NCBI GenBank assembly: GCA_040902535.1
Contig: JBBDXD010000028.1
Span: forward strand, 86,326-150,325
From: Dehalococcoidia bacterium
GTDB lineage: Bacteria; Chloroflexota; Dehalococcoidia; DSTF01; JACRBR01
Reading direction: 5' to 3'
DNA: 64,000 bases
The notes beneath the pieces were generated by a model, which saw only the letters and a program-made list of their open reading frames with translations, did not search any database and had not been told where the DNA came from. How positions within the stretch are numbered: the first letter of the stretch is position 1; the number at the start of each line of letters is the position of its first letter. Below, piece after piece: positions 1 through 64,000 of the stretch. The position numbers and the translations under genes were made by a program.

Positions 1-170
1 CGGGCTTTCAGCCCGCGCGGCACTCATCAGCACCTTCGATCAGTTTCACTGCGCGATGATACGCGTCCGCACCTCGAGGCGGGGGACGGTGTGGGAGGCC
101 CGAGGTCAGTTAAACCGAGCGCGGGCTTTCAGCCCGCGCGGCATCCATCAGCACATTTGATGAGCTTCGC
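1..170. repeat. Two copies of a palindromic intergenic repeat
   Basis: The palindrome GCGGGCTTTCAGCCCGC occurs at the window edge (1-21, cut) and again at 119-142. Each copy is followed by a similar tail (GCGGCA then a CATCAGCAC motif), so the unit is about 50 bp repeated at a spacing of about 120 bp. Further copies occur throughout the window. No gene was recognised in 1-195. Confidence 0.8.
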
Positions 171-195
171 CTGCGCGACGACTATCCCTCGCGCC

Positions 196-1392
196 TCAGA
201 CCGCGCGATCGTGCAACAAACGCACGACGCGGTCGAGAATGCGGTTGCCGACCTCGTACTTCGAGAGCAGTGGCAGCGATTCGATGTTGCCATTGGCATC
301 GATCAGCGACACGCGGTTGGTATCGGTCGAAAAGCCCGCGTCCGTGGCAGTCACATCGTTCGCGGCGATCAGGTCGAGGCCCTTCTTCGCGATCTTGGCG
401 TGCGCGTTTTCGAGGATGTCCTGCGTCTCTGCCGCGAAGCCGACCTTGATGAAGCCGCCGTGCAGCCCCGCGACGATGTCCTCGTTCGGCACGAGATCGA
501 CGGCGATGCCTTCCGCACTAGGCTTGATCTTCTGGTCCACCGGATTCGCGGGCCGGAAGTCAGCCGGGGCCGCCGCCATGATCAGCGCGTGACAGTCCGC
601 CGTGACCTGCTGCATGGCCGACGCCATCTGCACGGTCGTCGTGACGTCGATGCGGCGGACGCCGTGCGGGGTCGCCAGCGCGACGGGTCCCGTGACAAGC
701 GTCACATCGGCGCCACGGTCACGCGCCGCTTCGGCGATCGCGAAGCCCATTTTGCCCGACGATCGGTTGCCGACGAATCGCACCGGGTCGATCGGCTCAT
801 GCGTGCCGCCGGCGCTCACGACGATCCGCCGTCCGGCGAGGTCGCCGCGCTTGCCCAACGTCTGCCGCAGCGCTCCCAGCAGCGTCTCGGTATCGACGAG
901 ACGCCCTGGGCCCATGCGGCCGCTCGCGAGGCGGCCTTCCTCCGGCCCGGCGAACACGACGCCGCGCTTGTGCAGCGTCTCGACGTTTGCCTGCGTCGCC
1001 GCGTGCTGCCACATCTGCCCATCCATCGCCGGCGCGACGATCACCGGCGCCGTCGTCGCGAGCACGGTCAGCGCGAGCATGTCGTCGGCGAGGCCGTGCG
1101 CGATCCGCGCGATCGTCGTTGCGCTCGCCGGCGCGATCACGACTGCATCCGCCGCGCGCGCCAGTTCGACGTGCTGTTCTGCCGCCGACGACTGCACGTC
1201 GAACATGTCGGTGAACACCTCGCGCAACGTCAGGCTTCGGAACGTCAGCGGCGACACGAACTTCTGCGCGGCGTCCGTGAGGATCACGTCGACCAGCGCG
1301 CCGGCCTGCGTCAGCCTGCTGGCGACCTCCGCCGCCTTGTATGACGCGATGCTGCCGCACACGCCGAGCACGATGCGCCGTCCTCGCAGCAT
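196..1392 (-). CDS. coaBC: Bifunctional phosphopantothenoylcysteine decarboxylase / synthase
   Basis: CoaBC catalyses two steps of coenzyme A synthesis in the cytoplasm: it joins 4'-phosphopantothenate to cysteine (CoaB, C-terminal half) and decarboxylates the product to 4'-phosphopantetheine (CoaC, FMN-dependent, N-terminal half). The 398-residue protein begins with a flavoprotein start (RRIVLGVCGSIASYKAAE) and carries the decarboxylase PAMDGQMW motif mid-way. The CoaB part has VSAGGTHEPIDPVRF, the NRSSGKMG motif and GFAAET near the end. Length matches the family's usual 390-410. The ATG at 1392 shares one base with the coaX stop (TGATG), so the two are translationally coupled; that fixes the start although the reading frame is open further upstream. 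Confidence 0.97.
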   Translation of the reverse strand: MLRGRRIVLGVCGSIASYKAAEVASRLTQAGALVDVILTDAAQKFVSPLTFRSLTLREVFTDMFDVQSSAAEQHVELARAADAVVIAPASATTIARIAHGLADDMLALTVLATTAPVIVAPAMDGQMWQHAATQANVETLHKRGVVFAGPEEGRLASGRMGPGRLVDTETLLGALRQTLGKRGDLAGRRIVVSAGGTHEPIDPVRFVGNRSSGKMGFAIAEAARDRGADVTLVTGPVALATPHGVRRIDVTTTVQMASAMQQVTADCHALIMAAAPADFRPANPVDQKIKPSAEGIAVDLVPNEDIVAGLHGGFIKVGFAAETQDILENAHAKIAKKGLDLIAANDVTATDAGFSTDTNRVSLIDANGNIESLPLLSKYEVGNRILDRVVRLLHDRAV

Positions 1393-2171
1393 CAATGGCC
1401 TCCGATCGCGTGCCGGTCGTGGATGATGCGCAGCCCCGTCAGGGTCAGGTTCTCGTCGACCGCATCGAACACTTGCGTCTCCTGCGCCAGCCGGTGCGCC
1501 CAGCCGCCCGTGGCGATCACGCGCGCCGTGCCGGCCAGCTCCTTCTTGAATCGCGCCACCATCCCCTCGATCAGCCCGACGTAGCCGAAGAGCGTGCCGG
1601 ACTGGATGGCGCCCACCGTATTCTTCCCTATGGCAGTCTTCGGCCGCTCCAGCTCCACGCGGTAGAGTTTGGCCGCGCGCTCGAAGAGCGCTTCCGACGC
1701 AATCCCAATCCCCGGCGCGATGGCGCCGCCCAGGTAGTCGCCCTCCGCCGAGACGGCATCGAAGACGGTCGCCGTGCCGAAGTCGACGATGATCAGCGGC
1801 GGCGGGCCGTACAGCTCGAGCGCCGCAACGACGTCGACGATGCGGTCGGCTCCGACCTCGCGCGGATTGTCGTAGACGATGCGTACGCCGGTCTTCGTGC
1901 CGGTCCCGACGATGATCGGCTCGGTCTTGAAGTAGCGGCGGCACAACTGCTCGAAGACCGGCGCCAGGTCCGGCACGACGCTCGCCATGATCGCCTCGGT
2001 GATGGACGCACGGTCCAGGCCTTCGTTGCGAAGCAGCCCCAGCATGATCACGGCGTACTCGTCCGGCAGCCGCTCGACGTCCGTCGCAATGCGCCACGTC
2101 GCGCACAACTGCGATCCGTCGAACACGCCGATCGTGACGTTCGTGTTGCCGATGTCGAGCGCGAGCAGCAT
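1392..2171 (-). CDS. coaX: Type III pantothenate kinase
   Basis: CoaX phosphorylates pantothenate, the first committed step of coenzyme A synthesis; type III enzymes belong to the ASKHA fold and need a monovalent cation. The 259-residue protein has the phosphate-binding DIGNTNVTIG motif at residues 5-14, the GADRIVD pantothenate-site motif, and IIVDFGTATVFD. Length is normal for the family. The ATG at 2171 is preferred over an upstream start because AGGAG lies 7 bases before it and because the protein then begins MLLALDIGNTN, as is usual. It is the first gene of a coaX-coaBC pair. Confidence 0.97.
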   Translation of the reverse strand: MLLALDIGNTNVTIGVFDGSQLCATWRIATDVERLPDEYAVIMLGLLRNEGLDRASITEAIMASVVPDLAPVFEQLCRRYFKTEPIIVGTGTKTGVRIVYDNPREVGADRIVDVVAALELYGPPPLIIVDFGTATVFDAVSAEGDYLGGAIAPGIGIASEALFERAAKLYRVELERPKTAIGKNTVGAIQSGTLFGYVGLIEGMVARFKKELAGTARVIATGGWAHRLAQETQVFDAVDENLTLTGLRIIHDRHAIGGH

Positions 2172-2198
2172 ATGACTCCTGTAGTTCGCGCCTGAGTA

Positions 2199-2327
2199 TA
2201 TCGGGGGTCGGGAAGCGGGAGGCCGGATGTCGGAGGTCGGAGAATGAGTCGCAGGCAAACGACATCGCGGTCGCCGGAACTGCCCTCGGCTCAGTCTGAC
2301 CTCCGACTTCCGACCTCCATCCCCCGT
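2199..2327. repeat. Low-complexity GGAGGTCGGA / CCTCCGACTTCCG tract
   Basis: The intergenic stretch upstream of coaX holds runs of near-identical short words (GGGAAGCGGGAGG, GATGTCGGAGGTCGGAG) and, at 2299-2320, the complementary words (GACCTCCGACTTCCGACCTCC). Tracts of the same style recur in other gaps of this window. Confidence 0.6.
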
Positions 2328-2328
2328 C

Positions 2329-2356
2329 TTGAGCCTTGTCCCGGCGGGGCTAGACT
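2329..2356 (+). promoter_or_regulatory. Probable sodN promoter
   Basis: TTGAGC at 2329-2334 and TAGACT at 2351-2356 are spaced by 16 bases and resemble a housekeeping sigma promoter. Transcription would start near 2363, about 45 bases before the sodN ATG. Confidence 0.55.
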
Positions 2357-2407
2357 GTACGTACTTCTAAGCTTCCCCGCACAGGATTGACAACGAAGGA
2401 GTCGTTT

Positions 2408-2923
2408 ATGTCTCGATCGACCGTCCCCTCACTGGCCTCCCGATTGCTGCGCCGCATCGACCGCCTGGCGCCGCCGGCGACCGCCCACGCGCACTGTGAT
2501 ATTCCGTGCGGCATCTACGACCCGCACTTCATGCAGGTCGCCGCGCTCAGCGTGCTCCGCATGAACCAGCTCATCGACGGCCTCGACGTCGCCGACGCAA
2601 AGGCAAACGCGCACGCGATCTCCCGCTTCACGACGGTGAAGGAAGAGCACGCGGAGATCGTCAAGCGCGAGGTGCGCATTATCTACGGCGACTACTTCAA
2701 GCCGGAGCACGTCGAGAAGCACAAGAACATTCCCGAACTCACGTGGAGCATCCTCAAGAAGGCCGGCGCCGCGCGGCAGAACATCGACCTGAAGGCGGCC
2801 GAGGAGCTACTGGGCCTCTGCCAGCAGTTCGCCGAGATCTTCTGGGACACCAAGGGCGTGCCGACGAAGAAGCAGCCTTCAAACCAGGCCGCAGGCGGCG
2901 AATTCGTCGTCCCGGCCAACTAG
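2408..2923 (+). CDS. sodN: Nickel superoxide dismutase, precursor
   Basis: Ni-SOD disproportionates superoxide to oxygen and hydrogen peroxide using a single nickel held by the N-terminal hook of the mature protein. The 171-residue precursor has a 28-residue leader ending in AHA, followed by the nickel hook HCDIPCGIY (His29, Cys30, Cys34). Cleavage before His29 would expose the amino-terminal His that ligates nickel. The rest is the expected four-helix bundle, with length typical of the family. ATG 2408 is chosen because GGAG sits 7 bases upstream; an in-frame TTG at 2387 has no such site. The cleaving protease gene follows 32 bases downstream. Confidence 0.95.
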   Translation: MSRSTVPSLASRLLRRIDRLAPPATAHAHCDIPCGIYDPHFMQVAALSVLRMNQLIDGLDVADAKANAHAISRFTTVKEEHAEIVKREVRIIYGDYFKPEHVEKHKNIPELTWSILKKAGAARQNIDLKAAEELLGLCQQFAEIFWDTKGVPTKKQPSNQAAGGEFVVPAN

Positions 2924-2955
2924 CGGACAGACTCCGGCCAGCCGAAGGATCACGT

Positions 2956-3309
2956 ATGAGCATCCTTCGGCTGTTGTCGGGCCTTCTGGGCCGCATCTCG
3001 CCCGTCTCGCGATACATCGTCGACGGCCCGAGCATGGAACCGGCGTATCGCGCCGGCAACCGGCTGATCGTGAACCGGCTGGCGTACCTGCGCCGTCCGC
3101 CGGCCATCGGCGATGTCGTCGTGCTGCGCGATCCGCAGGATGACGCGCGCCTGCTGATCAAGCGCGTCGCGCCCGCGCCCGACGGCGCCCGGCCGCGGCA
3201 GTCCCGCATCTGGGTGCTCGGCGACAATGCGCCCGAAAGCCGCGATTCGCGAACGTTCGGCTTCATCGACCGCCGGCGGATCGTGGGCAAGGCCTGGCTG
3301 CGTTACTAG
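2956..3309 (+). CDS. sodX: Nickel-type superoxide dismutase maturation protease (S26 family)
   Basis: SodX is a small signal-peptidase-like serine protease thought to remove the SodN leader and free the nickel-binding His. The 117-residue protein has the S26 catalytic Ser in GPSMEPAY (Ser26) and the general-base Lys in LLIKRV (Lys69), followed by VLGDNAPESRDSR, the conserved signal-peptidase box. It lacks the large second domain of LepB, as expected for SodX. A GAAGGAT ribosome site lies before ATG 2956. Linkage to sodN supports the assignment; both are probably on one transcript. Confidence 0.92.
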   Translation: MSILRLLSGLLGRISPVSRYIVDGPSMEPAYRAGNRLIVNRLAYLRRPPAIGDVVVLRDPQDDARLLIKRVAPAPDGARPRQSRIWVLGDNAPESRDSRTFGFIDRRRIVGKAWLRY

Positions 3310-3319
3310 GAGCCCCGCT

Positions 3320-3418
3320 TTCAGCTTTCAACCTCCCAGCTTCCAACCTCCAACGAACCAGCGCCCAACCCCCAACGACCAGCGACCAGCCACTAGCCAC
3401 CAGCGACCAGCCTCCTGT
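3320..3418. repeat. Low-complexity CCAGC/CCAAC word tract
   Basis: About 100 bases of short variant words (CAACC, CCAGC, GACCAGC, CTAGCCACCAGC) lie between sodX and the sigma factor gene. It is not translated in any convincing frame. Similar tracts are seen near 29,430, 48,970 and 60,870. Confidence 0.65.
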
Positions 3419-3433
3419 TACATTTTCGCCGTC

Positions 3434-4054
3434 ATGACAGATGTACCTCCTGAAGGGAACCGATCTGCCGATGAGCCTGCGGCGATGACGATGGGGGCAC
3501 AGGCAATCCCCACCACGCGCGTATTTCCGGGCGATGAGGAACTTGCGTTCGCGCTGGCAGAGCTAGATCCGCGCGCCTGGCGGCAGATGTTCGATGAGCA
3601 GTATCAGCGCGTCTACAACTACGCGCTCCTGCGCACCGGCAACCTCGCCGATGCCGATGATATCGCCGCGAGCGTGTTCATCGAGGCGGTGAAGGGGATA
3701 CAGGGTTTCAACTATCGAGGGACGCCCGTGGCGGCATGGCTGTTCCGCATCGCACACAACGAGACCGTCGATCTGCTGAAGCGGCGCCGCCGCATGCAGA
3801 CCGAGTCGATCGACGTGGCCGAGGCGTCCCGGCAACTGGCGGCGAAGGACGCATTCGTCGTCGCCGATGAGTGGCGCGAGGTGCGCGAAGGCATCGGCGC
3901 GCTGAAAGCGGAACATCGCGACGTGCTGATGTTGCGGCTGGTCGAAGGCAGGAGCGTCGCGGAAGTCGCCGCGATGCTGGGTAAGAGCGAGGGTGCCGTG
4001 AAGGTGACGCAGATGCGTGCCTTGCAGGCCCTGCGCGGAAAGCTCGGCAGGTAA
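3434..4054 (+). CDS. ECF-family RNA polymerase sigma factor
   Basis: This 206-residue protein is an extracytoplasmic-function sigma factor that would direct RNA polymerase to a stress regulon. Region 2 covers the stretch with YQRVYNYALLRTGNLADADDIAASVFIEA, and region 4 the C-terminal helix-turn-helix (RDVLMLRLVEGRSVAEVAAMLGKSEGAVK). A poorly conserved N-terminal extension of about 45 residues precedes region 2; a second ATG in it is also possible. A TTACAT -10-like hexamer at 3418-3423 lies just upstream. The stop overlaps the start of the next gene (TAATG), which suggests a coupled sigma/anti-sigma pair. Confidence 0.92.
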   Translation: MTDVPPEGNRSADEPAAMTMGAQAIPTTRVFPGDEELAFALAELDPRAWRQMFDEQYQRVYNYALLRTGNLADADDIAASVFIEAVKGIQGFNYRGTPVAAWLFRIAHNETVDLLKRRRRMQTESIDVAEASRQLAAKDAFVVADEWREVREGIGALKAEHRDVLMLRLVEGRSVAEVAAMLGKSEGAVKVTQMRALQALRGKLGR

Positions 4055-4998
4055 TGGACGAAACGCAAGACGACCAGACGATCGAGGGCGCCGTGGATCG
4101 CGCGGTCGAGCGCCTGCTCAACGGCGAGCCGCTCGACGCGATCCTCGCATCGCACCCCGAGCAGGCTGCAACGCTCGCTCCGCTGCTGCAGTCCGCGGAC
4201 CTGCTGTTGAGCGCGCCCGCGTTCGACGCAGCCCCCGCACAACGCACGCAGGCGATGCGGCGCATGCTCGACCAGGTCGAAGCTTCGGCGGTCGGGACCG
4301 GGGGTGGCGGAGGCATCATGTCGATCTTCAACTCGTTCCGCGGGCGTCCGCTCGCGTTCCAGGGCATTGCGGTCGCCGCGGCGCTTGTGCTGTTCGGCGC
4401 GCTCGGACTCGGCGCATCGGCGGCGACGGGGAACGCGCCGGAACCCGTGCGCGAGTTCCTGGGCATCGCCTCGGACTCGACGATCCGCGTCGAGCTCGAA
4501 GGCACGATCGTGACGGTCGAACCATCCACGAGCACGCTGACGATCAGCGCGAACGGCGACATCCGCACGGTGATCGTGACGGGCAGCACCGAGCTGTCGC
4601 GTGGCGGCGACCCGATTGCCCTCAGTGACTTCGTCGCCGGTCAGCGGGTCGAAGTGAAGGGCTCGCTGCAGCCCGACAACAGCATCGTCGCGACGCGCGT
4701 GCACCTCGAAGACGGCGATGATGATGAGCGCTTCCCGACCGTCGCCCCTTCGATGCCCGGCGCCGACGCGCCCACGGCCGCCCCGACCGACGATCGCGAC
4801 GACGATGATGACGACGACGACAATAGCGGCCCCGGCAACGCAGATGACGACGACGGCGACCACTTCGACGATGACAACTCAGGCCCGGGCAACGGTGACG
4901 ACGACGACGACGACGGCGACAACGACGACCGGGACGACGGCGATGATCGCGACCGTGACGATGGCAACGGCGGCGACGACGACAATGACGATGACTAA
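4054..4998 (+). CDS. Anti-sigma-like membrane protein with DUF5666-type domain and Asp-rich tail
   Basis: The 314-residue protein is encoded directly after, and overlapping by one base, the ECF sigma gene, so it is probably its membrane anchor or anti-sigma partner (inference). The cytoplasmic N-terminus (about 1-100) is helical and resembles the start of DUF5667-like proteins. One transmembrane segment follows at about 107-127. The outside part has a beta-rich domain resembling DUF5666 (ELEGTIVTVE...LTISANGDIRTVIV, about 150-225). The last 90 or so residues are almost only Asp, Gly and Asn with repeated NSGPGN motifs, as if to bind divalent cations. The Asp run comes from GAC/GAT repeats. 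Confidence 0.8.
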   Translation: MDETQDDQTIEGAVDRAVERLLNGEPLDAILASHPEQAATLAPLLQSADLLLSAPAFDAAPAQRTQAMRRMLDQVEASAVGTGGGGGIMSIFNSFRGRPLAFQGIAVAAALVLFGALGLGASAATGNAPEPVREFLGIASDSTIRVELEGTIVTVEPSTSTLTISANGDIRTVIVTGSTELSRGGDPIALSDFVAGQRVEVKGSLQPDNSIVATRVHLEDGDDDERFPTVAPSMPGADAPTAAPTDDRDDDDDDDDNSGPGNADDDDGDHFDDDNSGPGNGDDDDDDGDNDDRDDGDDRDRDDGNGGDDDNDDD

Positions 4999-5019
4999 CG
5001 CCTGACCCAGCTTCGAAAG

Positions 5020-5055
5020 GACGCGGCGGGCCGTTTCCCGCCGCGTCTCATTTTT
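5020..5055 (+). terminator. Rho-independent terminator
   Basis: A perfect 11-base stem (GACGCGGCGGG / CCCGCCGCGTC) with a 6-base loop is followed by TCATTTTT, a strong intrinsic terminator closing the sigma/anti-sigma transcript. Confidence 0.9.
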
Positions 5056-5258
5056 CGTCGCAACGTCTATGACCCGTGCGCAGACACGCGTCACAACATG
5101 TGTGGCGCGCGCGTAACTTCACCGCAACCGTTTGGTCACGCGCGAGACCGTCGCTGCGTGCCACCATCACGGCAACACCCGCACGCCGTGAAAGGAAGTG
5201 TGGTGATGCGTTAGCCGGACCGTCGTCAACGCAACCGGACCGAAGTAGGAGACGTGAC

Positions 5259-5843
5259 ATGAACCATCTGAAGAACAAGTGGTGGCTGGCCGCCACCGCA
5301 GCGCTCGCGATCGCATCGTTCGTGGGCGCACGCGCCGTGATGGCGCAGGAAGAGACGTCGACGCCGCCGTCGACCGTCACCGCCGCGCAGGAGACGCCGG
5401 CCGCCGACGAGACCCCGCCGTCCGACGCAACGCCGGACGCCGACGCTCCGCCGGCCGATCGGGAAGACGGCACATCCGAAAAGCGCGCAGGCGGCTGTGG
5501 CAAGTTCGTCGACCCCGCAGCGCTGGCCGGCTTCCTCGGCGTCACCGCGGAGGAACTTCGCACCGAACTGCAGGCTGACGGTGCGACGCTCGCGACCGTC
5601 GCCGAAGCGCACGGCCAGAGCCGCGACGCCCTGATCGCCTTCATGACGCAGGAAGCGTCGGCGGCGCTCGACGCGAAGGTCGCCGACGGCACGCTCACGC
5701 AGGCGGAAGCCGACGAGCGCCTGGCGGCGCTCACCGCCAACATCGGCGACATCGTCGATGGCAGCGGTCCGTTCCGCGGCTTCCACAGCGGTGGGCTGCC
5801 CGGAGGCATGCGCATGCGGCAGGGGCAACCGCCCTTGAGCTGA
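5259..5843 (+). CDS. Secreted protein with helical EELRxxLxxG-type repeats
   Basis: Function is not recognised. The 194-residue protein has a clear signal peptide (basic start, hydrophobic core, AVMAQ cleavage region near residue 30), then a Pro/Thr/Asp-rich linker to about residue 75. A helical region follows with a single Cys (GGCGKF) and the pattern LAGFLGVTAEELRTEL...LATVAEAHGQSRDALIAFM, typical of secreted helical repeats in Chloroflexota and Actinobacteria. The C-terminus is Gly/Met-rich. ATG 5259 has AGGAGA six bases before it. A stem-loop without a T-tract (5857-5886) lies just downstream. Confidence 0.75.
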   Translation: MNHLKNKWWLAATAALAIASFVGARAVMAQEETSTPPSTVTAAQETPAADETPPSDATPDADAPPADREDGTSEKRAGGCGKFVDPAALAGFLGVTAEELRTELQADGATLATVAEAHGQSRDALIAFMTQEASAALDAKVADGTLTQAEADERLAALTANIGDIVDGSGPFRGFHSGGLPGGMRMRQGQPPLS

Positions 5844-5940
5844 GCGAATCGCGGCCGGATGCCGGAGGTCGCGATCTCCGGCATCCAGCCCGCCTGATAA
5901 AATGCGGCATCCCCATGGCAGGACGTGCGCGGAGGCATTG

Positions 5941-7563
5941 ATGCCCGGACCCGAATCGGAGTTCACGCCGGAAGAACGCGAGATCCTGCAACGTCACTTC
6001 ACCAACGTCGACGAGCCGGTCTTCGCCCTGGTCAACCTGCCCGAAGTCGTGAAGGGCGCGTTGTTCGCGCGCTACTCTCGTTCGCCCAAGTCGCTGCGAC
6101 GGCTGTTTCTCGACGAGTTCTACAAGGACGACGACAGCCAACAGCAAACAGCAAACAGCAAAGAGACGGATGCGACGCTCGGCGTCGGCCGCGCGGAGGA
6201 ACTGTACGAACGCGTGCTCGTCGAATACGGCGAGGATTCCGTCGCGCAGTTGGCGGGCGCGCACATCGCGTTCGAGCACGTGTCGAACGTGCTGACGAAG
6301 GTCATCGAGTGGGGCCGCCTCATGGCGTACCTGGAGCAGTCGACGCGTTACATCCCCTACAACAACGAGCAGGCCGATGGCCGCTGGCGCTATCACGTAC
6401 CGGCGGAGATCGTCGACCGGGCGCTGCGCGCGAGCTTCATCGCGACGATGGATCTGTGCTTCGAGACGTACGCCGCGTGGTTCCCGCGCGTCGAGGAGCG
6501 CCTGCGCGAGCAGTTCCCGCGCGCGGAGTCGGACTCGAAGGCCGCCTATCGCCAGAGCATCCGCGCGAAAGCATGCGATATTCTCCGCGGCCTGCTGCCC
6601 GCCGCCACGACGGCGAACGTCGGCGTGTTCGGCACCGCGCAAGCGTTCGAAGCGTTGCTGCTGCGCCTGCAGGAGCACCCGCTCGCGGAAGCGCGCGAAG
6701 CCGGCGCGCAGGCGCTCGTTGAACTGCGCAAGGTGATCCCGGTCTTCATGCGTCGCATCGACCGCGAGGACCGTGGCGTCGCGTGGTCACGCTACATGCA
6801 CGATACGGCGGCGAACACGCACGCGGAGGTCGCACGCATCGCGTTGCCCCGGCATGCCGAGGCACCGTCGTACGTGCGGCTCACCGAATACGACCCTGAT
6901 GGCGAAACGAAGGTCGTCGCGTCAGCGATCTACCCGCACACGGACGTCAGCGACGAAGAAGCGCTGACCCTCGCGCGGCGCCTGTTGCCCGACGAGCGCG
7001 CGCGACTGCTCCGCACGCACATCGGCGAGCGCACGAACCGCCGTCACAAGCCCGGACGCGCGTTCGAGCGCACCTCCTACCGCTTCGACGTCGTCGTCGA
7101 CTATGGCGCCTTCCGCGACCTGCAACGCCACCGGCTGATGACGCTCGACTGGCAGCCGCTCTCGCCGTACCTCGGCTACGACGTCCCCGAAGAAGCGATC
7201 GCCTGGGGCATCGAAGACGACTGGCGGCGCGTGATGAGCGCGTGCGCTGCGTTGTACGGCGAGATGCGCGACGCCGGGCTCGAGCACGCCTGCCAGTACG
7301 CCGTGCCGATGGCGTATCGCATCCGCTTCTACATGGACATGAACGCGCGCCAGGCGATGCACCTCATCGAGCTGCGCACGTCGCAGCAGGGACACAAGTC
7401 GTATCGATGGGTCGGCCAGGAGATGCTGCGCGAGATCCGCGAGACCGCCGGCCACCACGCCATCGCCGACGCGATGATCTTCGCCGAGCTTGAAGCATCA
7501 GGCGGCCTCGAACGCCTCGCGGCCGAACAGGCGAAGGAGCGCCGGCTCGCCGCGCTGGGATAA
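5941..7563 (+). CDS. Tandem ThyX-fold protein (FAD-dependent thymidylate synthase family)
   Basis: At 540 residues this is about twice the length of ThyX, the FAD-dependent enzyme that methylates dUMP. Two ThyX-like halves are visible. The N-terminal half (about 1-280) holds WGRLMAYLEQSTRY at 124-137, and the C-terminal half (about 300-540) holds RHRLMTLDWQPLS from 396 and the helix NARQAMHLIELRTSQQGHKSYR. Compared with the family signature RHRxxSxNExSxR, the first half keeps the ExSxRY end and the second keeps RHR. Whether it makes dTMP is unknown. ATG 5941 has GGAGG at 5931-5935. Residues near 65-75 come from a CAGCAAA repeat, probably a loop. Confidence 0.8.
   Translation: MPGPESEFTPEEREILQRHFTNVDEPVFALVNLPEVVKGALFARYSRSPKSLRRLFLDEFYKDDDSQQQTANSKETDATLGVGRAEELYERVLVEYGEDSVAQLAGAHIAFEHVSNVLTKVIEWGRLMAYLEQSTRYIPYNNEQADGRWRYHVPAEIVDRALRASFIATMDLCFETYAAWFPRVEERLREQFPRAESDSKAAYRQSIRAKACDILRGLLPAATTANVGVFGTAQAFEALLLRLQEHPLAEAREAGAQALVELRKVIPVFMRRIDREDRGVAWSRYMHDTAANTHAEVARIALPRHAEAPSYVRLTEYDPDGETKVVASAIYPHTDVSDEEALTLARRLLPDERARLLRTHIGERTNRRHKPGRAFERTSYRFDVVVDYGAFRDLQRHRLMTLDWQPLSPYLGYDVPEEAIAWGIEDDWRRVMSACAALYGEMRDAGLEHACQYAVPMAYRIRFYMDMNARQAMHLIELRTSQQGHKSYRWVGQEMLREIRETAGHHAIADAMIFAELEASGGLERLAAEQAKERRLAALG
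6134..6164. repeat. CAGCAAA micro-repeat inside the ThyX-like gene
   Basis: Three near-identical AACAGCA words in tandem encode a Gln/Thr/Asn/Ser-rich insert. The length keeps the frame. The wording matches the AACAGCAAAC-style tracts seen in gaps (e.g. 40,040 and 33,070). Confidence 0.7.
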
Positions 7564-7615
7564 TTGCGGCGTCTCTGAGCGAAGCGAAGAATCCCGTCTT
7601 CGACTCGGTACTTGA

Positions 7616-7707
7616 GCGCGGGCTTTCAGCCCGCGCGGCATAACAGCGCAGGCGTCAGAATCAGATCTCACTTCTACGAACGAGAACGCGGGCTGAAAGC
7701 CCGCGCT
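7616..7707. repeat. Inverted pair of the GCGGGCTTTCAGCCCGC palindrome
   Basis: One copy at 7616-7639 and one in the opposite orientation at 7686-7707 flank about 45 bases of unique sequence. Just upstream, 7575-7592 matches the GAGCGAAGCGAAGAATC motif of the 11.3-kb tandem repeat. Confidence 0.8.
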
Positions 7708-7720
7708 CCTTAAAACCCAA

Positions 7721-7826
7721 ATCCTCTGCGTCTCTGTGCCTCTGCGGTGAACAAGATCGTCACCTCATAACTGGAGCGTCGCAATCTGTACTTGAACCCA
7801 AGCCTCTGCGCCTCTGCGGTGAACCA
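7721..7826. repeat. Two copies of the CTCTGCG...CTCTGCGGTGAAC repeat
   Basis: CCTCTGCGTCTCTGTGCC-type sequence ending TCTGCGGTGAAC occurs at about 7721-7752 and again, shorter, at 7801-7826. Related copies lie at 8711-8740, 8783-8812 and, inverted, at 27,910-27,935. No coding function is seen. Confidence 0.75.
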
Positions 7827-7828
7827 AC

Positions 7829-8641
7829 CTACTGCTCGTTGAGCGGCCGCTCGCTCGTCAGATACGCCCGCATCAGCCGCGACGCGTCGTCTGAGCGCAT
7901 CGTCTCGCTGAAGGAGCGCTGCTCGAGCCGCAGGCCTTCCTCGAGCGGCATCTGCACGCCGTCGATCACGCACTTCTTGATCAGCGCTACGCTCAGGCGC
8001 GGCCGCGACGCCAGTTCGTTCGCGAGCGCCATGGCTTCCGGCAGCACACGGTCCTTGTCGACCGCACGGTGTACCAGTCCGATGCTCGCCGCCGTGTCCG
8101 CATCGACCGTGTTGCCGAGCAGCATTAGCTCGAGCGCTTTCGCCGTGCCGAGCAGGCGCGCCATCCGCTGCGTGCCGCCGGCCCCCGGCAGGATGCCCAC
8201 GCGCACCTCCGGCAGGCCGATCTGGTAACCACGCGCCATGATGCGGAAGTCGCACGCCAGCGTGAACTCGCAGCCGCCGCCCATCGCCGTGCCGTTGATC
8301 GCGGCGATCACCGGCTGCGGCAGCGTCTGCAGCTGGAGCAGGAGCTTGTTGAGCGGGTGCAGGTCGACGTGCCGCGACGGTTCCCGCGGCGCCAGCACCT
8401 GCTCGCGCGTCGTATCGGACGCGCGTGACAGCTCACCGACGTCGTAGTGCGTGATGAAGATGCCATCGACGCCACCGGTGAAGACGATCGCGCGGACCTC
8501 GGCGTCACGCTCGACCGCATCGATGGTCTGCGCCATCTCCAGCACCATCGGGCCGTTCATGAAGTTGCGCGGCGGATTCGTCAACGTGACGACGAGGACG
8601 GGGCCCTCGCGGCGGGTCTGCACGTACTCCATGTCCGGCAT
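7829..8641 (-). CDS. Enoyl-CoA hydratase/isomerase family protein
   Basis: This 270-residue crotonase-fold protein would hydrate or isomerise an acyl-CoA thioester in the cytoplasm. The oxyanion-hole motifs are present: FITHYDVGELS in the first half, and AAINGTAMGGGCEFTLACDFRI with the downstream LPEVRVGILPGAGGTQRMARLLG. The Glu of the LPEVRVG motif, one of the catalytic acids of true hydratases, is kept, while the other position is less clear, so the exact substrate is unknown. ATG 8641 is preceded by GGGAGG. It follows two diiron-type genes on the same strand but is separated from them by a repeat-filled gap. Confidence 0.9.
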   Translation of the reverse strand: MPDMEYVQTRREGPVLVVTLTNPPRNFMNGPMVLEMAQTIDAVERDAEVRAIVFTGGVDGIFITHYDVGELSRASDTTREQVLAPREPSRHVDLHPLNKLLLQLQTLPQPVIAAINGTAMGGGCEFTLACDFRIMARGYQIGLPEVRVGILPGAGGTQRMARLLGTAKALELMLLGNTVDADTAASIGLVHRAVDKDRVLPEAMALANELASRPRLSVALIKKCVIDGVQMPLEEGLRLEQRSFSETMRSDDASRLMRAYLTSERPLNEQ

Positions 8642-8682
8642 CTGTACCTCCCTTGTGCTGGCTCGCATCCTACGCGCAAAGA

Positions 8683-8814
8683 ACGCGGGCTGAAAGCCCG
8701 CGCTCAATTAAGAACAACTCCGCGCCTCTGTGCCTCTGTGGTTTCGTCGACTGTTTGATTGAATGCTCGCGGTTAAAAAGAAGCCCTCTGCGTCTCTGCG
8801 CCTCAGCGGTGTCG
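8683..8814. repeat. Cluster of palindromic and CTCTGCG repeats
   Basis: A GCGGGCTGAAAGCCCGC palindrome at 8683-8704 is followed by two CTCTG-word repeats (8711-8740 and 8783-8812). They fill the gap between the enoyl-CoA hydratase gene and the upstream ferritin-like gene. Confidence 0.75.
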
Positions 8815-8819
8815 TCCCC

Positions 8820-9911
8820 CTACGGTTGTTCGATCACCGACCGCAGCGCGTTCACGATGTGCTCCTCGCGCTTGTACACGGTCGCCGCTTCCAGCGCCTT
8901 CGCGTAGAGCTTGAGCTGCGACTGCCGCAGCTCGCCGAGCTTCGCCTTGCCTTCGGCGACCGTCTCGCCCAGCGCCAGGATCATCGCTTCCCGTAGCGGC
9001 TTGTCGCGGCGCAGGTCCGCCGCCATCATCACTTCGCCGCGGTCGAGCCAGTTCTTCACGTGCGACCGGTGCGACGTGCTGTGGTTCAGGTACACCTTCA
9101 GGTGCTCTGTGCCGTACGCAAGGTGGCGGCGCAAGTCACTCGCCAGCAGGTCGAAGAGCTGACGGTCCGCCTGGGAGCGCGCGAGCTTCTCGCCCCACTC
9201 GCACAGCCCCAGCAGGAACGACGTGCGGATGATGTTCACATAGATCACGAACTCGGTGAACTTGAACGCCGCGTACACCGCGCGGTTGAAGAAGCCCGGC
9301 GTCTGAACGCCAAGCCCGCCGTTGTTCGAGAGCGCGCGCTTGCGGCACGCCTCGACGTGGCGCGCGTGGTCGAACGTTTGCGTCGCCAGGTAGAGCTTCA
9401 CCTCGTGGTAGCCGTACGAAATGTCTTTGAGACGCCCCATCAGCACCTGGTTCGAGTTGTACGCCTGCTCGGAGATGTTCGAGTAGATCTGGTCAAGCGA
9501 CGCCTCGATGTGTTCCGCCAGCGGTTCGATCGTCGACCAGGAGATCTGCGTCGCCGGCTTCCACTGCTCCTTGATCGCCGTCTCATAGAGATCGGCGCAG
9601 TTGTCGGCCCAGACTTCGAACTTGTCGTAGATGGTGTAGGGCGCGGGCAAGCCCATGTCGTCGGCCGGCCAGGAACCGCGCGGCGTGTCGTTGAGGTATG
9701 GCCAGTGATCCGGCACCCATCCGTAGGAATTCGCGTCGGCCATTCGCAGCGTGAAGCCGTCTTCGCCGATCACGGGTTTCGGCGGGCGCTCGGTCGGCAC
9801 CTTCGCCCAGCTCATGTCGAGCGGCGGGATCTGGAACGGCAGTTGCTGCGCGGGCGCGGTCTGCTGCGGCTGCTCCGCCTGTTCGTCTGTCTTGGTCTCG
9901 GCGTCTGCCAT
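8820..9911 (-). CDS. Ferritin-like R2-type protein, metal ligands lost
   Basis: The 363-residue protein is a paralogue of its upstream neighbour: both share the ExxxxQWxxAT(D/Q)I motif, the FR/CRKRAL stretch and the same helix spacing. Aligned without gaps over both metal helices, the four Glu ligands of the neighbour are replaced (Glu to Ala in ISEQA, DEARH to DHARH, VGEGF to IIRTSF, DESRH to DLRRH). Only the two His remain, so a diiron centre seems impossible. It is probably a structural or regulatory partner of the active copy (inference). The N-terminus is Gln/Pro-rich. ATG 9911 is tentative; an in-frame ATG at 9992 is 1 base from the upstream stop. Confidence 0.8.
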   Translation of the reverse strand: MADAETKTDEQAEQPQQTAPAQQLPFQIPPLDMSWAKVPTERPPKPVIGEDGFTLRMADANSYGWVPDHWPYLNDTPRGSWPADDMGLPAPYTIYDKFEVWADNCADLYETAIKEQWKPATQISWSTIEPLAEHIEASLDQIYSNISEQAYNSNQVLMGRLKDISYGYHEVKLYLATQTFDHARHVEACRKRALSNNGGLGVQTPGFFNRAVYAAFKFTEFVIYVNIIRTSFLLGLCEWGEKLARSQADRQLFDLLASDLRRHLAYGTEHLKVYLNHSTSHRSHVKNWLDRGEVMMAADLRRDKPLREAMILALGETVAEGKAKLGELRQSQLKLYAKALEAATVYKREEHIVNALRSVIEQP

Positions 9912-9993
9912 GTCTCGGTGCTCGCTTTCGTGCGGGACAACGCATCGGCCGCGCTCGCGGGCCGATGCCAACAATCGTGTGCGCGTCGCCATC

Positions 9994-11076
9994 CTAGTTC
10001 TTCGGCGGGTCGAGCAGCATCTGCATCATCGGCGCCATGCGCTGGCGCCGATCACCGAGACCGACGACGTCCAGCCGGTGCATGTATTCATTGACCTGCC
10101 GCTTCCGGATCGCCAGCAACTTGCGGTAGCCCTCGTTCAGGTGCGTCTCCGACGTGCCGCCGCCCAGCAAGATGGCCAGCGCTTCCGATGTCGCGCCGCC
10201 GCCGGTGAGCCCGGCCTGCGCGGAACCGGCGCCAAGCTGGCCTTCCATGCGGTCCAGGTATGTGTGGATCTCTTCACGCCGCTCCGGCTGCACGTCCATC
10301 ACGTACTTCATGTGCATGACGCCGAACGCGACGTGCCGGCTCTCGTCCTGCGCGGCGAGGCGGAACATGCGTTTGTCCACTTCGCTTTGGGCGAACAACT
10401 CGCCCATCCGGAACATCGACTGTACGAAACCTTCACCGACGAGGTGCAGCGTTGCCGCCATCTCCGTGAAGTCCTGCGCCGTCAGCAGCCCGATCGCCCC
10501 CGGTCCGGCCGAAAGCAACCCGATGCCATTCGCCAGCGCGCGCTTGCGGAACACGTCCAGGTGGCGCGCTTCGTCCATGATCTGCGATGCGAGGAACAGC
10601 CCGACTTCGAAGTACTCCGCGCTGACGTTTGGCGCGTACTGGCCCGGCACGTCGCCGGCGATGAATTCCACCTGCGTCAGGAACGTGCAGAGCTGCGACA
10701 TCGCCATCTCGATGTCGTCGTCCAGTTCCGGCATCTGGTCCCACGGAATATCCGTCGCCGACGACCACTGGCGCTGCACCGCTTCTTCGTAGAGCAGCAT
10801 CGCTGACTCAGACCACGACGCGGCTTTCGATGGCCACATCTTCTGCGTGCTCTGTGCATCTGCACGCGGGGCGGCGCCGCGCATGCGGCCGGTCTGATTC
10901 GCGGTCGTCGCCGGGATGTCGCCGTACGATTCGGTGGCGATGTCTTCGAGCGTCAGGCCGCGCTTGCCGGGCGCGATGCGCAGCCCGTGCTGGGCGGCCG
11001 GCTTCTCGAGCCACGACAGGTCGAGGTCTTCGCCCGCCGTCTCTTTCCTCAGTTCCGCGATGAGTTCTGGCCGCAT
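9994..11076 (-). CDS. Ferritin-like diiron (R2-type) oxygenase-like protein
   Basis: The 360-residue protein has the full ligand pattern of the ribonucleotide-reductase-R2-like ferritin superfamily: Glu in TQVEF, ExxH in DEARH, Glu in VGEGF and ExxH in DESRHVAFG, on four long helices. This predicts an oxygen-activating diiron site, but its substrate cannot be told from sequence; it is not a canonical R2 (no radical-Tyr context recognised) and is closest in style to the uncharacterised ferritin-like oxidases. ATG 11076 has AGGAGG eight bases upstream. The next gene on the strand is a ligand-less paralogue, and the two probably form one complex. Confidence 0.82.
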   Translation of the reverse strand: MRPELIAELRKETAGEDLDLSWLEKPAAQHGLRIAPGKRGLTLEDIATESYGDIPATTANQTGRMRGAAPRADAQSTQKMWPSKAASWSESAMLLYEEAVQRQWSSATDIPWDQMPELDDDIEMAMSQLCTFLTQVEFIAGDVPGQYAPNVSAEYFEVGLFLASQIMDEARHLDVFRKRALANGIGLLSAGPGAIGLLTAQDFTEMAATLHLVGEGFVQSMFRMGELFAQSEVDKRMFRLAAQDESRHVAFGVMHMKYVMDVQPERREEIHTYLDRMEGQLGAGSAQAGLTGGGATSEALAILLGGGTSETHLNEGYRKLLAIRKRQVNEYMHRLDVVGLGDRRQRMAPMMQMLLDPPKN

Positions 11077-11321
11077 GCCACGTCCTCCTGTCACGCCACC
11101 CTGATCATCGGCGGCTGAGCTTCGTTCCTTAGCACGCGCTAAGCATACGATCTCCGGGCCCGATCGATCCATAAGGCGAGGGGATAATGGGAGAGTCTTT
11201 TGGCCTGTGACAACCCTCACGAGGTGCTGTCCGGCGGGCGTTGCAGTCCCGACGCGAAGGCCAAAGACAAGAGCCGGTGACTGCAGAGCGTGGCCTGCGG
11301 TCACTCAGAGCGTTGTACACC

Positions 11322-11707
11322 GTCATTCAGAGCGAAGCGAAGAATCTCCTGGCACACGGGCCGCCGTCCTCGCACCACTTGTAACGCGGTTGCTATCCGC
11401 GTCGCCGGAACGGGATCCTTCGCATTCGCTCAGGATGACGGCACGGTGCGAGTCATTCAGAGCGAAGCGAAGAATCTCCTGGCGCACAGGCCGCCGTCCT
11501 TGCACCACCTCTACCGCGGATACGTTGAGCGCCGCCGCGCGGGGATCCTTCGCATTCGCTCAGGATGACGGCACGGTGGCGAGTCATTCAGAGCAAAGCG
11601 AAGAATCTCCTGGCACAACAGGCCGCCCTCCTTGCACCACTTGTAACGCGGTTGCTATCCGCGTTGCCGGAACGGGATCCTTCGCATTCGCTCAGGATGA
11701 TGACGTG
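11322..11707. repeat. Three tandem copies of a 130-bp repeat
   Basis: Copies begin at 11,322, 11,452 and 11,583. Each opens with GTCATTCAGAGCGAAGCGA and closes with GGATCCTTCGCATTCGCTC then AGGATGA. Copies 1 and 3 share their centre (TTGTAACGCGGTTGCTATCC), while copy 2 differs there. The conserved ends are roughly inverted to each other (GAGCGAAGCGAAGAATC versus GGATCCTTCGCATTCGCTC), so each copy can fold into a long hairpin. The rest of 11,077-11,718 holds no recognisable gene. Confidence 0.85.
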
Positions 11708-11718
11708 CTCAGCCGCGG

Positions 11719-14700
11719 CTAGACCGGCAGCCCCAGGAACTCCCCGATGCCTTCCGCCGCGTCCTCGCGGAGACGTGTCTTGCGGCCTTCTTCCACCGCC
11801 ACCGGCACGCCGTCGCGAAAGACGATCGCGTTCGTGTGCAGCGCGGGCACGCGCGGCGCCGGGGTGATGATGCCGGCGAGATTCAGCGGGTCCGACGCGT
11901 TCAGCCGCAGCACCTCGCCCGTGCGCTCGGAGCGCCGCACCTTGCGCAGCGCGTCGACGGACTCCGGCATGGCGTACTGCTCGCCGATGAAGCCCGACAC
12001 GAAACGCCCGCCACGCACGACGCCGCGCGCCTCCTGGCGTCGCAGCGCCCGGACGACGTCACGCCACGGCACGGACAATGTTTCACGTGCAACAAGGTCA
12101 CGGAACACGACGCCGTATCGCGCGAGCAATTGCATCGCGGCCGCTTCCGCTACGTCTTCGTTCGCTGACGCTTCGCTGAAGCGCTGCACGATCGACCATC
12201 GCCCCTGCGGCGCCGACACGCGTGACGGCCGCGCTGCGCCGCCGTAGCGCGCATGACGACGCGCGCTGCGACCGCGGCTGCCCTGCGGCGTCATGATCTG
12301 CCGCAGCGCCGAGAAGCCGTCGGCGGTGACGAGCCCACGGCCGACGAGGTCCCACAGCCCTTCCTCGAGTTGTACCGGCAACTGGCGGCTCGCCGACGCG
12401 AGGTCATCGAAGAAGAGCGCTCCGTGCTGCCTCAGCGCGTCCCAGGTCGCGCCCGCTGCGCCGGTGGATGGCGCATCGGGCTGCTGTGCGCCGCGCACGA
12501 CGTCGAGCAGGCGCGGCACGTCGCGGCGCAGCGCCAGCGTAATCGGCGTCGCGCGCGACGGGCCGGACGAGCGCGACGCCCCGTTGCCATTCTTGCGCAG
12601 CGAGAGGCGCGACCATACGACTTCCCCTGCAAGGCACAGGTCATCGAGCCAGCGCGGGTCGTAGTTCGCGACACGCAGCGGCAACACGTCGCGCTCCCAC
12701 GCCGACGCCGCGATCTCGAAGCCCTGGAGTTGCGCGATCACGTCGAGGAGTCCGCGCTTGCCTTCAAGACGGCGGTCACCTCCGACGTGCTGACGCGCGA
12801 GGAGATAACGCATGAAGTCCTGCGCGCTGACAGGCTCGATCTCGCTGCGCAGGCGGTCCAGCGTGTAGCGGTGGATGCGCGCGAGCAGCCTCCGGTCGCA
12901 GAACTCCTCGTCGTCGGCGCCCGGGGTGAAGTGTCCGCGCAGCACGACGCCTTCGCCTTCGAGACGCGCGAGCGCGGACGTCATCTCCGGCGCGCCGAGC
13001 GCGAGCATCGGAGCAAGCTGCGCAGGCGTCACCGGGCCCAGGTACTCCATGTGGCCGCGCGCTGCCGTCAGCACGGCGTCCTCACGCTCCGGCACGACGC
13101 CGTCCAGGTGCGATGGCAAGCGCACGGCCGGTGTGATGTCCGCGCCCGGGTACAGCGCCTGCACGGAACGCAGATGCTCGGCGGCGAACCACAGTTCGCC
13201 CGCGCCGGTGCGCACTGCGGCGGCGCGACCGGAGGTCGCCAGTGCTTCGAACCAGTCGCGGTGGGATGCCGTCGCGGGTACGGCGAGGTCGTTCGCTTCG
13301 CTCAGCGTGACCGATGGCATGACGACGAGGCCGAGCAGCAGGTCGTGTAGTTCGTCCGGGTCGCGCGGCTCAGGGCGTGCTTCGTCGCGCACGCGGTCGA
13401 TCGCTTCAACATCGAGCACGCCGAGGTCGCGAGCGTGCTCGGGCAGCGTGCGCCGCAGCGAGACCGCGCGCGTGCGCCGTTCTTCGAGCGGTGCGTCGTC
13501 GAGGTATGCGTACGGCTTGGCGTTCAGGATCTCGTGCGCGAACGGCGAAGGCTCCGTCGTATCGCGGGCGTGCAGCTTGATCTCGCCCGCCTCCATGCGC
13601 TGCAACACTGCGGTCAGCCCGTCGATGTCCATCGCCTCGTAGAGGCAGTCGCGCACGGTCTGGCGCATCAGCGGGTGGTCGGGGATCTCGAGCGGCCCGC
13701 TGACGTTCTCCTGGCAGCCGGTGAGCAACGGAAACACGGCCGTCATCAGGTCGTCGGAGCGCATGCGCTGGATGGGTGGCGGCACGCGCTTGCCACCGTT
13801 CGCGCGCAGCACGGCGAGCGCCCGCGTCGCGTTCCAGCGCCAGCGCGATCCGAACATCGGCGCGACGAGGATCGCCTGCTCGAGGGCCTCGCGGACGTTG
13901 CCCGACTTCACGAAGTGAAAGGCATCTTCGAGCGGAAAGCTGTGCTGCGGCCCGAGCGACAGCACCACCGCATCGTCCGTCGCGGCCGCCTGCAGTTCGA
14001 AGTCGAAGTTCACGCAGAAGCGCTTGCGCAGCGCAAGACCGAAGCCGCGGTTGATGCGACCGCCAAACGGCGCGTGGACGACGAGTTGCATGCCGCCCGC
14101 GTCATCGAAGAAGCGCTCGAAGACGACGTCGGTCTGCGTCGGCAGCACGCCGAGCGCGCCCTTCTCCGCGGCGATGTACTCGACGACCTGCGTCGCGCCG
14201 GCGCGGTCGAGGTCGCACTCCTTTGCGAGCCAGCCGGCGACATCGTGGTCGCCTTCGAGCTGCCCTGCGACGTCTTCTCGCAGGCGGCTGACCTCTTCGG
14301 ACAGCTCCCGGGTGCGGGACGGCGCTTCGCCGAGCCAGAACGGCACGGACGGCGGCCGTCCCTGCGCATCCGCGACGCGCACTACGCCACGCGCCGACTC
14401 GATGCGCCGGATCTGCCACGAGTGCGATCCAAGCAGGAAGATGTCGCCCGCCATGCTCTCGACCGCCCAATCTTCATCGACCGTGCCGACGAACGTCTCG
14501 TCGGGGTCGAGCACGACCTTGTAGTCGGCCAGTTCGGGGATCGCACCGCCGCACGTCAGCGCCGTAATCCGCGCCGCACGCCGGCCCTTGAGCGTGCCGC
14601 CGATCTGGTCGCGATGCAGCAAGGCTCGGCCACGCCCCAGCGACTGCGCGGGCCCTTCGCTCAGCATGTCGACGACCTCGTCGAAGTCCGGGCGAGGCAA

Positions 14701-16041
14701 CGTTTCGTACGGCTTCGCGGTGCGCACGAGCGCGTACAGGTCGTCTTCTCGCCACTCGCGGCTCGCGCACTCCGCGACGATCTGCTGCGCGAGGATGTCG
14801 AGTGGCGCTTCCGGCGGCCAGACGCGGTCGAGACGGCCCGCGCGCACGCCGCGGATCAGCGCCGCGCACTCGACCAACTCGTCGCGCGAGGTCGCGAAGA
14901 GACGCCCGCGCGACGTCAGGCCGAGCGCGTGACCGCTGCGGCCGATGCGCTGCAGGAACGTCGTGATGGCGCGGGGGGATCCGATCTGGCACACCAGGTC
15001 GACGGTGCCGACATCGATGCCGAGTTCGAGCGAAGCGGTCGCGACGATGGCGCGCATCTCGCCGGCCTTGAGCCGCTGCTCGATGCGCAGCCGCCGATCC
15101 TTCGACAGGCTGCCGTGGTGGGCTGCGACGTGCTCCTCGCCCAGGCGCTCCGCCAGGTTGTGCGCGACGCGCTCTGCCAACCGGCGCGTGTTGACGAAGA
15201 CGAGCGTCGTACGGTGCTCGGAGATCATGGCGGCGAGCTTGTCGTAGATCTCACCCCACTGCTCGGCTGAGGCGACGGCCTGCATATCGCTGGCGGGCAC
15301 TTCGACCAGCAGATCGAGTTGTCGCTGGTGGCCGACGTTGACGATCGTGCATGCGGGCGAGCCGTCGGCGTCGTCGCGGTCGCTGCCGATCAGGAAGCGC
15401 GCTGCTTCGTCGATCGGGTGGATCGTCGCCGACAAACCGATGCGCAGCGGCCGCTGCTCGGAGAGAGCGTCGAGACGCGCGAGCGACAGCGCGAGGTGGC
15501 TGCCACGCTTGTCGCGCATCAGTGCGTGCAGCTCATCGACAATCACGGTGCGGACGTTGTGCAGCAGCGCGCGGCTGCGCTCGGCGGTGAGCATGAGATA
15601 CAGCGACTCTGGCGTGGTGATCAGGATGTGCGGCGCTTGGCGGAGGATCGCCGCGCGCTGTGCCTGCGTCGTGTCGCCGGTGCGCAACGCCGTGCGGATC
15701 TCGGGCGCGTCGTAGCCCATGTCACGCGCGGCTTCGCGGATCTCGGTGAGCGGCGCCTCCAGGTTGCGCTGGATGTCGCTGCTCAGCGCCTTCAGGGGCG
15801 AGATGTAGACGACGTCAATGACGCCGTCTTCGAGCGTGCCATCGAGGCTGCGCTTGAAGAGGCTGTCGATGCTCGACAGGAACGCCGCGAGCGTCTTGCC
15901 GGAGCCCGTCGGGGCGGCGACGAGCGTGTCGCGGCCGCGCGCGATCGCCTCCCAGCCGCGGAGCTGAGCATCGGTCGCGGCATCGAAGCGCCGGTGGAAC
16001 CACGCCCGGACGGCGGGATGGAAATGCGCTGGCAGGTTCAA
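11719..16041 (-). CDS. lhr: Large ATP-dependent helicase Lhr
   Basis: Lhr is a superfamily-2 helicase that unwinds RNA-DNA hybrids and branched DNA during repair. The 1440-residue protein has Walker A APTGSGKT (about 43-50), the DEAH-box variant VDELHALM, motif III LSATIHP, and motif VI QRIGRSGHALG, followed by the winged-helix/Lhr core and a long C-terminal region, which matches full-length bacterial Lhr. TTG 16041 is preferred: AAGG lies seven bases upstream and the protein then starts MNLPAHFHPAVRAWF, as in relatives; an in-frame ATG at 16119 adds 26 poorly conserved residues. It is transcribed alone. Long open frames on the opposite strand are shadows. Confidence 0.95.
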   Translation of the reverse strand: MNLPAHFHPAVRAWFHRRFDAATDAQLRGWEAIARGRDTLVAAPTGSGKTLAAFLSSIDSLFKRSLDGTLEDGVIDVVYISPLKALSSDIQRNLEAPLTEIREAARDMGYDAPEIRTALRTGDTTQAQRAAILRQAPHILITTPESLYLMLTAERSRALLHNVRTVIVDELHALMRDKRGSHLALSLARLDALSEQRPLRIGLSATIHPIDEAARFLIGSDRDDADGSPACTIVNVGHQRQLDLLVEVPASDMQAVASAEQWGEIYDKLAAMISEHRTTLVFVNTRRLAERVAHNLAERLGEEHVAAHHGSLSKDRRLRIEQRLKAGEMRAIVATASLELGIDVGTVDLVCQIGSPRAITTFLQRIGRSGHALGLTSRGRLFATSRDELVECAALIRGVRAGRLDRVWPPEAPLDILAQQIVAECASREWREDDLYALVRTAKPYETLPRPDFDEVVDMLSEGPAQSLGRGRALLHRDQIGGTLKGRRAARITALTCGGAIPELADYKVVLDPDETFVGTVDEDWAVESMAGDIFLLGSHSWQIRRIESARGVVRVADAQGRPPSVPFWLGEAPSRTRELSEEVSRLREDVAGQLEGDHDVAGWLAKECDLDRAGATQVVEYIAAEKGALGVLPTQTDVVFERFFDDAGGMQLVVHAPFGGRINRGFGLALRKRFCVNFDFELQAAATDDAVVLSLGPQHSFPLEDAFHFVKSGNVREALEQAILVAPMFGSRWRWNATRALAVLRANGGKRVPPPIQRMRSDDLMTAVFPLLTGCQENVSGPLEIPDHPLMRQTVRDCLYEAMDIDGLTAVLQRMEAGEIKLHARDTTEPSPFAHEILNAKPYAYLDDAPLEERRTRAVSLRRTLPEHARDLGVLDVEAIDRVRDEARPEPRDPDELHDLLLGLVVMPSVTLSEANDLAVPATASHRDWFEALATSGRAAAVRTGAGELWFAAEHLRSVQALYPGADITPAVRLPSHLDGVVPEREDAVLTAARGHMEYLGPVTPAQLAPMLALGAPEMTSALARLEGEGVVLRGHFTPGADDEEFCDRRLLARIHRYTLDRLRSEIEPVSAQDFMRYLLARQHVGGDRRLEGKRGLLDVIAQLQGFEIAASAWERDVLPLRVANYDPRWLDDLCLAGEVVWSRLSLRKNGNGASRSSGPSRATPITLALRRDVPRLLDVVRGAQQPDAPSTGAAGATWDALRQHGALFFDDLASASRQLPVQLEEGLWDLVGRGLVTADGFSALRQIMTPQGSRGRSARRHARYGGAARPSRVSAPQGRWSIVQRFSEASANEDVAEAAAMQLLARYGVVFRDLVARETLSVPWRDVVRALRRQEARGVVRGGRFVSGFIGEQYAMPESVDALRKVRRSERTGEVLRLNASDPLNLAGIITPAPRVPALHTNAIVFRDGVPVAVEEGRKTRLREDAAEGIGEFLGLPV

Positions 16042-16210
16042 ATCAGGCCTTCTTCGCGGGAACGGACGAACTCCAGTGTATCGCGGCGTCTGGCCGGCTG
16101 ACCACAGCTTCGCGGGCAAGTTGTGGTCAACGGTGTGTCAGGAGAGTGGCGGCAAGTTGTGACAGTTTTTCGCGAGGAGCACGCTGCGTCGAAGCTGATG
16201 CCGTTTAGCC

Positions 16211-16290
16211 GCGCGGGCTTTCAGCCCGCGCTCGATTAGGAGAGGATGTGCGCTCTCTTCGGTCGGCATCGCGGGCTGAAAGCTCGCGCC
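16211..16290. repeat. Two opposed copies of the GCGGGCTTTCAGCCCGC palindrome
   Basis: A copy at 16211-16232 and an inverted, one-mismatch copy at 16270-16290 sit between lhr and the Crp/Fnr gene, the same paired layout as at 7616-7707. The remainder of 16,042-16,317 shows nothing else. Confidence 0.75.
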
Positions 16291-16317
16291 ACTGGACCGC
16301 CCGCCTCGATGGGAGCG

Positions 16318-17007
16318 CTAGAGATCCTCTCCCAGCGCACGCAGCGCCTCGGGGTCGATCAGCGTTACGCGGCCGGAGGCCATGGTGATGACGTTTGATT
16401 GCTTGATGCGCGCGAGGTGCTTGTTCACGCTCTCGCGCGTGACGCCGATGGCGCGCGCAAGCTCCGTCTGGTTGACGCGTATCGACGCGTCCGGCAGCGG
16501 CGCGCCATCGTGCGACGCGGCGGCGAACATCTGCCACAGGCGCCGTGCGACGCGCGCCTCGACGCTGAGCAGCGCGATACCGGCGACCTGGTCCGTCGCC
16601 TCGCGCAGCCGGCTCGCGAACACTTCCAGCATGGCGCGCGACGCCGCGGGGTGATCGCGCAGCCACGCGTCGAAGCGATCCTTTGCGACGTAGAGGGCGG
16701 TGACATCATCGATCGCGCGGACGCTGGCGCTGCGCGGCATGCCATCGAGCAATGACATCTCGCCCAGCACGTCGCCCTCGCCGCGGGTGCCGAGGACGAC
16801 GTCACCGCTGCTGCCCTCGACGAACACGCGAACGCGCCCGCTGACGATCGCGAACACGCTGTCGCCGGGTTCGCCGCGGAGGAACATGATCTCGCCGGCA
16901 GCGAACGAACGCCGCACGGCGGCTCGTGCCAGCGACCGCAGATCGTCGGCGTCTATGCGGCCGAGCAGCGGCGAGTTGGCGAAGGCGGCGCCGTTCATGC
17001 ACGGCAT
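16318..17007 (-). CDS. Crp/Fnr-family transcriptional regulator
   Basis: The 229-residue protein has an N-terminal cyclic-nucleotide-binding fold (about 20-135: GEIMFLRGEPGDSVFAIVSGRV, GDVLGEMSLLDGMPRSASV) and a C-terminal winged helix (about 160-229) with the recognition helix TRESVNKHLARIKQSN. The GEMSLLDGMPRSASV phosphate-binding cassette resembles that of cAMP-binding members, so cAMP or a similar nucleotide is possible. There are no Fnr-type N-terminal Cys. Two starts are possible (17007 or 16998), neither with a strong ribosome site. Its targets are not visible here; the divergent 2-hydroxyacid dehydrogenase gene starts 81 bases away. Confidence 0.93.
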   Translation of the reverse strand: MPCMNGAAFANSPLLGRIDADDLRSLARAAVRRSFAAGEIMFLRGEPGDSVFAIVSGRVRVFVEGSSGDVVLGTRGEGDVLGEMSLLDGMPRSASVRAIDDVTALYVAKDRFDAWLRDHPAASRAMLEVFASRLREATDQVAGIALLSVEARVARRLWQMFAAASHDGAPLPDASIRVNQTELARAIGVTRESVNKHLARIKQSNVITMASGRVTLIDPEALRALGEDL

Positions 17008-17087
17008 TCTAGGTTGATGCGTGCCGGGGCAGGAAGCAGTAGGTCAGCGTGCGGCTCGAAGGAAGGTCATTCGCGTACCATGCGCTC

Positions 17088-18062
17088 ATGGCTGATCGGC
17101 CCAGAGTCTTCGTCACTCGCAGGCTGCCCGGCGATGCCGTCGAGCGGCTGGGGCGCGAGGTCGACGTCGACCTGTGGCCGGGGGATGTGCCGCCGGGCAA
17201 CCTCACGCTGCGGGAGCGCGCGCACGAGGCCGGCGGCATCGTCTGCCTGCTGACGGACCGCATCGACGCGCAACTCATCGCCGCGGCGCCGAACCTGCGC
17301 GTGATCAGCAACGTCGCCGTTGGCTACGACAACATCGACGTGGCCGCGGCGACGAAACGCGGCATCGCGGTGGGCAACACGCCCGGCGTGCTGACGGAGA
17401 CGACGGCGGACCTGGCGTTTGCGCTCATGCTCGCCGTCGCGCGGCGGATCGTCGAGGCGGAGCGCTTCGTGCGCGATGCGCGCTGGCGCACGTGGGATCC
17501 GAACCTGCTGCTGGGGCACGACGTACACGGCGCGACATTGGGGATCGTCGGCTTCGGAAAGATCGGGCGTGCAGCGGCGCGGCGGGCGCAGGGCTTCGGC
17601 ATGCGCGTCCTGTACGCAACGCGTTCACAGCCGGAGGAAGACGTGGCTGGCGCTGAGCGCGTCGAGATGGAGCGGTTGCTGCGCGAGTCGGACTTCGTGA
17701 GCCTGCACGTGCCGCTGACCGACGAGACGCGCCACATGATCGGCGGGCAACAACTGCGGTCGATGAAGCCGGCGGCGATCCTCATCAACACCGCACGCGG
17801 GCCGATCGTCGATCAGCAGGCGCTCGCCCGCGCGCTCACCGAGGGGTGGATCGGCGGCGCCGGGCTCGACGTGGCGGAGGTGGAGCCGATACCGCCGGGC
17901 GACGCGCTGATGCGCGCCCCGAACACCGTGCTGCTGCCTCACATCGCCAGCGCGAGCCATGCGACGCGCGGGCGCATGGCGGATATGGCGATCGACAACG
18001 TGCTCGCGGGTGTGCGCGGTGAGCGATTGCCGAACTGCGTAAATCCCGAGGTGTACGGGTGA
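17088..18062 (+). CDS. D-2-hydroxyacid dehydrogenase (glyoxylate/hydroxypyruvate reductase type)
   Basis: This 324-residue NAD(P)-dependent enzyme interconverts 2-oxoacids and D-2-hydroxyacids. It has the Rossmann motif GIVGFGKIGRAAARRAQGFG and the catalytic Arg in NTARGPIVD. It also has the Glu in DVAEVEP and the His in LPHIASAS, with a start (PRVFVTRRLPGDAVERL) typical of the glyoxylate reductase branch. The substrate cannot be fixed from sequence. ATG 17088 is chosen because a TACCAT -10-like hexamer lies 6 bases upstream (possible leaderless transcript) and the protein then starts directly at the domain. Confidence 0.93.
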   Translation: MADRPRVFVTRRLPGDAVERLGREVDVDLWPGDVPPGNLTLRERAHEAGGIVCLLTDRIDAQLIAAAPNLRVISNVAVGYDNIDVAAATKRGIAVGNTPGVLTETTADLAFALMLAVARRIVEAERFVRDARWRTWDPNLLLGHDVHGATLGIVGFGKIGRAAARRAQGFGMRVLYATRSQPEEDVAGAERVEMERLLRESDFVSLHVPLTDETRHMIGGQQLRSMKPAAILINTARGPIVDQQALARALTEGWIGGAGLDVAEVEPIPPGDALMRAPNTVLLPHIASASHATRGRMADMAIDNVLAGVRGERLPNCVNPEVYG

Positions 18063-18125
18063 GGGTGTGATGGAGGCGGGAAGCGAGAGGCGGGAAGCGG
18101 GATGGAAAGTGCGGGGACAACGCAG

Positions 18126-18953
18126 CTACACGCCGCCGCTTTGCATCGCCTGATTGAGGATCGCCATGAGCTTGTCGCGTTCGTCTTCGATGCCGTCGTG
18201 CAGGCGTTCGGCTGCGACGGGGATGCGCCATTGCGCCAGCAGTGCGTCATCGAGCGGGCGCAGGCGCTTGTACGACGCGAGGTAGCGCGAGCGGATCAGG
18301 CGGCGCGCCAGCTTTTCGAGGCGGCGGACGATCGTCGGCGCGCCGGGCGGCACGCTGGCGATGTCGAACACGAGCAGCGTGCGCGCGACGTCGGCGTGGG
18401 GGTCGCCGCGCATGGCGGAGGGCCAATCGATCACGCGCGCGCCATCGGAGGTGACGAGCACGTTGCCGGGATGATAGTCGCCGTGGCAGACGCGGTCACC
18501 CGCCGGCAACGCTTCGAGCTTGCTCAGTACGAAGTCCGCGAGTTGCGCGTATTGCGTGGCGTGCGCGGCGGCCGCCTCGATGCGGGCGCGGAAACGATCT
18601 TTGAGCGCCGGCAGTCCGGCCGGCGCAACGACGTCGTGGAGCGCGGCGTGCGCTTCGCCGAGGATACGGCCGGCGGCGAATGCGAACCACGGCTTCTTGC
18701 CGAGCAGCGTCAGCATGTCGGGCCCGTCGACGCGCTCGATGATGAGGCCGGGGCGATCGTCCTCGCGCGTGATGCCGCGCGCTTCCGGCGCGGGGCCGCC
18801 GGCGGCGCGGACGGCGTTCATCGCGGCGGCTTCACGCTCGATGCTGGCGGCCGCGCGGTCGTCGCGAAAGAGTTTGAGCACGGAATCGCCGTCGCACTCG
18901 AAGATCTCGGCTTCGCGCCCTTCGGCGATCCTACGTCGCTGCTGCGCCACCAT
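18126..18953 (-). CDS. Aminoglycoside phosphotransferase (APH)-family kinase
   Basis: This 275-residue protein has the protein-kinase-like APH fold. It carries VLKLFRDD with the likely ATP-binding Lys, the Brenner motif HGDYHPGNVL with catalytic Asp and Asn, and the downstream metal-binding Asp in VIDWPSAMRGDPHADVAR. Substrates of such kinases range from aminoglycosides and macrolides to choline or small metabolites, so no drug resistance should be inferred. Its 5' flank is the left copy of a 108-bp direct repeat; before the adjoining island was inserted, this gene was probably divergent from the LLM oxidoreductase gene now at 25,862. Confidence 0.88.
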   Translation of the reverse strand: MVAQQRRRIAEGREAEIFECDGDSVLKLFRDDRAAASIEREAAAMNAVRAAGGPAPEARGITREDDRPGLIIERVDGPDMLTLLGKKPWFAFAAGRILGEAHAALHDVVAPAGLPALKDRFRARIEAAAAHATQYAQLADFVLSKLEALPAGDRVCHGDYHPGNVLVTSDGARVIDWPSAMRGDPHADVARTLLVFDIASVPPGAPTIVRRLEKLARRLIRSRYLASYKRLRPLDDALLAQWRIPVAAERLHDGIEDERDKLMAILNQAMQSGGV

Positions 18954-18984
18954 GCGCCGATCATCCGCGATCGTCGCGGCGGGG

Positions 18985-19092
18985 CGCCAGCGCGCGATGA
19001 TGCGAAATTCGCAGCGACGCTGCTGACACGCGCTGGCAGGGACCGCCTTTACGTGGCTGGCGACGGGTCATAGGGTGCAGATCTCATGGGAA
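18985..19092. repeat. Left 108-bp direct repeat bounding the copper/redox island
   Basis: This segment matches 25761-25868 at 99 of 108 positions, counted by eye, in the same orientation. Both copies end with GCAGATCTCATGGGAA, which in the right copy is the start of the LLM oxidoreductase gene. Inside is a 9-bp inverted repeat, GCCAGCGCG...CGCGCTGGC. Confidence 0.93.
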
Positions 19093-19110
19093 GCAAACCC
19101 CGATGACCGA

Positions 19111-19842
19111 TCACAGGTCCGCGCCGGGTCCACTGAACGTGAAGTAGCGGTTGAAGCGCGCAAGCGCATCCGTGTACAAGAGCGCCCCGGCGAAAATGAG
19201 CACGACGCCGCTCGCAACCGAGATGAAGGGCATCACCGGGCGCATCCGGCGCGCGAGGCCGGTCGCGCGGTCGAGCGCGAGGCCGGCAACGAGAAACGGG
19301 ACCGCGAGACCAGCCGAGTACGCGAGGAGCAGCCCGGTCGCCTGCAGCGCCGTGTCAGACGTTGCAGCGAGCGTTAGGATGCCGCCGAGCGTCGGGCCCA
19401 GGCAGGGCGTCCAGCCAACCGCCATGGCGGAGCCGACGCCGGCCGAGCGTGCATAGCCGACGCTTCCGATCGGAGAGCGTTCATCGAGTGGTGCGAACGT
19501 CCGGCTCAGCCAAGGGATGCGGATGATCTCGGCCACCTGCAGCCCCATGACGATCATGAAGATGCCGCCGACCTTCCGCAGCAGGTCCTCCTGATCGCGG
19601 ATCGCGTAGCCGACGAACCCTACCGAGGCGCCGAGCACGACGAAAATCAGCGTGAACCCGAGGACGAACGCACTCGCGTGCAGCATGACCGCGCTGCGCC
19701 GCCTGGACGCATCCGCCGTGGCCGCCGCGACGCCTGACAGGTTTGCCACGTACGCGGGTACGAGCGGCAGCACGCAGGGAGAAGCACAGGAGAGCAGCCC
19801 TGCTGTGAACGCCAGGAGCGGGGTAAAGAGCGTGACTTCCAT
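19111..19842 (-). CDS. ccdA: CcdA-family thiol-disulfide transmembrane transporter
   Basis: CcdA passes reducing equivalents from cytoplasmic thioredoxin across the membrane to extracytoplasmic thioredoxin-like proteins. The 243-residue protein has six predicted membrane helices and the paired Cys of the family: one in the first helix (LLSCASPCVLPLVPAY) and one in AVGWTPCLGPTLGGIL. Length and topology fit CcdA rather than full DsbD. The start (19842) overlaps the tlpA stop (TGATG), so TlpA is the likely recipient. It is the last gene of the island operon. Confidence 0.95.
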   Translation of the reverse strand: MEVTLFTPLLAFTAGLLSCASPCVLPLVPAYVANLSGVAAATADASRRRSAVMLHASAFVLGFTLIFVVLGASVGFVGYAIRDQEDLLRKVGGIFMIVMGLQVAEIIRIPWLSRTFAPLDERSPIGSVGYARSAGVGSAMAVGWTPCLGPTLGGILTLAATSDTALQATGLLLAYSAGLAVPFLVAGLALDRATGLARRMRPVMPFISVASGVVLIFAGALLYTDALARFNRYFTFSGPGADL

Positions 19843-20507
19843 CAGGGCACCGCGGCGATTCCGGCGGCCCGCGTCTTCCCGATCTTGTCGTCGATGATCT
19901 CACGCTTGAGCAGGCCGAAGTGCTGTTCGCGCAGCACGCCTTGCTGGTCGATGAAGTAGGTGCTTGGGAGCCCGAGCAGCCGGTACGCGTCGGCCGCCTC
20001 CGCTTTCGGATCGATGAGGATCGGGAAGTCGGCGCCGTAGTCGTCGGCGAACGCGCGCACCTGATCGCGGTTCTCCTGCATGTTGATGCCGACGACGACC
20101 ACGTCGCCCGTCCCGCCGGCGTAGGTCTTGACCAGCTCGGGGAACTCCTTGCGGCACGGCGGACACCAGGTGGCCCAGAAGTTCAGCACTACCACCTTGC
20201 CGCGGAAGTCGCTGAGGTGGACGACCTTGCCGCCGGTGTCGAGCAGCGTGAACTCGGGCGCCGGCTTGCCCAGGCCGGGGCCGCTTCCCCGATCGGCGCC
20301 CAGCGGCTCTCCGCTGGTGGAGTAGAAATCGCTGTCCGACACGGACGTGGTCGAACCATTGCTGCTCAAACCCGGCAGGCGGCCGTTGTCGAGCAGCCAG
20401 ATGAGGAGCACGATGAGCGCCACCGCGTTGAGCGGCAAGATGAACGACCTCCACAGTCTTCGCCAGCGGGGCGTATGCTCGGCCGTGTCTTGCTCAACCA
20501 TGCCCAT
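19842..20507 (-). CDS. TlpA/ResA-family membrane-anchored thioredoxin-like protein
   Basis: The 221-residue protein has one N-terminal membrane helix (about 24-41) and an extracytoplasmic thioredoxin fold with the redox motif ATWCPPCRKEFPEL. It also has the cis-Pro region LGLPSTYFID. Such proteins reduce apocytochrome c or copper-site Cys, fed by CcdA, which is encoded with a one-base overlap downstream. Its N-terminal RRLWRSFILPLNAVAL is nearly the same as that of the SCO protein upstream, suggesting exchange of the anchor between the two. Starts at 20507 or 20501 are equally possible. Confidence 0.94.
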   Translation of the reverse strand: MGMVEQDTAEHTPRWRRLWRSFILPLNAVALIVLLIWLLDNGRLPGLSSNGSTTSVSDSDFYSTSGEPLGADRGSGPGLGKPAPEFTLLDTGGKVVHLSDFRGKVVVLNFWATWCPPCRKEFPELVKTYAGGTGDVVVVGINMQENRDQVRAFADDYGADFPILIDPKAEAADAYRLLGLPSTYFIDQQGVLREQHFGLLKREIIDDKIGKTRAAGIAAVP

Positions 20508-20556
20508 TTCTCATCACACGATTCCGCGTCTCACGACGGGCCGAATCCGCGCTCAT

Positions 20557-21279
20557 TCATTGCTCCAACAGCTTTCGCACGTGGAGCTCGAGCAGTTCCC
20601 GCAGCGGCCGGCCATCCCACGTCGGGATGGAGGGGTCCTCGAGCAGCGGCACGGAGACGTGACGCACGAGGTTGCCCTGCTGGTCGATTACGTACACGCC
20701 CGGGGAGTGCTGGAAGTCGTCTTCTCCCGGCTCAGACGGGGGCTGCACGTTGATGTTGTAGGCCGTCCAGACCGGCTCCAGCCATTCGGGGGGTCCGGTG
20801 AGGAAGCGCCATCCTGGGATCTCGTCGAGGTGCTGCTCGCGGGTGAAGAGCGCGACGTCCTCCGGCCGGTTGAAGTTGCGGTTCACGTTGATCGCGACGA
20901 ACGCTACGCGCTCGTCAACTCGCGAGCCCAATACGTTCGCCGTGAGTCGAAGCTCCTGTGCAGTGAGCGGGCAGGTGTCGTCACAGCGGCTGTCCATGAA
21001 TGCGAGCACGACAACCTTTCCTCGAAGGTCCGTGAGCGCGACTGACTGGCCATCCTGGTCGATCAAGCTGAAGTCCGGCGCCGGTCTTTCGAGGGCGGCC
21101 CCTTCGTAACGCGCGTCTGGCGGCTGCGCGTCGCTGGTCTCATCGCCCAGGAGGCGCGCTCCGACGATCACGCCACCTACGATGACGGGGAGCAGCGCGA
21201 CGGCGTTCAGGGGCAGGATGATCGCCCTCCATAGCCTCCGCCACCTCTCAAAGCGTCCTGCCGTCACCGCCTCGGCCAT
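20557..21279 (-). CDS. SCO1/SenC-family copper chaperone
   Basis: SCO proteins deliver copper to, or reduce, the CuA site of cytochrome oxidase. The 240-residue protein has an N-terminal membrane anchor (about 20-42) and a thioredoxin-like domain. The copper-binding CxxxC is SRCDDTCPLT, with the ligand His in FQHSPGVYVID. All three ligands are present. The gene is 50 bases upstream of tlpA and 10 bases after the BNR gene. Anchor sequence RRLWRAIILPLNAVALL is shared with the TlpA protein. Confidence 0.93.
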   Translation of the reverse strand: MAEAVTAGRFERWRRLWRAIILPLNAVALLPVIVGGVIVGARLLGDETSDAQPPDARYEGAALERPAPDFSLIDQDGQSVALTDLRGKVVVLAFMDSRCDDTCPLTAQELRLTANVLGSRVDERVAFVAINVNRNFNRPEDVALFTREQHLDEIPGWRFLTGPPEWLEPVWTAYNINVQPPSEPGEDDFQHSPGVYVIDQQGNLVRHVSVPLLEDPSIPTWDGRPLRELLELHVRKLLEQ

Positions 21280-21289
21280 GCGCGTTCCG

Positions 21290-22237
21290 TCATCCCCAGG
21301 TATCGCCCCCGTCCGCAGAACGGTACAGCCGTCCGCCGCCGTCGATCGCCATCACGTCATCAGGGTTGTCGGGACTCACGCCCACGACGACGATCTGGGC
21401 GTCGTCGAGCGCGGTTGGGCTCCAACTGCGGCCGCCGTCGGGGCTGACGAAGAGACCATTGCTCGTGCCCGCGTACACGCGGCGGCTGGCGGGCTCCCCC
21501 TTGATCGAGTAGATCAGGCCGGTGTCGATGCCGCCTCGCGACTCCTGCCAGGTCGCGCCGCCGTCTTCAGACCGGAAGATGCCCTTGTCGCTGGCGCCGA
21601 CCAAGAGCGTCCCGTCGCTCATCTCGACGATCGAGTTGGTGCCTTGCGGCGCATCCGGCCACAGAGGCGACCACTCCGACGCTCCACCCTCACTCGCGAA
21701 GATGCCTCTGCCCAGCGCGAACGCGTAGAACCGCCCGCCCGTAACCGGCGAGGCGCCGAACGCGTGCAGGTCGAGGCCGGGGAGGTTGTGACTCACCGCC
21801 TGCCATGTGGCGCCGCCATCGTCACTGCGGGAGAAGACGTTGTGACCTGCGAGGTACAACGTCTGCGGTTGCTGCGGGTCGAAGACCAGGTTCATCCCGT
21901 CGAAGTTCTGCCGATCGACCAGCGCGTTCCATGTCTTTCCGCCGTCTTCGCTGGCCATGACGCCGCCGTGATGGCCAAACACGAGACGCTGCGAGTTCGA
22001 AGGGTCGAAGCTAAGCGAATGAAGGTCGGCCGTCTCGAACGTGTAGATCGAGGGGAAGCGGCTCGACGATGACGATGCGCCGTCGTCACCGCCCGACTGT
22101 AAGACGACGAAGATCCCGATCAATGCCACGAGGCCCGCGCCGAGCAGCCCCACCCAAACCTTGTTGCGGTTACGCCGTTGCGACCACCAGGGCTTAGTCT
22201 GCTGACGGGACTTGCCTGATTTCGCCGTTGTCGTCAT
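21290..22237 (-). CDS. Membrane-anchored BNR/sialidase-like beta-propeller protein
   Basis: The 315-residue protein starts with a basic, Trp-rich anchor (KPWWSQRRNRN then a membrane helix at about 27-46). A seven-fold repeat of Asp-box motifs follows (SEDGGKTW, SDDGGATW, SEDGGATW, SPDGGRSW, SADGGDTW), the sign of a beta-propeller of the Ycf48/sortilin type. It resembles the F510_1955 family annotated as glycosylhydrolase, but no catalytic residues for that activity are evident, and a scaffold or assembly role beside SCO and TlpA seems likelier (inference). Its start overlaps the stop of the upstream small membrane-protein gene by 4 bases. Confidence 0.85.
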   Translation of the reverse strand: MTTTAKSGKSRQQTKPWWSQRRNRNKVWVGLLGAGLVALIGIFVVLQSGGDDGASSSSSRFPSIYTFETADLHSLSFDPSNSQRLVFGHHGGVMASEDGGKTWNALVDRQNFDGMNLVFDPQQPQTLYLAGHNVFSRSDDGGATWQAVSHNLPGLDLHAFGASPVTGGRFYAFALGRGIFASEGGASEWSPLWPDAPQGTNSIVEMSDGTLLVGASDKGIFRSEDGGATWQESRGGIDTGLIYSIKGEPASRRVYAGTSNGLFVSPDGGRSWSPTALDDAQIVVVGVSPDNPDDVMAIDGGGRLYRSADGGDTWG

Positions 22238-22539
22238 CTATGCTCTCCTCCGGTCACGCTGCGCCCGCTGGGGGGATCTTCTGCGTGCTGGCTTCGGCGC
22301 GCTGCGCCGTCCGCGAGGATCCGCGTCATGGCGATCTCGTCGTCTAGCTCTGCCGCGCGACGCTGCAACGCTTCGAGTTCGTCGCCGCGTGATGAATGGC
22401 CCGCCGACATTCCCATGCACGACATCGGATTGGACGTGCCCTTCCGCAGCCCGAGGCGTTGCAGCAGCGCGGGCCCGAACATCATGGCGGGACAGATGAG
22501 CGCTGCTCCCGCGACGACGGCCACAATGATCCATTCCAT
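22234..22539 (-). CDS. Small Met/Cys-rich membrane protein with coiled coil
   Basis: No firm family is recognised; it resembles DUF2933-like small proteins. The 101-residue protein has one membrane helix (about 3-25), a metal-suited patch PMSCMGMSAGHSS (about 38-50), and a Glu/Ala-rich predicted coiled coil (about 52-80). A sister gene at 23652-23915 has the same order: membrane helix, Met-rich patch, coiled coil. Its position between cupredoxin and BNR genes suggests copper handling at the membrane (inference). Confidence 0.7.
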   Translation of the reverse strand: MEWIIVAVVAGAALICPAMMFGPALLQRLGLRKGTSNPMSCMGMSAGHSSRGDELEALQRRAAELDDEIAMTRILADGAARRSQHAEDPPSGRSVTGGEHR

Positions 22540-22554
22540 CGTCCGACCTCCTCG

Positions 22555-22941
22555 CTAGCTGTCCGCGACGATCACCACACCGTTCATATTCGGGTGGTGG
22601 AAGGTGCACTGGTAGCGGAACGTGCCCGGCGCGTCGAACGTGTACGAGAACGTATCACCCCGCGGCATCACGTCTTGGCTCAGGAAGACGCTGTCGATCT
22701 GGCGCACGTTGTGTACCGCCGCGTCATTGTTCACCCAGGTCACCGTCGTGCCCGCCTTGATCCTGATGCCTTGCGGCGCGAACTGGAGATTCGTGAGTTC
22801 CACGGTCACGGCGTTCCCCGCGACGCCGAGCGGATCCCGCTCGCCGTACGCGTCTTCGCTACCTCCAGACCCGCACGCCGCGAGAACGGTCGCGGCGACG
22901 AAGACAACAATGAGCGTCATTGACGCGGCTCTTCCGGACAA
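22555..22941 (-). CDS. Cupredoxin lipoprotein (plastocyanin/azurin type)
   Basis: The 128-residue protein has a lipobox (TVLAACGSG, Cys about 23) and a single cupredoxin domain. All blue-copper ligands are visible: His in AAVHNVRQ, and Cys, His and Met in YQCTFHHPNMNG. It would be anchored outside and shuttle electrons or hold copper for the neighbouring SCO protein or a terminal oxidase. The gene starts at 22941 (22920 also possible), 3 bases after the end of the redoxin gene, in the same operon. Confidence 0.93.
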   Translation of the reverse strand: MSGRAASMTLIVVFVAATVLAACGSGGSEDAYGERDPLGVAGNAVTVELTNLQFAPQGIRIKAGTTVTWVNNDAAVHNVRQIDSVFLSQDVMPRGDTFSYTFDAPGTFRYQCTFHHPNMNGVVIVADS

Positions 22942-22944
22942 CGT

Positions 22945-23500
22945 CTACCGCCCTCGTAGCCCGTTTCCGATCGCCGGGATGGCGCCGCCTGAACTCGCAG
23001 GTGCGCCTCCGCCTACACGAGCCGAGTTGAGCGCTGCGAGCACGTAGTCGACGTTCGTCGGTGCAGCGCCCTTCGCCTCGCTCAGCGAGGTCTGCTGCCC
23101 GGCGACGATCTTCCCGGACTTGTCGATGATGACGTACCCCATGAAGGGCATCCGCATGTGCTCGCTCCACATGCCGATGCTCTTCGTGAAGGTGTACGGC
23201 GGATACTCTTGCAGCACCGGGTACGAGTTGATGCCGCGTTTCTGGACGGTCTCCTGACCGACGTTGCCGACCTCATACCCGAGCGACGACATAGGCGTCC
23301 GCCGCCTCGAACTCCGGAACGCGCCGCTCAAGCTCCGCGACCAGTTCCGCGCACCCCAAGCAGAAGTCGCCCATGTAGGCGACGACCACGATGTCCCACT
23401 TCCCGAGATACTGACCGAGGTCGAACATCTCGCCCGTACGGCTGTCCTCGAGCTGCACCGCCTCGACGGTCTGCCCCACGGGAACGTCGCCTTCCGACAT
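22945..23500 (-). pseudogene. Redoxin (AhpC/TSA-like) protein with a +1 frame break
   Basis: The first frame starts at ATG 23500 (MSEGDVPVGQTVEAV) and has the active-site motif YMGDFCLGCAELV, but runs into a stop at 23273 just after EFEAADAYVV. The next frame continues the same fold without a gap (LGYEVGNVGQETVQKRGINSYPVLQEYPP) and ends at 22945. The two pieces join if one base is skipped near 23,280; the total length, 556 bases, is one more than a multiple of three. This is a real frameshift, a sequencing error, or less likely programmed frameshifting. The intact product would be a thiol-redox protein of about 184 residues with a CxxC centre. Confidence 0.75.
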
Positions 23501-23655
23501 CACGCCCACGCCTGGCTCCGCGCCCAGACGAATACCGCGATGATGCCGACGAGGCCGGCGTCGGCGAGGCTCAACCACAACGCGTTCCTGTTCCGGCGAC
23601 GCGCCCACCAGGATTTCGCTTTGGCGCCGCGCGACTTTCTCGCGGCAGAGTTCAT
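23500..23655 (-). CDS. 51-residue membrane anchor peptide
   Basis: This short gene encodes a basic, Trp-rich start and one membrane helix (KSWWARRRNRNALWLSL then AGLVGIIAVFVW), nearly the same as the anchor of the BNR protein in this operon. Its ATG overlaps the previous stop (ATGA) and its TGA overlaps the redoxin start (TGATG). It may be a genuine small protein, or the detached N-terminal anchor of the redoxin, which would mean that gene is broken in two places. Confidence 0.6.
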   Translation of the reverse strand: MNSAARKSRGAKAKSWWARRRNRNALWLSLADAGLVGIIAVFVWARSQAWA

Positions 23656-23915
23656 CGCGCCGCCTCGTCCGCGTTCGAGCGCGCGGACTCAGACTCCTCT
23701 GTCGCCGCGATCTGGGCATCGAGCAACTGCCGCTGCGCCTGGAGCAACGCCATCCGTTTCTCGGGATCCGCCGGCATCGGATCGGGCATGTCGGTCACGG
23801 CGTCGTGTTTGTCGCCACGCCCCATGCCCATCATCCCCCGCCCCATAAGCAGCATCATCAGTCCCATGCCGATCGGACACGCGAGCACGACCAGAATCAG
23901 GGGTAGGTTTTCCAT
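23652..23915 (-). CDS. Small Met-rich membrane protein with coiled coil
   Basis: The 87-residue protein has one hydrophobic helix rich in Leu and Met (about 4-24), then MGRGMMGMGRGDKH, a Met/His patch suited to Cu(I), and a Gln/Ala/Glu coiled coil (about 50-85). It is a sister of the 22234-22539 product. ATG 23915 has AGGAG 9 bases upstream and replaces a longer open frame. It is the first gene after the palindromic operator at 23957-23977. Confidence 0.75.
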   Translation of the reverse strand: MENLPLILVVLACPIGMGLMMLLMGRGMMGMGRGDKHDAVTDMPDPMPADPEKRMALLQAQRQLLDAQIAATEESESARSNADEAAR

Positions 23916-23956
23916 GTGTGTGCTCCTTCTGGAACGGTGTCCGTTTCTGGCCACAG

Positions 23957-23977
23957 TCTACTACGATACGTAGTAGA
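23957..23977. promoter_or_regulatory. Probable BlaI operator upstream of the effector genes
   Basis: TCTACTAC and GTAGTAGA form a perfect 8-bp inverted repeat around GATAC, 42 bases upstream of the Met-rich protein ATG. BlaI/CopY-family repressors bind dyads with TACTAC or TACA half-sites (family knowledge). A related dyad lies before blaI itself. Confidence 0.7.
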
Positions 23978-24050
23978 GTCGCACCGGGGATTCCCTAGAT
24001 TCGAGAACGGACGCGCCGAAACGCTCCGACGGCGCCTGAGAGGGGCTAGC

Positions 24051-24935
24051 TCAGCACGGCAAACACGGACGCACGCCGGTGGCCGCATGCGCCGTCGCGA
24101 CCAGCACGCAGAGCAGCAACATCGAAAGGGTCGCGAACGCGAGCGCGTGGAGGGGGTTCGCGCTGCGGAGCAGAGCAGTCTCGGGCGTGACGCATCCCAG
24201 CAGGTGATCTATTCGGATGTCCGTCGCTGAAAGCGCTCCCACAGCGAGCGAAGCGAAGGCGCTCCGGTGCCCGGCACGTAGCATCCTCGCCAGTGCCGAC
24301 GCCATCGGAAGCGCGTCACCCATCGCATCAACCGCTGCACGGTCTGCGCGCAGTTCCCTGCGGCAGAGGTAGGAATCGCGCAGCCCTGCGCTGAACGGCA
24401 CGAAGGCGAGGGCTGTCGCAATCGCACGACTGACGAGGATCCGCAGCGGATCGCGCTCGTGCAGGTGCGCGGCCTCGTGACGCAGTACGGCTTCCAGTTC
24501 ATCGGGGTCGAGTATGTCGAGCACTCCCCTGCTGATCATCAGACGAGGGCGCCGAAGGCCGTGGCAGAACGCGAACGGTTCATCCGCATCTACGAAGTCG
24601 ATGCCGTCCATCAACCCGAGCTGCGACGCCAGCGCTCCGAGTTCGCCAGAGATCGTAAGCACTCGTCCGCTCTTGATGTCGGAGATCACGCGGCGAGTCC
24701 GGCGCTGCTGGAATGACGCGGACGCCGCCGCGAGCAAGGCGATGAGGGCTAGACTCCCAAACATCGCGGCGGCGACCATGTCCAAATGCGAGCGGACAGC
24801 GTCGCTGACCCGCATGCATGCAAGTGACAGCTCGGTGTATCCACGCATCATCGCGTGCGCCACCGAGGCCGACGAAACCACCGCCAAGGTCAATGCGGCG
24901 GGCGCCGCGGCGACGATCAGGACACGACGCCTCAT
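24051..24935 (-). CDS. M56-family (BlaR1/MecR1-like) membrane metallopeptidase
   Basis: The 294-residue protein has membrane helices at both ends and a zinc-protease motif HEAAH at 153-157 (VLRHEAAHLHERDPLR), with a downstream Glu-containing helix (CRRELRADRAAVDAMG) as the third ligand region. It lacks the C-terminal penicillin-sensor domain of BlaR1, so it would sense something else, plausibly copper or redox stress given its operon, and inactivate the BlaI repressor by proteolysis. Its start overlaps the blaI stop by 4 bases (ATGA), confirming a repressor/protease pair. Confidence 0.9.
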   Translation of the reverse strand: MRRRVLIVAAAPAALTLAVVSSASVAHAMMRGYTELSLACMRVSDAVRSHLDMVAAAMFGSLALIALLAAASASFQQRRTRRVISDIKSGRVLTISGELGALASQLGLMDGIDFVDADEPFAFCHGLRRPRLMISRGVLDILDPDELEAVLRHEAAHLHERDPLRILVSRAIATALAFVPFSAGLRDSYLCRRELRADRAAVDAMGDALPMASALARMLRAGHRSAFASLAVGALSATDIRIDHLLGCVTPETALLRSANPLHALAFATLSMLLLCVLVATAHAATGVRPCLPC

Positions 24936-25339
24936 TTAGATTGCCTCCGCCGCAAGAGTTCACCGAGCAGTCGCGCGCGTTCGGGGTCCACGTCCTGAAG
25001 CTCCGCCGCGAACTGCACGACGGCAACGTCGCCGAACTTCTCTAACAAGCCTCGCACCCGGCTTCGTGAGAGCTGGTCCTCGTACACCTGTCGTCCCACA
25101 CGAGCCCAGTACAGGTAGGCCCGACCGCGGGCCTTGCGAGCGAGCATGCCTTTGTCCACAAGGCGCGACATGACGGTCATTACAGTTGTGTAGGCGGATT
25201 GAGTGTCCGATTCGAGCACATCAGCCACGTTCCGCACCGTGACGTCGCCTCGATCCCAGACCACAGCCATGATGCGAGCTTCCAGCGGCCCGAGATTCGC
25301 CACGCCACGGGCACCGGTTTGGCTTCGCTTCCCTGGCAT
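24932..25339 (-). CDS. BlaI/MecI/CopY-family transcriptional repressor
   Basis: The 135-residue protein is a winged-helix repressor: LGPLEARIMAVVWDRGDVTVRNVADVL, then the recognition part SAYTTVMTVMSRLVDKGMLARKARGRAYLYWA, then a helical dimerisation tail with an acidic stretch where M56 peptidases usually cut. No CopY-type CxC metal motif is present, so control is expected through the downstream M56 protease rather than direct copper binding. A dyad operator-like sequence at 25348-25368 lies 8 bases before its ATG, consistent with self-repression. Confidence 0.94.
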   Translation of the reverse strand: MPGKRSQTGARGVANLGPLEARIMAVVWDRGDVTVRNVADVLESDTQSAYTTVMTVMSRLVDKGMLARKARGRAYLYWARVGRQVYEDQLSRSRVRGLLEKFGDVAVVQFAAELQDVDPERARLLGELLRRRQSK

Positions 25340-25347
25340 ACGGCCTC

Positions 25348-25368
25348 ACTACTACACCGTGTCGGAGT
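25348..25368. promoter_or_regulatory. Probable BlaI auto-operator
   Basis: ACTACTACA and TGTCGGAGT form an imperfect dyad (7 of 9 positions pair) around CCG, immediately upstream of blaI. The half-site ACTAC matches the perfect dyad at 23957-23977. Confidence 0.55.
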
Positions 25369-25416
25369 CACGTCCGGCGTCTGATATCGCGGAGTGTACC
25401 GCAGGCTGGGAGGTTC

Positions 25417-25776
25417 ATGAGCAGAGGTCAGAAGCGCGTGGATCGAACGCACAAAGGGCGGGCGGAGAAGCCTGCCATGGGGCGCTATGCGACATACAAG
25501 GAACCCCGGCGCATCACGTGGAGACCGTTGGCAGTCGCGGCGGGCGTTCTCAGCCTCGCGATTCTAATCGTCTATCTCATCGTCCAATCGGCATCCGGCG
25601 GGAGCGGTGGCGCTGCTGCGGACAAGACGGCCGAGCAGCATCAGTCGGACTCGATACGCGGGACGTTCGCCGAGGCACAAGGACGTGGCCACTTCTCCTA
25701 CCGCTGTTCGCCAAGCCGCATGTCGGTGCCCTTCTGTCCGGGCGTCGACAGGTCGGGGGACGCCAGCGCGCGATGA
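25417..25776 (+). CDS. Membrane-anchored fragment at the island's right edge (DUF3105-like start)
   Basis: The 119-residue product has a basic N-terminus, one membrane helix (about 38-60) and a Ser/Gly/Ala linker, then RGTFAEAQGRGHF, resembling the beginning of a DUF3105 domain. The expected continuation is missing: the sequence turns into low-similarity residues and ends inside the right 108-bp repeat. The gene is therefore probably truncated by the island boundary. It is divergent from blaI and could share its operator region. Confidence 0.5.
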   Translation: MSRGQKRVDRTHKGRAEKPAMGRYATYKEPRRITWRPLAVAAGVLSLAILIVYLIVQSASGGSGGAAADKTAEQHQSDSIRGTFAEAQGRGHFSYRCSPSRMSVPFCPGVDRSGDASAR

Positions 25777-25868
25777 TGCGGAATTCGCAGCGACGCTGCT
25801 GACACGCGCTGGCAGGGACCATCTTGACGGGGCATGCGACGAGTCATAGCGTGCAGATCTCATGGGAA
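25761..25868. repeat. Right 108-bp direct repeat bounding the island
   Basis: This is the same-orientation copy of 18985-19092, with 9 mismatches by eye. Its last 7 bases are the start codon and first codons of the LLM oxidoreductase gene. Confidence 0.93.
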
Positions 25869-26773
25869 TGCGATTCGGCGTATCGGTAGAAGCGCCGATC
25901 GCGTGGGACGAACTGCTCCAGGTCGCCCGCACGATCGATGCTGAATCGCGCTTCGCTTCGCTGTGGATCAGCGACGCGATGATGGGGAATGGCCCGCCTG
26001 ACGACCCACGCCTCGACGCGTGGAGCGCGTTGGCGGCGATCGCGCAGGCAACATCGCGCGTGCGGCTCGGCGTGCTCGTCTCCGGCAACGCGTACCGCCA
26101 TCCGGCGCTGCTCGCGAAGATGGCGACGACGATCGACCACATCTCGAACGGACGCCTGGAGCTGGGGATCGGCGCGGGGTGGCCGGGCGAAAACCGCCGC
26201 TACGGGATCGACTTCGGCACGCGGCGCGAGCGGGCGGAGCGGCTCGACGAGGCGGTGCAGGTGATCAGGGCTCTCTGGACGCAGGAACGGCCGGTGTTTC
26301 GCGGCGATCACTACAGCCTGGACGGTCCGCCGTACAGCCCGCAGAACATCCAGTGGCCGCACCCGCCGATCCTCATCGGCGGCGGCAGCGATGCGATGCT
26401 GCGGATCATCGCGAAGTATGCCGACGCGGCCAACCCGATGATTAACCTCGCCGAGGCGAACGAAAAGATCGACGCGTATTGCCGGGAGATCGGACGCGAT
26501 CCGAAGGAGATCAGGCGCACGCTGGAGACGCACCTCTTCATGCACGACGACCCGGCCGTCGTGCGGCGCGCGTCGGAGATTGCGCGCGAGCAGTTCAACA
26601 CCTCGGACGACGAGCTGGCGCGGCAGCTCTTCGGTTCCTTGGAGGAGGTGCGCAGCAGGGTGCGGCGGTCCGCCGAGGACGGCCTCGACGAGCTGATCGT
26701 GTTCCAGCTGCCGCGCGTGCACCTCAAGAGCCTCATGCGGTTCTCGGACGAAGTCATACCTTCGTTCGCGTGA
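25862..26773 (+). CDS. LLM-class (luciferase-like) flavin/F420-dependent oxidoreductase
   Basis: The 303-residue protein has the TIM-barrel pattern of the luciferase-like monooxygenase family. Visible are MRFGVSVEAPIAWDELL at the start and VRLGVLVSGNAYRHPALLAKMATTIDHISNGRLELGIGAGW (core, about 76-117). The conserved RRERAERLDEAVQVIRALW and PPILIGGGSDAMLRI follow. The cofactor may be F420 or FMN and the substrate is unknown. ATG 25862 lies at the very end of the right 108-bp repeat, so the island's insertion replaced or duplicated its upstream region but left the gene whole. Confidence 0.93.
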   Translation: MGMRFGVSVEAPIAWDELLQVARTIDAESRFASLWISDAMMGNGPPDDPRLDAWSALAAIAQATSRVRLGVLVSGNAYRHPALLAKMATTIDHISNGRLELGIGAGWPGENRRYGIDFGTRRERAERLDEAVQVIRALWTQERPVFRGDHYSLDGPPYSPQNIQWPHPPILIGGGSDAMLRIIAKYADAANPMINLAEANEKIDAYCREIGRDPKEIRRTLETHLFMHDDPAVVRRASEIAREQFNTSDDELARQLFGSLEEVRSRVRRSAEDGLDELIVFQLPRVHLKSLMRFSDEVIPSFA

Positions 26774-26786
26774 CGCCCGGTCGGGC

Positions 26787-26792
26787 TATAAT
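26787..26792 (+). promoter_or_regulatory. -10 hexamer for a leaderless transcript
   Basis: TATAAT ends 7 bases before ATG 26800, so transcription would start at or next to the start codon. No clear -35 is seen. Confidence 0.45.
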
Positions 26793-26799
26793 CGCCGCT

Positions 26800-27381
26800 A
26801 TGACTTCCGAACCGCAGCCCGTCGCGCGCACGCCGAAGAACGCGATCGTCGTGCTGCTCGACAGCATGAACCGGCACATGCTCGGCGCGTACGGCGGCCG
26901 CGAGTTCGCGACGCCGAACCTCGACCGGTTCGCCGCTCGCGCAGTGCGCTTCGAGAAGCATTACTCGGGTTCGCTGCCGTGCATGCCCGCGCGCCACGAC
27001 ATGCTGTGCGGCGCGCTCGACTTTCTCTGGAAGCCGTGGGGGTCGATCGAGATCTGGGAGCACGCGATCACGCATGACCTGCGCGCCGCGGGCGTGACGA
27101 CGATGCTGATCTCGGACCACCCGCACCTGTTCTCGCCGCCGGCCTCGAACGGCTCGAGGGTGCCGGTGATCCGGCAACCGTTCGCGCAGGGCGACATGCT
27201 GCCGTTCTGGGCCTACGGTAACTTCAGCGGCAATCATCTCTACGATCTGCGCAACGACCCGACCGAAGACGAGAACCGCTGCGGCGAACGCGTCGAACGT
27301 GAGGCCGCGGGCAGACTTCGCCAGGCGCTGGTCGAGATCGAGGCGCCTTCGGACCAATTCGTGCGGCTGGGACTGGCGTAG
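26800..27381 (+). pseudogene. Sulfatase remnant with a large in-frame internal deletion
   Basis: The 193-residue product starts like an arylsulfatase (NAIVVLLDSMNRHMLGAYG...FATPNLDRFA) with the modifiable Cys motif SLPCMPARHDML, where Cys becomes formylglycine in active enzymes. After LISDHPHLF it jumps directly to what looks like the family's C-terminus (VPVIRQPFAQGDMLPFWAYG, NHLYDLRNDPTEDEN). Full enzymes of this type have about 450-500 residues, so roughly 250-300 residues, including metal-binding residues, are missing while the frame stays open. It is probably non-functional as a sulfatase. Confidence 0.75.
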
Positions 27382-27391
27382 GAGTATCACC

Positions 27392-27865
27392 ATGGATCCG
27401 TTCGTTGCATCCGCACGCTACAACCTCAAGCAGTCGATCGAAGACTATCGCCGCTCGCTCGACGGGCTGGACGCGGATGCGCTGAACTGGCGTCCCGCCG
27501 GCGACGAGATCAATTCGATGGCGGTGCTCACGTTCCACGCCTGGAGCAGCACGCGATCGTGGCTGAGCATCGCTTTGGGCGCGCCGCTGGCGGAGCGCGA
27601 CCGCGACGCCGAGTTCCTGACGTCGACGACCAACGCCGAGGAACTGCGCGAATGGTTCGAGGATATGGCGAAGCAGTGCGACGCACTGCTCTCGACGCGC
27701 GACGCGATTGACTGGGCGGCGATGCGCAAAACGCGCACGCGTCCCGGCCCCGGCGACCCGCAGGAAGTGCCGCCGGCGTTCGCGCTGCTGCACGGGATGG
27801 AGCATCTGCGCGAGCACGAGGGACAATTGTCGCTAACGCGCCAGTTGTGGGAGGCGGGGCGGTAG
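27392..27865 (+). CDS. DinB-family protein
   Basis: The 157-residue protein is a four-helix bundle of the DinB/YfiT type. Three His placed for metal binding are visible: one in LTFHAWSS and two in GMEHLREHEGQL. Such proteins are often thiol transferases using bacillithiol or mycothiol, or uncharacterised stress proteins; the activity here is unknown. ATG 27392 has TAGGAG upstream and sits 10 bases after the sulfatase remnant, probably on the same transcript. Confidence 0.85.
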   Translation: MDPFVASARYNLKQSIEDYRRSLDGLDADALNWRPAGDEINSMAVLTFHAWSSTRSWLSIALGAPLAERDRDAEFLTSTTNAEELREWFEDMAKQCDALLSTRDAIDWAAMRKTRTRPGPGDPQEVPPAFALLHGMEHLREHEGQLSLTRQLWEAGR

Positions 27866-27974
27866 TTCGCTGGGTGCTGGTCGCTGGTCGCTGGTCGACA
27901 GGAAACGCTAGACAGCAGAGACGCCGAGGCGCAGAGTTTTCTTCATTCGAGCGCGGGCTTTCAGCCCGCGCGGC
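27865..27974. repeat. Low-complexity tract, CTCTG repeat and palindrome
   Basis: After the DinB gene come GGTCGCTGGTCGCTGGTCG-type words (27,876-27,899), an inverted CTCTGCGCCTCGGCGTCTC repeat (about 27,912-27,935) and a GCGCGGGCTTTCAGCCCGCG palindrome (27951-27974). TGACAACTGAAAACTTACG-type words fill 28,048-28,080. No gene is seen in 27,866-28,083. Confidence 0.7.
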
Positions 27975-28083
27975 TTGCTTCGGCTGTTGGATGTGTAGCT
28001 GGAGGAGAACCGTTTGGCGCCCGGGGAGCCAGAAGCCCGCACCAGAACTGACAACTGAAAACTTACGACTTACAACTTCGTCC

Positions 28084-29397
28084 CTAGACGCCGTACAGCC
28101 GCCGGGCGTCGGCGCGGAGGTCGGCGCGGAAGTCGGGGTGCGCGATCGCGACCAGCTCATCGATGCGCTGACGCAGCGTGCGATGCTTCAGCCGCGCGAC
28201 GCCGTACTCGGTGACGATGATATCGGCGTAGCCGCGCGGCACCGTGACGGCGCTGCCCTGCGGGAACATGGCCAGGATGCGCGAGCGCCGCTCACCATCG
28301 ACGACTGCCGTTGACGGCAGCACGGTGACGGAGCGGCCGTTCTTCGCGTGCAACGCGCCGATGGCGAACGCGAAGGCGCCGCCGGTGCCGCTGTAGATCT
28401 CCGGGCCGATCGTCTCGCCGTTGATCTGTCCCGTGAGGTCGACCATGAGCGCGTTGTTGACGACGCACATGTTGTCGTGCGCGGCGATCACGGCGATGTC
28501 GTTCGTGTGGCTCATGCAGTACAGCTCGTAACGCTCGTCACCATCGACCTTGCGGAACCCGTCCTGCGAGAGCGGCCCGAATGACGCGCCGACGACCTTG
28601 CCCGGATGCCGCGTCTTGCGGGCGCCCGTCACGACGCCGGCATCGACCAGTTCCGGGATGCCGCCGAAGATCAGCTCCGAGTGCACGCCCAGGTCGCGGC
28701 GATGCGCCAGGAACGGCGCGAGCGCGGCGGAAACGGTGCCCGTGCCCATCTGCAGCGTGTCGCCGTCCTGCACGATATCGTTCGCGACGAGCGTGCAGAT
28801 GACTTCCGTAATTGCGTTCTCCTCGTCGGTGCGCGGCGGCCGGCGCAGGTATTTCCACACGGGCGGCGCCTCGACGAGGTGCGCGAACCGCGAGATGTGC
28901 ACGCGGTTGTCGCCGCCCGTGCGGATGAAGCGCTCGTTGACCTCGCCGATGACGGTCGTCGCTTCACGGCAGACCTCGGGCGCGCCCCAGACGCTCATGC
29001 CGAAGCTGCACCACCCTTCGTCGTCGGGCGGCGAGATGCTGACGAGGAACACGTCGGGCTTGCGGTCGAGCCAGTAGCTCTGATCCGAGCGCGTAGGCGG
29101 CGCGATCACGTAGTCGAGCAAGCCCTTGCGCATGGCGGGGCGGTCGCTCGCCTGCAGGAAGAACGACCGCACGGCGAAGTTGTTCGGCTCGTCGTCGTCC
29201 CACCAGGAGATGAACGTCGAGATGGAGTTCTCGATTTCGACGTTCTGCAGTTCGCTGGCGCGCGCGGCGAGCGCACGACACAGCGCGAGCGGCGTCTGGT
29301 AGTGCATGCCGATGACGACGCGATCGCCGTCGTGGACGGCGCGCACGGCGTCCTCGGGGGTGGTGAGCCTGTCGGCGTAGCGTTGGCGCCAGTCCAT
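28084..29397 (-). CDS. Acetyl-CoA hydrolase/CoA-transferase (4-hydroxybutyrate CoA-transferase type)
   Basis: The 437-residue enzyme would move CoA between an acyl-CoA and a carboxylic acid. Motifs include VVIGMHYQTPLALC near the N-terminus, DTLQMGTGTVSAAL, and GVHSELIFGG, where the Glu of the H(T/S)E motif is the usual catalytic nucleophile. The C-terminal domain has INGETIGPEIYSGTGGAFAFAIGA and TEYGVARLKHRTLRQRIDELV. The donor and acceptor cannot be fixed. ATG 29397 gives the conserved start; the frame is open further upstream into a low-complexity tract (29,405-29,466) which is unlikely to be coding. Confidence 0.92.
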   Translation of the reverse strand: MDWRQRYADRLTTPEDAVRAVHDGDRVVIGMHYQTPLALCRALAARASELQNVEIENSISTFISWWDDDEPNNFAVRSFFLQASDRPAMRKGLLDYVIAPPTRSDQSYWLDRKPDVFLVSISPPDDEGWCSFGMSVWGAPEVCREATTVIGEVNERFIRTGGDNRVHISRFAHLVEAPPVWKYLRRPPRTDEENAITEVICTLVANDIVQDGDTLQMGTGTVSAALAPFLAHRRDLGVHSELIFGGIPELVDAGVVTGARKTRHPGKVVGASFGPLSQDGFRKVDGDERYELYCMSHTNDIAVIAAHDNMCVVNNALMVDLTGQINGETIGPEIYSGTGGAFAFAIGALHAKNGRSVTVLPSTAVVDGERRSRILAMFPQGSAVTVPRGYADIIVTEYGVARLKHRTLRQRIDELVAIAHPDFRADLRADARRLYGV

Positions 29398-29404
29398 CGC
29401 GGGG

Positions 29405-29466
29405 GAGGGTAACGGCTGCGGGTGGGGGCTGGAAGCTGGAGTTTGGAGGCTGGAGGCTCGAGGCTG
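29405..29466. repeat. Low-complexity GGCTGGAAGCTGGA tract
   Basis: Words such as GGGGCTGGAAGCTGGAG and GGAGGCTGGAGGCTCGAGG repeat just upstream of the CoA-transferase start, in the same style as the tracts at 3,320 and 60,850. Confidence 0.6.
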
Positions 29467-29621
29467 GACTGTCTCCCGCGCAGAGCGGTCGCTCCATTCT
29501 TCACAATCGCGCGCCTCTGCATTCGCACCCGTCGGCATCCGATCATGAGATCGAAAGGGCGGAGCCGCCGGCGGGGACGTAACCACTTCGCAAGGCTGTG
29601 CCGCTACAATCGATGACAGCG

Positions 29622-30425
29622 ATGATCGAACAGCGGATCCAGGAGCTGAAAGCCGTCATCGCCGGCAACGATGGGCGGAACGCTGCCGACGTCCGCTTCG
29701 CGCGCGCCGTCGATGAACTCGTGCGCGCGGTCTACGACGACATCGGCGATGTGCGGTGCATCTCTTCTCGCGCGCTCTTCGACCTCTTCATCATCAAGGT
29801 GCTGTACGTCGGACGCGGGAGCCGCCACGCCGGCGTCATCGAGTACCTGGGCGCGATGCTCGACCGTTACCTGGCAACGCGCGAGCTGTTTCCGGTGGGC
29901 GCCGATGGCAAGATGCACCGGCTGTACTTCTCGGAGATTCTCGATGACGAGAGGCGCGCGCAATTCTTCCGCAGCCGCTACGAGGCGTACCGCGCCTACG
30001 CCGATAGCGCGCTCTTCCTTTCGGGCGTGTTCCCTTCGAGTTTGACGCGGCGGCGGCCGGGTCACCGCACGCTGTTGCGCCGTCGCGCCGCGCCGCTCGT
30101 CGATGGCAGCTACTACGTTTCGACGGGCAAGGCGATGTACCGGCTCGCGGCGAAGCAGGACGTCGCCGAAGACACGCACCAGCGCGACACGCTCACGCGG
30201 TTGGCCGAGCACTTCGAGTTGTACGTGGATGCGCTGAACGAAATGAGCGAGCGCTACATCATGGGCGTCGATACGAGCGTGGTCGCGGACCATCTGCTTG
30301 ACAGCCTCAATTGCTACAAGGCGTCGCATGACAAGGCCGATATAGACGCGGCGCGGCGTTATGCCGTGATGCTGAACGCCAACGCAGCGCATCTTCCCGG
30401 CGATCGCACCGGCGGCCCCGGCTGA
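29622..30425 (+). CDS. Conserved hypothetical protein, all-helical
   Basis: Not recognised. The 267-residue protein is predicted mostly helical, with no signal peptide or membrane helix. Marked stretches are SRALFDLFIIKVLYVGRGSRHAGVIEYLG, YFSEILDDERRAQFFRSRYEAYRAYADSALFLSGVF and a C-terminal LAEHFELYVDALNEMSERYIMG. The pattern of a few invariant-looking aromatic residues suggests a soluble enzyme or scaffold. ATG 29622 is preferred because a TACAAT -10 at 29605-29610 lies 11 bases before it; an ATG at 29613 is too close to the -10. The DUF4389 gene follows 36 bases downstream. Confidence 0.75.
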   Translation: MIEQRIQELKAVIAGNDGRNAADVRFARAVDELVRAVYDDIGDVRCISSRALFDLFIIKVLYVGRGSRHAGVIEYLGAMLDRYLATRELFPVGADGKMHRLYFSEILDDERRAQFFRSRYEAYRAYADSALFLSGVFPSSLTRRRPGHRTLLRRRAAPLVDGSYYVSTGKAMYRLAAKQDVAEDTHQRDTLTRLAEHFELYVDALNEMSERYIMGVDTSVVADHLLDSLNCYKASHDKADIDAARRYAVMLNANAAHLPGDRTGGPG

Positions 30426-30461
30426 GGCCTGACATAGCGGGAGGAGAAGGATCAGACTCCC

Positions 30462-31157
30462 ATGAACGATACCGCCGCCCCCATGCCCGCCAGTTACCCG
30501 ATCGAGTACGACGTCGAACCGCAGCTTACCGACCGCAACCGGCTCACCGTGGGATTCCGCATCATCCTGGCGATCCCGCACCTTCTGCTCGTGGGCGGGC
30601 CGGGCTTCGCATTCGGCGGCGGCCTGGGGTTTGTCTGGTGGCGGGGTGATGGGGGCTGGGGGATGGGCCCGGAGATTTCAGGCTTCGGCGGCAACGGCGT
30701 CATTGGCCTCGCGGCCGGCGTGGCGGCGATCGTTGCGTGGTTCGCGATCCTGTTCACGCGCAGCCATCCGCGTGGCATCTGGGACTTCACGCACTACTTC
30801 ATGCGCTGGCGGACGCGCGCGATCGCGTACTCGGCGTTGCTGCGCGATGAGTATCCGCCGTTCGGCGATGGCGACTATCCGGTGACGTATCGCGTCGAGT
30901 ATCCGGCGGAGCCGCGGGACCTGTGGTCCGTCGGGTTGCGCCTGATTTACGCCATTCCGCACATCATCGTGCTGTTCTTCCTGAGCATCGCGTGGTTTGT
31001 CACGGCCGTCATCGCGTGGTTCGCGATCCTGTTCACCGGCGCCTACCCGGAGGGCCTGTACCGCTTCGCGGTAGGCTATCTTCGCTGGACGGTGCGCGTC
31101 GAAACGTACCTCTACCTGATGCGCGACGAATATCCGCCGTTCTCGTTCGACGCGTAG
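30462..31157 (+). CDS. DUF4389-domain membrane protein, duplicated unit
   Basis: The 231-residue protein contains the DUF4389 unit twice: YPIEYDVEPQLTDRNRLTVGFRIILAIPHLLL with AWFAILFTRSHPRGIWDFTHYFMRW, then YRVEYPAEPRDLWSVGLRLIYAIPHIIVL with AWFAILFTGAYPEGLYRFAVGYLRW. Each half has two membrane helices and ends in RDEYPPF. The function of DUF4389 is unknown; it may be a sensor or envelope protein. A Gly/Trp-rich loop separates the first two helices. Confidence 0.88.
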   Translation: MNDTAAPMPASYPIEYDVEPQLTDRNRLTVGFRIILAIPHLLLVGGPGFAFGGGLGFVWWRGDGGWGMGPEISGFGGNGVIGLAAGVAAIVAWFAILFTRSHPRGIWDFTHYFMRWRTRAIAYSALLRDEYPPFGDGDYPVTYRVEYPAEPRDLWSVGLRLIYAIPHIIVLFFLSIAWFVTAVIAWFAILFTGAYPEGLYRFAVGYLRWTVRVETYLYLMRDEYPPFSFDA

Positions 31158-31211
31158 CCTCAGGCGCAACGGCCGACTCCACGCGCCGGTCATGCCGATC
31201 CATGATCCCGC

Positions 31212-31364
31212 TCAGTCGACGCCCTTCATGCCGGCGATACGCTGCGGGATCGGCGTGGATTGGGGGAGTCGGAGAGCCTGGACCCACGGCTCGAAGCGCA
31301 GCTCCCAGGGGGCCCGGCCGACTCCGGGCGGCGGAAAGTAGATTGTTTTGCCGCGAACGATCAT
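31212..31364 (-). CDS. Small 50-residue protein of unknown function
   Basis: This short gene lies in the gap between the DUF4389 and histidine kinase genes, on the opposite strand. The product is MIVRGKTIYFPPPGVGR followed by a Trp/Pro-rich stretch (APWELRFEPWVQALRLPQ) and ends IAGMKGVD. A strong GGAGG lies five bases before the ATG. Its Pro/Trp content is unlike a random frame. The rest of 31,158-31,543 holds only possible promoter hexamers (TAGAAT at 31383-31388) and no other gene. Confidence 0.5.
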   Translation of the reverse strand: MIVRGKTIYFPPPGVGRAPWELRFEPWVQALRLPQSTPIPQRIAGMKGVD

Positions 31365-31543
31365 CGCACCTCCGGAGGCTGGTAGAATTGACGTTCCGTC
31401 TCAGCACCGGGCGAGCCGGTCTTCTGCGACGCCGCGCCGACGAAGGTTACGGAAACGCAACGTCGAGCGGGCCATCGCGGATCAGATCCGTCTCCTGGAG
31501 CGTTACGATCATAGGCCAGTCCCGCAAAGGAGTTCGTCTCTCC

Positions 31544-33061
31544 ATGGCTAAGTTCACCGCCTCGGCGCAGCCGTCGGCGGAGGAGCTGGTGCGGCAGCTA
31601 TCGCTGCTTCGCAGCGTCGCCGATTCGGTTCCCGTGCTCGTCGCTTATGTCGATAGCGATCATCGCTACCGCTACGCTAACCGCGCATACCAGACGTGGT
31701 TCGGCCTCGACGTCGCGACGCTTCCCGGTCAGCACTTCCGCGAAGTCGACGGCGAGGACGCGTACGCGATCGCGCGGCCGTACATGGAGCGGGCGTGCGG
31801 CGGCGAGTTTCTGACGTACTCCGCGAGCATGCCTTACGTCCACGGGCCTCGCCGCGATGTCGAAGTTACGTACATCCCGGACGGCGGCGCCGAACCGAGG
31901 AGCGGGTTCTTCGCGATCGTCTCGGACATGTCAGAGCAGAGGGTGGCGGAACGCGCCGGGCGCGATGAGATCTTGCGCCTGATCCGCATTGTCGAGGCGG
32001 CGCCTGCCATGTCGTATACCATCGGGCCGAACGGGGAGGTCGAGTACGCCACGTCGGCCTGGGAGCGTTTCTTCGGCATGAAGGTCGAAGATTCGCGCGA
32101 CTGGCGCAGCGCGGGATTGATCCATCCCGACGATCTCGAAGCCTTCGTGGACTCGTGGACACGGTCATTCGGTTCAGGTGAGCCGTTCGAGATGGAGTTC
32201 CGCGGACGTCGCCACGACGGTGAGTACCGGTGGCTGTTATCGCGCGGCGTCGCCATCCGCGATCCGTCCGGCGCCATCGAGCGGTGGGTTGCCGTCAACG
32301 TCGACATTCACGACCGCAAGCAGCTTGAAGATGAGCGGGAGCGCGTCGCCGCCGACCTGCGCGCGGCCAACGCGAGCAAGGACGAGTTCCTGGGGCTTGT
32401 CTCGCACGAACTGAAGACGCCGATCACGACGATCCTCGGCAACGCGCAGATCCTGCGCACGAAGGGCTTTCGCCTCGACGAAGAGTCGCGCAACAACGCG
32501 CTGCAGGACATCGAATCGGAGTCGCAGCGGCTGCACGCCATTATCGACAACCTGCTGGTGCTCGCGCGGCTCGACCGCGGTCAAGAACTGGCGGTAGAGC
32601 CGGTGTTCGTGCGCCGCGTGCTGCGGGAAACGATCGACGAATTCGCGCACAAGAGCGGCCGCCGGATCACGCTCGACGCGCCGGACGGCTACGCCTTCGT
32701 GCTGGCCGACCCGGTGTACATTCGCCAGGTCATCGAGAATCTGCTGAGCAACGCTGACAAGTACAGTCCGCAAGGTCAGCCGATCGAAGTCGTCGCACGG
32801 CGCGACGGGGATGATCTGCGCGTGCTCGTGATCGACCGCGGACACGGCTTTGCGCCGGAAGAAGCGAAGAAGCTCTTCCAGCCGTTTTACCGCTCTACGC
32901 GGACGTCGCGCGACGTTTCCGGCGTCGGCATCGGCCTCGCCGTATGCCAGCGGATCATCGAAGCGTTGGGCGGTGAAATGTGGGCGGCCATGGCGCCGGG
33001 CGGCGGCGCGCAGATCGGCTTCAGCTTGCCGCTCTCCGATGAAGATGCGGGCGCGGAGTAG
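31544..33061 (+). CDS. PAS-domain sensor histidine kinase
   Basis: The 505-residue soluble kinase has two PAS domains (about 25-135 and 150-270). The first contains AYVDSDHRYRYANRAYQTWFGLD and the second EVEYATSAWERFFGMK with the PAC end WVAVNVDIHDRKQLE. A HisKA domain with the phosphoacceptor His288 in VSHELKTP and an HATPase domain follow, the latter with N box (VIENLLSNADKYSP), G1 (DRGHGFAPEE) and G2 (GVGIGLAVCQRI). No membrane helix is visible, so it senses a cytoplasmic signal, as many PAS kinases do. No cognate response regulator is adjacent. A long palindromic terminator closes it against secA. Confidence 0.93.
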   Translation: MAKFTASAQPSAEELVRQLSLLRSVADSVPVLVAYVDSDHRYRYANRAYQTWFGLDVATLPGQHFREVDGEDAYAIARPYMERACGGEFLTYSASMPYVHGPRRDVEVTYIPDGGAEPRSGFFAIVSDMSEQRVAERAGRDEILRLIRIVEAAPAMSYTIGPNGEVEYATSAWERFFGMKVEDSRDWRSAGLIHPDDLEAFVDSWTRSFGSGEPFEMEFRGRRHDGEYRWLLSRGVAIRDPSGAIERWVAVNVDIHDRKQLEDERERVAADLRAANASKDEFLGLVSHELKTPITTILGNAQILRTKGFRLDEESRNNALQDIESESQRLHAIIDNLLVLARLDRGQELAVEPVFVRRVLRETIDEFAHKSGRRITLDAPDGYAFVLADPVYIRQVIENLLSNADKYSPQGQPIEVVARRDGDDLRVLVIDRGHGFAPEEAKKLFQPFYRSTRTSRDVSGVGIGLAVCQRIIEALGGEMWAAMAPGGGAQIGFSLPLSDEDAGAE

Positions 33062-33071
33062 GCTGCCGCAG

Positions 33072-33117
33072 CAAACAACAAAGCGTAAGGGGCTCGTCGA
33101 GCCCCCTACGTTGTTTG
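33072..33117. terminator. Bidirectional terminator between convergent genes
   Basis: CAAACAAC and GTTGTTTG are the outer arms and GGGGCTCG/CGAGCCCC the inner stem of one long inverted repeat between the ends of the histidine kinase and secA genes. Confidence 0.85.
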
Positions 33118-33139
33118 TCGTGGTTAGCTGGCCGCTTCG

Positions 33140-35866
33140 CTACGCGGCGCCGTGGCACTTCTTGTATTTCTTGCCGCTGCCGCAGGGACACTGCTCGTTG
33201 CGGCCCACCTTCTGCGCGGACACGACGGTCTGACCGTTGCCGCCCTCGCCGGGCTGATTGGTGCGCAGGTTACGCGGCGGCGCCTTCACGCCCGCCGCCG
33301 CCGCGATCGCGCGGCCCGCGCGGTCATCGGTCATGACCGGGGCGGCCTGGCTGGCGCCGTTCGCTTCGGTGACGCCCGGCTGCTGCGCGACGGACAGCGG
33401 GGGCGGCGTCGGGCGCGCCGGCTGCTGCTGCTTGATCTCGACGTGGTAGATGGAGCGCGCAATGCGATTGCGGATGTTGCCGAGCAACTGGCCCCACATG
33501 TCGTGCGCTTCGCGCTTGTACGCGACGAGCGGATCCTGCTGCCCGTACGCAGACAGGCCGATGCCCTGGCGCATCTCGTCGGTTGCGGTCAGGTGCTCGA
33601 CCCAGAGCGAGTCGATGGAGCGCAGCATGACGAGCCGCTCCAGCTGCCGCATCACGTTCTCGCCGAACTCTTCTTCGCGGTCGTCGTAGGCGTCGTCGGC
33701 GAACTGCAGGATCGCCTGCAGGAGCGCTTCCGGATCCATCTGCTCAATGGCCTCCGGCGTGAACTCGTCGGAGAGCTTCACGGTTGCGTTGATTTCCGCC
33801 AGTAACGCATCGATGTCCCAGTCGGCGGGATCGTCCGTCGGGACATTTGCGTTGACGATAGCCGTCAGCTCTTCGCGCACCATCTCCATGACGTTCGACT
33901 TGAGGTCAGCCCCCTCGAGGATCTTGTTGCGCTCGGTGTAGATCACATCGCGCTGCGTGTTCATGACGTCGTCGTACTCGACGACGTGCTTGCGGATGTC
34001 GAAGTTGTGGCCTTCGACCTTGGTCTGGGCTGTTTCGATCGCCTTGCTGACCCAGCCGCTTTCGATGGGCATGTCTTCTTCCATGCCGAGCCGCGCCATC
34101 ATGTTCGGCAACCACTCCGGCGCGAAGCGGCGCATGATGTCGTCCTCGAACGAGACGTAAAAGCGCGACGTGCCCGGGTCGCCCTGGCGTCCGGAACGGC
34201 CACGGAGCTGGTTGTCGATGCGTCGCGATTCGTGCCGCTCGGTGCCGATGATCATCAGGCCGCCGGCCTCGACGACGCGGTCGTGCTCGTGCTGCCAGTC
34301 GCCGTCTTCGCGCCCTTCCGGCTTGCCGCCGAGGACGATGTCCGTGCCACGGCCCGCCATGTTCGTCGCGATCGTAACGCCGCGGTACTTCCCGGCCTGC
34401 GCGACGATGCCGGCTTCCTTCTCGTGCAGTTTGGCGTTCAGAACCTGGTGCTCGATGCCGCGGCGCTTCAGCAAGTCGGACAGGTACTCCGACTTCTCGA
34501 TCGACACGGTGCCGACGAGGACGGGGCGGCCTTCCTGCTGCAGTTCTTCGATCTCCTCGGCAACGGCTTCGAACTTCGCGCGCTCGGAGCGGTAGACGAG
34601 GTCGTTGAAGTCTTCCCGGACCATCGGCCGGTGCGTCGGGATGGTGACGACCTCGAGCTTGTAAATCTTGAAGAACTCTTCGGCCTCGGTCGCGGCGGTA
34701 CCCGTCATGCCGGCGAGCTTGTGGTAGAGGCGGAAGTAGTTCTGCAGCGTGATCGTGGCGTAGGTGATGGACTCGTTCTGGATCCGCACGCCTTCCTTTG
34801 CCTCGACGGCCTGGTGGAGACCATCGGACCAGCGGCGGCCGAACATGAGACGGCCGGTAAAGTCATCGACGATGACGACTTCGCCGTCTTTCACCACGTA
34901 GTCGACATCGCGCTGGTAGAGGACCTGCGCCTTGAGCGCCGCCTCCATGTAGCGCGTGAGCCGGTAGTTCTCCGGCGCGTAGATGTTCTGCACGCCGAGC
35001 AGCTTCTCAATCTTCTCGATGCCTTCCTCGGTGAGCAAGACGGCGCGCGCCTTAAGGTCGATGGTGTAGTCCTCGTCGACTGCGAGCCGCGGCGCCAGGC
35101 GCGCAAACGTCTGGTAGCGCGCCGCGCTGTCTTCCGCGGGCCCGCTGATGATCAGCGGCGTGCGCGCTTCGTCGATGAGGATGTTGTCGACTTCGTCGAC
35201 GATCGCATAGTGACGCTCGCGCTGGACCGTGGCATCGAGGGAGACGGCCATGTTGTCCCGCAGGTAGTCGAAGCCGAACTCGTGATTGGTGCCGTACGTG
35301 ATATCGGCCTGGTAGGCCTCGCGACGCTGGATCGGCGCCAGGTGCTCCATGTTCTCCGTGTCGCTCTGCTTCTCGCTCATGTAGCGGTACGCGGAGTCAT
35401 GCTGCAGCACGCCGACGCTGAGCCCGAGCATGTCGTAGACCGGGCCGTACCACTGTGCGTCACGCTTGGCGAGATAGTCGTTCACGGTCACCAGGTGGGC
35501 GCCGCGGCCTTCGAGCGCGTTGAGGTAGAGCGGAAGGGTGGCCGTGAGCGTCTTGCCTTCACCCGTTTTCAGCTCGCCGATCTTGCCCTGGTGCAGGACA
35601 ATGGCGCCGATGAGCTGCACATCGTAGGGACGCTGGCCGACGGCCCGCCGCGCGACCTCGCGCACGACGGCGAAGGCCTCCGGGAGCAGGTCGTCGAGCG
35701 TCTCGCCGTCCGCGAGCCGGGCGCGAAACTCGCCCGTGCGGGCCCTGAGCGCCTCGTCCGAGAGCGCCTCGGTCTCCGGCTCGAGCGCGTTGATCTGGTC
35801 GACCAGGGGGAGGTACTTGCGGACCTCACGGTCGTTATCGCCGAAAATCTTAGTGAGAAGCTTCAT
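33140..35866 (-). CDS. secA: Preprotein translocase ATPase SecA
   Basis: SecA drives protein export through SecYEG. The 908-residue protein begins with [21 protein letters not shown] and has Walker [15 protein letters not shown] (about 98-111), [21 protein letters not shown] (DEAD-type motif II), the SWIM/wing region, [15 protein letters not shown], and [31 protein letters not shown]. The C-terminus carries the zinc-binding [13 protein letters not shown] (SEC-C), used to contact SecB or lipids. ATG 35866 has AGGA eight bases upstream. It is transcribed alone; long frames on the other strand are shadows. Confidence 0.98.
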
Positions 35867-36146
35867 GAGTGTCCTGCGCGCGTCCGCGCGCGAATTGCGT
35901 GTGTCGGGACAGTGTACCGAACGCAGGAGCGAAGCTGCGTCGGCGGCGGCCATTACGGAAGTGAGACGAATGCCCTATCTTGGCCGTCCTCGATGAATAC
36001 GCCGCACAGGCAGGGAATGTGGCCGTTCGGCCCCGCCCGACCTCGAAGATCCGTCCCAGATCCGCGGTCGCGCGGCCGAACATAGGATTGGGGTTAGATG
36101 GGAAGCCGGGCCAGGGAGCCCTTCGTCCCGCGTGGTCGAAGACATG

Positions 36147-36174
36147 GTGAAGGCCGGGGTTACCCGGCCTTCAC
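36147..36174. terminator. Perfect 12-bp stem-loop in the secA-SWIM gap
   Basis: GTGAAGGCCGGG and CCCGGCCTTCAC pair around GTTA. There is no T-tract on either side, so its role as a terminator is not certain. Apart from this, 35,867-36,279 shows no convincing gene. Confidence 0.5.
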
Positions 36175-36279
36175 GGCGTCTATTCAGTTCCATTGGCCTC
36201 GCGGGCAGTCTCGGCGCTCCACGCTGGTCTCACTGACCAGCTCACGCGGCGACCGCACCCTGAAGACCCACGACGAGCC

Positions 36280-36540
36280 CTACGCGTGCGCCATCTCTGG
36301 CGTGATAGCCGCGACGGGGATCATGCCATCTAGCACGCGTTCGAGGGCCATGGTGTGCGCACAGGCGCCCCAACCGGCAAAGAAGTCACACGAGCACTTC
36401 CAGGCCTCGCCATCGAGTCCGACGCTGTGGTTCTCGTTTTCACCTCGGAACTCGACTTGCAGGCTATTGACGTGCATCCTGTCACGCTCCTGCGCGTAGC
36501 GCTTGGCCTTATTGACCTTGCCGATCAGTCCAGAGTTCAT
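36280..36540 (-). CDS. SWIM zinc-finger protein
   Basis: The 86-residue protein consists of little more than one SWIM zinc finger: KCSCDFFAGWGACAHTMAL gives the CxCxnCxH ligand set, preceded by VEFRGENENHSVGLDGEAW. SWIM fingers bind DNA or protein partners. ATG 36540 has AAGGAAA upstream, and a longer open frame (to 36633) would run through a terminator hairpin and is rejected. Its 5' leader contains a short peptide gene and an intrinsic terminator, so the gene is probably controlled by attenuation. Confidence 0.85.
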   Translation of the reverse strand: MNSGLIGKVNKAKRYAQERDRMHVNSLQVEFRGENENHSVGLDGEAWKCSCDFFAGWGACAHTMALERVLDGMIPVAAITPEMAHA

Positions 36541-36589
36541 GGGGCGGTTTCCTTTCCCTCTGATGCGGGGTGGACCAGTAGACACAAAA

Positions 36590-36615
36590 GCACCGTGTGC
36601 GTGATCACACGGTGC
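36590..36615 (-). terminator. Leader terminator upstream of the SWIM gene
   Basis: On the minus strand GCACCGTGTG pairs perfectly with CACACGGTGC (loop ATCACG), then TTTTG. It lies between the promoter and the SWIM start, so it acts as an attenuator rather than an end-of-gene signal. Confidence 0.75.
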
Positions 36616-36658
36616 AACTGCTGCTGCGTGCATGGGGCGCGGGCCGGGAACAGTCCAA
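36605..36658 (-). CDS. Putative 17-residue leader peptide upstream of the SWIM gene
   Basis: TTG 36658 is preceded by GGAGG (8-base spacing). The peptide would be MDCSRPAPHARSSSCTV, and its TGA stop lies in the stem/loop of the terminator at 36590-36615. A TTGACA (36708-36713) to TATGGT (36684-36689) promoter with an 18-base spacer puts the RNA start near 36,677, just before the GGAGG. Three Ser and a Cys codon directly precede the hairpin. Confidence 0.45.
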   Translation of the reverse strand: MDCSRPAPHARSSSCTV

Positions 36659-36761
36659 GGCGGCGGCCTCCTTCGACCCTTCTACCATAGTACTCGGTCG
36701 AAAAGCCTGTCAACTGTTCCGCGTGAAGGAGACGAAAGTTCTGCGGGTGCGGGCAGCGGCC

Positions 36762-37088
36762 TCAACTCATGCGTAGCTGTGCGATGGCCCGTACGACATC
36801 GGAAGCGCGATACGGGCTCGCCACCACCGCATCGGCGTATGGTGGCGAGGATGGCTCGTCCGGCGCCAGAAGATCGATGACGCGCGCCCCGATCGCATGC
36901 GCGTACCCGGCGATGGTCTCGCGCTCGGCGATGGGGATCTGGGCATTGATCACGAAGATGACGGCATCGACGCAGTTCGGCGCGTCTTCCGGGGTGACCG
37001 TATCCACCAGCAGGCCTTCTTCCTCGAGTGCCCAGCGGAGGAGTTTCTGCAGGGGGCGTTCATTTTCCACCACGACGACGGGCGGCAT
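36762..37088 (-). CDS. Pseudo-receiver domain protein
   Basis: The 108-residue protein has the fold pattern of a response-regulator receiver (VVVVENERPLQKLLRWALEEEGLLVDTV at the start, and VVASPYRASDVVRAIAQL at the end). The usual acidic pair near residue 8 is Glu-Asn, the phosphoacceptor Asp in the third strand is absent (AVIFVINAQIP), and the Lys before the cis-Pro is Ser. It should not be phosphorylated in the classical way. It is transcribed towards the SWIM gene, and 37,089-37,264 upstream is empty of genes. Confidence 0.75.
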   Translation of the reverse strand: MPPVVVVENERPLQKLLRWALEEEGLLVDTVTPEDAPNCVDAVIFVINAQIPIAERETIAGYAHAIGARVIDLLAPDEPSSPPYADAVVASPYRASDVVRAIAQLRMS

Positions 37089-37264
37089 AGACGATCCCTT
37101 CCCTGGCTCCCCTCAGAGGCTCCCGTAGTCAGCGAGAAGCGGCGCCACGCCCAACGCTACGGTACGCCCTGTGCGGCAAGCTGTATACCCACTCGGACAT
37201 AAAGATGATACACCCACAACATACCGATTAGTAGGGCGAGAATCTGCGGGCGGCTTACGTCCTC

Positions 37265-40009
37265 TCAGTTTGATAGATTCCGCACTTCCCCTTCGACGAC
37301 GATCGTCTCTCGCATGCCCAGCTCGTAGTGGTCGGCCGTCTCCCCCTGCACTTCCTCGACGATGCTGCAGAACACTTCGTAGCGGCCCGGTTCCAGCGTC
37401 AGCCGTAGCTCTTCATCCTCGCCGGAGCGGAGAACGGCGCTGCGACCGGCGAGTTCGCGGCCGCCGTCGTCGCGGATACGCATGACGACCAGGTCGTGCG
37501 TCTCGCCGGGCTCGTCGTTCCCGGCAACGTGGCGTTCTTCTTCGTGCTCGGCGAAGAACGTGACGTCGCCGGCGGGAAGGTTCGAGCGGGAGACGTCGAC
37601 ATCGAAGTTGGAGAGCGTGACGCGCGTCTCGTTGGCGGCGAGGGAGGGGTCGGCATCGAACCAGCCGCGGCTGATGCCGGTGAACACGGCGAGCGGCACG
37701 AACAGGATCGCCGCAGCGAGCACCATCGCGACCGCCGGGCCGCCGATCGCCGACCACGAGGACCCGGCGCGAGACGGCTCGTAGACGTTCCCGCTCTCGC
37801 GCGCGATCTTCCGCGCCTTGCTGCGCAGCCGCAGGCTGTTCGTCATGACCGAGACCGAACTGAACGCCATCGCCGCGCCCGCGATGATCGGATTGAGCAG
37901 GCCCGCCGCCGCGATGGGGATCGCGAGGACGTTGTAGCCGAAGGCCCACACCAGGTTCTGCTTGATCGTCGTCAGCGTATTGCGGCTGAGCGCGATCGCC
38001 TCAGCGACCTTGCTGATGTCGCCGTTGAGCAGCGTGATGTCACCCGCCTCGATCGCGACGTCGGTGCCGGTGCTCATCGCGATGCCGATATCGGCCTGCG
38101 CCAGCGCCGGTGCGTCGTTGACGCCGTCACCGGCCATGGCGACGCGGAGGCCCTGCGCTTGCAGCTCGCGCACGAGTTGAAGCTTGTCTTCGGGGCGCGC
38201 CTGGGCGCGCACCTCGCGGATGCCGACGCTTTGCGCCACCGTCGCCGCGGCGCGTTCGTTATCGCCGGTCATCATGATCACGCGCAGACCGAGCGCGTGA
38301 AGCGCATCGACGGCGCGGCCGGCGTTCTTCTTCACCTCGTCAGCAATGCCGATCACGCCGGCGCCGCTGCCATCGACCGCGGCGAAGATCACGGTGCGGC
38401 CCATCTCTTCGAGGCGTGCGGACTCCGCGAGGGCATCGTTGTCGAGCGCGATGCCCTGTTCTTCGAGCAGTCGCCGGTTGCCGGCGATTACGCGCTTGCC
38501 GTCGACCGTCGCCGCGACGCCGCGCGCCGTCAACGACTCGAAGTCCGTCGCGGCGGGCAGGTCGTAGCCGGCATCGACCGCCGCATCGACGATGGCGCGG
38601 CTCAGCGGGTGGTCGCTGCCGCGCTCGGCCGCCGCGACGATGGTGAGCAGCGCCTGTTCGGACATGACGCCGGTCGGGATCGCCTCTGTCACCTGCGGAC
38701 GGCCTTCGGTCAGCGTGCCCGTCTTGTCCAGCACCACGACATTGAGGCCGCGCACGCGCTCCAGCACCTCGGCGTTTTTGATGAGGATGCCACGCTCCGC
38801 GCCGATGCCCGTGCCCACCATGATCGCCGTCGGCGTCGCGAGCCCGAGCGCGCAGGGGCAGGCGATGACGAGCACGGCGACGGCTGCGCGCATCGCGAAG
38901 ATCCACTGGCTGTCGGACCAGGCGTGCTCGGGTTCCGTCAGCATGCCCCAGCCGAGAAACGAGCCGGCGGCGATGACGATGACGATAGGGACGAAGATCG
39001 CGGCGACCTGGTCGACCAATCGCTGGATCGGCGCCTTGGAGCCCTGCGCTTCTTCCACCATGCGCGCCATCTGCGCGAGCGTAGTGCCCTCGCCGACGGC
39101 CGTGGCCTCGACGTAGATGACGCCGCCCTGGTTAATCGTGCTGCCGATGACGCGGTCGCCGGTGCGCTTTTCGACGGGGATCGACTCGCCGGTGATCATC
39201 GCTTCGTCGATGGCGCTGTGTCCTTCGCGGACGATGCCGTCGACCGCCACCTTTTCGCCGGGGCGCACGACGAACACGTCGCCGACGCGCACGTCATCGA
39301 TCGTTACTTCGACTTCGGCGCCGTCACGGAGCACGCGCGCCGACTTCGCCGAGAGACCAAGCAGCTTGCCGATGGCGTCGGATGCGGCGCGCTTCGAACG
39401 CTCTTCGAAGTACTTGCCGAGCGTGATGAATACGAGCACCGCAGCCGAGACATCGAGGAACATCACGTACGGCTGTTCCGTGATGACGACCCAGGCGCTG
39501 TAGCCGTATGCGACGCTCGTGCCGAGCGCGATCAGGACATCCATGTTTGGATTGAGGTGGCGCAACGACGCGAAGCTGCTCTTGTAGTAGCGCCAGCCGA
39601 GCCCGAGTTGAATCGGCGTCGCGAGCGCGAGGACGATCCAGCCGTGCAGGTTCGGGTCGTCGTTGATGTAGATGTTCGCGATGTCCATCGCCATCGACAG
39701 GATGACGACGGGGATCGCCAGCGCGGCGCCGAACAGCACCTCGAAGAGCGTCGTGCGCGCGTGGTGCGCGCGCTCGTCGGCGTGCTCAGAAGCCGGGGCG
39801 GCCTGGTAGCCGGCTTTCTCGACCGCCGCCATCAGGTGCTCGACGTGGACGTCGGGACCGGCGACGACATGCGCCTTCTCCGACGCGAAGTTCACGTTCG
39901 CCGACTCGACGCCCTCGACCTTGCCGAGCGCGCGTTCGACGCGGCGCACGCAGGAGGCGCACGTCATACCGGAGATGTCTAATGTCGTGTTGATCTGCTG
40001 TGTGGCCAT
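37265..40009 (-). CDS. copA: Copper-exporting P1B-type ATPase with C-terminal cupredoxin domain
   Basis: The 914-residue pump exports Cu(I). Features: an N-terminal HMA domain with GMTCASC (Cys17, Cys20), eight core membrane helices, the ion-site CPC at 384-386, the phosphorylated DKTGTLT (Asp428), and the [11 protein letters not shown] hinge. Beyond the normal end is an extra membrane helix (about 756-778). A cupredoxin-like domain of about 120 residues follows (794-914) with all four type-1 copper ligands placed: His838 (ETHDLVV), Cys881 (EVFCSIV), His894 and Met899 (DHYELGM). The extra helix puts this domain outside, where it could accept the pumped copper (inference). It lies downstream of csoR and copZ. 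Confidence 0.95.
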
Positions 40010-40027
40010 GATGCTGTGTCCTCTAGC

Positions 40028-40102
40028 GCTGCGATCTGTTGTCTGTTGTTTGTTGTTTGTCGTTTGTCGTTCGCGTAGGGGCGCACCGCTATGCGCCCCT
40101 AC
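40028..40102. repeat. TGTTGTTTG word tract followed by an 11-bp palindrome
   Basis: Between copZ and copA are TGTTGTCTGTTGTTTGTTG-type words (40,036-40,070), then the hairpin GTAGGGGCGCA / TGCGCCCCTAC (40075-40102). This could act as a weak transcription or mRNA-stability element between the two genes. Confidence 0.65.
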
Positions 40103-40129
40103 CTGAGCCCCTGTCTGTGCGTCTGCGCG

Positions 40130-40339
40130 TTACGCGCGGACCGCCGCCTCGTAGCCTTCTTCTTCGATGGCGTCGACGATCTTGCTCTCGTCGAACTCGC
40201 CCTCGACCTTCGCGGAGTTCGATGCGAGTTCCACGATCACCTGCGTGACGCCCGGCACGCCCTGAACCGCCTGCGTCACGTGGTGCACGCAGTTGTCGCA
40301 GGTCATGCCCTTCACGTCGAACAGTAGTGTCTTGCTCAT
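40130..40339 (-). CDS. copZ: Copper chaperone CopZ (HMA domain)
   Basis: The 69-residue protein is a single heavy-metal-associated domain with the Cu(I)-binding motif GMTCDNCVHHV and the typical beta-alpha-beta pattern (VIVELASNSAKVEGEFDESKIVDAIEEEGYEA). It would carry Cu(I) in the cytoplasm to CopA. Its gene lies between csoR and copA on one transcript. Confidence 0.95.
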   Translation of the reverse strand: MSKTLLFDVKGMTCDNCVHHVTQAVQGVPGVTQVIVELASNSAKVEGEFDESKIVDAIEEEGYEAAVRA

Positions 40340-40423
40340 GGTTGTGATTGCCTCCAGTCAAAAACGCTGTGTGCCTGCGTCGCTATCGTTCCGGTCCCGC
40401 TTCCCGCTTCTCGCCTCACGCGT

Positions 40424-40690
40424 CTATTTCCCCGCCAGCTCGTAGAGCTCGCCCAACTCCCCGAGCACCTGCTCGTCGCGGCCTTCGCGAATGCCTTCGA
40501 CGACGCACGTGCGCAGGTGACCGTCGAGCATCATGCCCTCCATCTTTTCGATGGCGCGGCGGACGGCGTAGGTCTGCTTGAGCACGTCGACGCAGTACTT
40601 GTCCGCTTCGATCATGCGGCGGATGCCGGCCAGGTGGCCGTCGATGAAGTTGAGGCGCTTGAGGACGTCGGTCTTGGTCTCGTCTCGCAT
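40424..40690 (-). CDS. csoR: CsoR-family copper-sensing repressor
   Basis: The 88-residue all-helical protein has the C-H-C copper site: Cys in DKYCVDVLKQ, and His and Cys in DGHLRTCVVEG. The N-terminal LKRLNFIDGHLAGIRRMIEADK is typical of the family. Cu(I) binding releases it from DNA and derepresses copZ and copA. Two GC-rich dyads around its own promoter look like its operators. Confidence 0.95.
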   Translation of the reverse strand: MRDETKTDVLKRLNFIDGHLAGIRRMIEADKYCVDVLKQTYAVRRAIEKMEGMMLDGHLRTCVVEGIREGRDEQVLGELGELYELAGK

Positions 40691-40703
40691 CGCTCTCTCC
40701 CAG

Positions 40704-40773
40704 ACCCCATGGGTAGGGGTATAGACCCACGATAGCGCTTCCGACGCGGGCTGTCAACCCCCTGGCGGGGGGT
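40704..40773 (-). promoter_or_regulatory. csoR promoter with two CsoR-type operators
   Basis: On the minus strand TTGACA (40752-40757) and TATCGT (40729-40734) are spaced by 17 bases. ACCCC/GGGGT dyads lie on both sides: ACCCCCTGGCGGGGGGT (40757-40773) touches the -35, and ACCCCATGGGTAGGGGT (40704-40720) lies just after the expected start of transcription. Both match the C/G-tract dyads that CsoR proteins bind (family knowledge). Confidence 0.8.
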
Positions 40774-40825
40774 ACGCCCGGTCGATGTCCAGCTCGGAGG
40801 TCGAAGGGGTCAGACCGCGCATACA

Positions 40826-41446
40826 ATGTCCAGCCTGGGAGGACGTCATTTGCCTGCGGAATACGTTTGGGACGCGCTGACGCCGGTGCAGGCGCGCGAA
40901 CTCTTTCGCGCGTTCACCCGTCCGTGGTGGGTGGCCGGCGGCTGGGCGCTCGACCTTCACCTGGGCCGCGAGACGCGACGGCACGAGGACATTGACCTGG
41001 CGATGCTGCGTGGCGACGAGATCGCGCTCGCCGAGATGCTGCCCGGCTGGGACATCTGCATCGCGGAGGCGGGAGCGCTAATCCCGTGGCACGGTGAGCG
41101 GCCGCTCGACATGCCGTACCACCAGTTCTGGGTGCGCCGCGAACGCGACGGCCCGTGGAGGTTCGAAGTGCTGCTCGAAGACCACGACGGCGCCGGCGCA
41201 TGGCGTTGTCGGCGGGACCATCGCGTGACGCTGCCAATCAAGCGCGTCGGGCGAGTGTCGTCTGACGGCATCCCGTACGTGGCGCCGGAGATCGCGCTGC
41301 TGTACAAGGCGAAGGGCCACGAGATCGCGAAGAACGCGGCGGACTTCACGTCGACACTGCCGTCGCTCGACGAAGGCGCGCGGCGGTGGTTGCGTGATGC
41401 GCTGGATGTGGCGCACGCGGAGCATCCGTGGTTGAAGGTGTTGTAG
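40826..41446 (+). CDS. Nucleotidyltransferase-fold protein (AadB/LinA-like)
   Basis: The 206-residue protein has the minimal nucleotidyltransferase pattern WWVAGGWALDLHLGRETRRHEDIDLAML, with the two metal-binding Asp in DIDL, and a later PEIALLYKAKGH. Relatives adenylylate aminoglycosides or lincosamides, but most are uncharacterised, so the substrate is unknown. Two starts are possible: ATG 40826, directly after a TACAAT -10 (40822-40827), or TTG 40850 with GGGAGG upstream. The second leaves a more typical N-terminus. Confidence 0.82.
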   Translation: MSSLGGRHLPAEYVWDALTPVQARELFRAFTRPWWVAGGWALDLHLGRETRRHEDIDLAMLRGDEIALAEMLPGWDICIAEAGALIPWHGERPLDMPYHQFWVRRERDGPWRFEVLLEDHDGAGAWRCRRDHRVTLPIKRVGRVSSDGIPYVAPEIALLYKAKGHEIAKNAADFTSTLPSLDEGARRWLRDALDVAHAEHPWLKVL

Positions 41447-41506
41447 AAGCGGCGAAGTGTTGACGTGAGCCAAGCAACGCGCTGAGGTGCGCTTCGCGCA
41501 CAACCC

Positions 41507-41529
41507 GCGCGGGCTGAAAGCCCGCGCTC
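41507..41529. repeat. GCGCGGGCTGAAAGCCCGCGC palindrome
   Basis: This is another copy of the window-wide palindrome, 20 bases upstream of the valS promoter. Confidence 0.8.
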
Positions 41530-41548
41530 GTGTGGGAGGCAGAGGCGA

Positions 41549-41577
41549 CTGACGGCCGATGACCGATCGTGTAGAAT
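41549..41577 (+). promoter_or_regulatory. valS leader promoter
   Basis: CTGACG (41549-41554) and TAGAAT (41572-41577) are spaced by 17 bases. Transcription would begin at about 41,584-41,586, at or next to the leader peptide ATG, making that peptide leaderless or nearly so. Confidence 0.7.
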
Positions 41578-41585
41578 CAGGCACC

Positions 41586-41642
41586 ATGACTGGCACGCAA
41601 GCGCAGGCTGTAGTAGTAGTACCGGCGCGAGGGGTTCGCTGA
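41586..41642 (+). CDS. valS leader peptide with four consecutive Val codons
   Basis: ATG 41586 opens an 18-codon frame reading MTGTQAQAVVVVPARGVR and ending in TGA. Codons 9-12 are GTA GTA GTA GTA, a Val codon little used in the GC-rich genes here, and a fifth Val (GTT) follows. An intrinsic terminator lies 35 bases after the stop and valS itself follows. This is the layout of a ribosome-mediated attenuator: scarce Val-tRNA stalls the ribosome at the GTA run and prevents termination, raising ValRS synthesis. The antiterminator pairing was not resolved by eye. Confidence 0.8.
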   Translation: MTGTQAQAVVVVPARGVR

Positions 41643-41674
41643 CCGGTCGCAGGCGCGCGCGCATCGACAGGAAC

Positions 41675-41703
41675 AAGGCCCCGGCAGAAAGCGCGGGGCT
41701 TTC
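41675..41703 (+). terminator. valS leader intrinsic terminator
   Basis: GCCCCG (41678-41683) pairs with CGGGGC (41694-41699), extended by AAG/TTT pairs, with loop GCAGAAAGCG, then TTTCTC. It sits between leader peptide and valS. Confidence 0.8.
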
Positions 41704-41742
41704 TCATTGCCTCCAGCCAACGGTCCGACGACGGAGATCCAC

Positions 41743-44580
41743 ATGACGCAGCAAGCAGAACGAGAGATGGCCAAGGCCTACGACCCGCAGGCCACGGAGG
41801 CACGCGTCTACGAGTTCTGGGACAAGCGTGGCTACTTCAAGCCACGCGTCAATCCCGGCCGCAAGCCGTTCTCGATCATCATGCCGCCACCGAACGTCAC
41901 CGGCGAGTTGCACCTCGGGCACGCGCTGACGGACACCGTCGAAGACATCCTCGTCCGCTGGCACCGCATGCTCGGCGACCCGACGCTCTGGCTGCCGGGC
42001 GTCGACCACGCGGGCATCGCGACGCAGACGGCCGTCGAACGCGACATGGCAAAGGAAGGGCTCAGCCGCCACGACCTGGGCCGCGAAGCATTCGGGCAGC
42101 GCATCTGGCAGTGGGTCGAGCGCTACCGGCCGATCATCACGAACCAGCACCGGCGCCTCGGCGCCTCGGCCGACTGGTCGCACGAGACGTTCACGCTGGA
42201 CGACCGCCCCCAGCGCGCCGTGCGCACAACCTTCAAGAAGATGTTCGACGAGGTGCTGATCTACCGCGGCGAGCGACTGATCAACTGGTGCCCGCGCTGC
42301 CAGTCCGCGCTCAGCGACCTGGAGGTCGAGCACGAAGAGGTGCAGGGCAACCTCTGGTACATCCGCTACCCGATCGTCAACGGCACGGACGCCGGCGGCA
42401 AGCCGCGCGAGACCGGCGCGCATCTCGTCGTAGCGACGACGCGGCCGGAGACGTACGTCGGCGACACGGCGGTCGCCGTGAACCCGAAAGATGAGCGCTA
42501 CGCGAAGCACATCGGCTGGTCCGTGATGCTGCCGGTGCTGCAACGCGTCATCCCGATCATCGGCGATGACGCCGTCGAGATGGAGTTCGGCACGGGCGCG
42601 GTGAAAGTGACGCCGGGGCACGATCCGACGGACAACGAGATCGGCCAGCGCCACGGTCTGCCGATCATCAACGCCATGAACCTCGACGCGACGATGAACG
42701 AAAACGCCGGCCCGTACGCGGACATGGACCGCTATGACGCGCGCACGACGATCGTCCGCGACCTGCAGGAACTCGGCTACCTGGAGAAGACCGAGCCGCA
42801 CACCATGCAGATCTCGACGTGCTACCGCTGCCACACGGTCATCGAACCGCTGATGAGCTGGCAGTGGTTCGTGAACATGAAGCCGCTCGCCGCGCCCGGT
42901 ATCGATGTCGTGCGCGAGGGTCGCGTCACGTTCGTGCCGGAGCGCTTCGGACGCATCTACCTGAACTGGATGGAGAACATCCGCGACTGGTGCATCTCAC
43001 GCCAGCTGTGGTGGGGGCACCGCATCCCCGTCTGGTACAGCGCTGACGAGGACGGCGACAAGATCATCGTCACGTACCGCGATCCTGGCGCGCCGAAAGA
43101 CGCGGCGCCGCGCGTCGCGACGTACAACGAACTGCGCGCCGAAGGCCTGTCGCACGAAGCAATCGAGCGGCACAGCACGTGGAGCGCGCTCGGCGCCACG
43201 CCGATTGTCTCCGTCGAGACACCGGACCGCTCGCCCACCGGTGGCGGCCATCTGCTGCAAGAGTCCGACGTGCTCGACACGTGGTTCTCGAGCGGGTTGT
43301 GGCCGTTCTCCACGCTCGGCTGGCCGGAAGAGACCGACGACCTGAAGTACTGGTACCCGACGAGCGTCATGGAGACGGGGTACGACATCATCTTCCTCTG
43401 GGTCGCCCGCATGATCATGCTCGGCCTCTACAACATGGGCGAGGTGCCGTTCAGCCACGTGTATCTGCACGGCACCGTGCGCAACGAGCAGGGCCAGCGC
43501 ATGAGCAAGTCGCTCGGCACGGGCGTCGACCCGCTGGATGTCGTCGAGGAGTACGGCGCCGACGCGCTGCGCTACACGTTGATCACGTCGAGCGGGCCCG
43601 GCAACGACCTGAAGCTCTCGATGCAGCGCGTCGAGGGGAGCCGCAACTTCGCGAACAAGCTCTGGAACGCAGCGCGCTTCGTGCTGTCGATGGTCGGCGA
43701 CGAGAAGGTGCGCGTGCTCGAAACGATGCCGGGGCCAGACGCGCCGCTCGAAGACCGCTGGATCGTCTCCCGCGTCGAAGGGCTCGCGCGCCGCGTCGAC
43801 GAGCAGCTCCAGAAGTTCGAGATGGGCGAGGCGGCACGGCAAGTCTATGACTTTGTCTGGGGCGAGTTTGCCGACTGGTACATCGAGATGGCGAAAGTGC
43901 GCGCGCGCTCCGGCGATGCTGCGTCGCCGTCGCCGTTGCCGGTACTGGCGTACGTGCTGGACCGCTCGCTGCGGCTTCTGCATCCCTTCATGCCGTTCGT
44001 GACGGAAGAGATCTGGCAGAGCCTCGCGTCGCGGGTCGATGGGATCGACGAAGAGGCGCTAATCGTCGCGGCGTATCCCCGCGGCGATGGCGGTTACCAC
44101 GATGACGCGGCGGAACGCGAGATGAGCACGCTGATCGACGTCGTGCGGGCGCTGCGCAACATCCGCGCCGAAAGGAAGGTCGAGCCCGGAAAGTTCATCG
44201 AAGCGTACGCCGTCGCCGATGGCGCTCGCAGCGTGCTCGAGACGGGCGCGCCATATATCGAGACGCTGGCGCGCGTGCGGCCGCTGCACGTCGTCGCGAG
44301 CGCCGACGAAGCGCCGCGCGAACAAGTTGCGACGGCGGTGCTGGAGGGCGTGACCGCCGTCGTGCCGCTCGCCGGCCTCTTCGACGTCGAAGCGGAGCGC
44401 GCGCGCCTGCAGAAGCTGATCGCCGATGCGGAAGCAGACGCCGGGCGCATCGAGACGAAGTTGTCCAACGAGCAGTTCCGGGCGAAGGCGCCCGCGAAGA
44501 TCATCGCGACGGAGGAAGAGCGGCTGGCGGCGGTGCGGCAGCGGCTGGATGGTCTGAGGGCGAGCCAGGCGGAACTCTAG
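41743..44580 (+). CDS. valS: Valine--tRNA ligase
   Basis: ValRS charges tRNA-Val with valine. The 945-residue class I synthetase has the first signature HLGH at 57-60 ([20 protein letters not shown]), an inserted editing domain ([23 protein letters not shown]), the second signature RMSKSLG (586-590, KMSKS variant), an anticodon-binding domain and a C-terminal coiled coil ([21 protein letters not shown]). ATG 41743 with GGAG upstream is chosen over an open frame that runs into the terminator. It is preceded by a Val-codon leader and terminator, so expression should answer to Val-tRNA charging. Confidence 0.98.
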
Positions 44581-44605
44581 TTTTTCTTGTGATTGTGCAG
44601 CGTCC

Positions 44606-45325
44606 ATGAGTGAGGCTAGGATTCGCGCGCAGCGCGGCGAAATGCCGGCCTATATCGCCGCTCCGGCTGGTGACGGGCCGTGGCCGGGCATCGTCGTCAT
44701 CCATGACGCCGCAGGCGTGAGTCGCGATCTTCACGAGCAGGCGGACTGGCTCGCCTCTGAAGGTTTTCTCGCCGTGGCGCCGGACCTGTTCTACTGGGGA
44801 GGACGATGGCGCTGTCTCTTCGCCGCGATCCGTGATCCCGCTGGCCCCCTACCTGACCTGGACGCCACGCGGACCTGGCTTACTGAACGCAGCGATTGCA
44901 CCGGCCGCACGGGTGTGATCGGCTTCTGCTTCGGCGGCGGATTGGCGCTGATGCTCGCGCCTGATCACGGCTTCGACGTCGCGAGCGTTAATTACGGTGG
45001 ACTCACTCAGGAGTCCCGTCGTGCGCTGCCGCGCGCTTGCCCTATCGTTGCCAGCTACGGCGCGAGGGACCGCTGGCCCGGTGTACGGAACGTGCCCGAC
45101 GTTCTGGAGCCGGTTTTGACGGCCGCCGGCGTCGACCATGACATCAAGGTCTACCCCGACGCCGGGCATGGCTTTCTCAACGACCACCGTCCCAACGAGC
45201 TTTCGTTCGTCGACAGGATGGCCGCGAAGCTATCAGCAGCCAGCTATCACGAGCCATCCGCGCACGACGCGCGCCGTCGGATCCTGGCCTTTTTCCGCAG
45301 GCAGCTGGCCGATCCGGCCATCTAA
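44606..45325 (+). CDS. Dienelactone hydrolase-family protein
   Basis: The 239-residue alpha/beta hydrolase has the Cys nucleophile in [13 protein letters not shown]. The catalytic His is in [12 protein letters not shown] and the Asp region is YGARDRWPG, the usual Cys-Asp-His triad of dienelactone hydrolase. The true substrate is unknown. The gene starts 25 bases after valS, so it is probably co-transcribed, although functionally unrelated. Downstream 45,326-45,499 holds no recognised gene. Confidence 0.92.
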
Positions 45326-45499
45326 GCAGGTCACCTGGACGGGATCAGTATTTTTTGCCCGGTGTCGGTGACCGGACGAGCGATCCGTCTGATGGAACAA
45401 TTCTGCGAAGACAAAGCGTCGAATAGGGTGAGAACCTGGTGGTTTCGGCACGATAGCGGCCGATCGCGAGGCGGCCGACACAAATTCGCGAGCCAAACG

Positions 45500-45658
45500 C
45501 TATTTACAAACTACGTGCGTTCCGTCTAGATTTAGAAGTAGGGCAACACCCTGACTTTCGCAGCCCTCGCAAGATTCTCCCCTCTCTTGCGTCGCTAAAC
45601 AGCCGATTATCTCGTCAGGCGGACAGCGCAGGATGCGCTCGCGCTGCTTTACGCTCAT
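45500..45658 (-). CDS. Possible 52-residue Cys-rich protein
   Basis: Starting at ATG 45658 this frame encodes five Cys, three of them in ILRCPPDEIIGC and ESCEGC, and ends HVVCK. Such spacing could hold zinc or an iron-sulfur cluster. No ribosome-binding site precedes it, and the surrounding gap is more AT-rich than its neighbours. It would be divergent from the basic protein gene at 45668 (9 bases between starts). Confidence 0.35.
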   Translation of the reverse strand: MSVKQRERILRCPPDEIIGCLATQERGESCEGCESQGVALLLNLDGTHVVCK

Positions 45659-45667
45659 TGAGGTGCA

Positions 45668-45907
45668 ATGGGAAAGAACAACCGCAATCGCCGTCGCGGT
45701 CCCGGCAAGGGGCCTGCGCAGCAGCAGCCGGCTTCGGCCAACGGGGCTGACCGCTACCAGAAGTACCTGCCGGCCTGGATGAAGGACAACGCGTCCGGAC
45801 AGCAGCCGGCACGTCCGCAGCGCCCGCGCCGGGCGCGGCCGGCACGCCCCGCTGGCGGGTACACGCCGGGCAAGGCTGCCGTCCACGAATCGCGCTTCGA
45901 GACCTGA
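45668..45907 (+). CDS. Small basic Arg/Pro/Gln-rich protein
   Basis: The 79-residue product is very basic and disordered-looking: GKNNRNRRRGPGKGPAQQQ at the start, a central RYQKYLPAWMKDN, and RPQRPRRARPARPAG near the end. GAGGTG lies before the ATG. It might bind nucleic acid or the ribosome; nothing further can be said. Confidence 0.55.
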   Translation: MGKNNRNRRRGPGKGPAQQQPASANGADRYQKYLPAWMKDNASGQQPARPQRPRRARPARPAGGYTPGKAAVHESRFET

Positions 45908-46047
45908 TTTCTGCCAGCCGTTCTTGCTTCGATCTTGAGCCGCGACGGTCGGGTCGTCCTACGCGTCGCAGCGGCAATCACACCATCCTTGCTTGATGTT
46001 CGCCGGCTCGATCTAGAGAGCCGTCTCGACGCGGCCGACGGCACCAA

Positions 46048-47169
46048 TCAGGGCGTGCGCAGCAGATCGCTAGCGGCTTCGATGCGGCGCAGGATCTCCC
46101 ACGCCTCGTCCCACTCGGCGATCCGCGGTTGATACTGATCGTGGATGCGCACCGGGATGTAGCGATAGCCGCTGATGGCGTCGTTCGTGAAGGTGACTTC
46201 GAGCATGGCGCCCTGCTGCGTCTCGCGCGACCAGTCCTGGTCGAAGACGAAGTTGCCCAGCGCGTACGCAACGAACGTCTCGCCGATCTGCTCGTGCGCC
46301 TGCACCCAGTGCGAATGATTGCCGACGACGAGATCAGCGCCGGCGGCAGCCGCGGCCTGCGCGAATGCGCGTTGACGCGCCGTCGGCTCGGCGACGTACT
46401 CGACGCCCCAGTGCGGCAGCACGATCACGACATCGGCGAAGTTGCGCGCGGCCGCGACGTCCTGCGCGATCGTCGCGGCGTCCATCGGCGCCGATCCCGC
46501 GCTGCTCTCCGTCGCGTGGTAGTACGACGCGATGTCGTCGTACGCGAGAAACGCGAACCAGATGCCGTTGCGTTCGACGACGGCCGGCGCTCGCGCATCT
46601 CGCAGATTGCCGCCACTGCCGACGGGCATGATGCCGACGCTCCTCAACAGCCAGAGCGTCTCGAACATCGCCTGGTCGCCGCACGAAACAGCGCCACAGT
46701 CCTTGATGTGGTTCGCGGCGTGCGAGATGACATCGAAGCCGCCGTAGGTGAGCATGTCGACCGCCGCCGCGGGCGCAGCGAGGTTGAACGTCGGCGTGCA
46801 ACCGATGGGCCGCGCGACGGTGGAGATCGTGCTATCCAGCGTGCCGATCGTGAGGTCCGCTGACGCTAACTGGTCATGGACGGCGAACACCGCGGCCCGG
46901 TGCCCGACCTCTTCGAGCCGAGCGTTGGTGCAGCGAGCAGGGATGATGTCGCCGGTGAAGACCAGCGTCGTGACGGCGGGACCGGGCGTCGGCTCGTCGA
47001 TTGGCGTGGGATCGATGCGGATGTCCGGCGGGGCGCCGACCGTCGCCTCCGCTTCGACGGTGGTGCCCGGCGGGTCGTCGTCGCAGCCGGCGAATGCGAT
47101 CGCCGACACTGCCATGGCGAGCACGGCAGCGGCGAGCATGCACCACCGGAACGATCGAGAGGACTTCAC
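46048..47169 (-). CDS. CapA-family metallophosphoesterase-like lipoprotein
   Basis: The 373-residue protein has a lipoprotein signal (AIAFAGCDDD, Cys near 29) and a CapA/PGA-synthesis-type domain. The metal-binding motifs are present as variants: FTGDIIPAR, SHAANHIKDCG, VLPHWGVEY and GNHSHWVQ. Members take part in poly-gamma-glutamate export or act on unknown phosphoesters. A Pro/Thr-rich linker joins signal and domain. It lies 9 bases after ccsA on the same strand. Confidence 0.88.
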   Translation of the reverse strand: MKSSRSFRWCMLAAAVLAMAVSAIAFAGCDDDPPGTTVEAEATVGAPPDIRIDPTPIDEPTPGPAVTTLVFTGDIIPARCTNARLEEVGHRAAVFAVHDQLASADLTIGTLDSTISTVARPIGCTPTFNLAAPAAAVDMLTYGGFDVISHAANHIKDCGAVSCGDQAMFETLWLLRSVGIMPVGSGGNLRDARAPAVVERNGIWFAFLAYDDIASYYHATESSAGSAPMDAATIAQDVAAARNFADVVIVLPHWGVEYVAEPTARQRAFAQAAAAAGADLVVGNHSHWVQAHEQIGETFVAYALGNFVFDQDWSRETQQGAMLEVTFTNDAISGYRYIPVRIHDQYQPRIAEWDEAWEILRRIEAASDLLRTP

Positions 47170-47178
47170 GCGCGCCGG

Positions 47179-48066
47179 CTACACGCCGGCGTAACTGTGC
47201 AGGCCCGACACCCAGAGATTCACGGCGAAGTACGTGAACATGACGGCAGCGTACCCGAGGATCAGGACGTACGCCGAGCGCTTGCCGCGCCAGCCGCGCA
47301 GGCCGCGCCCGTGGAGGTAGCCGGCGTAGATCAACCACGTCACCAGCGCCGACGTTTCCTTGGGGTCCCAACCCCAGTACCGGCCCCACGCGTCATTCGC
47401 CCACCAGGCGCCGAGCGCGATGCCAAGCGCGAGCATCGGGAAGCCGATCAGCACCGACTTGTAGGCGATCTCCTCGAGGCGCGCGCCTGAGGGCAGTCGC
47501 GCGAAACGACGCTTGCCATCCTGCACAAGGTAGAGCACCGCCGCGCCGAACGAGATGGAAAGCGCGCTGTACGAGGCCATCATCATGCCGACGTGGATGC
47601 CCAGGATGCGGTTCGCCTGCAACGCCGGGATCAGCGGCGTCACCTCGGCGGGGAAGAAGACCAGCGAAATCGTGAACAACCCGACGATGCCTGGAAACAG
47701 CACGGCGCCGAGCGCGCGTTGACCGTACCAGCGTTCGAAGATCACGTAGACGACGGTGCTGCCCCACCCGAGCGCGATCGTGTACTCGTACATGTTCGCG
47801 TACGGCGGATGCTCGACGGCGATCCAGCGCGTGACGAGCGACGCGGTCAACGTCGCGAGCGTCAGCCAGGAGGCGCCCGTCGCGAACGGCGCCAGCCACG
47901 ACGGAGGCTCGCTCTCGCTCGCGACGGTCATCGGCGTGCCGGCGGTGGTCTCCGCCGCGCGGTAGCTGACGCGAGGCCACAGCGGGATCGCCACGTACGC
48001 CGCCGATCCGGCTAGCGAGAGGACGTAGGAAGCGACGAAGAGGTCAAACGCCAGCGACTCCACCAC
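47179..48066 (-). CDS. ccsA: Cytochrome c biogenesis protein CcsA
   Basis: The 295-residue membrane protein has about eight helices and the heme-handling Trp motif WGRYWGWDPKETSALVTWLIYAGYLH, with a conserved His in that helix and another in ILGIHVGMMMASY. It belongs to the system II (Ccs) machinery that attaches heme to cytochrome c; a CcsB/ResB partner is not in this window. The start is GTG 48066 (or the adjacent GTG 48063) behind AGGAGG. The gene sits between the PIG-L gene and capA in one operon. It links functionally to TlpA and CcdA of the island. Confidence 0.92.
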   Translation of the reverse strand: MVESLAFDLFVASYVLSLAGSAAYVAIPLWPRVSYRAAETTAGTPMTVASESEPPSWLAPFATGASWLTLATLTASLVTRWIAVEHPPYANMYEYTIALGWGSTVVYVIFERWYGQRALGAVLFPGIVGLFTISLVFFPAEVTPLIPALQANRILGIHVGMMMASYSALSISFGAAVLYLVQDGKRRFARLPSGARLEEIAYKSVLIGFPMLALGIALGAWWANDAWGRYWGWDPKETSALVTWLIYAGYLHGRGLRGWRGKRSAYVLILGYAAVMFTYFAVNLWVSGLHSYAGV

Positions 48067-48072
48067 ACCTCC

Positions 48073-48942
48073 TCACCGCACGCGTGCCTTCGATACCTTC
48101 TTTGCGGCCGCCGGCTGCGCATCGGCCGGCGCAGGCGTGCCGGGAGCGCCGGGCGGCCTGCGAAACTCCATGCGCTTGAAGCTCTCGGCAAACTCGAAAC
48201 CGGTCTGCTTGCGCCGGTCTTTGTTGCGCTTCGCCGCCGCGCGCCAGCCTTTCAGCATCTCTTCGCGGTCGCGCGCCTCGATCTGGCTCTTGTGGCACAA
48301 GATCGCGTCGACCTTTTTTTCGAGATACGGGCCGATGTCGACATGGCAGTCAGCGTCCTGTGAGCCAGCAAGCAATAGCTCAGCCGTGCGCCACGGGCCG
48401 ATGCCCGCGCGCGTCAGCTCGCCGTAGTAGTGCGGATCGTGCGCCGCCGGGTAGAGCGCATCGCGCACGGCCCGGCCGATCGCGCGGTGGTCGGTGTGGT
48501 TGAAGCCGGCGCGAAAGCCATCCCACGTCACGACGACGTCGGGCTTCAGTTGACGGATCAGCTTGACGACCATGCCGCGCAGTTCGGGCCCCTCTTCGAG
48601 CCAGCCGTCGGGCATGCCCCAGAACACGACGCGATGCAATCCCAACACGTCGGCGGCGGCGCGCTGCTCGGCTTCGCGCATGGCCGCGAGTTCTTGCGGG
48701 CGGAGATTGGCGTCGCGCGTGCCCTTATCGCCGCTGGTCGCGACGGCGAGCGTCACTTCCCAGCCCATGGCGCACATCTTCGCCACGGTGCCGCCAGCGA
48801 GGAACTCCGCGTCATCGGGGTGCGCGGTGATGATCAGCGCGCGCGAGTACGTCGCCCATTTTTCTTCGACGGTCGGCTCGCGCTCGCCGTTCTTCGCGCG
48901 TCGCGCCGTCGAAGCGGCCTTCTTCGCTACTCGTGTAACCAC
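48073..48942 (-). CDS. PIG-L family deacetylase
   Basis: The 289-residue protein has the zinc motif ALIITAHPDDAEFLAGGTVAKM and the third ligand region FNHTDHRAIGRAVRDAL of LmbE/PIG-L enzymes, which remove acetyl groups from N-acetylglucosamine conjugates (as in mycothiol or bacillithiol synthesis). Substrate here is unknown. The N-terminus and C-terminus are Lys/Arg/Ala-rich extensions. It is first in an operon with ccsA and capA. Confidence 0.92.
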   Translation of the reverse strand: MVTRVAKKAASTARRAKNGEREPTVEEKWATYSRALIITAHPDDAEFLAGGTVAKMCAMGWEVTLAVATSGDKGTRDANLRPQELAAMREAEQRAAADVLGLHRVVFWGMPDGWLEEGPELRGMVVKLIRQLKPDVVVTWDGFRAGFNHTDHRAIGRAVRDALYPAAHDPHYYGELTRAGIGPWRTAELLLAGSQDADCHVDIGPYLEKKVDAILCHKSQIEARDREEMLKGWRAAAKRNKDRRKQTGFEFAESFKRMEFRRPPGAPGTPAPADAQPAAAKKVSKARVR

Positions 48943-48960
48943 GCGCTGATCCTAGCGGAT

Positions 48961-48998
48961 CGATGGTTTTCGGTCGTCGGTCGTCGGTCGTCGGTTGG
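48961..48998. repeat. GGTCGTCGGTCGTCGG low-complexity tract
   Basis: GGTCGTC is repeated several times between the divergent PIG-L and Nudix genes. The mirrored words (GACGACCGAAGACCGACGAC) occur at 49,958-49,990 after the Nudix gene. Confidence 0.6.
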
Positions 48999-49030
48999 CC
49001 TCGCGGGTCTCACCTCGCCGTTCGGCCGAT

Positions 49031-49915
49031 ATGCTGGTCGTCGTGAAGCCAGAGCAACATATCAGCAGCGCTATCGCCGTCGGGCTGATCGTGGCGGAAG
49101 ACGGCCGCATCCTGCTGCAGCATCGCGACGACAAGCCGGGGCTGGTGGGGGCTGGCCAGTGGGGCTTCTTCGGCGGCCATGTCGAGGCGAGCGAGCGGCC
49201 GACGCAGGCGTTCCTCCGCGAGATCGAGGAGGAACTGGCGTGGCGCCCGCGCCATATCGAGCTGTTCACGACGCGCGAGATCGAGCATCACGGCGGCGCC
49301 ACGACGTCGTACGCGTACGGCGCGCACCTCGACGTGCCGTTCGAGTCGCTGGTCCTCGGCGAGGGACAGGGGATGGCGCTCTTCGACCCGAGCGCGCTGC
49401 CGCCCGAAACGATGCCGGGGATCGGCGAGGTGGTCGCGCAGTTCGCCGCGTCGCGCACGTATCGCCGCCTGAAACGCCGCTACGACGTGCTGACCGCGAC
49501 GGCGCTCCTCGTCGGCGCGGATGGCCGTTTTCTGCTGCAGCATCGCGATGACAAGCCGGAGATCGCGAACCCCGGCAAGTGGGGCTCCTTCGGCGGCGAG
49601 ATCGAACCGGGCGAGACGCCGGACGAAGGCTTCCTGCGCGAGATGGAGGAGGAGCTGGCGTGGGCGCCGTCGCGGTATGAGCTTTATGCTGCCGTCGACT
49701 TTCCGGCGCGCGGTTCGCCGCAACTGATCTACATCTACACCGCGCTGGTCGACGTGCCGATTGAAGCCCTGGTGCTGGGGGAGGGTCAGGGGATGGCGTA
49801 CTTCTCGCCCGATGCGCTGCCGCAGACGATCGTGACGGAGCTGCGCCTGCTCATCGAGAGTTTTACCGCGGGCGATCATTACGCCGCCATGCTGGCGCGC
49901 ACGCCGAACTCGTGA
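49031..49915 (+). CDS. Tandem double-Nudix hydrolase
   Basis: The 294-residue protein carries two complete Nudix domains in a row. The first has GHVEASERPTQAFLREIEEEL (about 49-69) and the second GEIEPGETPDEGFLREMEEEL; each keeps the REUxEE core, but the Gly after EE is Ala in both. Each domain is followed by the phrase LVLGEGQGMA. The duplication is recent in appearance. Substrate unknown; Nudix enzymes cleave nucleoside diphosphates linked to other groups. ATG 49031 is preferred to TTG 48995, which starts in the low-complexity tract. Confidence 0.9.
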   Translation: MLVVVKPEQHISSAIAVGLIVAEDGRILLQHRDDKPGLVGAGQWGFFGGHVEASERPTQAFLREIEEELAWRPRHIELFTTREIEHHGGATTSYAYGAHLDVPFESLVLGEGQGMALFDPSALPPETMPGIGEVVAQFAASRTYRRLKRRYDVLTATALLVGADGRFLLQHRDDKPEIANPGKWGSFGGEIEPGETPDEGFLREMEEELAWAPSRYELYAAVDFPARGSPQLIYIYTALVDVPIEALVLGEGQGMAYFSPDALPQTIVTELRLLIESFTAGDHYAAMLARTPNS

Positions 49916-50108
49916 TGCCGGGCGCGCACACGATACGCCTGGCTCCGCACCATCATCCCTGACGACCGAAGACCGACGACTGGCGACCAACGCACGCGCT
50001 GTAAATCTCGCCGCCGATCTCGCATAATGAAAGACTGCGTCTGCATTCGGACGCGCGTTGCAGTCAGCGCGAGGACCATTGACCGAACCACGACATGTCC
50101 CCCGAAAG

Positions 50109-51314
50109 ATGAGCGCCGGCATTCTGCTGGTCGACAGGCAGGGACGCGTGCTCATGCAGCTTCGCGATGACAACCCGAAGATCATGTTCCCGGGCCACTG
50201 GGGTATCGTCGGCGGTGCGTCGCAGGGCGATGAGTCGCCGGAAAAGGCGGCGCGACGCGAGACCGAGGAGGAGACGGGCCTCACGCCGGGCCGCATCGAG
50301 CCGTTCCGCGCCTACTACTTTAACGGACGCCGCGCGACCGATGGCAAGCGCAACGCCGCGACAAGAGCTTCGTCCGACTTCGAGCTGTACCTGTTTCATG
50401 CGCCGTGCGAGACGCCCGTCGAGGAGATGACCTGCGGCGAGGGCCAGGAACTGCGCTTCCTTGGTCCGGACGGCATCGATGGCCTGGACATCGCCTACAA
50501 CCACCGCGAGGTGCTCGAAGACTTCTTTGCGGCACCGGTCTACGCGCGGTACTTGCGCGGCGATGCCTTCGAGGACCACGCGCACGCCGTCGATCCGGTC
50601 GAGCACTTCCGCGGCGCGATCGACGCCGGTGAGCCGTGGTTCGAAGCGCTCATGCAGGCGATCGCGCTCTGGCAACAGCCCGATGAACAGGTCGGAGCCC
50701 GGCATTTCCGCTATCTCATCGGCGGCGAAGCGTTCGACTGGCTGCTGCTCGCGGAGCGACTGCTTCGAGAAGCCCCGGACGCGGTGCCCGATGACGAGGC
50801 TGAGCGCCTGCTGTTCGAAGGGCGGGCGCCCGGTGAGGAGCACGGCGCGCGCATCGCCGACGAGCGGCTGCGCGAGATGATCGGCGAGACGAAGCATCGC
50901 GCGCACCTCAACTACGTGTACGGCGTGATCGTCGAAGAGGCGCTGCAGTACGCCGTGGAGCTCGATCTCGTGAAGGAGCTCGTCAGCGTGGCGATCAAGG
51001 ATCCGCGCGACCCCGAGCACGCGCGGGATCCGCTCTACGAGCGCATCTACGGCCGCGGCCGATCCGAACTGTTCGCCGAGTTCCGCGCGGAGCGAGGCCA
51101 GCGCGCCGGACGCACGATCTCGCTCTCGGAGTTGCGCGAGTTCATGTACTGGCTGTTCAAGTACCGCGTGAAGAACGCCGAACCCGCGCGCGTCGCATCG
51201 GACACGCGCAAGGCGCTCGCGCAGTTATCGTCGATCGAAGACGCCGTGAGGCGGGCGCGACTGCGCAAGGTCGCGGCGCGCGAACCGGAGGAGATCTTCG
51301 CATCGGTGGACTGA
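50109..51314 (+). CDS. Nudix hydrolase with a long uncharacterised C-terminal domain
   Basis: The N-terminal 150 residues are a Nudix domain with a canonical box (GGASQGDESPEKAARRETEEETG) and the same LxxRDD start as its neighbour. The remaining 250 residues match no family known to me: mostly helical, with VEHFRGAIDAGEPWFEALMQAIALW, HFRYLIGGEAFDWLLLAERLL, LNYVYGVIVEEALQYAVELDLV and ISLSELREFMYWLFKYRVKN. The join suggests a nucleotide-cleaving enzyme coupled to a binding or regulatory domain. ATG 50109 is chosen; TTG 50079 would need a very short spacing to GAGG. Confidence 0.82.
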   Translation: MSAGILLVDRQGRVLMQLRDDNPKIMFPGHWGIVGGASQGDESPEKAARRETEEETGLTPGRIEPFRAYYFNGRRATDGKRNAATRASSDFELYLFHAPCETPVEEMTCGEGQELRFLGPDGIDGLDIAYNHREVLEDFFAAPVYARYLRGDAFEDHAHAVDPVEHFRGAIDAGEPWFEALMQAIALWQQPDEQVGARHFRYLIGGEAFDWLLLAERLLREAPDAVPDDEAERLLFEGRAPGEEHGARIADERLREMIGETKHRAHLNYVYGVIVEEALQYAVELDLVKELVSVAIKDPRDPEHARDPLYERIYGRGRSELFAEFRAERGQRAGRTISLSELREFMYWLFKYRVKNAEPARVASDTRKALAQLSSIEDAVRRARLRKVAAREPEEIFASVD

Positions 51315-51389
51315 GCGAGTTTGGTTACGCGACGTTATCCGTCCCGGCACCATCCACCGTGCGGCAGTCGATATTCCAGACCGCGTCGC

Positions 51390-51815
51390 TCAAACGACAC
51401 TTTCGGCGCGCGCTTTCAGGCCGTCGGCGAACTGCTGGAACGACGGTCCCAGATCGGGCATGGAACGCCAGATCAGCGGCAGCAACGGGCCGGTGAACTC
51501 TTCCCGCGCATCGAACCGCGTCGTGCCATCGCCATTCGGGGTGAGCTTGAAGGTGCGCACGCCTTTGAACAGCCCAAGCGGCATGCCACCGGACCACGTC
51601 ATCGACTCGTTGGGCTCAAACCCCGTCACCTTCACCGGGAACGCACGCCCGGGATTGGCCTTAGAGACAACTTTGATCGTCTCACCGGCCGCGATCGTGC
51701 CCTCGACGCGGTCGACGCCCGCGTCCCACTCCGGGTACTTCGCCCCGTCGATGAGGATTGACCAGACGCGTCCTGGTGGGGCGTTGATCGTCGTGCCGGC
51801 TTCGTAATACTTCAC
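51390..51815 (-). CDS. SRPBCC (START/Bet v1-like) protein
   Basis: The 141-residue protein has the helix-grip pattern: TTINAPPGRVWSILIDGAKYPEWDAGVDRVEG, then GFEPNESMTWSGGMPLGLFKGVRTFKL and a final long helix (PSFQQFADGLKARAE). Such domains bind hydrophobic ligands in a cavity; the ligand is unknown. It is transcribed convergently with the Nudix gene. Confidence 0.88.
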   Translation of the reverse strand: MKYYEAGTTINAPPGRVWSILIDGAKYPEWDAGVDRVEGTIAAGETIKVVSKANPGRAFPVKVTGFEPNESMTWSGGMPLGLFKGVRTFKLTPNGDGTTRFDAREEFTGPLLPLIWRSMPDLGPSFQQFADGLKARAESVV

Positions 51816-51885
51816 TGCGCGTGCCTCCTCATGCCGGGCGGTTCACGCCCCTGCTAGAGATACTGGGTCGTCGCCCCGTCTGGAT

Positions 51886-53016
51886 CTACCCCGACGCCAG
51901 CAGGCGTTCGGCGCGCTCCTCGAAGTCGGCGAAGACCTCGCCGTACAACCGGAAACCCTCTTCGATGCCGACCCAGCGCGCGAACCAGCCGCCGATCTTG
52001 CGATGGTCGCGATAGATGAAGTTCATGTAGCCCGCGAAGTTATCCAGCCCGCGTCCCATGTAGGTCAGTTGCCGGAACGGCTCCCACGCCAGCGCATGAT
52101 CCGCGCACGACGTGATCGCGGCGATGTCGGCGTCCGGCCGCAGGCGTGACAACTCGTCGCAGTAGACCTCGAGCACCTGCTGCCACGTCATGTCGCGCGG
52201 CACGACCGCGATGCGGTCGAAGAAACGCAGGAAGCCCGGCTTGTTGACCGCGCCCATGTACAGCCAGAACACCGCCAGGTCGTAGGCCGGCGGCCCGGCG
52301 CACACGAACTGCCAGTCGAAGACGACGTGCGGTTCGCCATCGCGCACGAGGAGATTGCCACGATGATAGTCGCCGTGCAGGAGCGTCTCCGGCGAGCGCT
52401 CGAAGGCGCGGCGGAAGATATCGGGCCGCTGTGCGAGCTGAGACGCCAGTTCGAGCGAACGCTCGCCGACGGCGCGCGGGAAGTGCGGGTACGCGGCGTA
52501 CTTTTGGCGGAGGGCTTCGATGCCGCCCTCAAGGAAGGAGAAGATGTAGGCGAGGTCGCGGGTGAACGGCCGCACCAGCCCTGCAGGCGCGGCGCCCAGG
52601 TACTGTGCGTGCAGGGCCGCGAGATTGCGGAGCGCACGCGGCGTCTCCTCGGCCGCCCACTCGATGATGCGCCGGCCGCGCGGCAGCGCCTCCATGAGCA
52701 CCCAGCCATCGCCGCCGTTCTGCGGTACTGGGCCGATGCCATAAAGGGCCGGGACGCGCATCGGGACGCCGTGCGCGAGCGTGGCGAAGAACGCATGCTC
52801 CCTCGTCGGAGGGCCGTAGGGCAACTCGCCCTGCTTCAGGATCGCCTTCTGCTTCGCGCCGGCGATCTCGAGCTGGACGCGCTCGAAATACGAGCCCGTG
52901 AGCCCCGCCGTCGGACGCAGGCGTTTGCGCTTCTTGATGCGCACGCTCGCGCCATCGCGGCGCACCGCGCGCACGCCCGCGACCAGTTCGTCGTCGGAGA
53001 TCTGCGGCTCGATCAC
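51886..53016 (-). CDS. APH/EcKinase-like phosphotransferase
   Basis: The product has the kinase-like fold: AKQKAILKQGE with the probable ATP-binding Lys, LLHGDYHRGNLLV (catalytic Asp/Asn), and VVFDWQFVCAGPPAYDLAVF (metal-binding Asp). It resembles the DUF1679/ecdysteroid-kinase-like branch more than drug-resistance enzymes. Substrate unknown. The start is uncertain: GTG 53016 gives 376 residues beginning at VIEPQISDDEL, while an ATG at 53082 adds 22 residues of unconvincing sequence. Confidence 0.85.
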   Translation of the reverse strand: MIEPQISDDELVAGVRAVRRDGASVRIKKRKRLRPTAGLTGSYFERVQLEIAGAKQKAILKQGELPYGPPTREHAFFATLAHGVPMRVPALYGIGPVPQNGGDGWVLMEALPRGRRIIEWAAEETPRALRNLAALHAQYLGAAPAGLVRPFTRDLAYIFSFLEGGIEALRQKYAAYPHFPRAVGERSLELASQLAQRPDIFRRAFERSPETLLHGDYHRGNLLVRDGEPHVVFDWQFVCAGPPAYDLAVFWLYMGAVNKPGFLRFFDRIAVVPRDMTWQQVLEVYCDELSRLRPDADIAAITSCADHALAWEPFRQLTYMGRGLDNFAGYMNFIYRDHRKIGGWFARWVGIEEGFRLYGEVFADFEERAERLLASG

Positions 53017-53101
53017 GGGGGATTGATGGCACAGCAGTGCGTGAGGCTCAAGTGAGCGCCGCGCTAAGCCGCGCGTGCGCATGGCCGACGCTCGGTGGCC
53101 G

Positions 53102-53707
53102 TTAGCGCTGCGACACCGTCCGCGCCGTCTCCCGCACCACCGTGCCGGGATCCCACGGCGTCCCGAGCGCCGGCAGCAACCAGCGGTCGATGCCGATCCA
53201 GCCGGCGACTTTCCAGCCCATGAGGATCAGCACGGCGATGATGAACAACACCGGGTTGGTGCTGGCGCTTCCGGCGAGCAGGAAGTTGAAGTTCAATGTC
53301 GCACCGGCGAGCGCCGCGAGGCCCGTGAACAACCCCACGATCAGCGCGATGCCGACGATCACCTCACCGAAGGCGACGATCCAGGCGAACCACGTGTACC
53401 ACTCGTGGTCGATCATGTAATTCAGGAAGTCGCGATACCAGTCGTAGGTGATGCGTGGTTGTCCCTGCTCCGGGATCTCCGTGGCGCGCACCCAGAATCC
53501 TCGCAGTGGCTGGCCATCTTCGCCTTCGACGGCGATCCAGCGCTCGTCACCCCAGACCTTGTGCCAGCCCGCCAGCAGCCACTGGTAGCCGAGATACGCG
53601 CGCGCGAGGAGCCAGAGCGGCGCCATGGACGTGTTGTTGAAGATCGCCGCGAACCACGACGGATCACGCAGCTCGCGATTGGTGAATGCGCGCTCCATGA
53701 TGCTCAT
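53102..53707 (-). CDS. DoxX-family membrane protein
   Basis: The 201-residue protein has four membrane helices of the DoxX type: PLWLLARAYLGYQWLLAGWHKV, WYTWFAWIVAFGEVIVGIALIVGL, FTGLAALAGATLNFNFLLAGS and PVLFIIAVLILMGWKVAGWIG. DoxX is linked to thiosulfate:quinone oxidoreductase in some archaea, but most members have unknown roles in redox stress. Its start overlaps the stop of the upstream small membrane gene by 4 bases. Confidence 0.9.
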   Translation of the reverse strand: MSIMERAFTNRELRDPSWFAAIFNNTSMAPLWLLARAYLGYQWLLAGWHKVWGDERWIAVEGEDGQPLRGFWVRATEIPEQGQPRITYDWYRDFLNYMIDHEWYTWFAWIVAFGEVIVGIALIVGLFTGLAALAGATLNFNFLLAGSASTNPVLFIIAVLILMGWKVAGWIGIDRWLLPALGTPWDPGTVVRETARTVSQR

Positions 53708-53901
53708 CGCTGCGCCTCCTCGCCGAAGACGCGTCGCGTCACAACCTCACCGATAGCCCAGGCGATGACCACGGCGATGAGGATCGGGATGAACGCGAGG
53801 ATCTGATTGTCGTCCTGGAAGAAATGCACCATGAGCACGGCGACCGCGGCGACGCCCGCCCAGGCAAGGATGCCCGCCACGAGCGCAAGAGCGCCTTCCA
53901 T
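53704..53901 (-). CDS. Small 65-residue membrane protein
   Basis: Two membrane helices (GALALVAGILAWAGVAAVAVLMV and ILAFIPILIAVVIAWAIGEVV) are joined by a short acidic loop. ATG 53901 has GGAGG six bases upstream. The stop overlaps the doxX start (ATGA), so the two are coupled and probably interact. Confidence 0.8.
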   Translation of the reverse strand: MEGALALVAGILAWAGVAAVAVLMVHFFQDDNQILAFIPILIAVVIAWAIGEVVTRRVFGEEAQR

Positions 53902-53999
53902 ACCTGACCTCCTTTGCGCTAGGCCTCCAGCAGCGAAGGCCGCACCGATATAGTGCGTCCTCCGGACGCGCATTGGTAGTGGCAAAGGGCACCCACAGC

Positions 54000-54575
54000 A
54001 TGACAAATGGCACGCCTACGCGCTGTTCCTGGGCCACGTCTGACCCTCTGTACATCGCCTATCACGATGACGAGTGGGGCGTGCCGCTGCACGACGACCG
54101 GGCGCTCTTCGAACTGCTGACGCTGGAGGGCGCGCAGGCGGGGTTGAGCTGGCTGACGATCCTGCGCAAACGGGAAGGCTATCGTCGCGCGTTCGACCAA
54201 TTCGTGCCGGCGACGGTGGGGCGCTACGGCGAGCGCAAGGTCGAAGCACTGATCGCCGATGCCGGCATCGTGCGCAATCGCGCAAAGATCCTCGCGACGA
54301 TCAACAACGCCGCCCGCGTGCTCGACGCGCAGCGTGAATTCGGCTCGTTCGATGCGTACGTCTGGCGCTTCGTCGATGGTGCGCCGCGCATCAACTCGCC
54401 GTCATCGCTCGCCGAGGTGCCGGCGAAGACGCCGCAGTCCGACGCGATGAGCAAAGACATGAAGAAGCGCGGCTTCAAGTTCGTCGGCTCGACGATCTGC
54501 TACGCCTTCATGCAGGCGGCCGGCCTGGTCGACGATCACGTGACGTCGTGCTTCAGGTCCCAGAAGCGCGGATAG
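54000..54575 (+). CDS. tag: DNA-3-methyladenine glycosylase I
   Basis: Tag excises 3-methyladenine from alkylated DNA. The 191-residue protein has the N-terminal RCSWATSDPLYIAYHDDEWGVPLHDD (catalytic Glu in DDEWG, one zinc ligand Cys), the core FELLTLEGAQAGLSWLTILRKREGYRRAF, and the C-terminal KKRGFKFVGSTICYAFMQAAGLVDDHVTSCF with the remaining zinc ligands in HV...C. Length is normal. A degenerate copy of its last 40 bases occurs at 55428-55468. Confidence 0.96.
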   Translation: MTNGTPTRCSWATSDPLYIAYHDDEWGVPLHDDRALFELLTLEGAQAGLSWLTILRKREGYRRAFDQFVPATVGRYGERKVEALIADAGIVRNRAKILATINNAARVLDAQREFGSFDAYVWRFVDGAPRINSPSSLAEVPAKTPQSDAMSKDMKKRGFKFVGSTICYAFMQAAGLVDDHVTSCFRSQKRG

Positions 54576-54673
54576 TACACCCGATTGACGCAACGGTCAC
54601 GGATAGAGGACGTTGGCGTCGCTGGGGCAGCGACGATCGATGAGGGGGGCGCCATGAACCAGAGGAGTCGCAC

Positions 54674-55300
54674 ATGACCATCGCCGGGCCTGCGTTCGTC
54701 GTGCTGTTCGTCGCGGGGGGCGTTCTGCTGGGTGAGTTGCTTGGCACGTTCGGCGATCCCGACGCCACGTTCGACGAGTACTTCGCCGAGCGGGGCAACC
54801 GGGCGCGTGACATCGTCGGCGGCTATCTGCTCGCGGCTTCAGGCATGGTGCTCATATGGTTCGCCGTACAACTGCGCCGCGCGCTTCGCGTCGCGGATAA
54901 CGAAGCATCGTGGCCGGATGTCGCAGGCCTTGCGGGTGCGCTCGCCGGCCTCCTGATCGTCGTCGCGGCGGCGGCGCTCATGACCGTATCGCTCAGCATG
55001 GCATTCGGTCGCGGGTTCGGCGATACAGGGCAGTTCGCGTCCGGCGCCGCCGGACCGCCGCAGCTTGGTTACGTATTGCTGTGCGCGCTCGCCGTGATCC
55101 CCGCGGCGGCGATGATCGTCGCCTCATCGATCGTGACGTTGAAAGAACGCTCCGCGCCGCGCTGGGTTTCGTACGCGGGCTTTCCGCTTGCGGCGTTCCT
55201 GCTGCTTGGCCTATCCGTCGGGCCGCTGGTGGCGCTTCCGATCTGGGTGGCTGCCGCGACCTTCTCGCTACGCCGCCTTCCCGCGACGCCTTCTACTTAG
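54674..55300 (+). CDS. Multi-pass membrane protein of unknown function
   Basis: The 208-residue protein has about five hydrophobic helices: near residues 5-25, 45-65, 82-105, 128-150 and 165-190. No family recognised. The charged parts are DPDATFDEYFAERGNRARD after the first helix and AVADNEASWP-like loops. GAGGAG lies before ATG 54674. Its stop lies at the start of a duplicated stretch of the DUF885 gene's 3' end, so it appears to be one of two alternative inserts between the tag and DUF885 genes. Confidence 0.75.
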   Translation: MTIAGPAFVVLFVAGGVLLGELLGTFGDPDATFDEYFAERGNRARDIVGGYLLAASGMVLIWFAVQLRRALRVADNEASWPDVAGLAGALAGLLIVVAAAALMTVSLSMAFGRGFGDTGQFASGAAGPPQLGYVLLCALAVIPAAAMIVASSIVTLKERSAPRWVSYAGFPLAAFLLLGLSVGPLVALPIWVAAATFSLRRLPATPST

Positions 55301-55468
55301 CCATCCGCGCCAGTTCCGTCTCGAGCTGCGCGAGACCCATCGGCCCCAGGCCGAGCGCGTCGGTGTGGAAACGACCTTGTAGCTGATCGCCTGCGCCGGC
55401 CAGCCCAGGTAGCGCAGGATTTCGCGGGGGCTGGTCGACGATCACGTGAGGCCGTGTTTCGGGCCCCA
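55299..55468. repeat. Mosaic of partial gene copies (DUF885 3' end plus tag 3' end)
   Basis: 55299-55370 matches 56110-56181 with 2 mismatches in 72. 55374-55425 matches 56255-56306, so 73 bases of the source are deleted. 55428-55468 is then a diverged copy of the tag gene's last codons (54,523-54,562; reading GLVDDHV...CF). Neither fragment can encode a working protein. The order is therefore tag-end, insert 1, DUF885-end, tag-end, insert 2, DUF885. Confidence 0.85.
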
Positions 55469-55506
55469 CATCTTGCTCCGTGACCCAACCCAGTGTTGAG
55501 AGACCT

Positions 55507-56091
55507 CTAGGAAGCGCTCAGCTTCTGGAGGAAAGTGTCGGAGCCGACATCGGTAATGCGAATCTGCAGCTCCTCCTGGTCGGTGACGGGAACACGCCAG
55601 CTTTCCTCGGTCATGATCAAACGCACGGCTTCTTCAGAGTACAGCTGATCCAGCTGTCCTTTGAAGCGGTTGCCGCGGACGAGAACCACGAGGTTCTCTT
55701 GAACCATCTCAGCGACTGTCAGAGCGGAAAGTCTTTGATTCACGTGATCTGGCTGGTCCCTGAACAGGCGTTTCGATTCGGAGAAAACCTCCCACAGCCA
55801 CAGGTCATAGTCGACGACCTCGCTAAGAACGGCCCCGCGCAGCCCGCCGTCAAGCGTCGTCTCCTTGTCGCGCTCGTCCTTCGGTGTGTCTAATTCTGGA
55901 TTGCCGGCGAGTGGAACAGGCCTACTCCGTTCTGCTTCGATCTTCGGACCGGTTACGACGACATAGGGCCCGCGTCGTACGTCGCCCGGATGGCGGCGCG
56001 GATCTCCCGGCATGATTCGGATTATCTGACTCAGATCCGCCGGGTTGCGATAGATCTTCGGAGGTGGATCCTGTTTGTTAGTCCCGTCCAT
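55507..56091 (-). CDS. Hypothetical protein, insert between duplicated gene ends
   Basis: Not recognised. The 194-residue product has no signal peptide or membrane helix. The N-terminus is Pro/Asp/Lys-rich (TNKQDPPPKIYRNPADLSQIIRIMPGD), and the second half is charged and probably alpha/beta (YDLWLWEVFSESKRLFRDQPDHVNQ, LVVLVRGNRFKGQLDQLYSEEAVRLIM). Its base composition is visibly less GC-rich than its neighbours, and repeats of the DUF885 gene end lie on both sides, so it was probably acquired. Confidence 0.65.
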   Translation of the reverse strand: MDGTNKQDPPPKIYRNPADLSQIIRIMPGDPRRHPGDVRRGPYVVVTGPKIEAERSRPVPLAGNPELDTPKDERDKETTLDGGLRGAVLSEVVDYDLWLWEVFSESKRLFRDQPDHVNQRLSALTVAEMVQENLVVLVRGNRFKGQLDQLYSEEAVRLIMTEESWRVPVTDQEELQIRITDVGSDTFLQKLSAS

Positions 56092-56106
56092 GGTGTCCTG
56101 CTTAGG

Positions 56107-57783
56107 CTAAGCCATCCGCGCCAGTTCCGTCTCGAGCTGTGCGAGCCCCATCGGCCCCAGGCCGAGCGCGTCGGTGTGGAAGCGCTTGAGGTCGAACGAT
56201 GCGCCCTGACGCCGCTTCGCCTCGTCGCGCGCGGCGAGCCAGCGGCGCTCGCCCACCTTGTAGCTGATCGCCTGCGCCGGCCAGCCCAGGTAACGCAGGA
56301 TCTCGCTCGCGACGAGTTCGCGGTTGATGCCCGTCTTCTCGATCGTGAACTCGACGGCAAGGTCGTGGCTCCACGTCTCACCCGGGTGAAACTCTTCGTT
56401 CTTCGGGATCGGCAGTTCGAGATGCATGCCGATGTCGACGATGACGCGGACGGCGCGTAGAGCCTGCATGCTGAGCATGCCCATGTAGTAGTCCGGCACG
56501 TCGAGGAATCCCAGTTCGGCCATGAGGCGCTCGGAGTACAACGCCCAGCCCTCACCGTGGCCGGAGACGAACGCAAGCATGCGCTGGTACCGCGAAAGGT
56601 CCAGGCACTTCGTCGCGCCGACCTGCAGGTGATGACCGGGCACGCCTTCGTGGTAGACGGTCGTGACGTCGGTCCATTTCGGGAAGGTCGTGCGCGTGCC
56701 GACGGGGAACCACGTCCTGCCGGGCCGCGAAAAATCTTCGGACGGCCCGGTGTAGAACGCCGCGAGCGCGCCCCCGGGCGGCGGGATCATCACTTCGATG
56801 CGCCGGATCCGCTCGTCGATCGCGAAGTGCACGCCATCGAGCTTGTCGAGCGCGTCGTCGTGCTTCTCCTGCAACCACGCCCGGTACGCCTCGACGCCCT
56901 CCACCTGGCGCGCGGGGTCGCTGTCGAGCAGCGCCCGCGCCTCTTCGACGGTGCTCCCCGGCTTGATCTGCTCCGCCGTCGTCTCCATCTCGCGCTCGAG
57001 GCGGTGCAGTTCGTCCCACGCCCACGCGTACGTCTCATCGAGATCAAGCGCGGCGCCGACGAAGTTGCTCACGCCGAGCTGGTAGCGCTCGCGCCCGGAG
57101 CCATCGCGCTCGACGGCGTGCGGCAGATATTCTTCGAGCAGATAGCGACGGAGCGACGCGTACGCTTCGTCCGCTACGCGCACACCTGACTCGATGTCGG
57201 CGCGCAGAGCGTCGTCGCCGATCCCGCTGCGTTCGAAGTCAGCGCGGATGGTGCTGAAGAACGATGGTTGGCCTTGCTTCTGACCGCTCCACACCTCGGC
57301 CTGCCGCGCCAGTTCGCGCACCTGCCGCGCGGCGACGGTGCGGCGCTTTGCGGTGCCCTCAGCGAGCGTCTCTCGATAACCGTCGAGCGCTTGCGAAGAC
57401 TTGTTCAGGCGCGAAGAGATATTCGACCAGTCTTCCGCCGTCGCACGCGGCATCTGGTCGAAGACGCTGCGGAATCCCGCCGGCGGACTGCCGAGCGTGC
57501 GCGCCGACATGTACTGCTCGCCGGCGCCGTACAGGTCGATCTGCACGGCGAGACGGTCGAGCATGACGTCCCGCGCGATGCGGTCGGCTTCGCCCTCGAC
57601 CGGCGTCTCTTGCAGCTCGGCTACCGTCTTGCGCGCGTGCGCCACGGAAGCTGCGGCGCCGGCGGGCGAAAGGTCGCTGATCTCGGCGTCATGGCCCGGA
57701 ATGCCGAGGCGCGTCGCCGCCAGCGGATCGAGCGCGACGAATTCGTCGACGTACCGGTGCGCAAGGTCATAGACGCGCGACAT
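56107..57783 (-). CDS. DUF885-family putative metallopeptidase
   Basis: The 558-residue protein has the zinc-protease-like motif HEGVPGHHLQ, where the two His and a downstream Glu would bind metal, and GHGEGWALYSERLMAELGF, both hallmarks of DUF885. It begins SRVYDLAHRYVDEFVALDPLAATRLGIPGHD. Some members are carboxypeptidases; the substrate here is unknown. No signal peptide is seen, so it is probably cytoplasmic. ATG 57783 has GGAG six bases upstream. Its 3' end is partly duplicated at 55299-55425. Confidence 0.9.
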   Translation of the reverse strand: MSRVYDLAHRYVDEFVALDPLAATRLGIPGHDAEISDLSPAGAAASVAHARKTVAELQETPVEGEADRIARDVMLDRLAVQIDLYGAGEQYMSARTLGSPPAGFRSVFDQMPRATAEDWSNISSRLNKSSQALDGYRETLAEGTAKRRTVAARQVRELARQAEVWSGQKQGQPSFFSTIRADFERSGIGDDALRADIESGVRVADEAYASLRRYLLEEYLPHAVERDGSGRERYQLGVSNFVGAALDLDETYAWAWDELHRLEREMETTAEQIKPGSTVEEARALLDSDPARQVEGVEAYRAWLQEKHDDALDKLDGVHFAIDERIRRIEVMIPPPGGALAAFYTGPSEDFSRPGRTWFPVGTRTTFPKWTDVTTVYHEGVPGHHLQVGATKCLDLSRYQRMLAFVSGHGEGWALYSERLMAELGFLDVPDYYMGMLSMQALRAVRVIVDIGMHLELPIPKNEEFHPGETWSHDLAVEFTIEKTGINRELVASEILRYLGWPAQAISYKVGERRWLAARDEAKRRQGASFDLKRFHTDALGLGPMGLAQLETELARMA

Positions 57784-58058
57784 GCTGTACTCCGTTCGCA
57801 GGGCGCGGGCGGCGCCGCAGTGGGTTGTCCCCGCAGGGTGATGCCCGTGGCTGGTTGTCTGTCGCCAATCTTCGTCCGTGGTTGTAGGAGCGTCGCCGGT
57901 CAGGAACCACGCGCATTGCCGCCACGGGCCGATCGGCCCCGCTTGACGTGACGCGAACGTAGCGTGCGTATATATCCACAGGTTTTCGGTGGCGCAGCGC
58001 CGCCCTCCGATCAATAGTGCAATCGCGCACTAAGGTCGCTTCGCTCATGGGAGGTCCG

Positions 58059-59072
58059 ATGCAATACCGGCGGCTGGGCAACACCGACCTCGACGTCTCC
58101 GCGGTCGGTTTCGGCGTCTGGACGACGAGCACCGGCTGGTGGGGCGATTACACCGACGACGACGCCATCGCCATGTTCCGCGATGCGAAGGCGCTCGGGA
58201 TCAACTTCTTCGACGCATCGGACAGCTACGGGAACGGCCGCTCCGAGGAGCAACTCGGGCGCGCGTTCGGCAACGACCCTGACGTGATCATCGCGACGAA
58301 GGGCGGCTACGACTTCTACTCGTACCCCGAGCGGCGGCGCGGCCAGCAGGAGATCCCGCAGGACTTCAGCGGGGCGCACCTTCGCAAGGCCGTCGAAGAG
58401 AGTCTGCGTCGCCTGCAGCGCGACCGTATCGACTTCTACCAGTTGCACAACCCGAAGATGGACACGATCGACAACGACGAGACGTTCGACACGCTCGAAG
58501 CGCTGAAGCGCGAAGGCAAACTGCGCAGCTACGGCGTCGCGCTGGGTCCGGCGATCGGCTGGAAGGACGAAGGGGTGCGCTCAGTACGCGAGCGGAACAT
58601 CGATGGCATGCAGATCATCTACAACCTGCTCGAGCAAGATCCCGGCCGCGCGCACATCGACGCCGCGGCGGAGCGTGGGGTCGGCGTGGTCGTGCGCGTG
58701 CCGCACAGCTCCGGCATGCTCGAAGGCAAGTACACCGAAGACACCGTGTTCGCCGAGAACGACCATCGTCGCCACCGCCCGCGATCGTGGCTGCTTAACG
58801 GCATCAAGAAGGTCGAGCAACTCCAGTTTCTCGTCGAAGGGCGCCCCGGTGCGACGCTCGGGCAGGTGGCGCTCAAATGGCTGTTCACGCAGCCCGCGAT
58901 CGCGTCGGCGCTGCCGAACATCTACGACCGCGAGCAGATGGCGGAGTTCGCGGGCGCCTGCGAGATCCCCGATCTCACGTCGGAGGAGCTGGCGCGCATC
59001 CAGGATTTGTACGAGTCCAACTTCGGGCTGGAGCAGGCGGCCGAGAATGCCACCGCGGCGGCGGCGCGATGA
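58059..59072 (+). CDS. Aldo-keto reductase
   Basis: The 337-residue TIM-barrel enzyme uses NAD(P)H to reduce carbonyls. Catalytic residues are visible: Asp in FFDASDSYGNGRSEEQLG with the following Tyr, Lys in IIATKGGYDF, and His in FYQLHNPKMDT. The C-terminal cofactor site ASALPNIYDREQMAEFAGA is present. ATG 58059 has GGGAGG upstream. Its stop overlaps the start of the siroheme decarboxylase gene (ATGA), so it is coupled to heme synthesis; whether it acts in that pathway is unknown. Confidence 0.93.
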   Translation: MQYRRLGNTDLDVSAVGFGVWTTSTGWWGDYTDDDAIAMFRDAKALGINFFDASDSYGNGRSEEQLGRAFGNDPDVIIATKGGYDFYSYPERRRGQQEIPQDFSGAHLRKAVEESLRRLQRDRIDFYQLHNPKMDTIDNDETFDTLEALKREGKLRSYGVALGPAIGWKDEGVRSVRERNIDGMQIIYNLLEQDPGRAHIDAAAERGVGVVVRVPHSSGMLEGKYTEDTVFAENDHRRHRPRSWLLNGIKKVEQLQFLVEGRPGATLGQVALKWLFTQPAIASALPNIYDREQMAEFAGACEIPDLTSEELARIQDLYESNFGLEQAAENATAAAAR

Positions 59073-60133
59073 CGACGGCCGCGCGAGTTGCGCTCGACGC
59101 CACCGACCAGCACCTGCTGAACGAGATGCAGGACAAGTTCCCGCTGATCCGTGAACCGTTCGCGGAACTGGCGCAGCGCATCGGCATCTCGCAGGAGGAA
59201 ACGATCGAACGCGTGGCGGCGATGCGTGAATCGGGCGTGCTCCGGCAAGTCAGCCCGATCTTCGATACGAAGGCACTCGGCTATGCGACGTCGCTCGTCG
59301 CGATGAGTGTGCCGGATGCGCAGTTGGTGCGTGCCGCCAGAGTCGTCAACGCGCACCCCGGCGTCAGTCACAATTACAAGCGCACGCACGCCTTCAACAT
59401 GTGGTTCACGATCGCCGTGCCGCCGGGCGCCGACTTGCAGGCGCACGTCGACGTGCTGCACGAGGCGGCCGGCGCCACCTCGACCCGCATGCTGCCGACG
59501 CTCAAGCTGTACAAGATCGGCGTTACGCTGGACATGACCGGCGAGCGCAAGATCGACGACCGCTCGGCGCCGCAATACACGCACAGCCAGCGCGAGGTGG
59601 CGTCACAGCACACGCTGACCGAGCGCGACAGGGACGTGATCCGCGCCGTGCAGGGCGACCTGCCGCTCGAGCCGGATCCGTTCGCACCCGCTGCCCGCGG
59701 CCTCGGCACGACCGTCGACGGGCTGATCGAAGAGTTACAGGATTTGCAGCGGCGCGGCTTCCTGCGGCGTTTTGCGGCGATCCTGCGGCATCGAAAGGCC
59801 GGATTCGGCGCGAACGGCATGGCGGTGTGGAACGTCGGTGACGCCGCCGTCGACGACATGGGCCAGACGATGGCCGGCTACACGACGATCAGCCACTGCT
59901 ATCGCCGCCCGACGTATGAAGACTGGAAGTACGACCTCTTCACGATGATCCACGCGCGCAAGAAGGGCGAGTGCGAAGCCTTCGTCGAACAGCTCGCAGA
60001 CCAGCACGGATTGAAGGACTACGCCGTGCTGTACAGCACGACCGAGTTCAAGAAGATCCGCCTCGAGTACTTCACGCCGGCGTATGACGAGTGGGAACGC
60101 GAGCATCTGCGCGGGAGCGCGTCGCATGCCTGA
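59069..60133 (+). CDS. Siroheme decarboxylase, AhbA-AhbB fusion
   Basis: AhbA and AhbB decarboxylate siroheme to didecarboxysiroheme in the alternative heme pathway; they are usually two separate proteins of about 160 residues with AsnC/Lrp-like folds. Here both are in one 354-residue chain. The first half has RVAAMRESGVLRQVSPIFDTKALGYATSLV and the heme-side HPGVSHNYKRTHAFNMWFTIAV; the second has LQRRGFLRRFAAILRHRKAGF and ISHCYRRPTYEDWKYDLFTMIHA. Both keep the paired helix-turn-helix start and the His/Tyr/Arg-rich strand typical of the enzyme. It overlaps the next gene by 8 bases. Confidence 0.88.
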   Translation: MTTAARVALDATDQHLLNEMQDKFPLIREPFAELAQRIGISQEETIERVAAMRESGVLRQVSPIFDTKALGYATSLVAMSVPDAQLVRAARVVNAHPGVSHNYKRTHAFNMWFTIAVPPGADLQAHVDVLHEAAGATSTRMLPTLKLYKIGVTLDMTGERKIDDRSAPQYTHSQREVASQHTLTERDRDVIRAVQGDLPLEPDPFAPAARGLGTTVDGLIEELQDLQRRGFLRRFAAILRHRKAGFGANGMAVWNVGDAAVDDMGQTMAGYTTISHCYRRPTYEDWKYDLFTMIHARKKGECEAFVEQLADQHGLKDYAVLYSTTEFKKIRLEYFTPAYDEWEREHLRGSASHA

Positions 60134-60842
60134 GCCGTCCTCGCAGCGCGAGTACATGCGCTGGGCGTTCTATCGATTCGCCGACTCGTGGCGCGCCCTC
60201 AGCACCGATGACCGCTCGCGCGACCTCGATCAACTGGCAGAAGCGCTCGCCATGCCCGTCGCGCCGTGGCAGTTTTGCTACAGCATCGTCGGGCTGCGCG
60301 CTGACACCGACTTCGGCGTCTGGCTGAAGACCGAAGCCGGCACGGAGCCGTTGCAGCAGTTCGAACGCAACGTACGCGCGACGGCGGCCGGCGACCACCT
60401 GGTGCTGTCGCACAACTTCATCTCGATGACGAAGCCGTCGCCGTATGCACGCAAGGAGACCGACCCGGAGCGCGAGGCGCTGCGCGCGTACCCGGACGGC
60501 GCGCCGTACGTCTTCGTCTATCCGATGGTGAAGACGCGCGAGTGGTACAAGCTCTCCAGCGAGGAGCGCGGCCAGATCATGCGCGAGCACGTCGCCGTCG
60601 GGCAAAAGTACCCGCGCATCCGCATCAACACGAGCTACAGCTACGGCATCGACGATCAGGAATTCGTCGTTGCGTTCGAGGGCACGGATCCGGCGGAGTT
60701 CCTGGACCTCGTGCAGGACCTGCGCTACACGCGCGCCAGTTCGTACACGCTGCGCGACACACCGATGTTCACATGCGTCCTGCGCACGCCGTCACAACTC
60801 GTCGACGAGTTTCGCGTGCGCGCGGGCGCGTTGGCCCGCTAG
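60126..60842 (+). CDS. Chlorite-dismutase-family heme protein (coproheme decarboxylase, HemQ/ChdC-like)
   Basis: The 238-residue protein shows the Cld-family layout: FYRFADSWRALS near the N-terminus, VYPMVKTREWYKLSSEERGQIMREHVAVGQKYP (WYxL and EHxxxG, heme-side helix) and YSYGIDDQEFVVAFEGTDPAEFLDLVQDLRYTRAS. The family's HemQ branch converts coproheme to heme b. No active-site Arg typical of true chlorite dismutase was identified. It is coupled by overlap to the AhbAB fusion, which makes a role in heme synthesis likely. Confidence 0.88.
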   Translation: MPEPSSQREYMRWAFYRFADSWRALSTDDRSRDLDQLAEALAMPVAPWQFCYSIVGLRADTDFGVWLKTEAGTEPLQQFERNVRATAAGDHLVLSHNFISMTKPSPYARKETDPEREALRAYPDGAPYVFVYPMVKTREWYKLSSEERGQIMREHVAVGQKYPRIRINTSYSYGIDDQEFVVAFEGTDPAEFLDLVQDLRYTRASSYTLRDTPMFTCVLRTPSQLVDEFRVRAGALAR

Positions 60843-60849
60843 ACCGCCC

Positions 60850-60920
60850 CGCGTCCCGCCTCCCGCCTCCCGCCTCCCCGCCTCCCGCCTCCGCTTCCAA
60901 CTTCCAGCTTCCAGCGTCCG
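60850..60920. repeat. CCCGCCTCCCGCCT low-complexity tract
   Basis: GTCCCGCCTCCCGCCTCCC-type words and then CTTCCAACTTCCAGCTTCC fill the gap between the heme gene and the ABC promoter. Confidence 0.65.
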
Positions 60921-60926
60921 CCTACC

Positions 60927-60955
60927 TTTACGTGCACGTCAGGGTCTGTTAGACT
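60927..60955 (+). promoter_or_regulatory. Promoter of the ABC exporter, leaderless layout
   Basis: TTTACG (60927-60932) and TAGACT (60950-60955) are spaced by 17 bases. The ATG at 60964 is 8 bases after the -10, so little or no 5' leader is left. Confidence 0.6.
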
Positions 60956-60963
60956 TCCGCGTC

Positions 60964-62823
60964 ATGGCCCCCACCAAACTAGCCGTACCTCTGCGCCTGC
61001 TGCGTTACGCGCTGCCTTACCGGCAGCGCGTCTTCCTCGTCTGGGGCGCGCTTGCGGGACTGACGGCGTTCCAACTCGCAGGTCCGTGGCTCGTGCAGTA
61101 CGCCATCGACACCGGGTTGGACATCCAGACCGTCGGCGGCGTCGACGTCGCGCTGGGCGATGAGCGGACGCTGATGATCGCCGCCGGGCTGATCGTCGGG
61201 GCGGCAGCGTTCCGGGGCATCTTCCAGTACTTTCAGACGTTCACGGCGGAGTGGCTCGCGCAGCGCTGCGCGTACGACATCCGCAACGACATCTACAACC
61301 ACCTGCAGCGGCTGAGCTTCGCCTACCACGACAAAGCGCAGACCGGGCAGATCATGCAGCGCGCGACCCAAGACGTCGAAGGCGTGCGAATGTTCATCAG
61401 CATGGGCGCGATCCGGCTCGTCTACATCGCGGTGCTGCTGATCGCGACGCTTAGCCTCATGGGCACCACGAACTTGCAGTTGGCGATGATCAGCTGGATC
61501 TTCATCCCGATCACCGCTGCCCTGGCGATCCGCTTCACGTCGCAACTACGGCCGATCATGCTGCGCACGCAGGAACTGCAAGGACGCCTGGGCGTGGTGC
61601 TGCAGGAAAACCTGAGCGGCATGCGCGTGGTGAAGGCATTCGGACGCGAAAACAACGAGCAGCACAAGTTCGATACCGAAGCTGCGGACCTGTTCGACAA
61701 TTCCTACATGTCAAGCCAGCTCCAGGCGAAGTACACACCGCTGCTCACCGGCGTCTGGTCGCTCGCGATGGTCGCGACGGCGTGGGTCGGCGCGAACCAG
61801 ATCGCCGATGGCAACCTGACGGCGGGTGAGCTGGCGAAGTTCCTGCTGTACCTGGCCATGCTCCAGCTTCCGGTGCGGAGCATCGGCTTTATCACCATGC
61901 TGTGGGCGCGCGCCCAATCGTCCGGCCAGCGTATCTACGACATCCTGGACGCCGAATCGGCGGTGCAGGAGAAGGCGAACGCAGCCGAACTGACCGACGT
62001 TAAGGGCCACGTGCGCTTCGACGGCGTGGCGTTCGGCTATGACACGATCAGCCCCGTGCTGCGCGGCGTCGACATCGATGCGAAGCCCGGCCAGGTCGTC
62101 GCGCTGCTCGGCCAGACCGGCTCCGGCAAGTCGACGGTCGTCAATCTTATGCCACGCTTCTACGACGTTACCGGCGGTCGCATCACGATCGACGATGTGG
62201 ACATCCGCGATGTGACGCTGTCGTCGTTGCGGCGCACGTTCGGTATCGTCCAGCAGGACGTCTTCCTGTTCTCAGCGACGATCCGAGAGAACATCGCCTA
62301 CGGCTCCCCTAACGCCTCAAACGACGACGTCGTGCATGTTGCGAAGCTGGCGCGCGTACACGAATTCATCGAACAACTGCCCGACGGGTACGACACCTGG
62401 GTCGGCGAGCGCGGCATCACGCTTTCGGGTGGTCAAAAGCAGCGCATCTCGATCGCGCGCACGCTGCTGCTCGACCCCAAGATCCTCGTGTTCGACGACT
62501 CGACATCGAGCGTCGACACGCAGACGGAATACCTGATTCAGCAGGCACTCGCCGAACTGATGAAGGGCCGCACGACGTTCGTCATCGCGCAGCGGTTGCG
62601 GACCGTGCGCACCGCCGACCAGATCCTGGTGCTGAAGGGCGGCCAGATCGTGGAGCGCGGCCGTCACGAAGAGCTGATTGAGCAGGACGGCCTGTACCGC
62701 CAGATCTACGACGTGGAGCTGCGGGACCAGGAGGAAGCGTACGAGCGCGAGCGCAAGCGCCTCGAGACGCTCGGAGAAGTGCAGGTAGAGGCCGAGGCGG
62801 CGACCGCCGCCGGCGGCGCCTGA
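60964..62823 (+). CDS. ABC exporter half-transporter, non-canonical ATPase site
   Basis: The 619-residue protein has a six-helix exporter domain (about 20-310) and a nucleotide-binding domain with Walker A GQTGSGKST and signature LSGGQKQR. Its Walker B ends FDDSTSSVD: the catalytic Glu is replaced by Asp, as in the degenerate-site partner of heterodimeric exporters such as TM287/288 or BmrC. The C-terminus is a charged tail (YERERKRLETLGE). The next gene, 12 bases downstream, encodes the partner. Substrate unknown (lipid, peptide or drug). Confidence 0.94.
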   Translation: MAPTKLAVPLRLLRYALPYRQRVFLVWGALAGLTAFQLAGPWLVQYAIDTGLDIQTVGGVDVALGDERTLMIAAGLIVGAAAFRGIFQYFQTFTAEWLAQRCAYDIRNDIYNHLQRLSFAYHDKAQTGQIMQRATQDVEGVRMFISMGAIRLVYIAVLLIATLSLMGTTNLQLAMISWIFIPITAALAIRFTSQLRPIMLRTQELQGRLGVVLQENLSGMRVVKAFGRENNEQHKFDTEAADLFDNSYMSSQLQAKYTPLLTGVWSLAMVATAWVGANQIADGNLTAGELAKFLLYLAMLQLPVRSIGFITMLWARAQSSGQRIYDILDAESAVQEKANAAELTDVKGHVRFDGVAFGYDTISPVLRGVDIDAKPGQVVALLGQTGSGKSTVVNLMPRFYDVTGGRITIDDVDIRDVTLSSLRRTFGIVQQDVFLFSATIRENIAYGSPNASNDDVVHVAKLARVHEFIEQLPDGYDTWVGERGITLSGGQKQRISIARTLLLDPKILVFDDSTSSVDTQTEYLIQQALAELMKGRTTFVIAQRLRTVRTADQILVLKGGQIVERGRHEELIEQDGLYRQIYDVELRDQEEAYERERKRLETLGEVQVEAEAATAAGGA

Positions 62824-62835
62824 GCGGAGGACAAC

Positions 62836-64000
62836 TTGGCGTACTGGGGCGGCGGTTCAGCCGGTGGCTGGAGCGGCGGCGGACACTTCGGCGGCGGGCC
62901 AGGGGGCCAGCTTCGTCCGAACTCCCTGCAGCGCAGCACCGACGGCTGGAGCGACGACGAGCTTGGCTCCGTCTATAACCACCGCGTCGTCACGCGGCTG
63001 GCAAAATACGTCGCGCCATACCGCATGCGCCTGCTGCTGGCGCTCACCGGCACGCTCGGCTTCGCCGTCCTCACGCGCACCATGCCGCTCGCCGTCGGCG
63101 GGCTCATCGATGCGGCGGGACGGACCAACTTCGACGACCTCAATCGCTGGGGCTTCATCTACCTGGGGCTCGCGGCCGGCGCGGCTGTGTTCTCGTTCCT
63201 GCAGCTCACGATGTCCGGCTGGATGGGTCATCGCCTGTTGCTGAAGCTCCGCAAGGAGATGTTCGGGCATCTCCAGAAGCTCTCGCTGCGCTTCTACGAC
63301 CGCAACGAAGTGGGTCGCGTGATGTCGCGCGTCACCAGCGACGTGACGTCGCTGCAAGAGCTGATGACCAGCGGCTTCCTGACGATCTTCGGCGACATCG
63401 TCGGCATCGCGTTCTCGGTCGCGTTTTTGCTCTACTTCGACTGGCAACTCGCGCTCGTCACATTCACCGTCATTCCCGTGCTCGTCATCGCCATGCTCGT
63501 CTGGCAGAGCTACTCGCGCAAAGCGTTCATCCGCGTGCGCCAGGCGATCGCGATGGTGAACGCGAACCTGCAGGAGAACGTCTCCGGTGTGCGCGTGATC
63601 CAGAGCCTCTCGCGCGAGGACGAGAACGCCAAGCGCTTCGACCGCATCAACGCTCAGAACCTCGATGCGAACGTCGCCGCCGGCAGGTTGACGGCGGCTG
63701 TGATGCCGCTCGTCGAGATCACGGTGGCGGTCGCGATGGCGCTGGTCATCGGCTATGGCGGTTATCGGGTGATGAACGGCCATCTCGAGATCGCGGTGCT
63801 CATCCCGTTTGTGCTGCAACTCCAGTTGCTCTTCGACCCGGTGCGCGACCTGGTGCTCCAGTACACGCAGCTCCAGCGCGCGATGGCCGGCGGCGAGCGC
63901 GTCATCGAGGTGCTCGACACGAAGCCGGAGTTTGAAGACAAGGCGGACGCACTGGAGTTAGGCGAAGTGGACGGGCGCGTCGACTTCAACAACGTGACGT
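62836..64000 (+). CDS. ABC exporter half-transporter, partial (runs off the window)
   Basis: The visible 388 residues start at TTG 62836, with GGAGG five bases upstream. A Gly/Ser/Trp-rich N-terminus (YWGGGSAGGWSGGGHFGGG) is followed by the exporter domain (RMRLLLALTGTLGFAVLTRTMPL ... SLRFYDRNEVGRVMSRVTSDVTSLQ ... LQENVSGVRVIQSLSREDENAKRF) up to the start of the nucleotide-binding domain, VDGRVDFNNVT. It pairs with the preceding gene. No stop occurs before 64000. Confidence 0.93.
   Translation, partial: MAYWGGGSAGGWSGGGHFGGGPGGQLRPNSLQRSTDGWSDDELGSVYNHRVVTRLAKYVAPYRMRLLLALTGTLGFAVLTRTMPLAVGGLIDAAGRTNFDDLNRWGFIYLGLAAGAAVFSFLQLTMSGWMGHRLLLKLRKEMFGHLQKLSLRFYDRNEVGRVMSRVTSDVTSLQELMTSGFLTIFGDIVGIAFSVAFLLYFDWQLALVTFTVIPVLVIAMLVWQSYSRKAFIRVRQAIAMVNANLQENVSGVRVIQSLSREDENAKRFDRINAQNLDANVAAGRLTAAVMPLVEITVAVAMALVIGYGGYRVMNGHLEIAVLIPFVLQLQLLFDPVRDLVLQYTQLQRAMAGGERVIEVLDTKPEFEDKADALELGEVDGRVDFNNVT

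Follow-up and report, generated by a model that had tools for sequence, protein, structure and literature searches.

A predicted R2-fold diiron protein of Chloroflexota and its adjacent paralogue without glutamate ligands: candidate subunits of a heteromeric oxygenase

Two adjacent genes of a Dehalococcoidia bacterium, here named A and B, encode a predicted diiron protein and a relative that has no glutamate at any of the four positions where glutamates would bind the metal. The question raised by this locus is what the second protein does: it could be a structural partner of the first, a protein with a role of its own, an enzyme with a changed site, or the product of a decaying gene. We consider it quite probable that A and B are two subunits of a non-haem diiron oxygenase of the R2-like ferritin superfamily, A being the catalytic subunit and B a metal-free structural one.

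The gene pair and its ligand positions

The following features were identified in the window (the whole analysed stretch of 64,000 nucleotides).

11184-11213, minus strand: promoter-like site TTGTCA-18-CATTAT upstream of A (consensus match only)
11084-11089: ribosome-binding site AGGAGG upstream of the ATG of A
9994-11076, minus strand: gene A, predicted 360-aa R2-fold diiron protein, proposed catalytic subunit
10666-10668, minus strand: Glu137 of A, ligand 1
10561-10572, minus strand: Glu169 and His172 of A (DEARH)
10432-10434, minus strand: Glu215 of A, third Glu ligand
10333-10344, minus strand: Glu245 and His248 of A (DESRH)
8820-9911, minus strand: gene B, 363-aa paralogue of A that lacks the four Glu ligands, proposed as the structural subunit
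9462-9464, minus strand: Ala150 of B at the first Glu position
9357-9368, minus strand: His182 of B at the second Glu position and retained His185 (DHARH)
9222-9224, minus strand: Thr230 of B at the third Glu position
9123-9134, minus strand: Leu260 of B at the fourth Glu position and retained His263 (DLRRH)
7829-8707, minus strand: enoyl-CoA hydratase gene downstream of B

The two genes are adjacent on the minus strand, as a preliminary description of this DNA had claimed. An in-frame ATG at 9992 is a possible longer start of B. A terminator-like site was looked for between A and B, and none was found. The proteins are 28% identical over 344 residues (BLASTP, E = 1e-43), and the profiles of the two families align over 340 columns (profile-profile comparison, E = 2e-105). 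By these comparisons A and B are clear paralogues.

The ligand columns pair E137 with A150, E169 with H182, H172 with H185, E215 with T230, E245 with L260, and H248 with H263. All four glutamate changes that had been read by eye (to Ala, to His within DHARH, to Thr and to Leu) are therefore real, with the refinement that both histidine ligands are retained in B of the window. The alignment had been described as ungapped; this is true of the two helix pairs themselves, of 35 and 33 residues, whereas between them B has an insertion of two residues.

Ligand loss, linkage and parallel divergence in Chloroflexota

The family was gathered from 60 relatives and 400 genomes of the phylum, and the loci were fetched and aligned. 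In the resulting collection from Chloroflexota the ligand pattern is bimodal, with 73 full sites against 56 lost ones. All six ligands are present in each of the 73 A-type proteins. The four glutamates are all absent from 52 of the 56 B-type proteins, and the other four B-type proteins have a single one. Fixation of the changes had been proposed as a check; the loss of the glutamates is indeed fixed in relatives, and homologues of the second gene that keep the glutamates, which would have spoken against a dead subunit, were not observed. The pattern is not due to chance: it is seen in all 73 A-type and 56 B-type sequences, and the two types remain separate in a tree from which the ligand columns were left out. 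A sequencing error or a single odd genome is ruled out, the loss being common to all 56 B proteins. Around the lost ligands, several positions are conserved in both families (A/B numbering): W22/W35, W88/W101, RKR 177-179/190-192, D244/D259 and R247/R262.

One could suppose that B is itself catalytic, an altered set of ligands holding a metal or another cofactor. The first histidine is kept in 38 and the second in 49 of the 56 B proteins. As most members keep both, weak metal binding by B is conceivable, a point against the main reading. However, several B proteins have lost the histidines too. The replacements differ between B lineages, with 6, 10, 7 and 8 residue types at the four glutamate positions and no constant set. 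Moreover, in 20 of the 56 B proteins Asp at the third position is combined with Lys at the fourth, a pair that would fit a salt bridge replacing the metal. A catalytic B is improbable on these grounds, and B is better read as a metal-free partner of A.

Nor is B a degrading pseudogene. Its reading frames are intact, and the median dN/dS is 0.16, compared with 0.14 for A. B evolves approximately 1.6 times faster than A; it is under purifying selection and is not decaying.

In the tree constructed without the ligand columns, 30 B rows form one supported clade and 32 A rows another, and the branching within the two clades is largely a mirror image. The outer branches are A-type with full ligands, with the exception of the divergent B from locus L105; the root is by midpoint only. 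The placement of this protein apart from the other B proteins could mean two independent origins of B, but a single B clade is not rejected (p-AU 0.263). The distances among A and among B proteins are strongly correlated (Mantel r = 0.917 for 41 pairs, with none of 9999 permutations as high, shared species history not being corrected for), and where a genome has several pairs, these follow the same correlation.

Co-occurrence of the two genes had been proposed as a check. Of the 56 B genes, 41 have A as their immediate upstream neighbour on the same strand, and the order is A then B in every same-strand adjacent pair (41 of 41). B was never found in a genome without A: each of the 15 B genes that are not beside an intact A has an A elsewhere in its genome. 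These exceptions comprise one B that follows a frameshifted A (L046), 13 genes of a separate unlinked B clade, and one further unlinked gene (L075). Linkage of A and B is therefore strong but not universal. Absence of linkage had been named beforehand as a refuting result; it applies in part, and the 15 exceptions count against a heteromer.

The exceptions and the stand-alone A genes deserve a separate description. At L046 (18-1144, plus strand, contig C87 of genome G014) the A upstream of an intact B is split over two frames, probably because of an assembly frameshift. The unlinked B clade (L054-L067, L072, and L073 at 6026-8041 on the minus strand) has gene C, described below, as its next gene and no adjoining A; any A serving as its partner would lie at another locus of the genome. 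This clade includes a gene of the window's own genome (C10:113502-114515, the L073 locus), which has two A genes (contigs C28 and C6) and two B genes (C28 and C10). Its second A (C6:132445-133515; L088, 5407-6525, plus strand) stands alone and has equivalents in several related genomes. It directly follows histidine biosynthesis-like genes and is next to divergent purine biosynthesis-like genes (names given by eye from the sequence).

Such loci bear on another reading, namely that B has a function of its own outside any complex with A, for example as a lipid-binding or regulatory homodimer encoded in the same operon. A B clade away from any A and next to C, together with A genes that also occur alone, is what this reading would lead one to expect. 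On the other hand, it leaves unaccounted for the invariant order in the adjacent pairs, the confinement of B to genomes with A, the correlated divergence and the mirrored clades. We regard an independent role of B as rather unlikely, and retain the reading of B as the structural subunit of A.

Predicted fold and comparison with known families

Confident AlphaFold2 models of A and B (pLDDT 85 and 91, respectively) are both predicted R2-like helical bundles, with the ligand positions inside matching long helices. The fold matches of A are R2 and R2lox proteins (best E = 2e-4), while B (E = 2e-3 to 2e-2) matches R2 and R2lox, phenol hydroxylase, and methane monooxygenase in both its alpha and beta chains. 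Modest TM-scores (approximately 0.4-0.56 on the query) indicate a shared superfamily rather than close kinship. A has both the four-helix core and the ligand series E, ExxH, E, ExxH of the R2-fold dimetal carboxylate proteins; B has the fold and not the ligands. No family of Pfam or NCBIfam reaches its cut-off for A or B. Among solved structures, the best profile match is the azoxy synthase VlmB (E = 6e-8, profile positions 136-274 only). VlmB is described as a diiron-dependent oxygenase (PMC11705231). Unlike A, it acts in natural-product clusters, where it works with the hydrazine synthase VlmO rather than with a dead paralogue.

In ribonucleotide reductase (RNR) R2 proteins a radical tyrosine lies near the second ligand motif, replaced by Phe in class Ic. 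R2e is a metal-free R2 in which the Glu ligands are lost and the tyrosine becomes DOPA. It might be thought that A is an RNR small subunit and B its Rnr4-like or R2e-like metal-free partner, given the common fold superfamily and a weak score of A with PF00268 (16.2 bits, cut-off 33.6). However, the radical position is Phe in 73 of 73 A proteins. No large RNR subunit is encoded beside the pair, and PF00268 finds no R2 in the window's genome, which does encode the RNR large-chain family. The absence of the radical tyrosine and of an R2 in the genome by PF00268 leads us to reject an RNR small subunit; its probability is negligible. An R2e-like radical protein is likewise rejected for B, where the position is Phe, Leu, Trp or Cys, and never Tyr.

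As a parallel of function, the comparison of the pair with yeast Rnr2/Rnr4 in the preliminary description is fair. Rnr4 has lost three iron-coordinating residues and stabilises Rnr2 in an R2-fold heterodimer (PMC2704937). In both systems one R2-fold partner has lost iron-coordinating residues; the difference is that B has lost all four glutamates, and that A is not an R2.

The best NCBIfam match of A is R2lox, with 38.8 bits, far below the cut-off of 194. R2lox proteins have a Mn/Fe cofactor and an ether cross-link between Val and Tyr. A could accordingly be a divergent R2lox with such a cofactor, and B its accessory. The weak profile match, the fold matches, and Glu as the first ligand agree with this, as does a report that an R2lox from Geobacillus oxidises alkanes (PMC10867098). 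But the position of the cross-link Val, located by spacing from the ligands, is Ala in 72 of 73 A proteins, and the other position is never Tyr. Furthermore, A is paired with a dead paralogue, and we know of no metal-free partner of R2lox. Neither the score nor the cross-link residues place A in this family, which argues against a canonical R2lox, and we consider R2lox membership highly improbable.

The bacterial multicomponent monooxygenases (BMM: methane monooxygenase, phenol and toluene hydroxylases) form alpha2beta2 complexes with an effector and a reductase. Several features are shared with A and B. Firstly, a Glu4His2 diiron R2-fold subunit is combined with a metal-free paralogue, for A and B as judged from sequence. 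Secondly, the genes are adjacent, and a small third protein of about 147 aa is encoded in many relatives. Finally, the predicted fold of B resembles both the beta and alpha chains of methane monooxygenase. However, A has only 360 aa, whereas the alpha chains that it is compared with, those among the fold matches, have roughly 490-515. No BMM-type reductase gene was seen next to A and B, and neither protein matches the BMM hydroxylase family of Pfam at E up to 1. The similarity of A to B is also far greater than that of either to BMM chains.

PaaA and PaaC are catalytic and structural subunits of one fold that form a heterodimer, PaaA alone being insoluble (PMC4498308). The division of labour is the same as in the putative A-B complex. 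Unlike that system, no PaaB or PaaE homologue is recognised beside A and B, and neither protein matches the PaaA/PaaC family of Pfam at E up to 1. Being bacterial oxygenases, BMM alpha/beta and PaaA/PaaC are closer parallels than Rnr2/Rnr4. By analogy, the best reading is that A and B would work like either of these pairs but arose by a separate duplication; by the family tests they are members of neither family. With some reservation, we favour a further lineage of active-plus-dead R2-fold oxygenases, with its own duplication within the family, its own component C, and ferredoxin-linked ancestors. If the duplication is indeed separate, the active-plus-dead solution would have arisen repeatedly.

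Outside Chloroflexota, plasmid records contain two weak matches to A (25-27% identity) and no match to B. A pattern scan of GTDB genomes, which reaches close relatives only, found six loci, all in Chloroflexota. In open-licence papers, searched by title and abstract, we found none describing the A-B pair. Pairs of an active and a dead R2-fold subunit are already known in principle; for the A/B family, and for the duplication within it, no description appears to exist in the literature searched.

Neighbouring genes and the proposed complex

In many relatives B is directly followed by gene C, whose product has about 147 aa; 24 members were aligned. It matches no Pfam family. The alignment of C with SCP2 proteins of relatives scores 24.6 with hhalign (probability 11%), the best of 20 column-shuffled controls scoring 18.3. 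This weak signal is only suggestive, and we do not claim that C is an SCP2 protein. At three loci (L103, L104, L151) A, C and a 4Fe-4S ferredoxin gene stand in a row without B. This order may preserve the state before B arose; it points to an oxygenase and to the origin of B by duplication.

No ferredoxin, reductase or C gene is found beside the A-B operon of the window, which counts against a heteromeric oxygenase; the only C gene of this genome is at another locus (C10:113037), beside the unlinked B. The enoyl-CoA hydratase gene downstream of B has the same place in two relatives from the same family (L043, L049), and is a weak candidate for a pathway neighbour. Other neighbours in relatives encode luciferase-like monooxygenases, cytochrome P450, short-chain dehydrogenases and CoA-transferase. 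At L105 (5093-9845, plus strand) divergent A, B and C are followed by a thiolase-like gene and a gene for a ChsH2-type OB-fold protein, an arrangement that we take to be as in steroid side-chain breakdown. B of this locus may have lost its ligands independently.

From these observations we infer metal binding by A, an A-B complex, oxygenase chemistry, a role of C and a type of substrate. A would hold a dimetal site formed by E137, E169, H172, E215, E245 and H248, take electrons from a ferredoxin, activate O2, and oxidise an organic substrate, at a weak guess from the neighbouring genes probably a hydrophobic or CoA-linked one. B would be a duplicate of A without the metal site, retained as a structural or regulatory partner in an AB or A2B2 complex. 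Where C follows B, it may help to bind the substrate or couple the components. The heteromeric enzyme with a dead scaffold subunit, as initially proposed, is in this form supported by the comparison of sequences.

If A and B do form a heteromeric oxygenase, they represent an undescribed enzyme family of aerobic Chloroflexota, a little-known group whose genomes often encode several copies of it. They would also offer a natural system for asking what diiron oxygenases gain from a metal-free twin. Since living relatives show A alone (with C and ferredoxin), linked A and B, and unlinked B, the effect of gaining B is open to experiment.

Elsewhere in the window (5902-7563, plus strand), there is a gene encoding a ThyX-type protein of 553 aa. 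This is approximately double the normal size, and the Pfam Thy1 match falls mainly in the second half of the protein.
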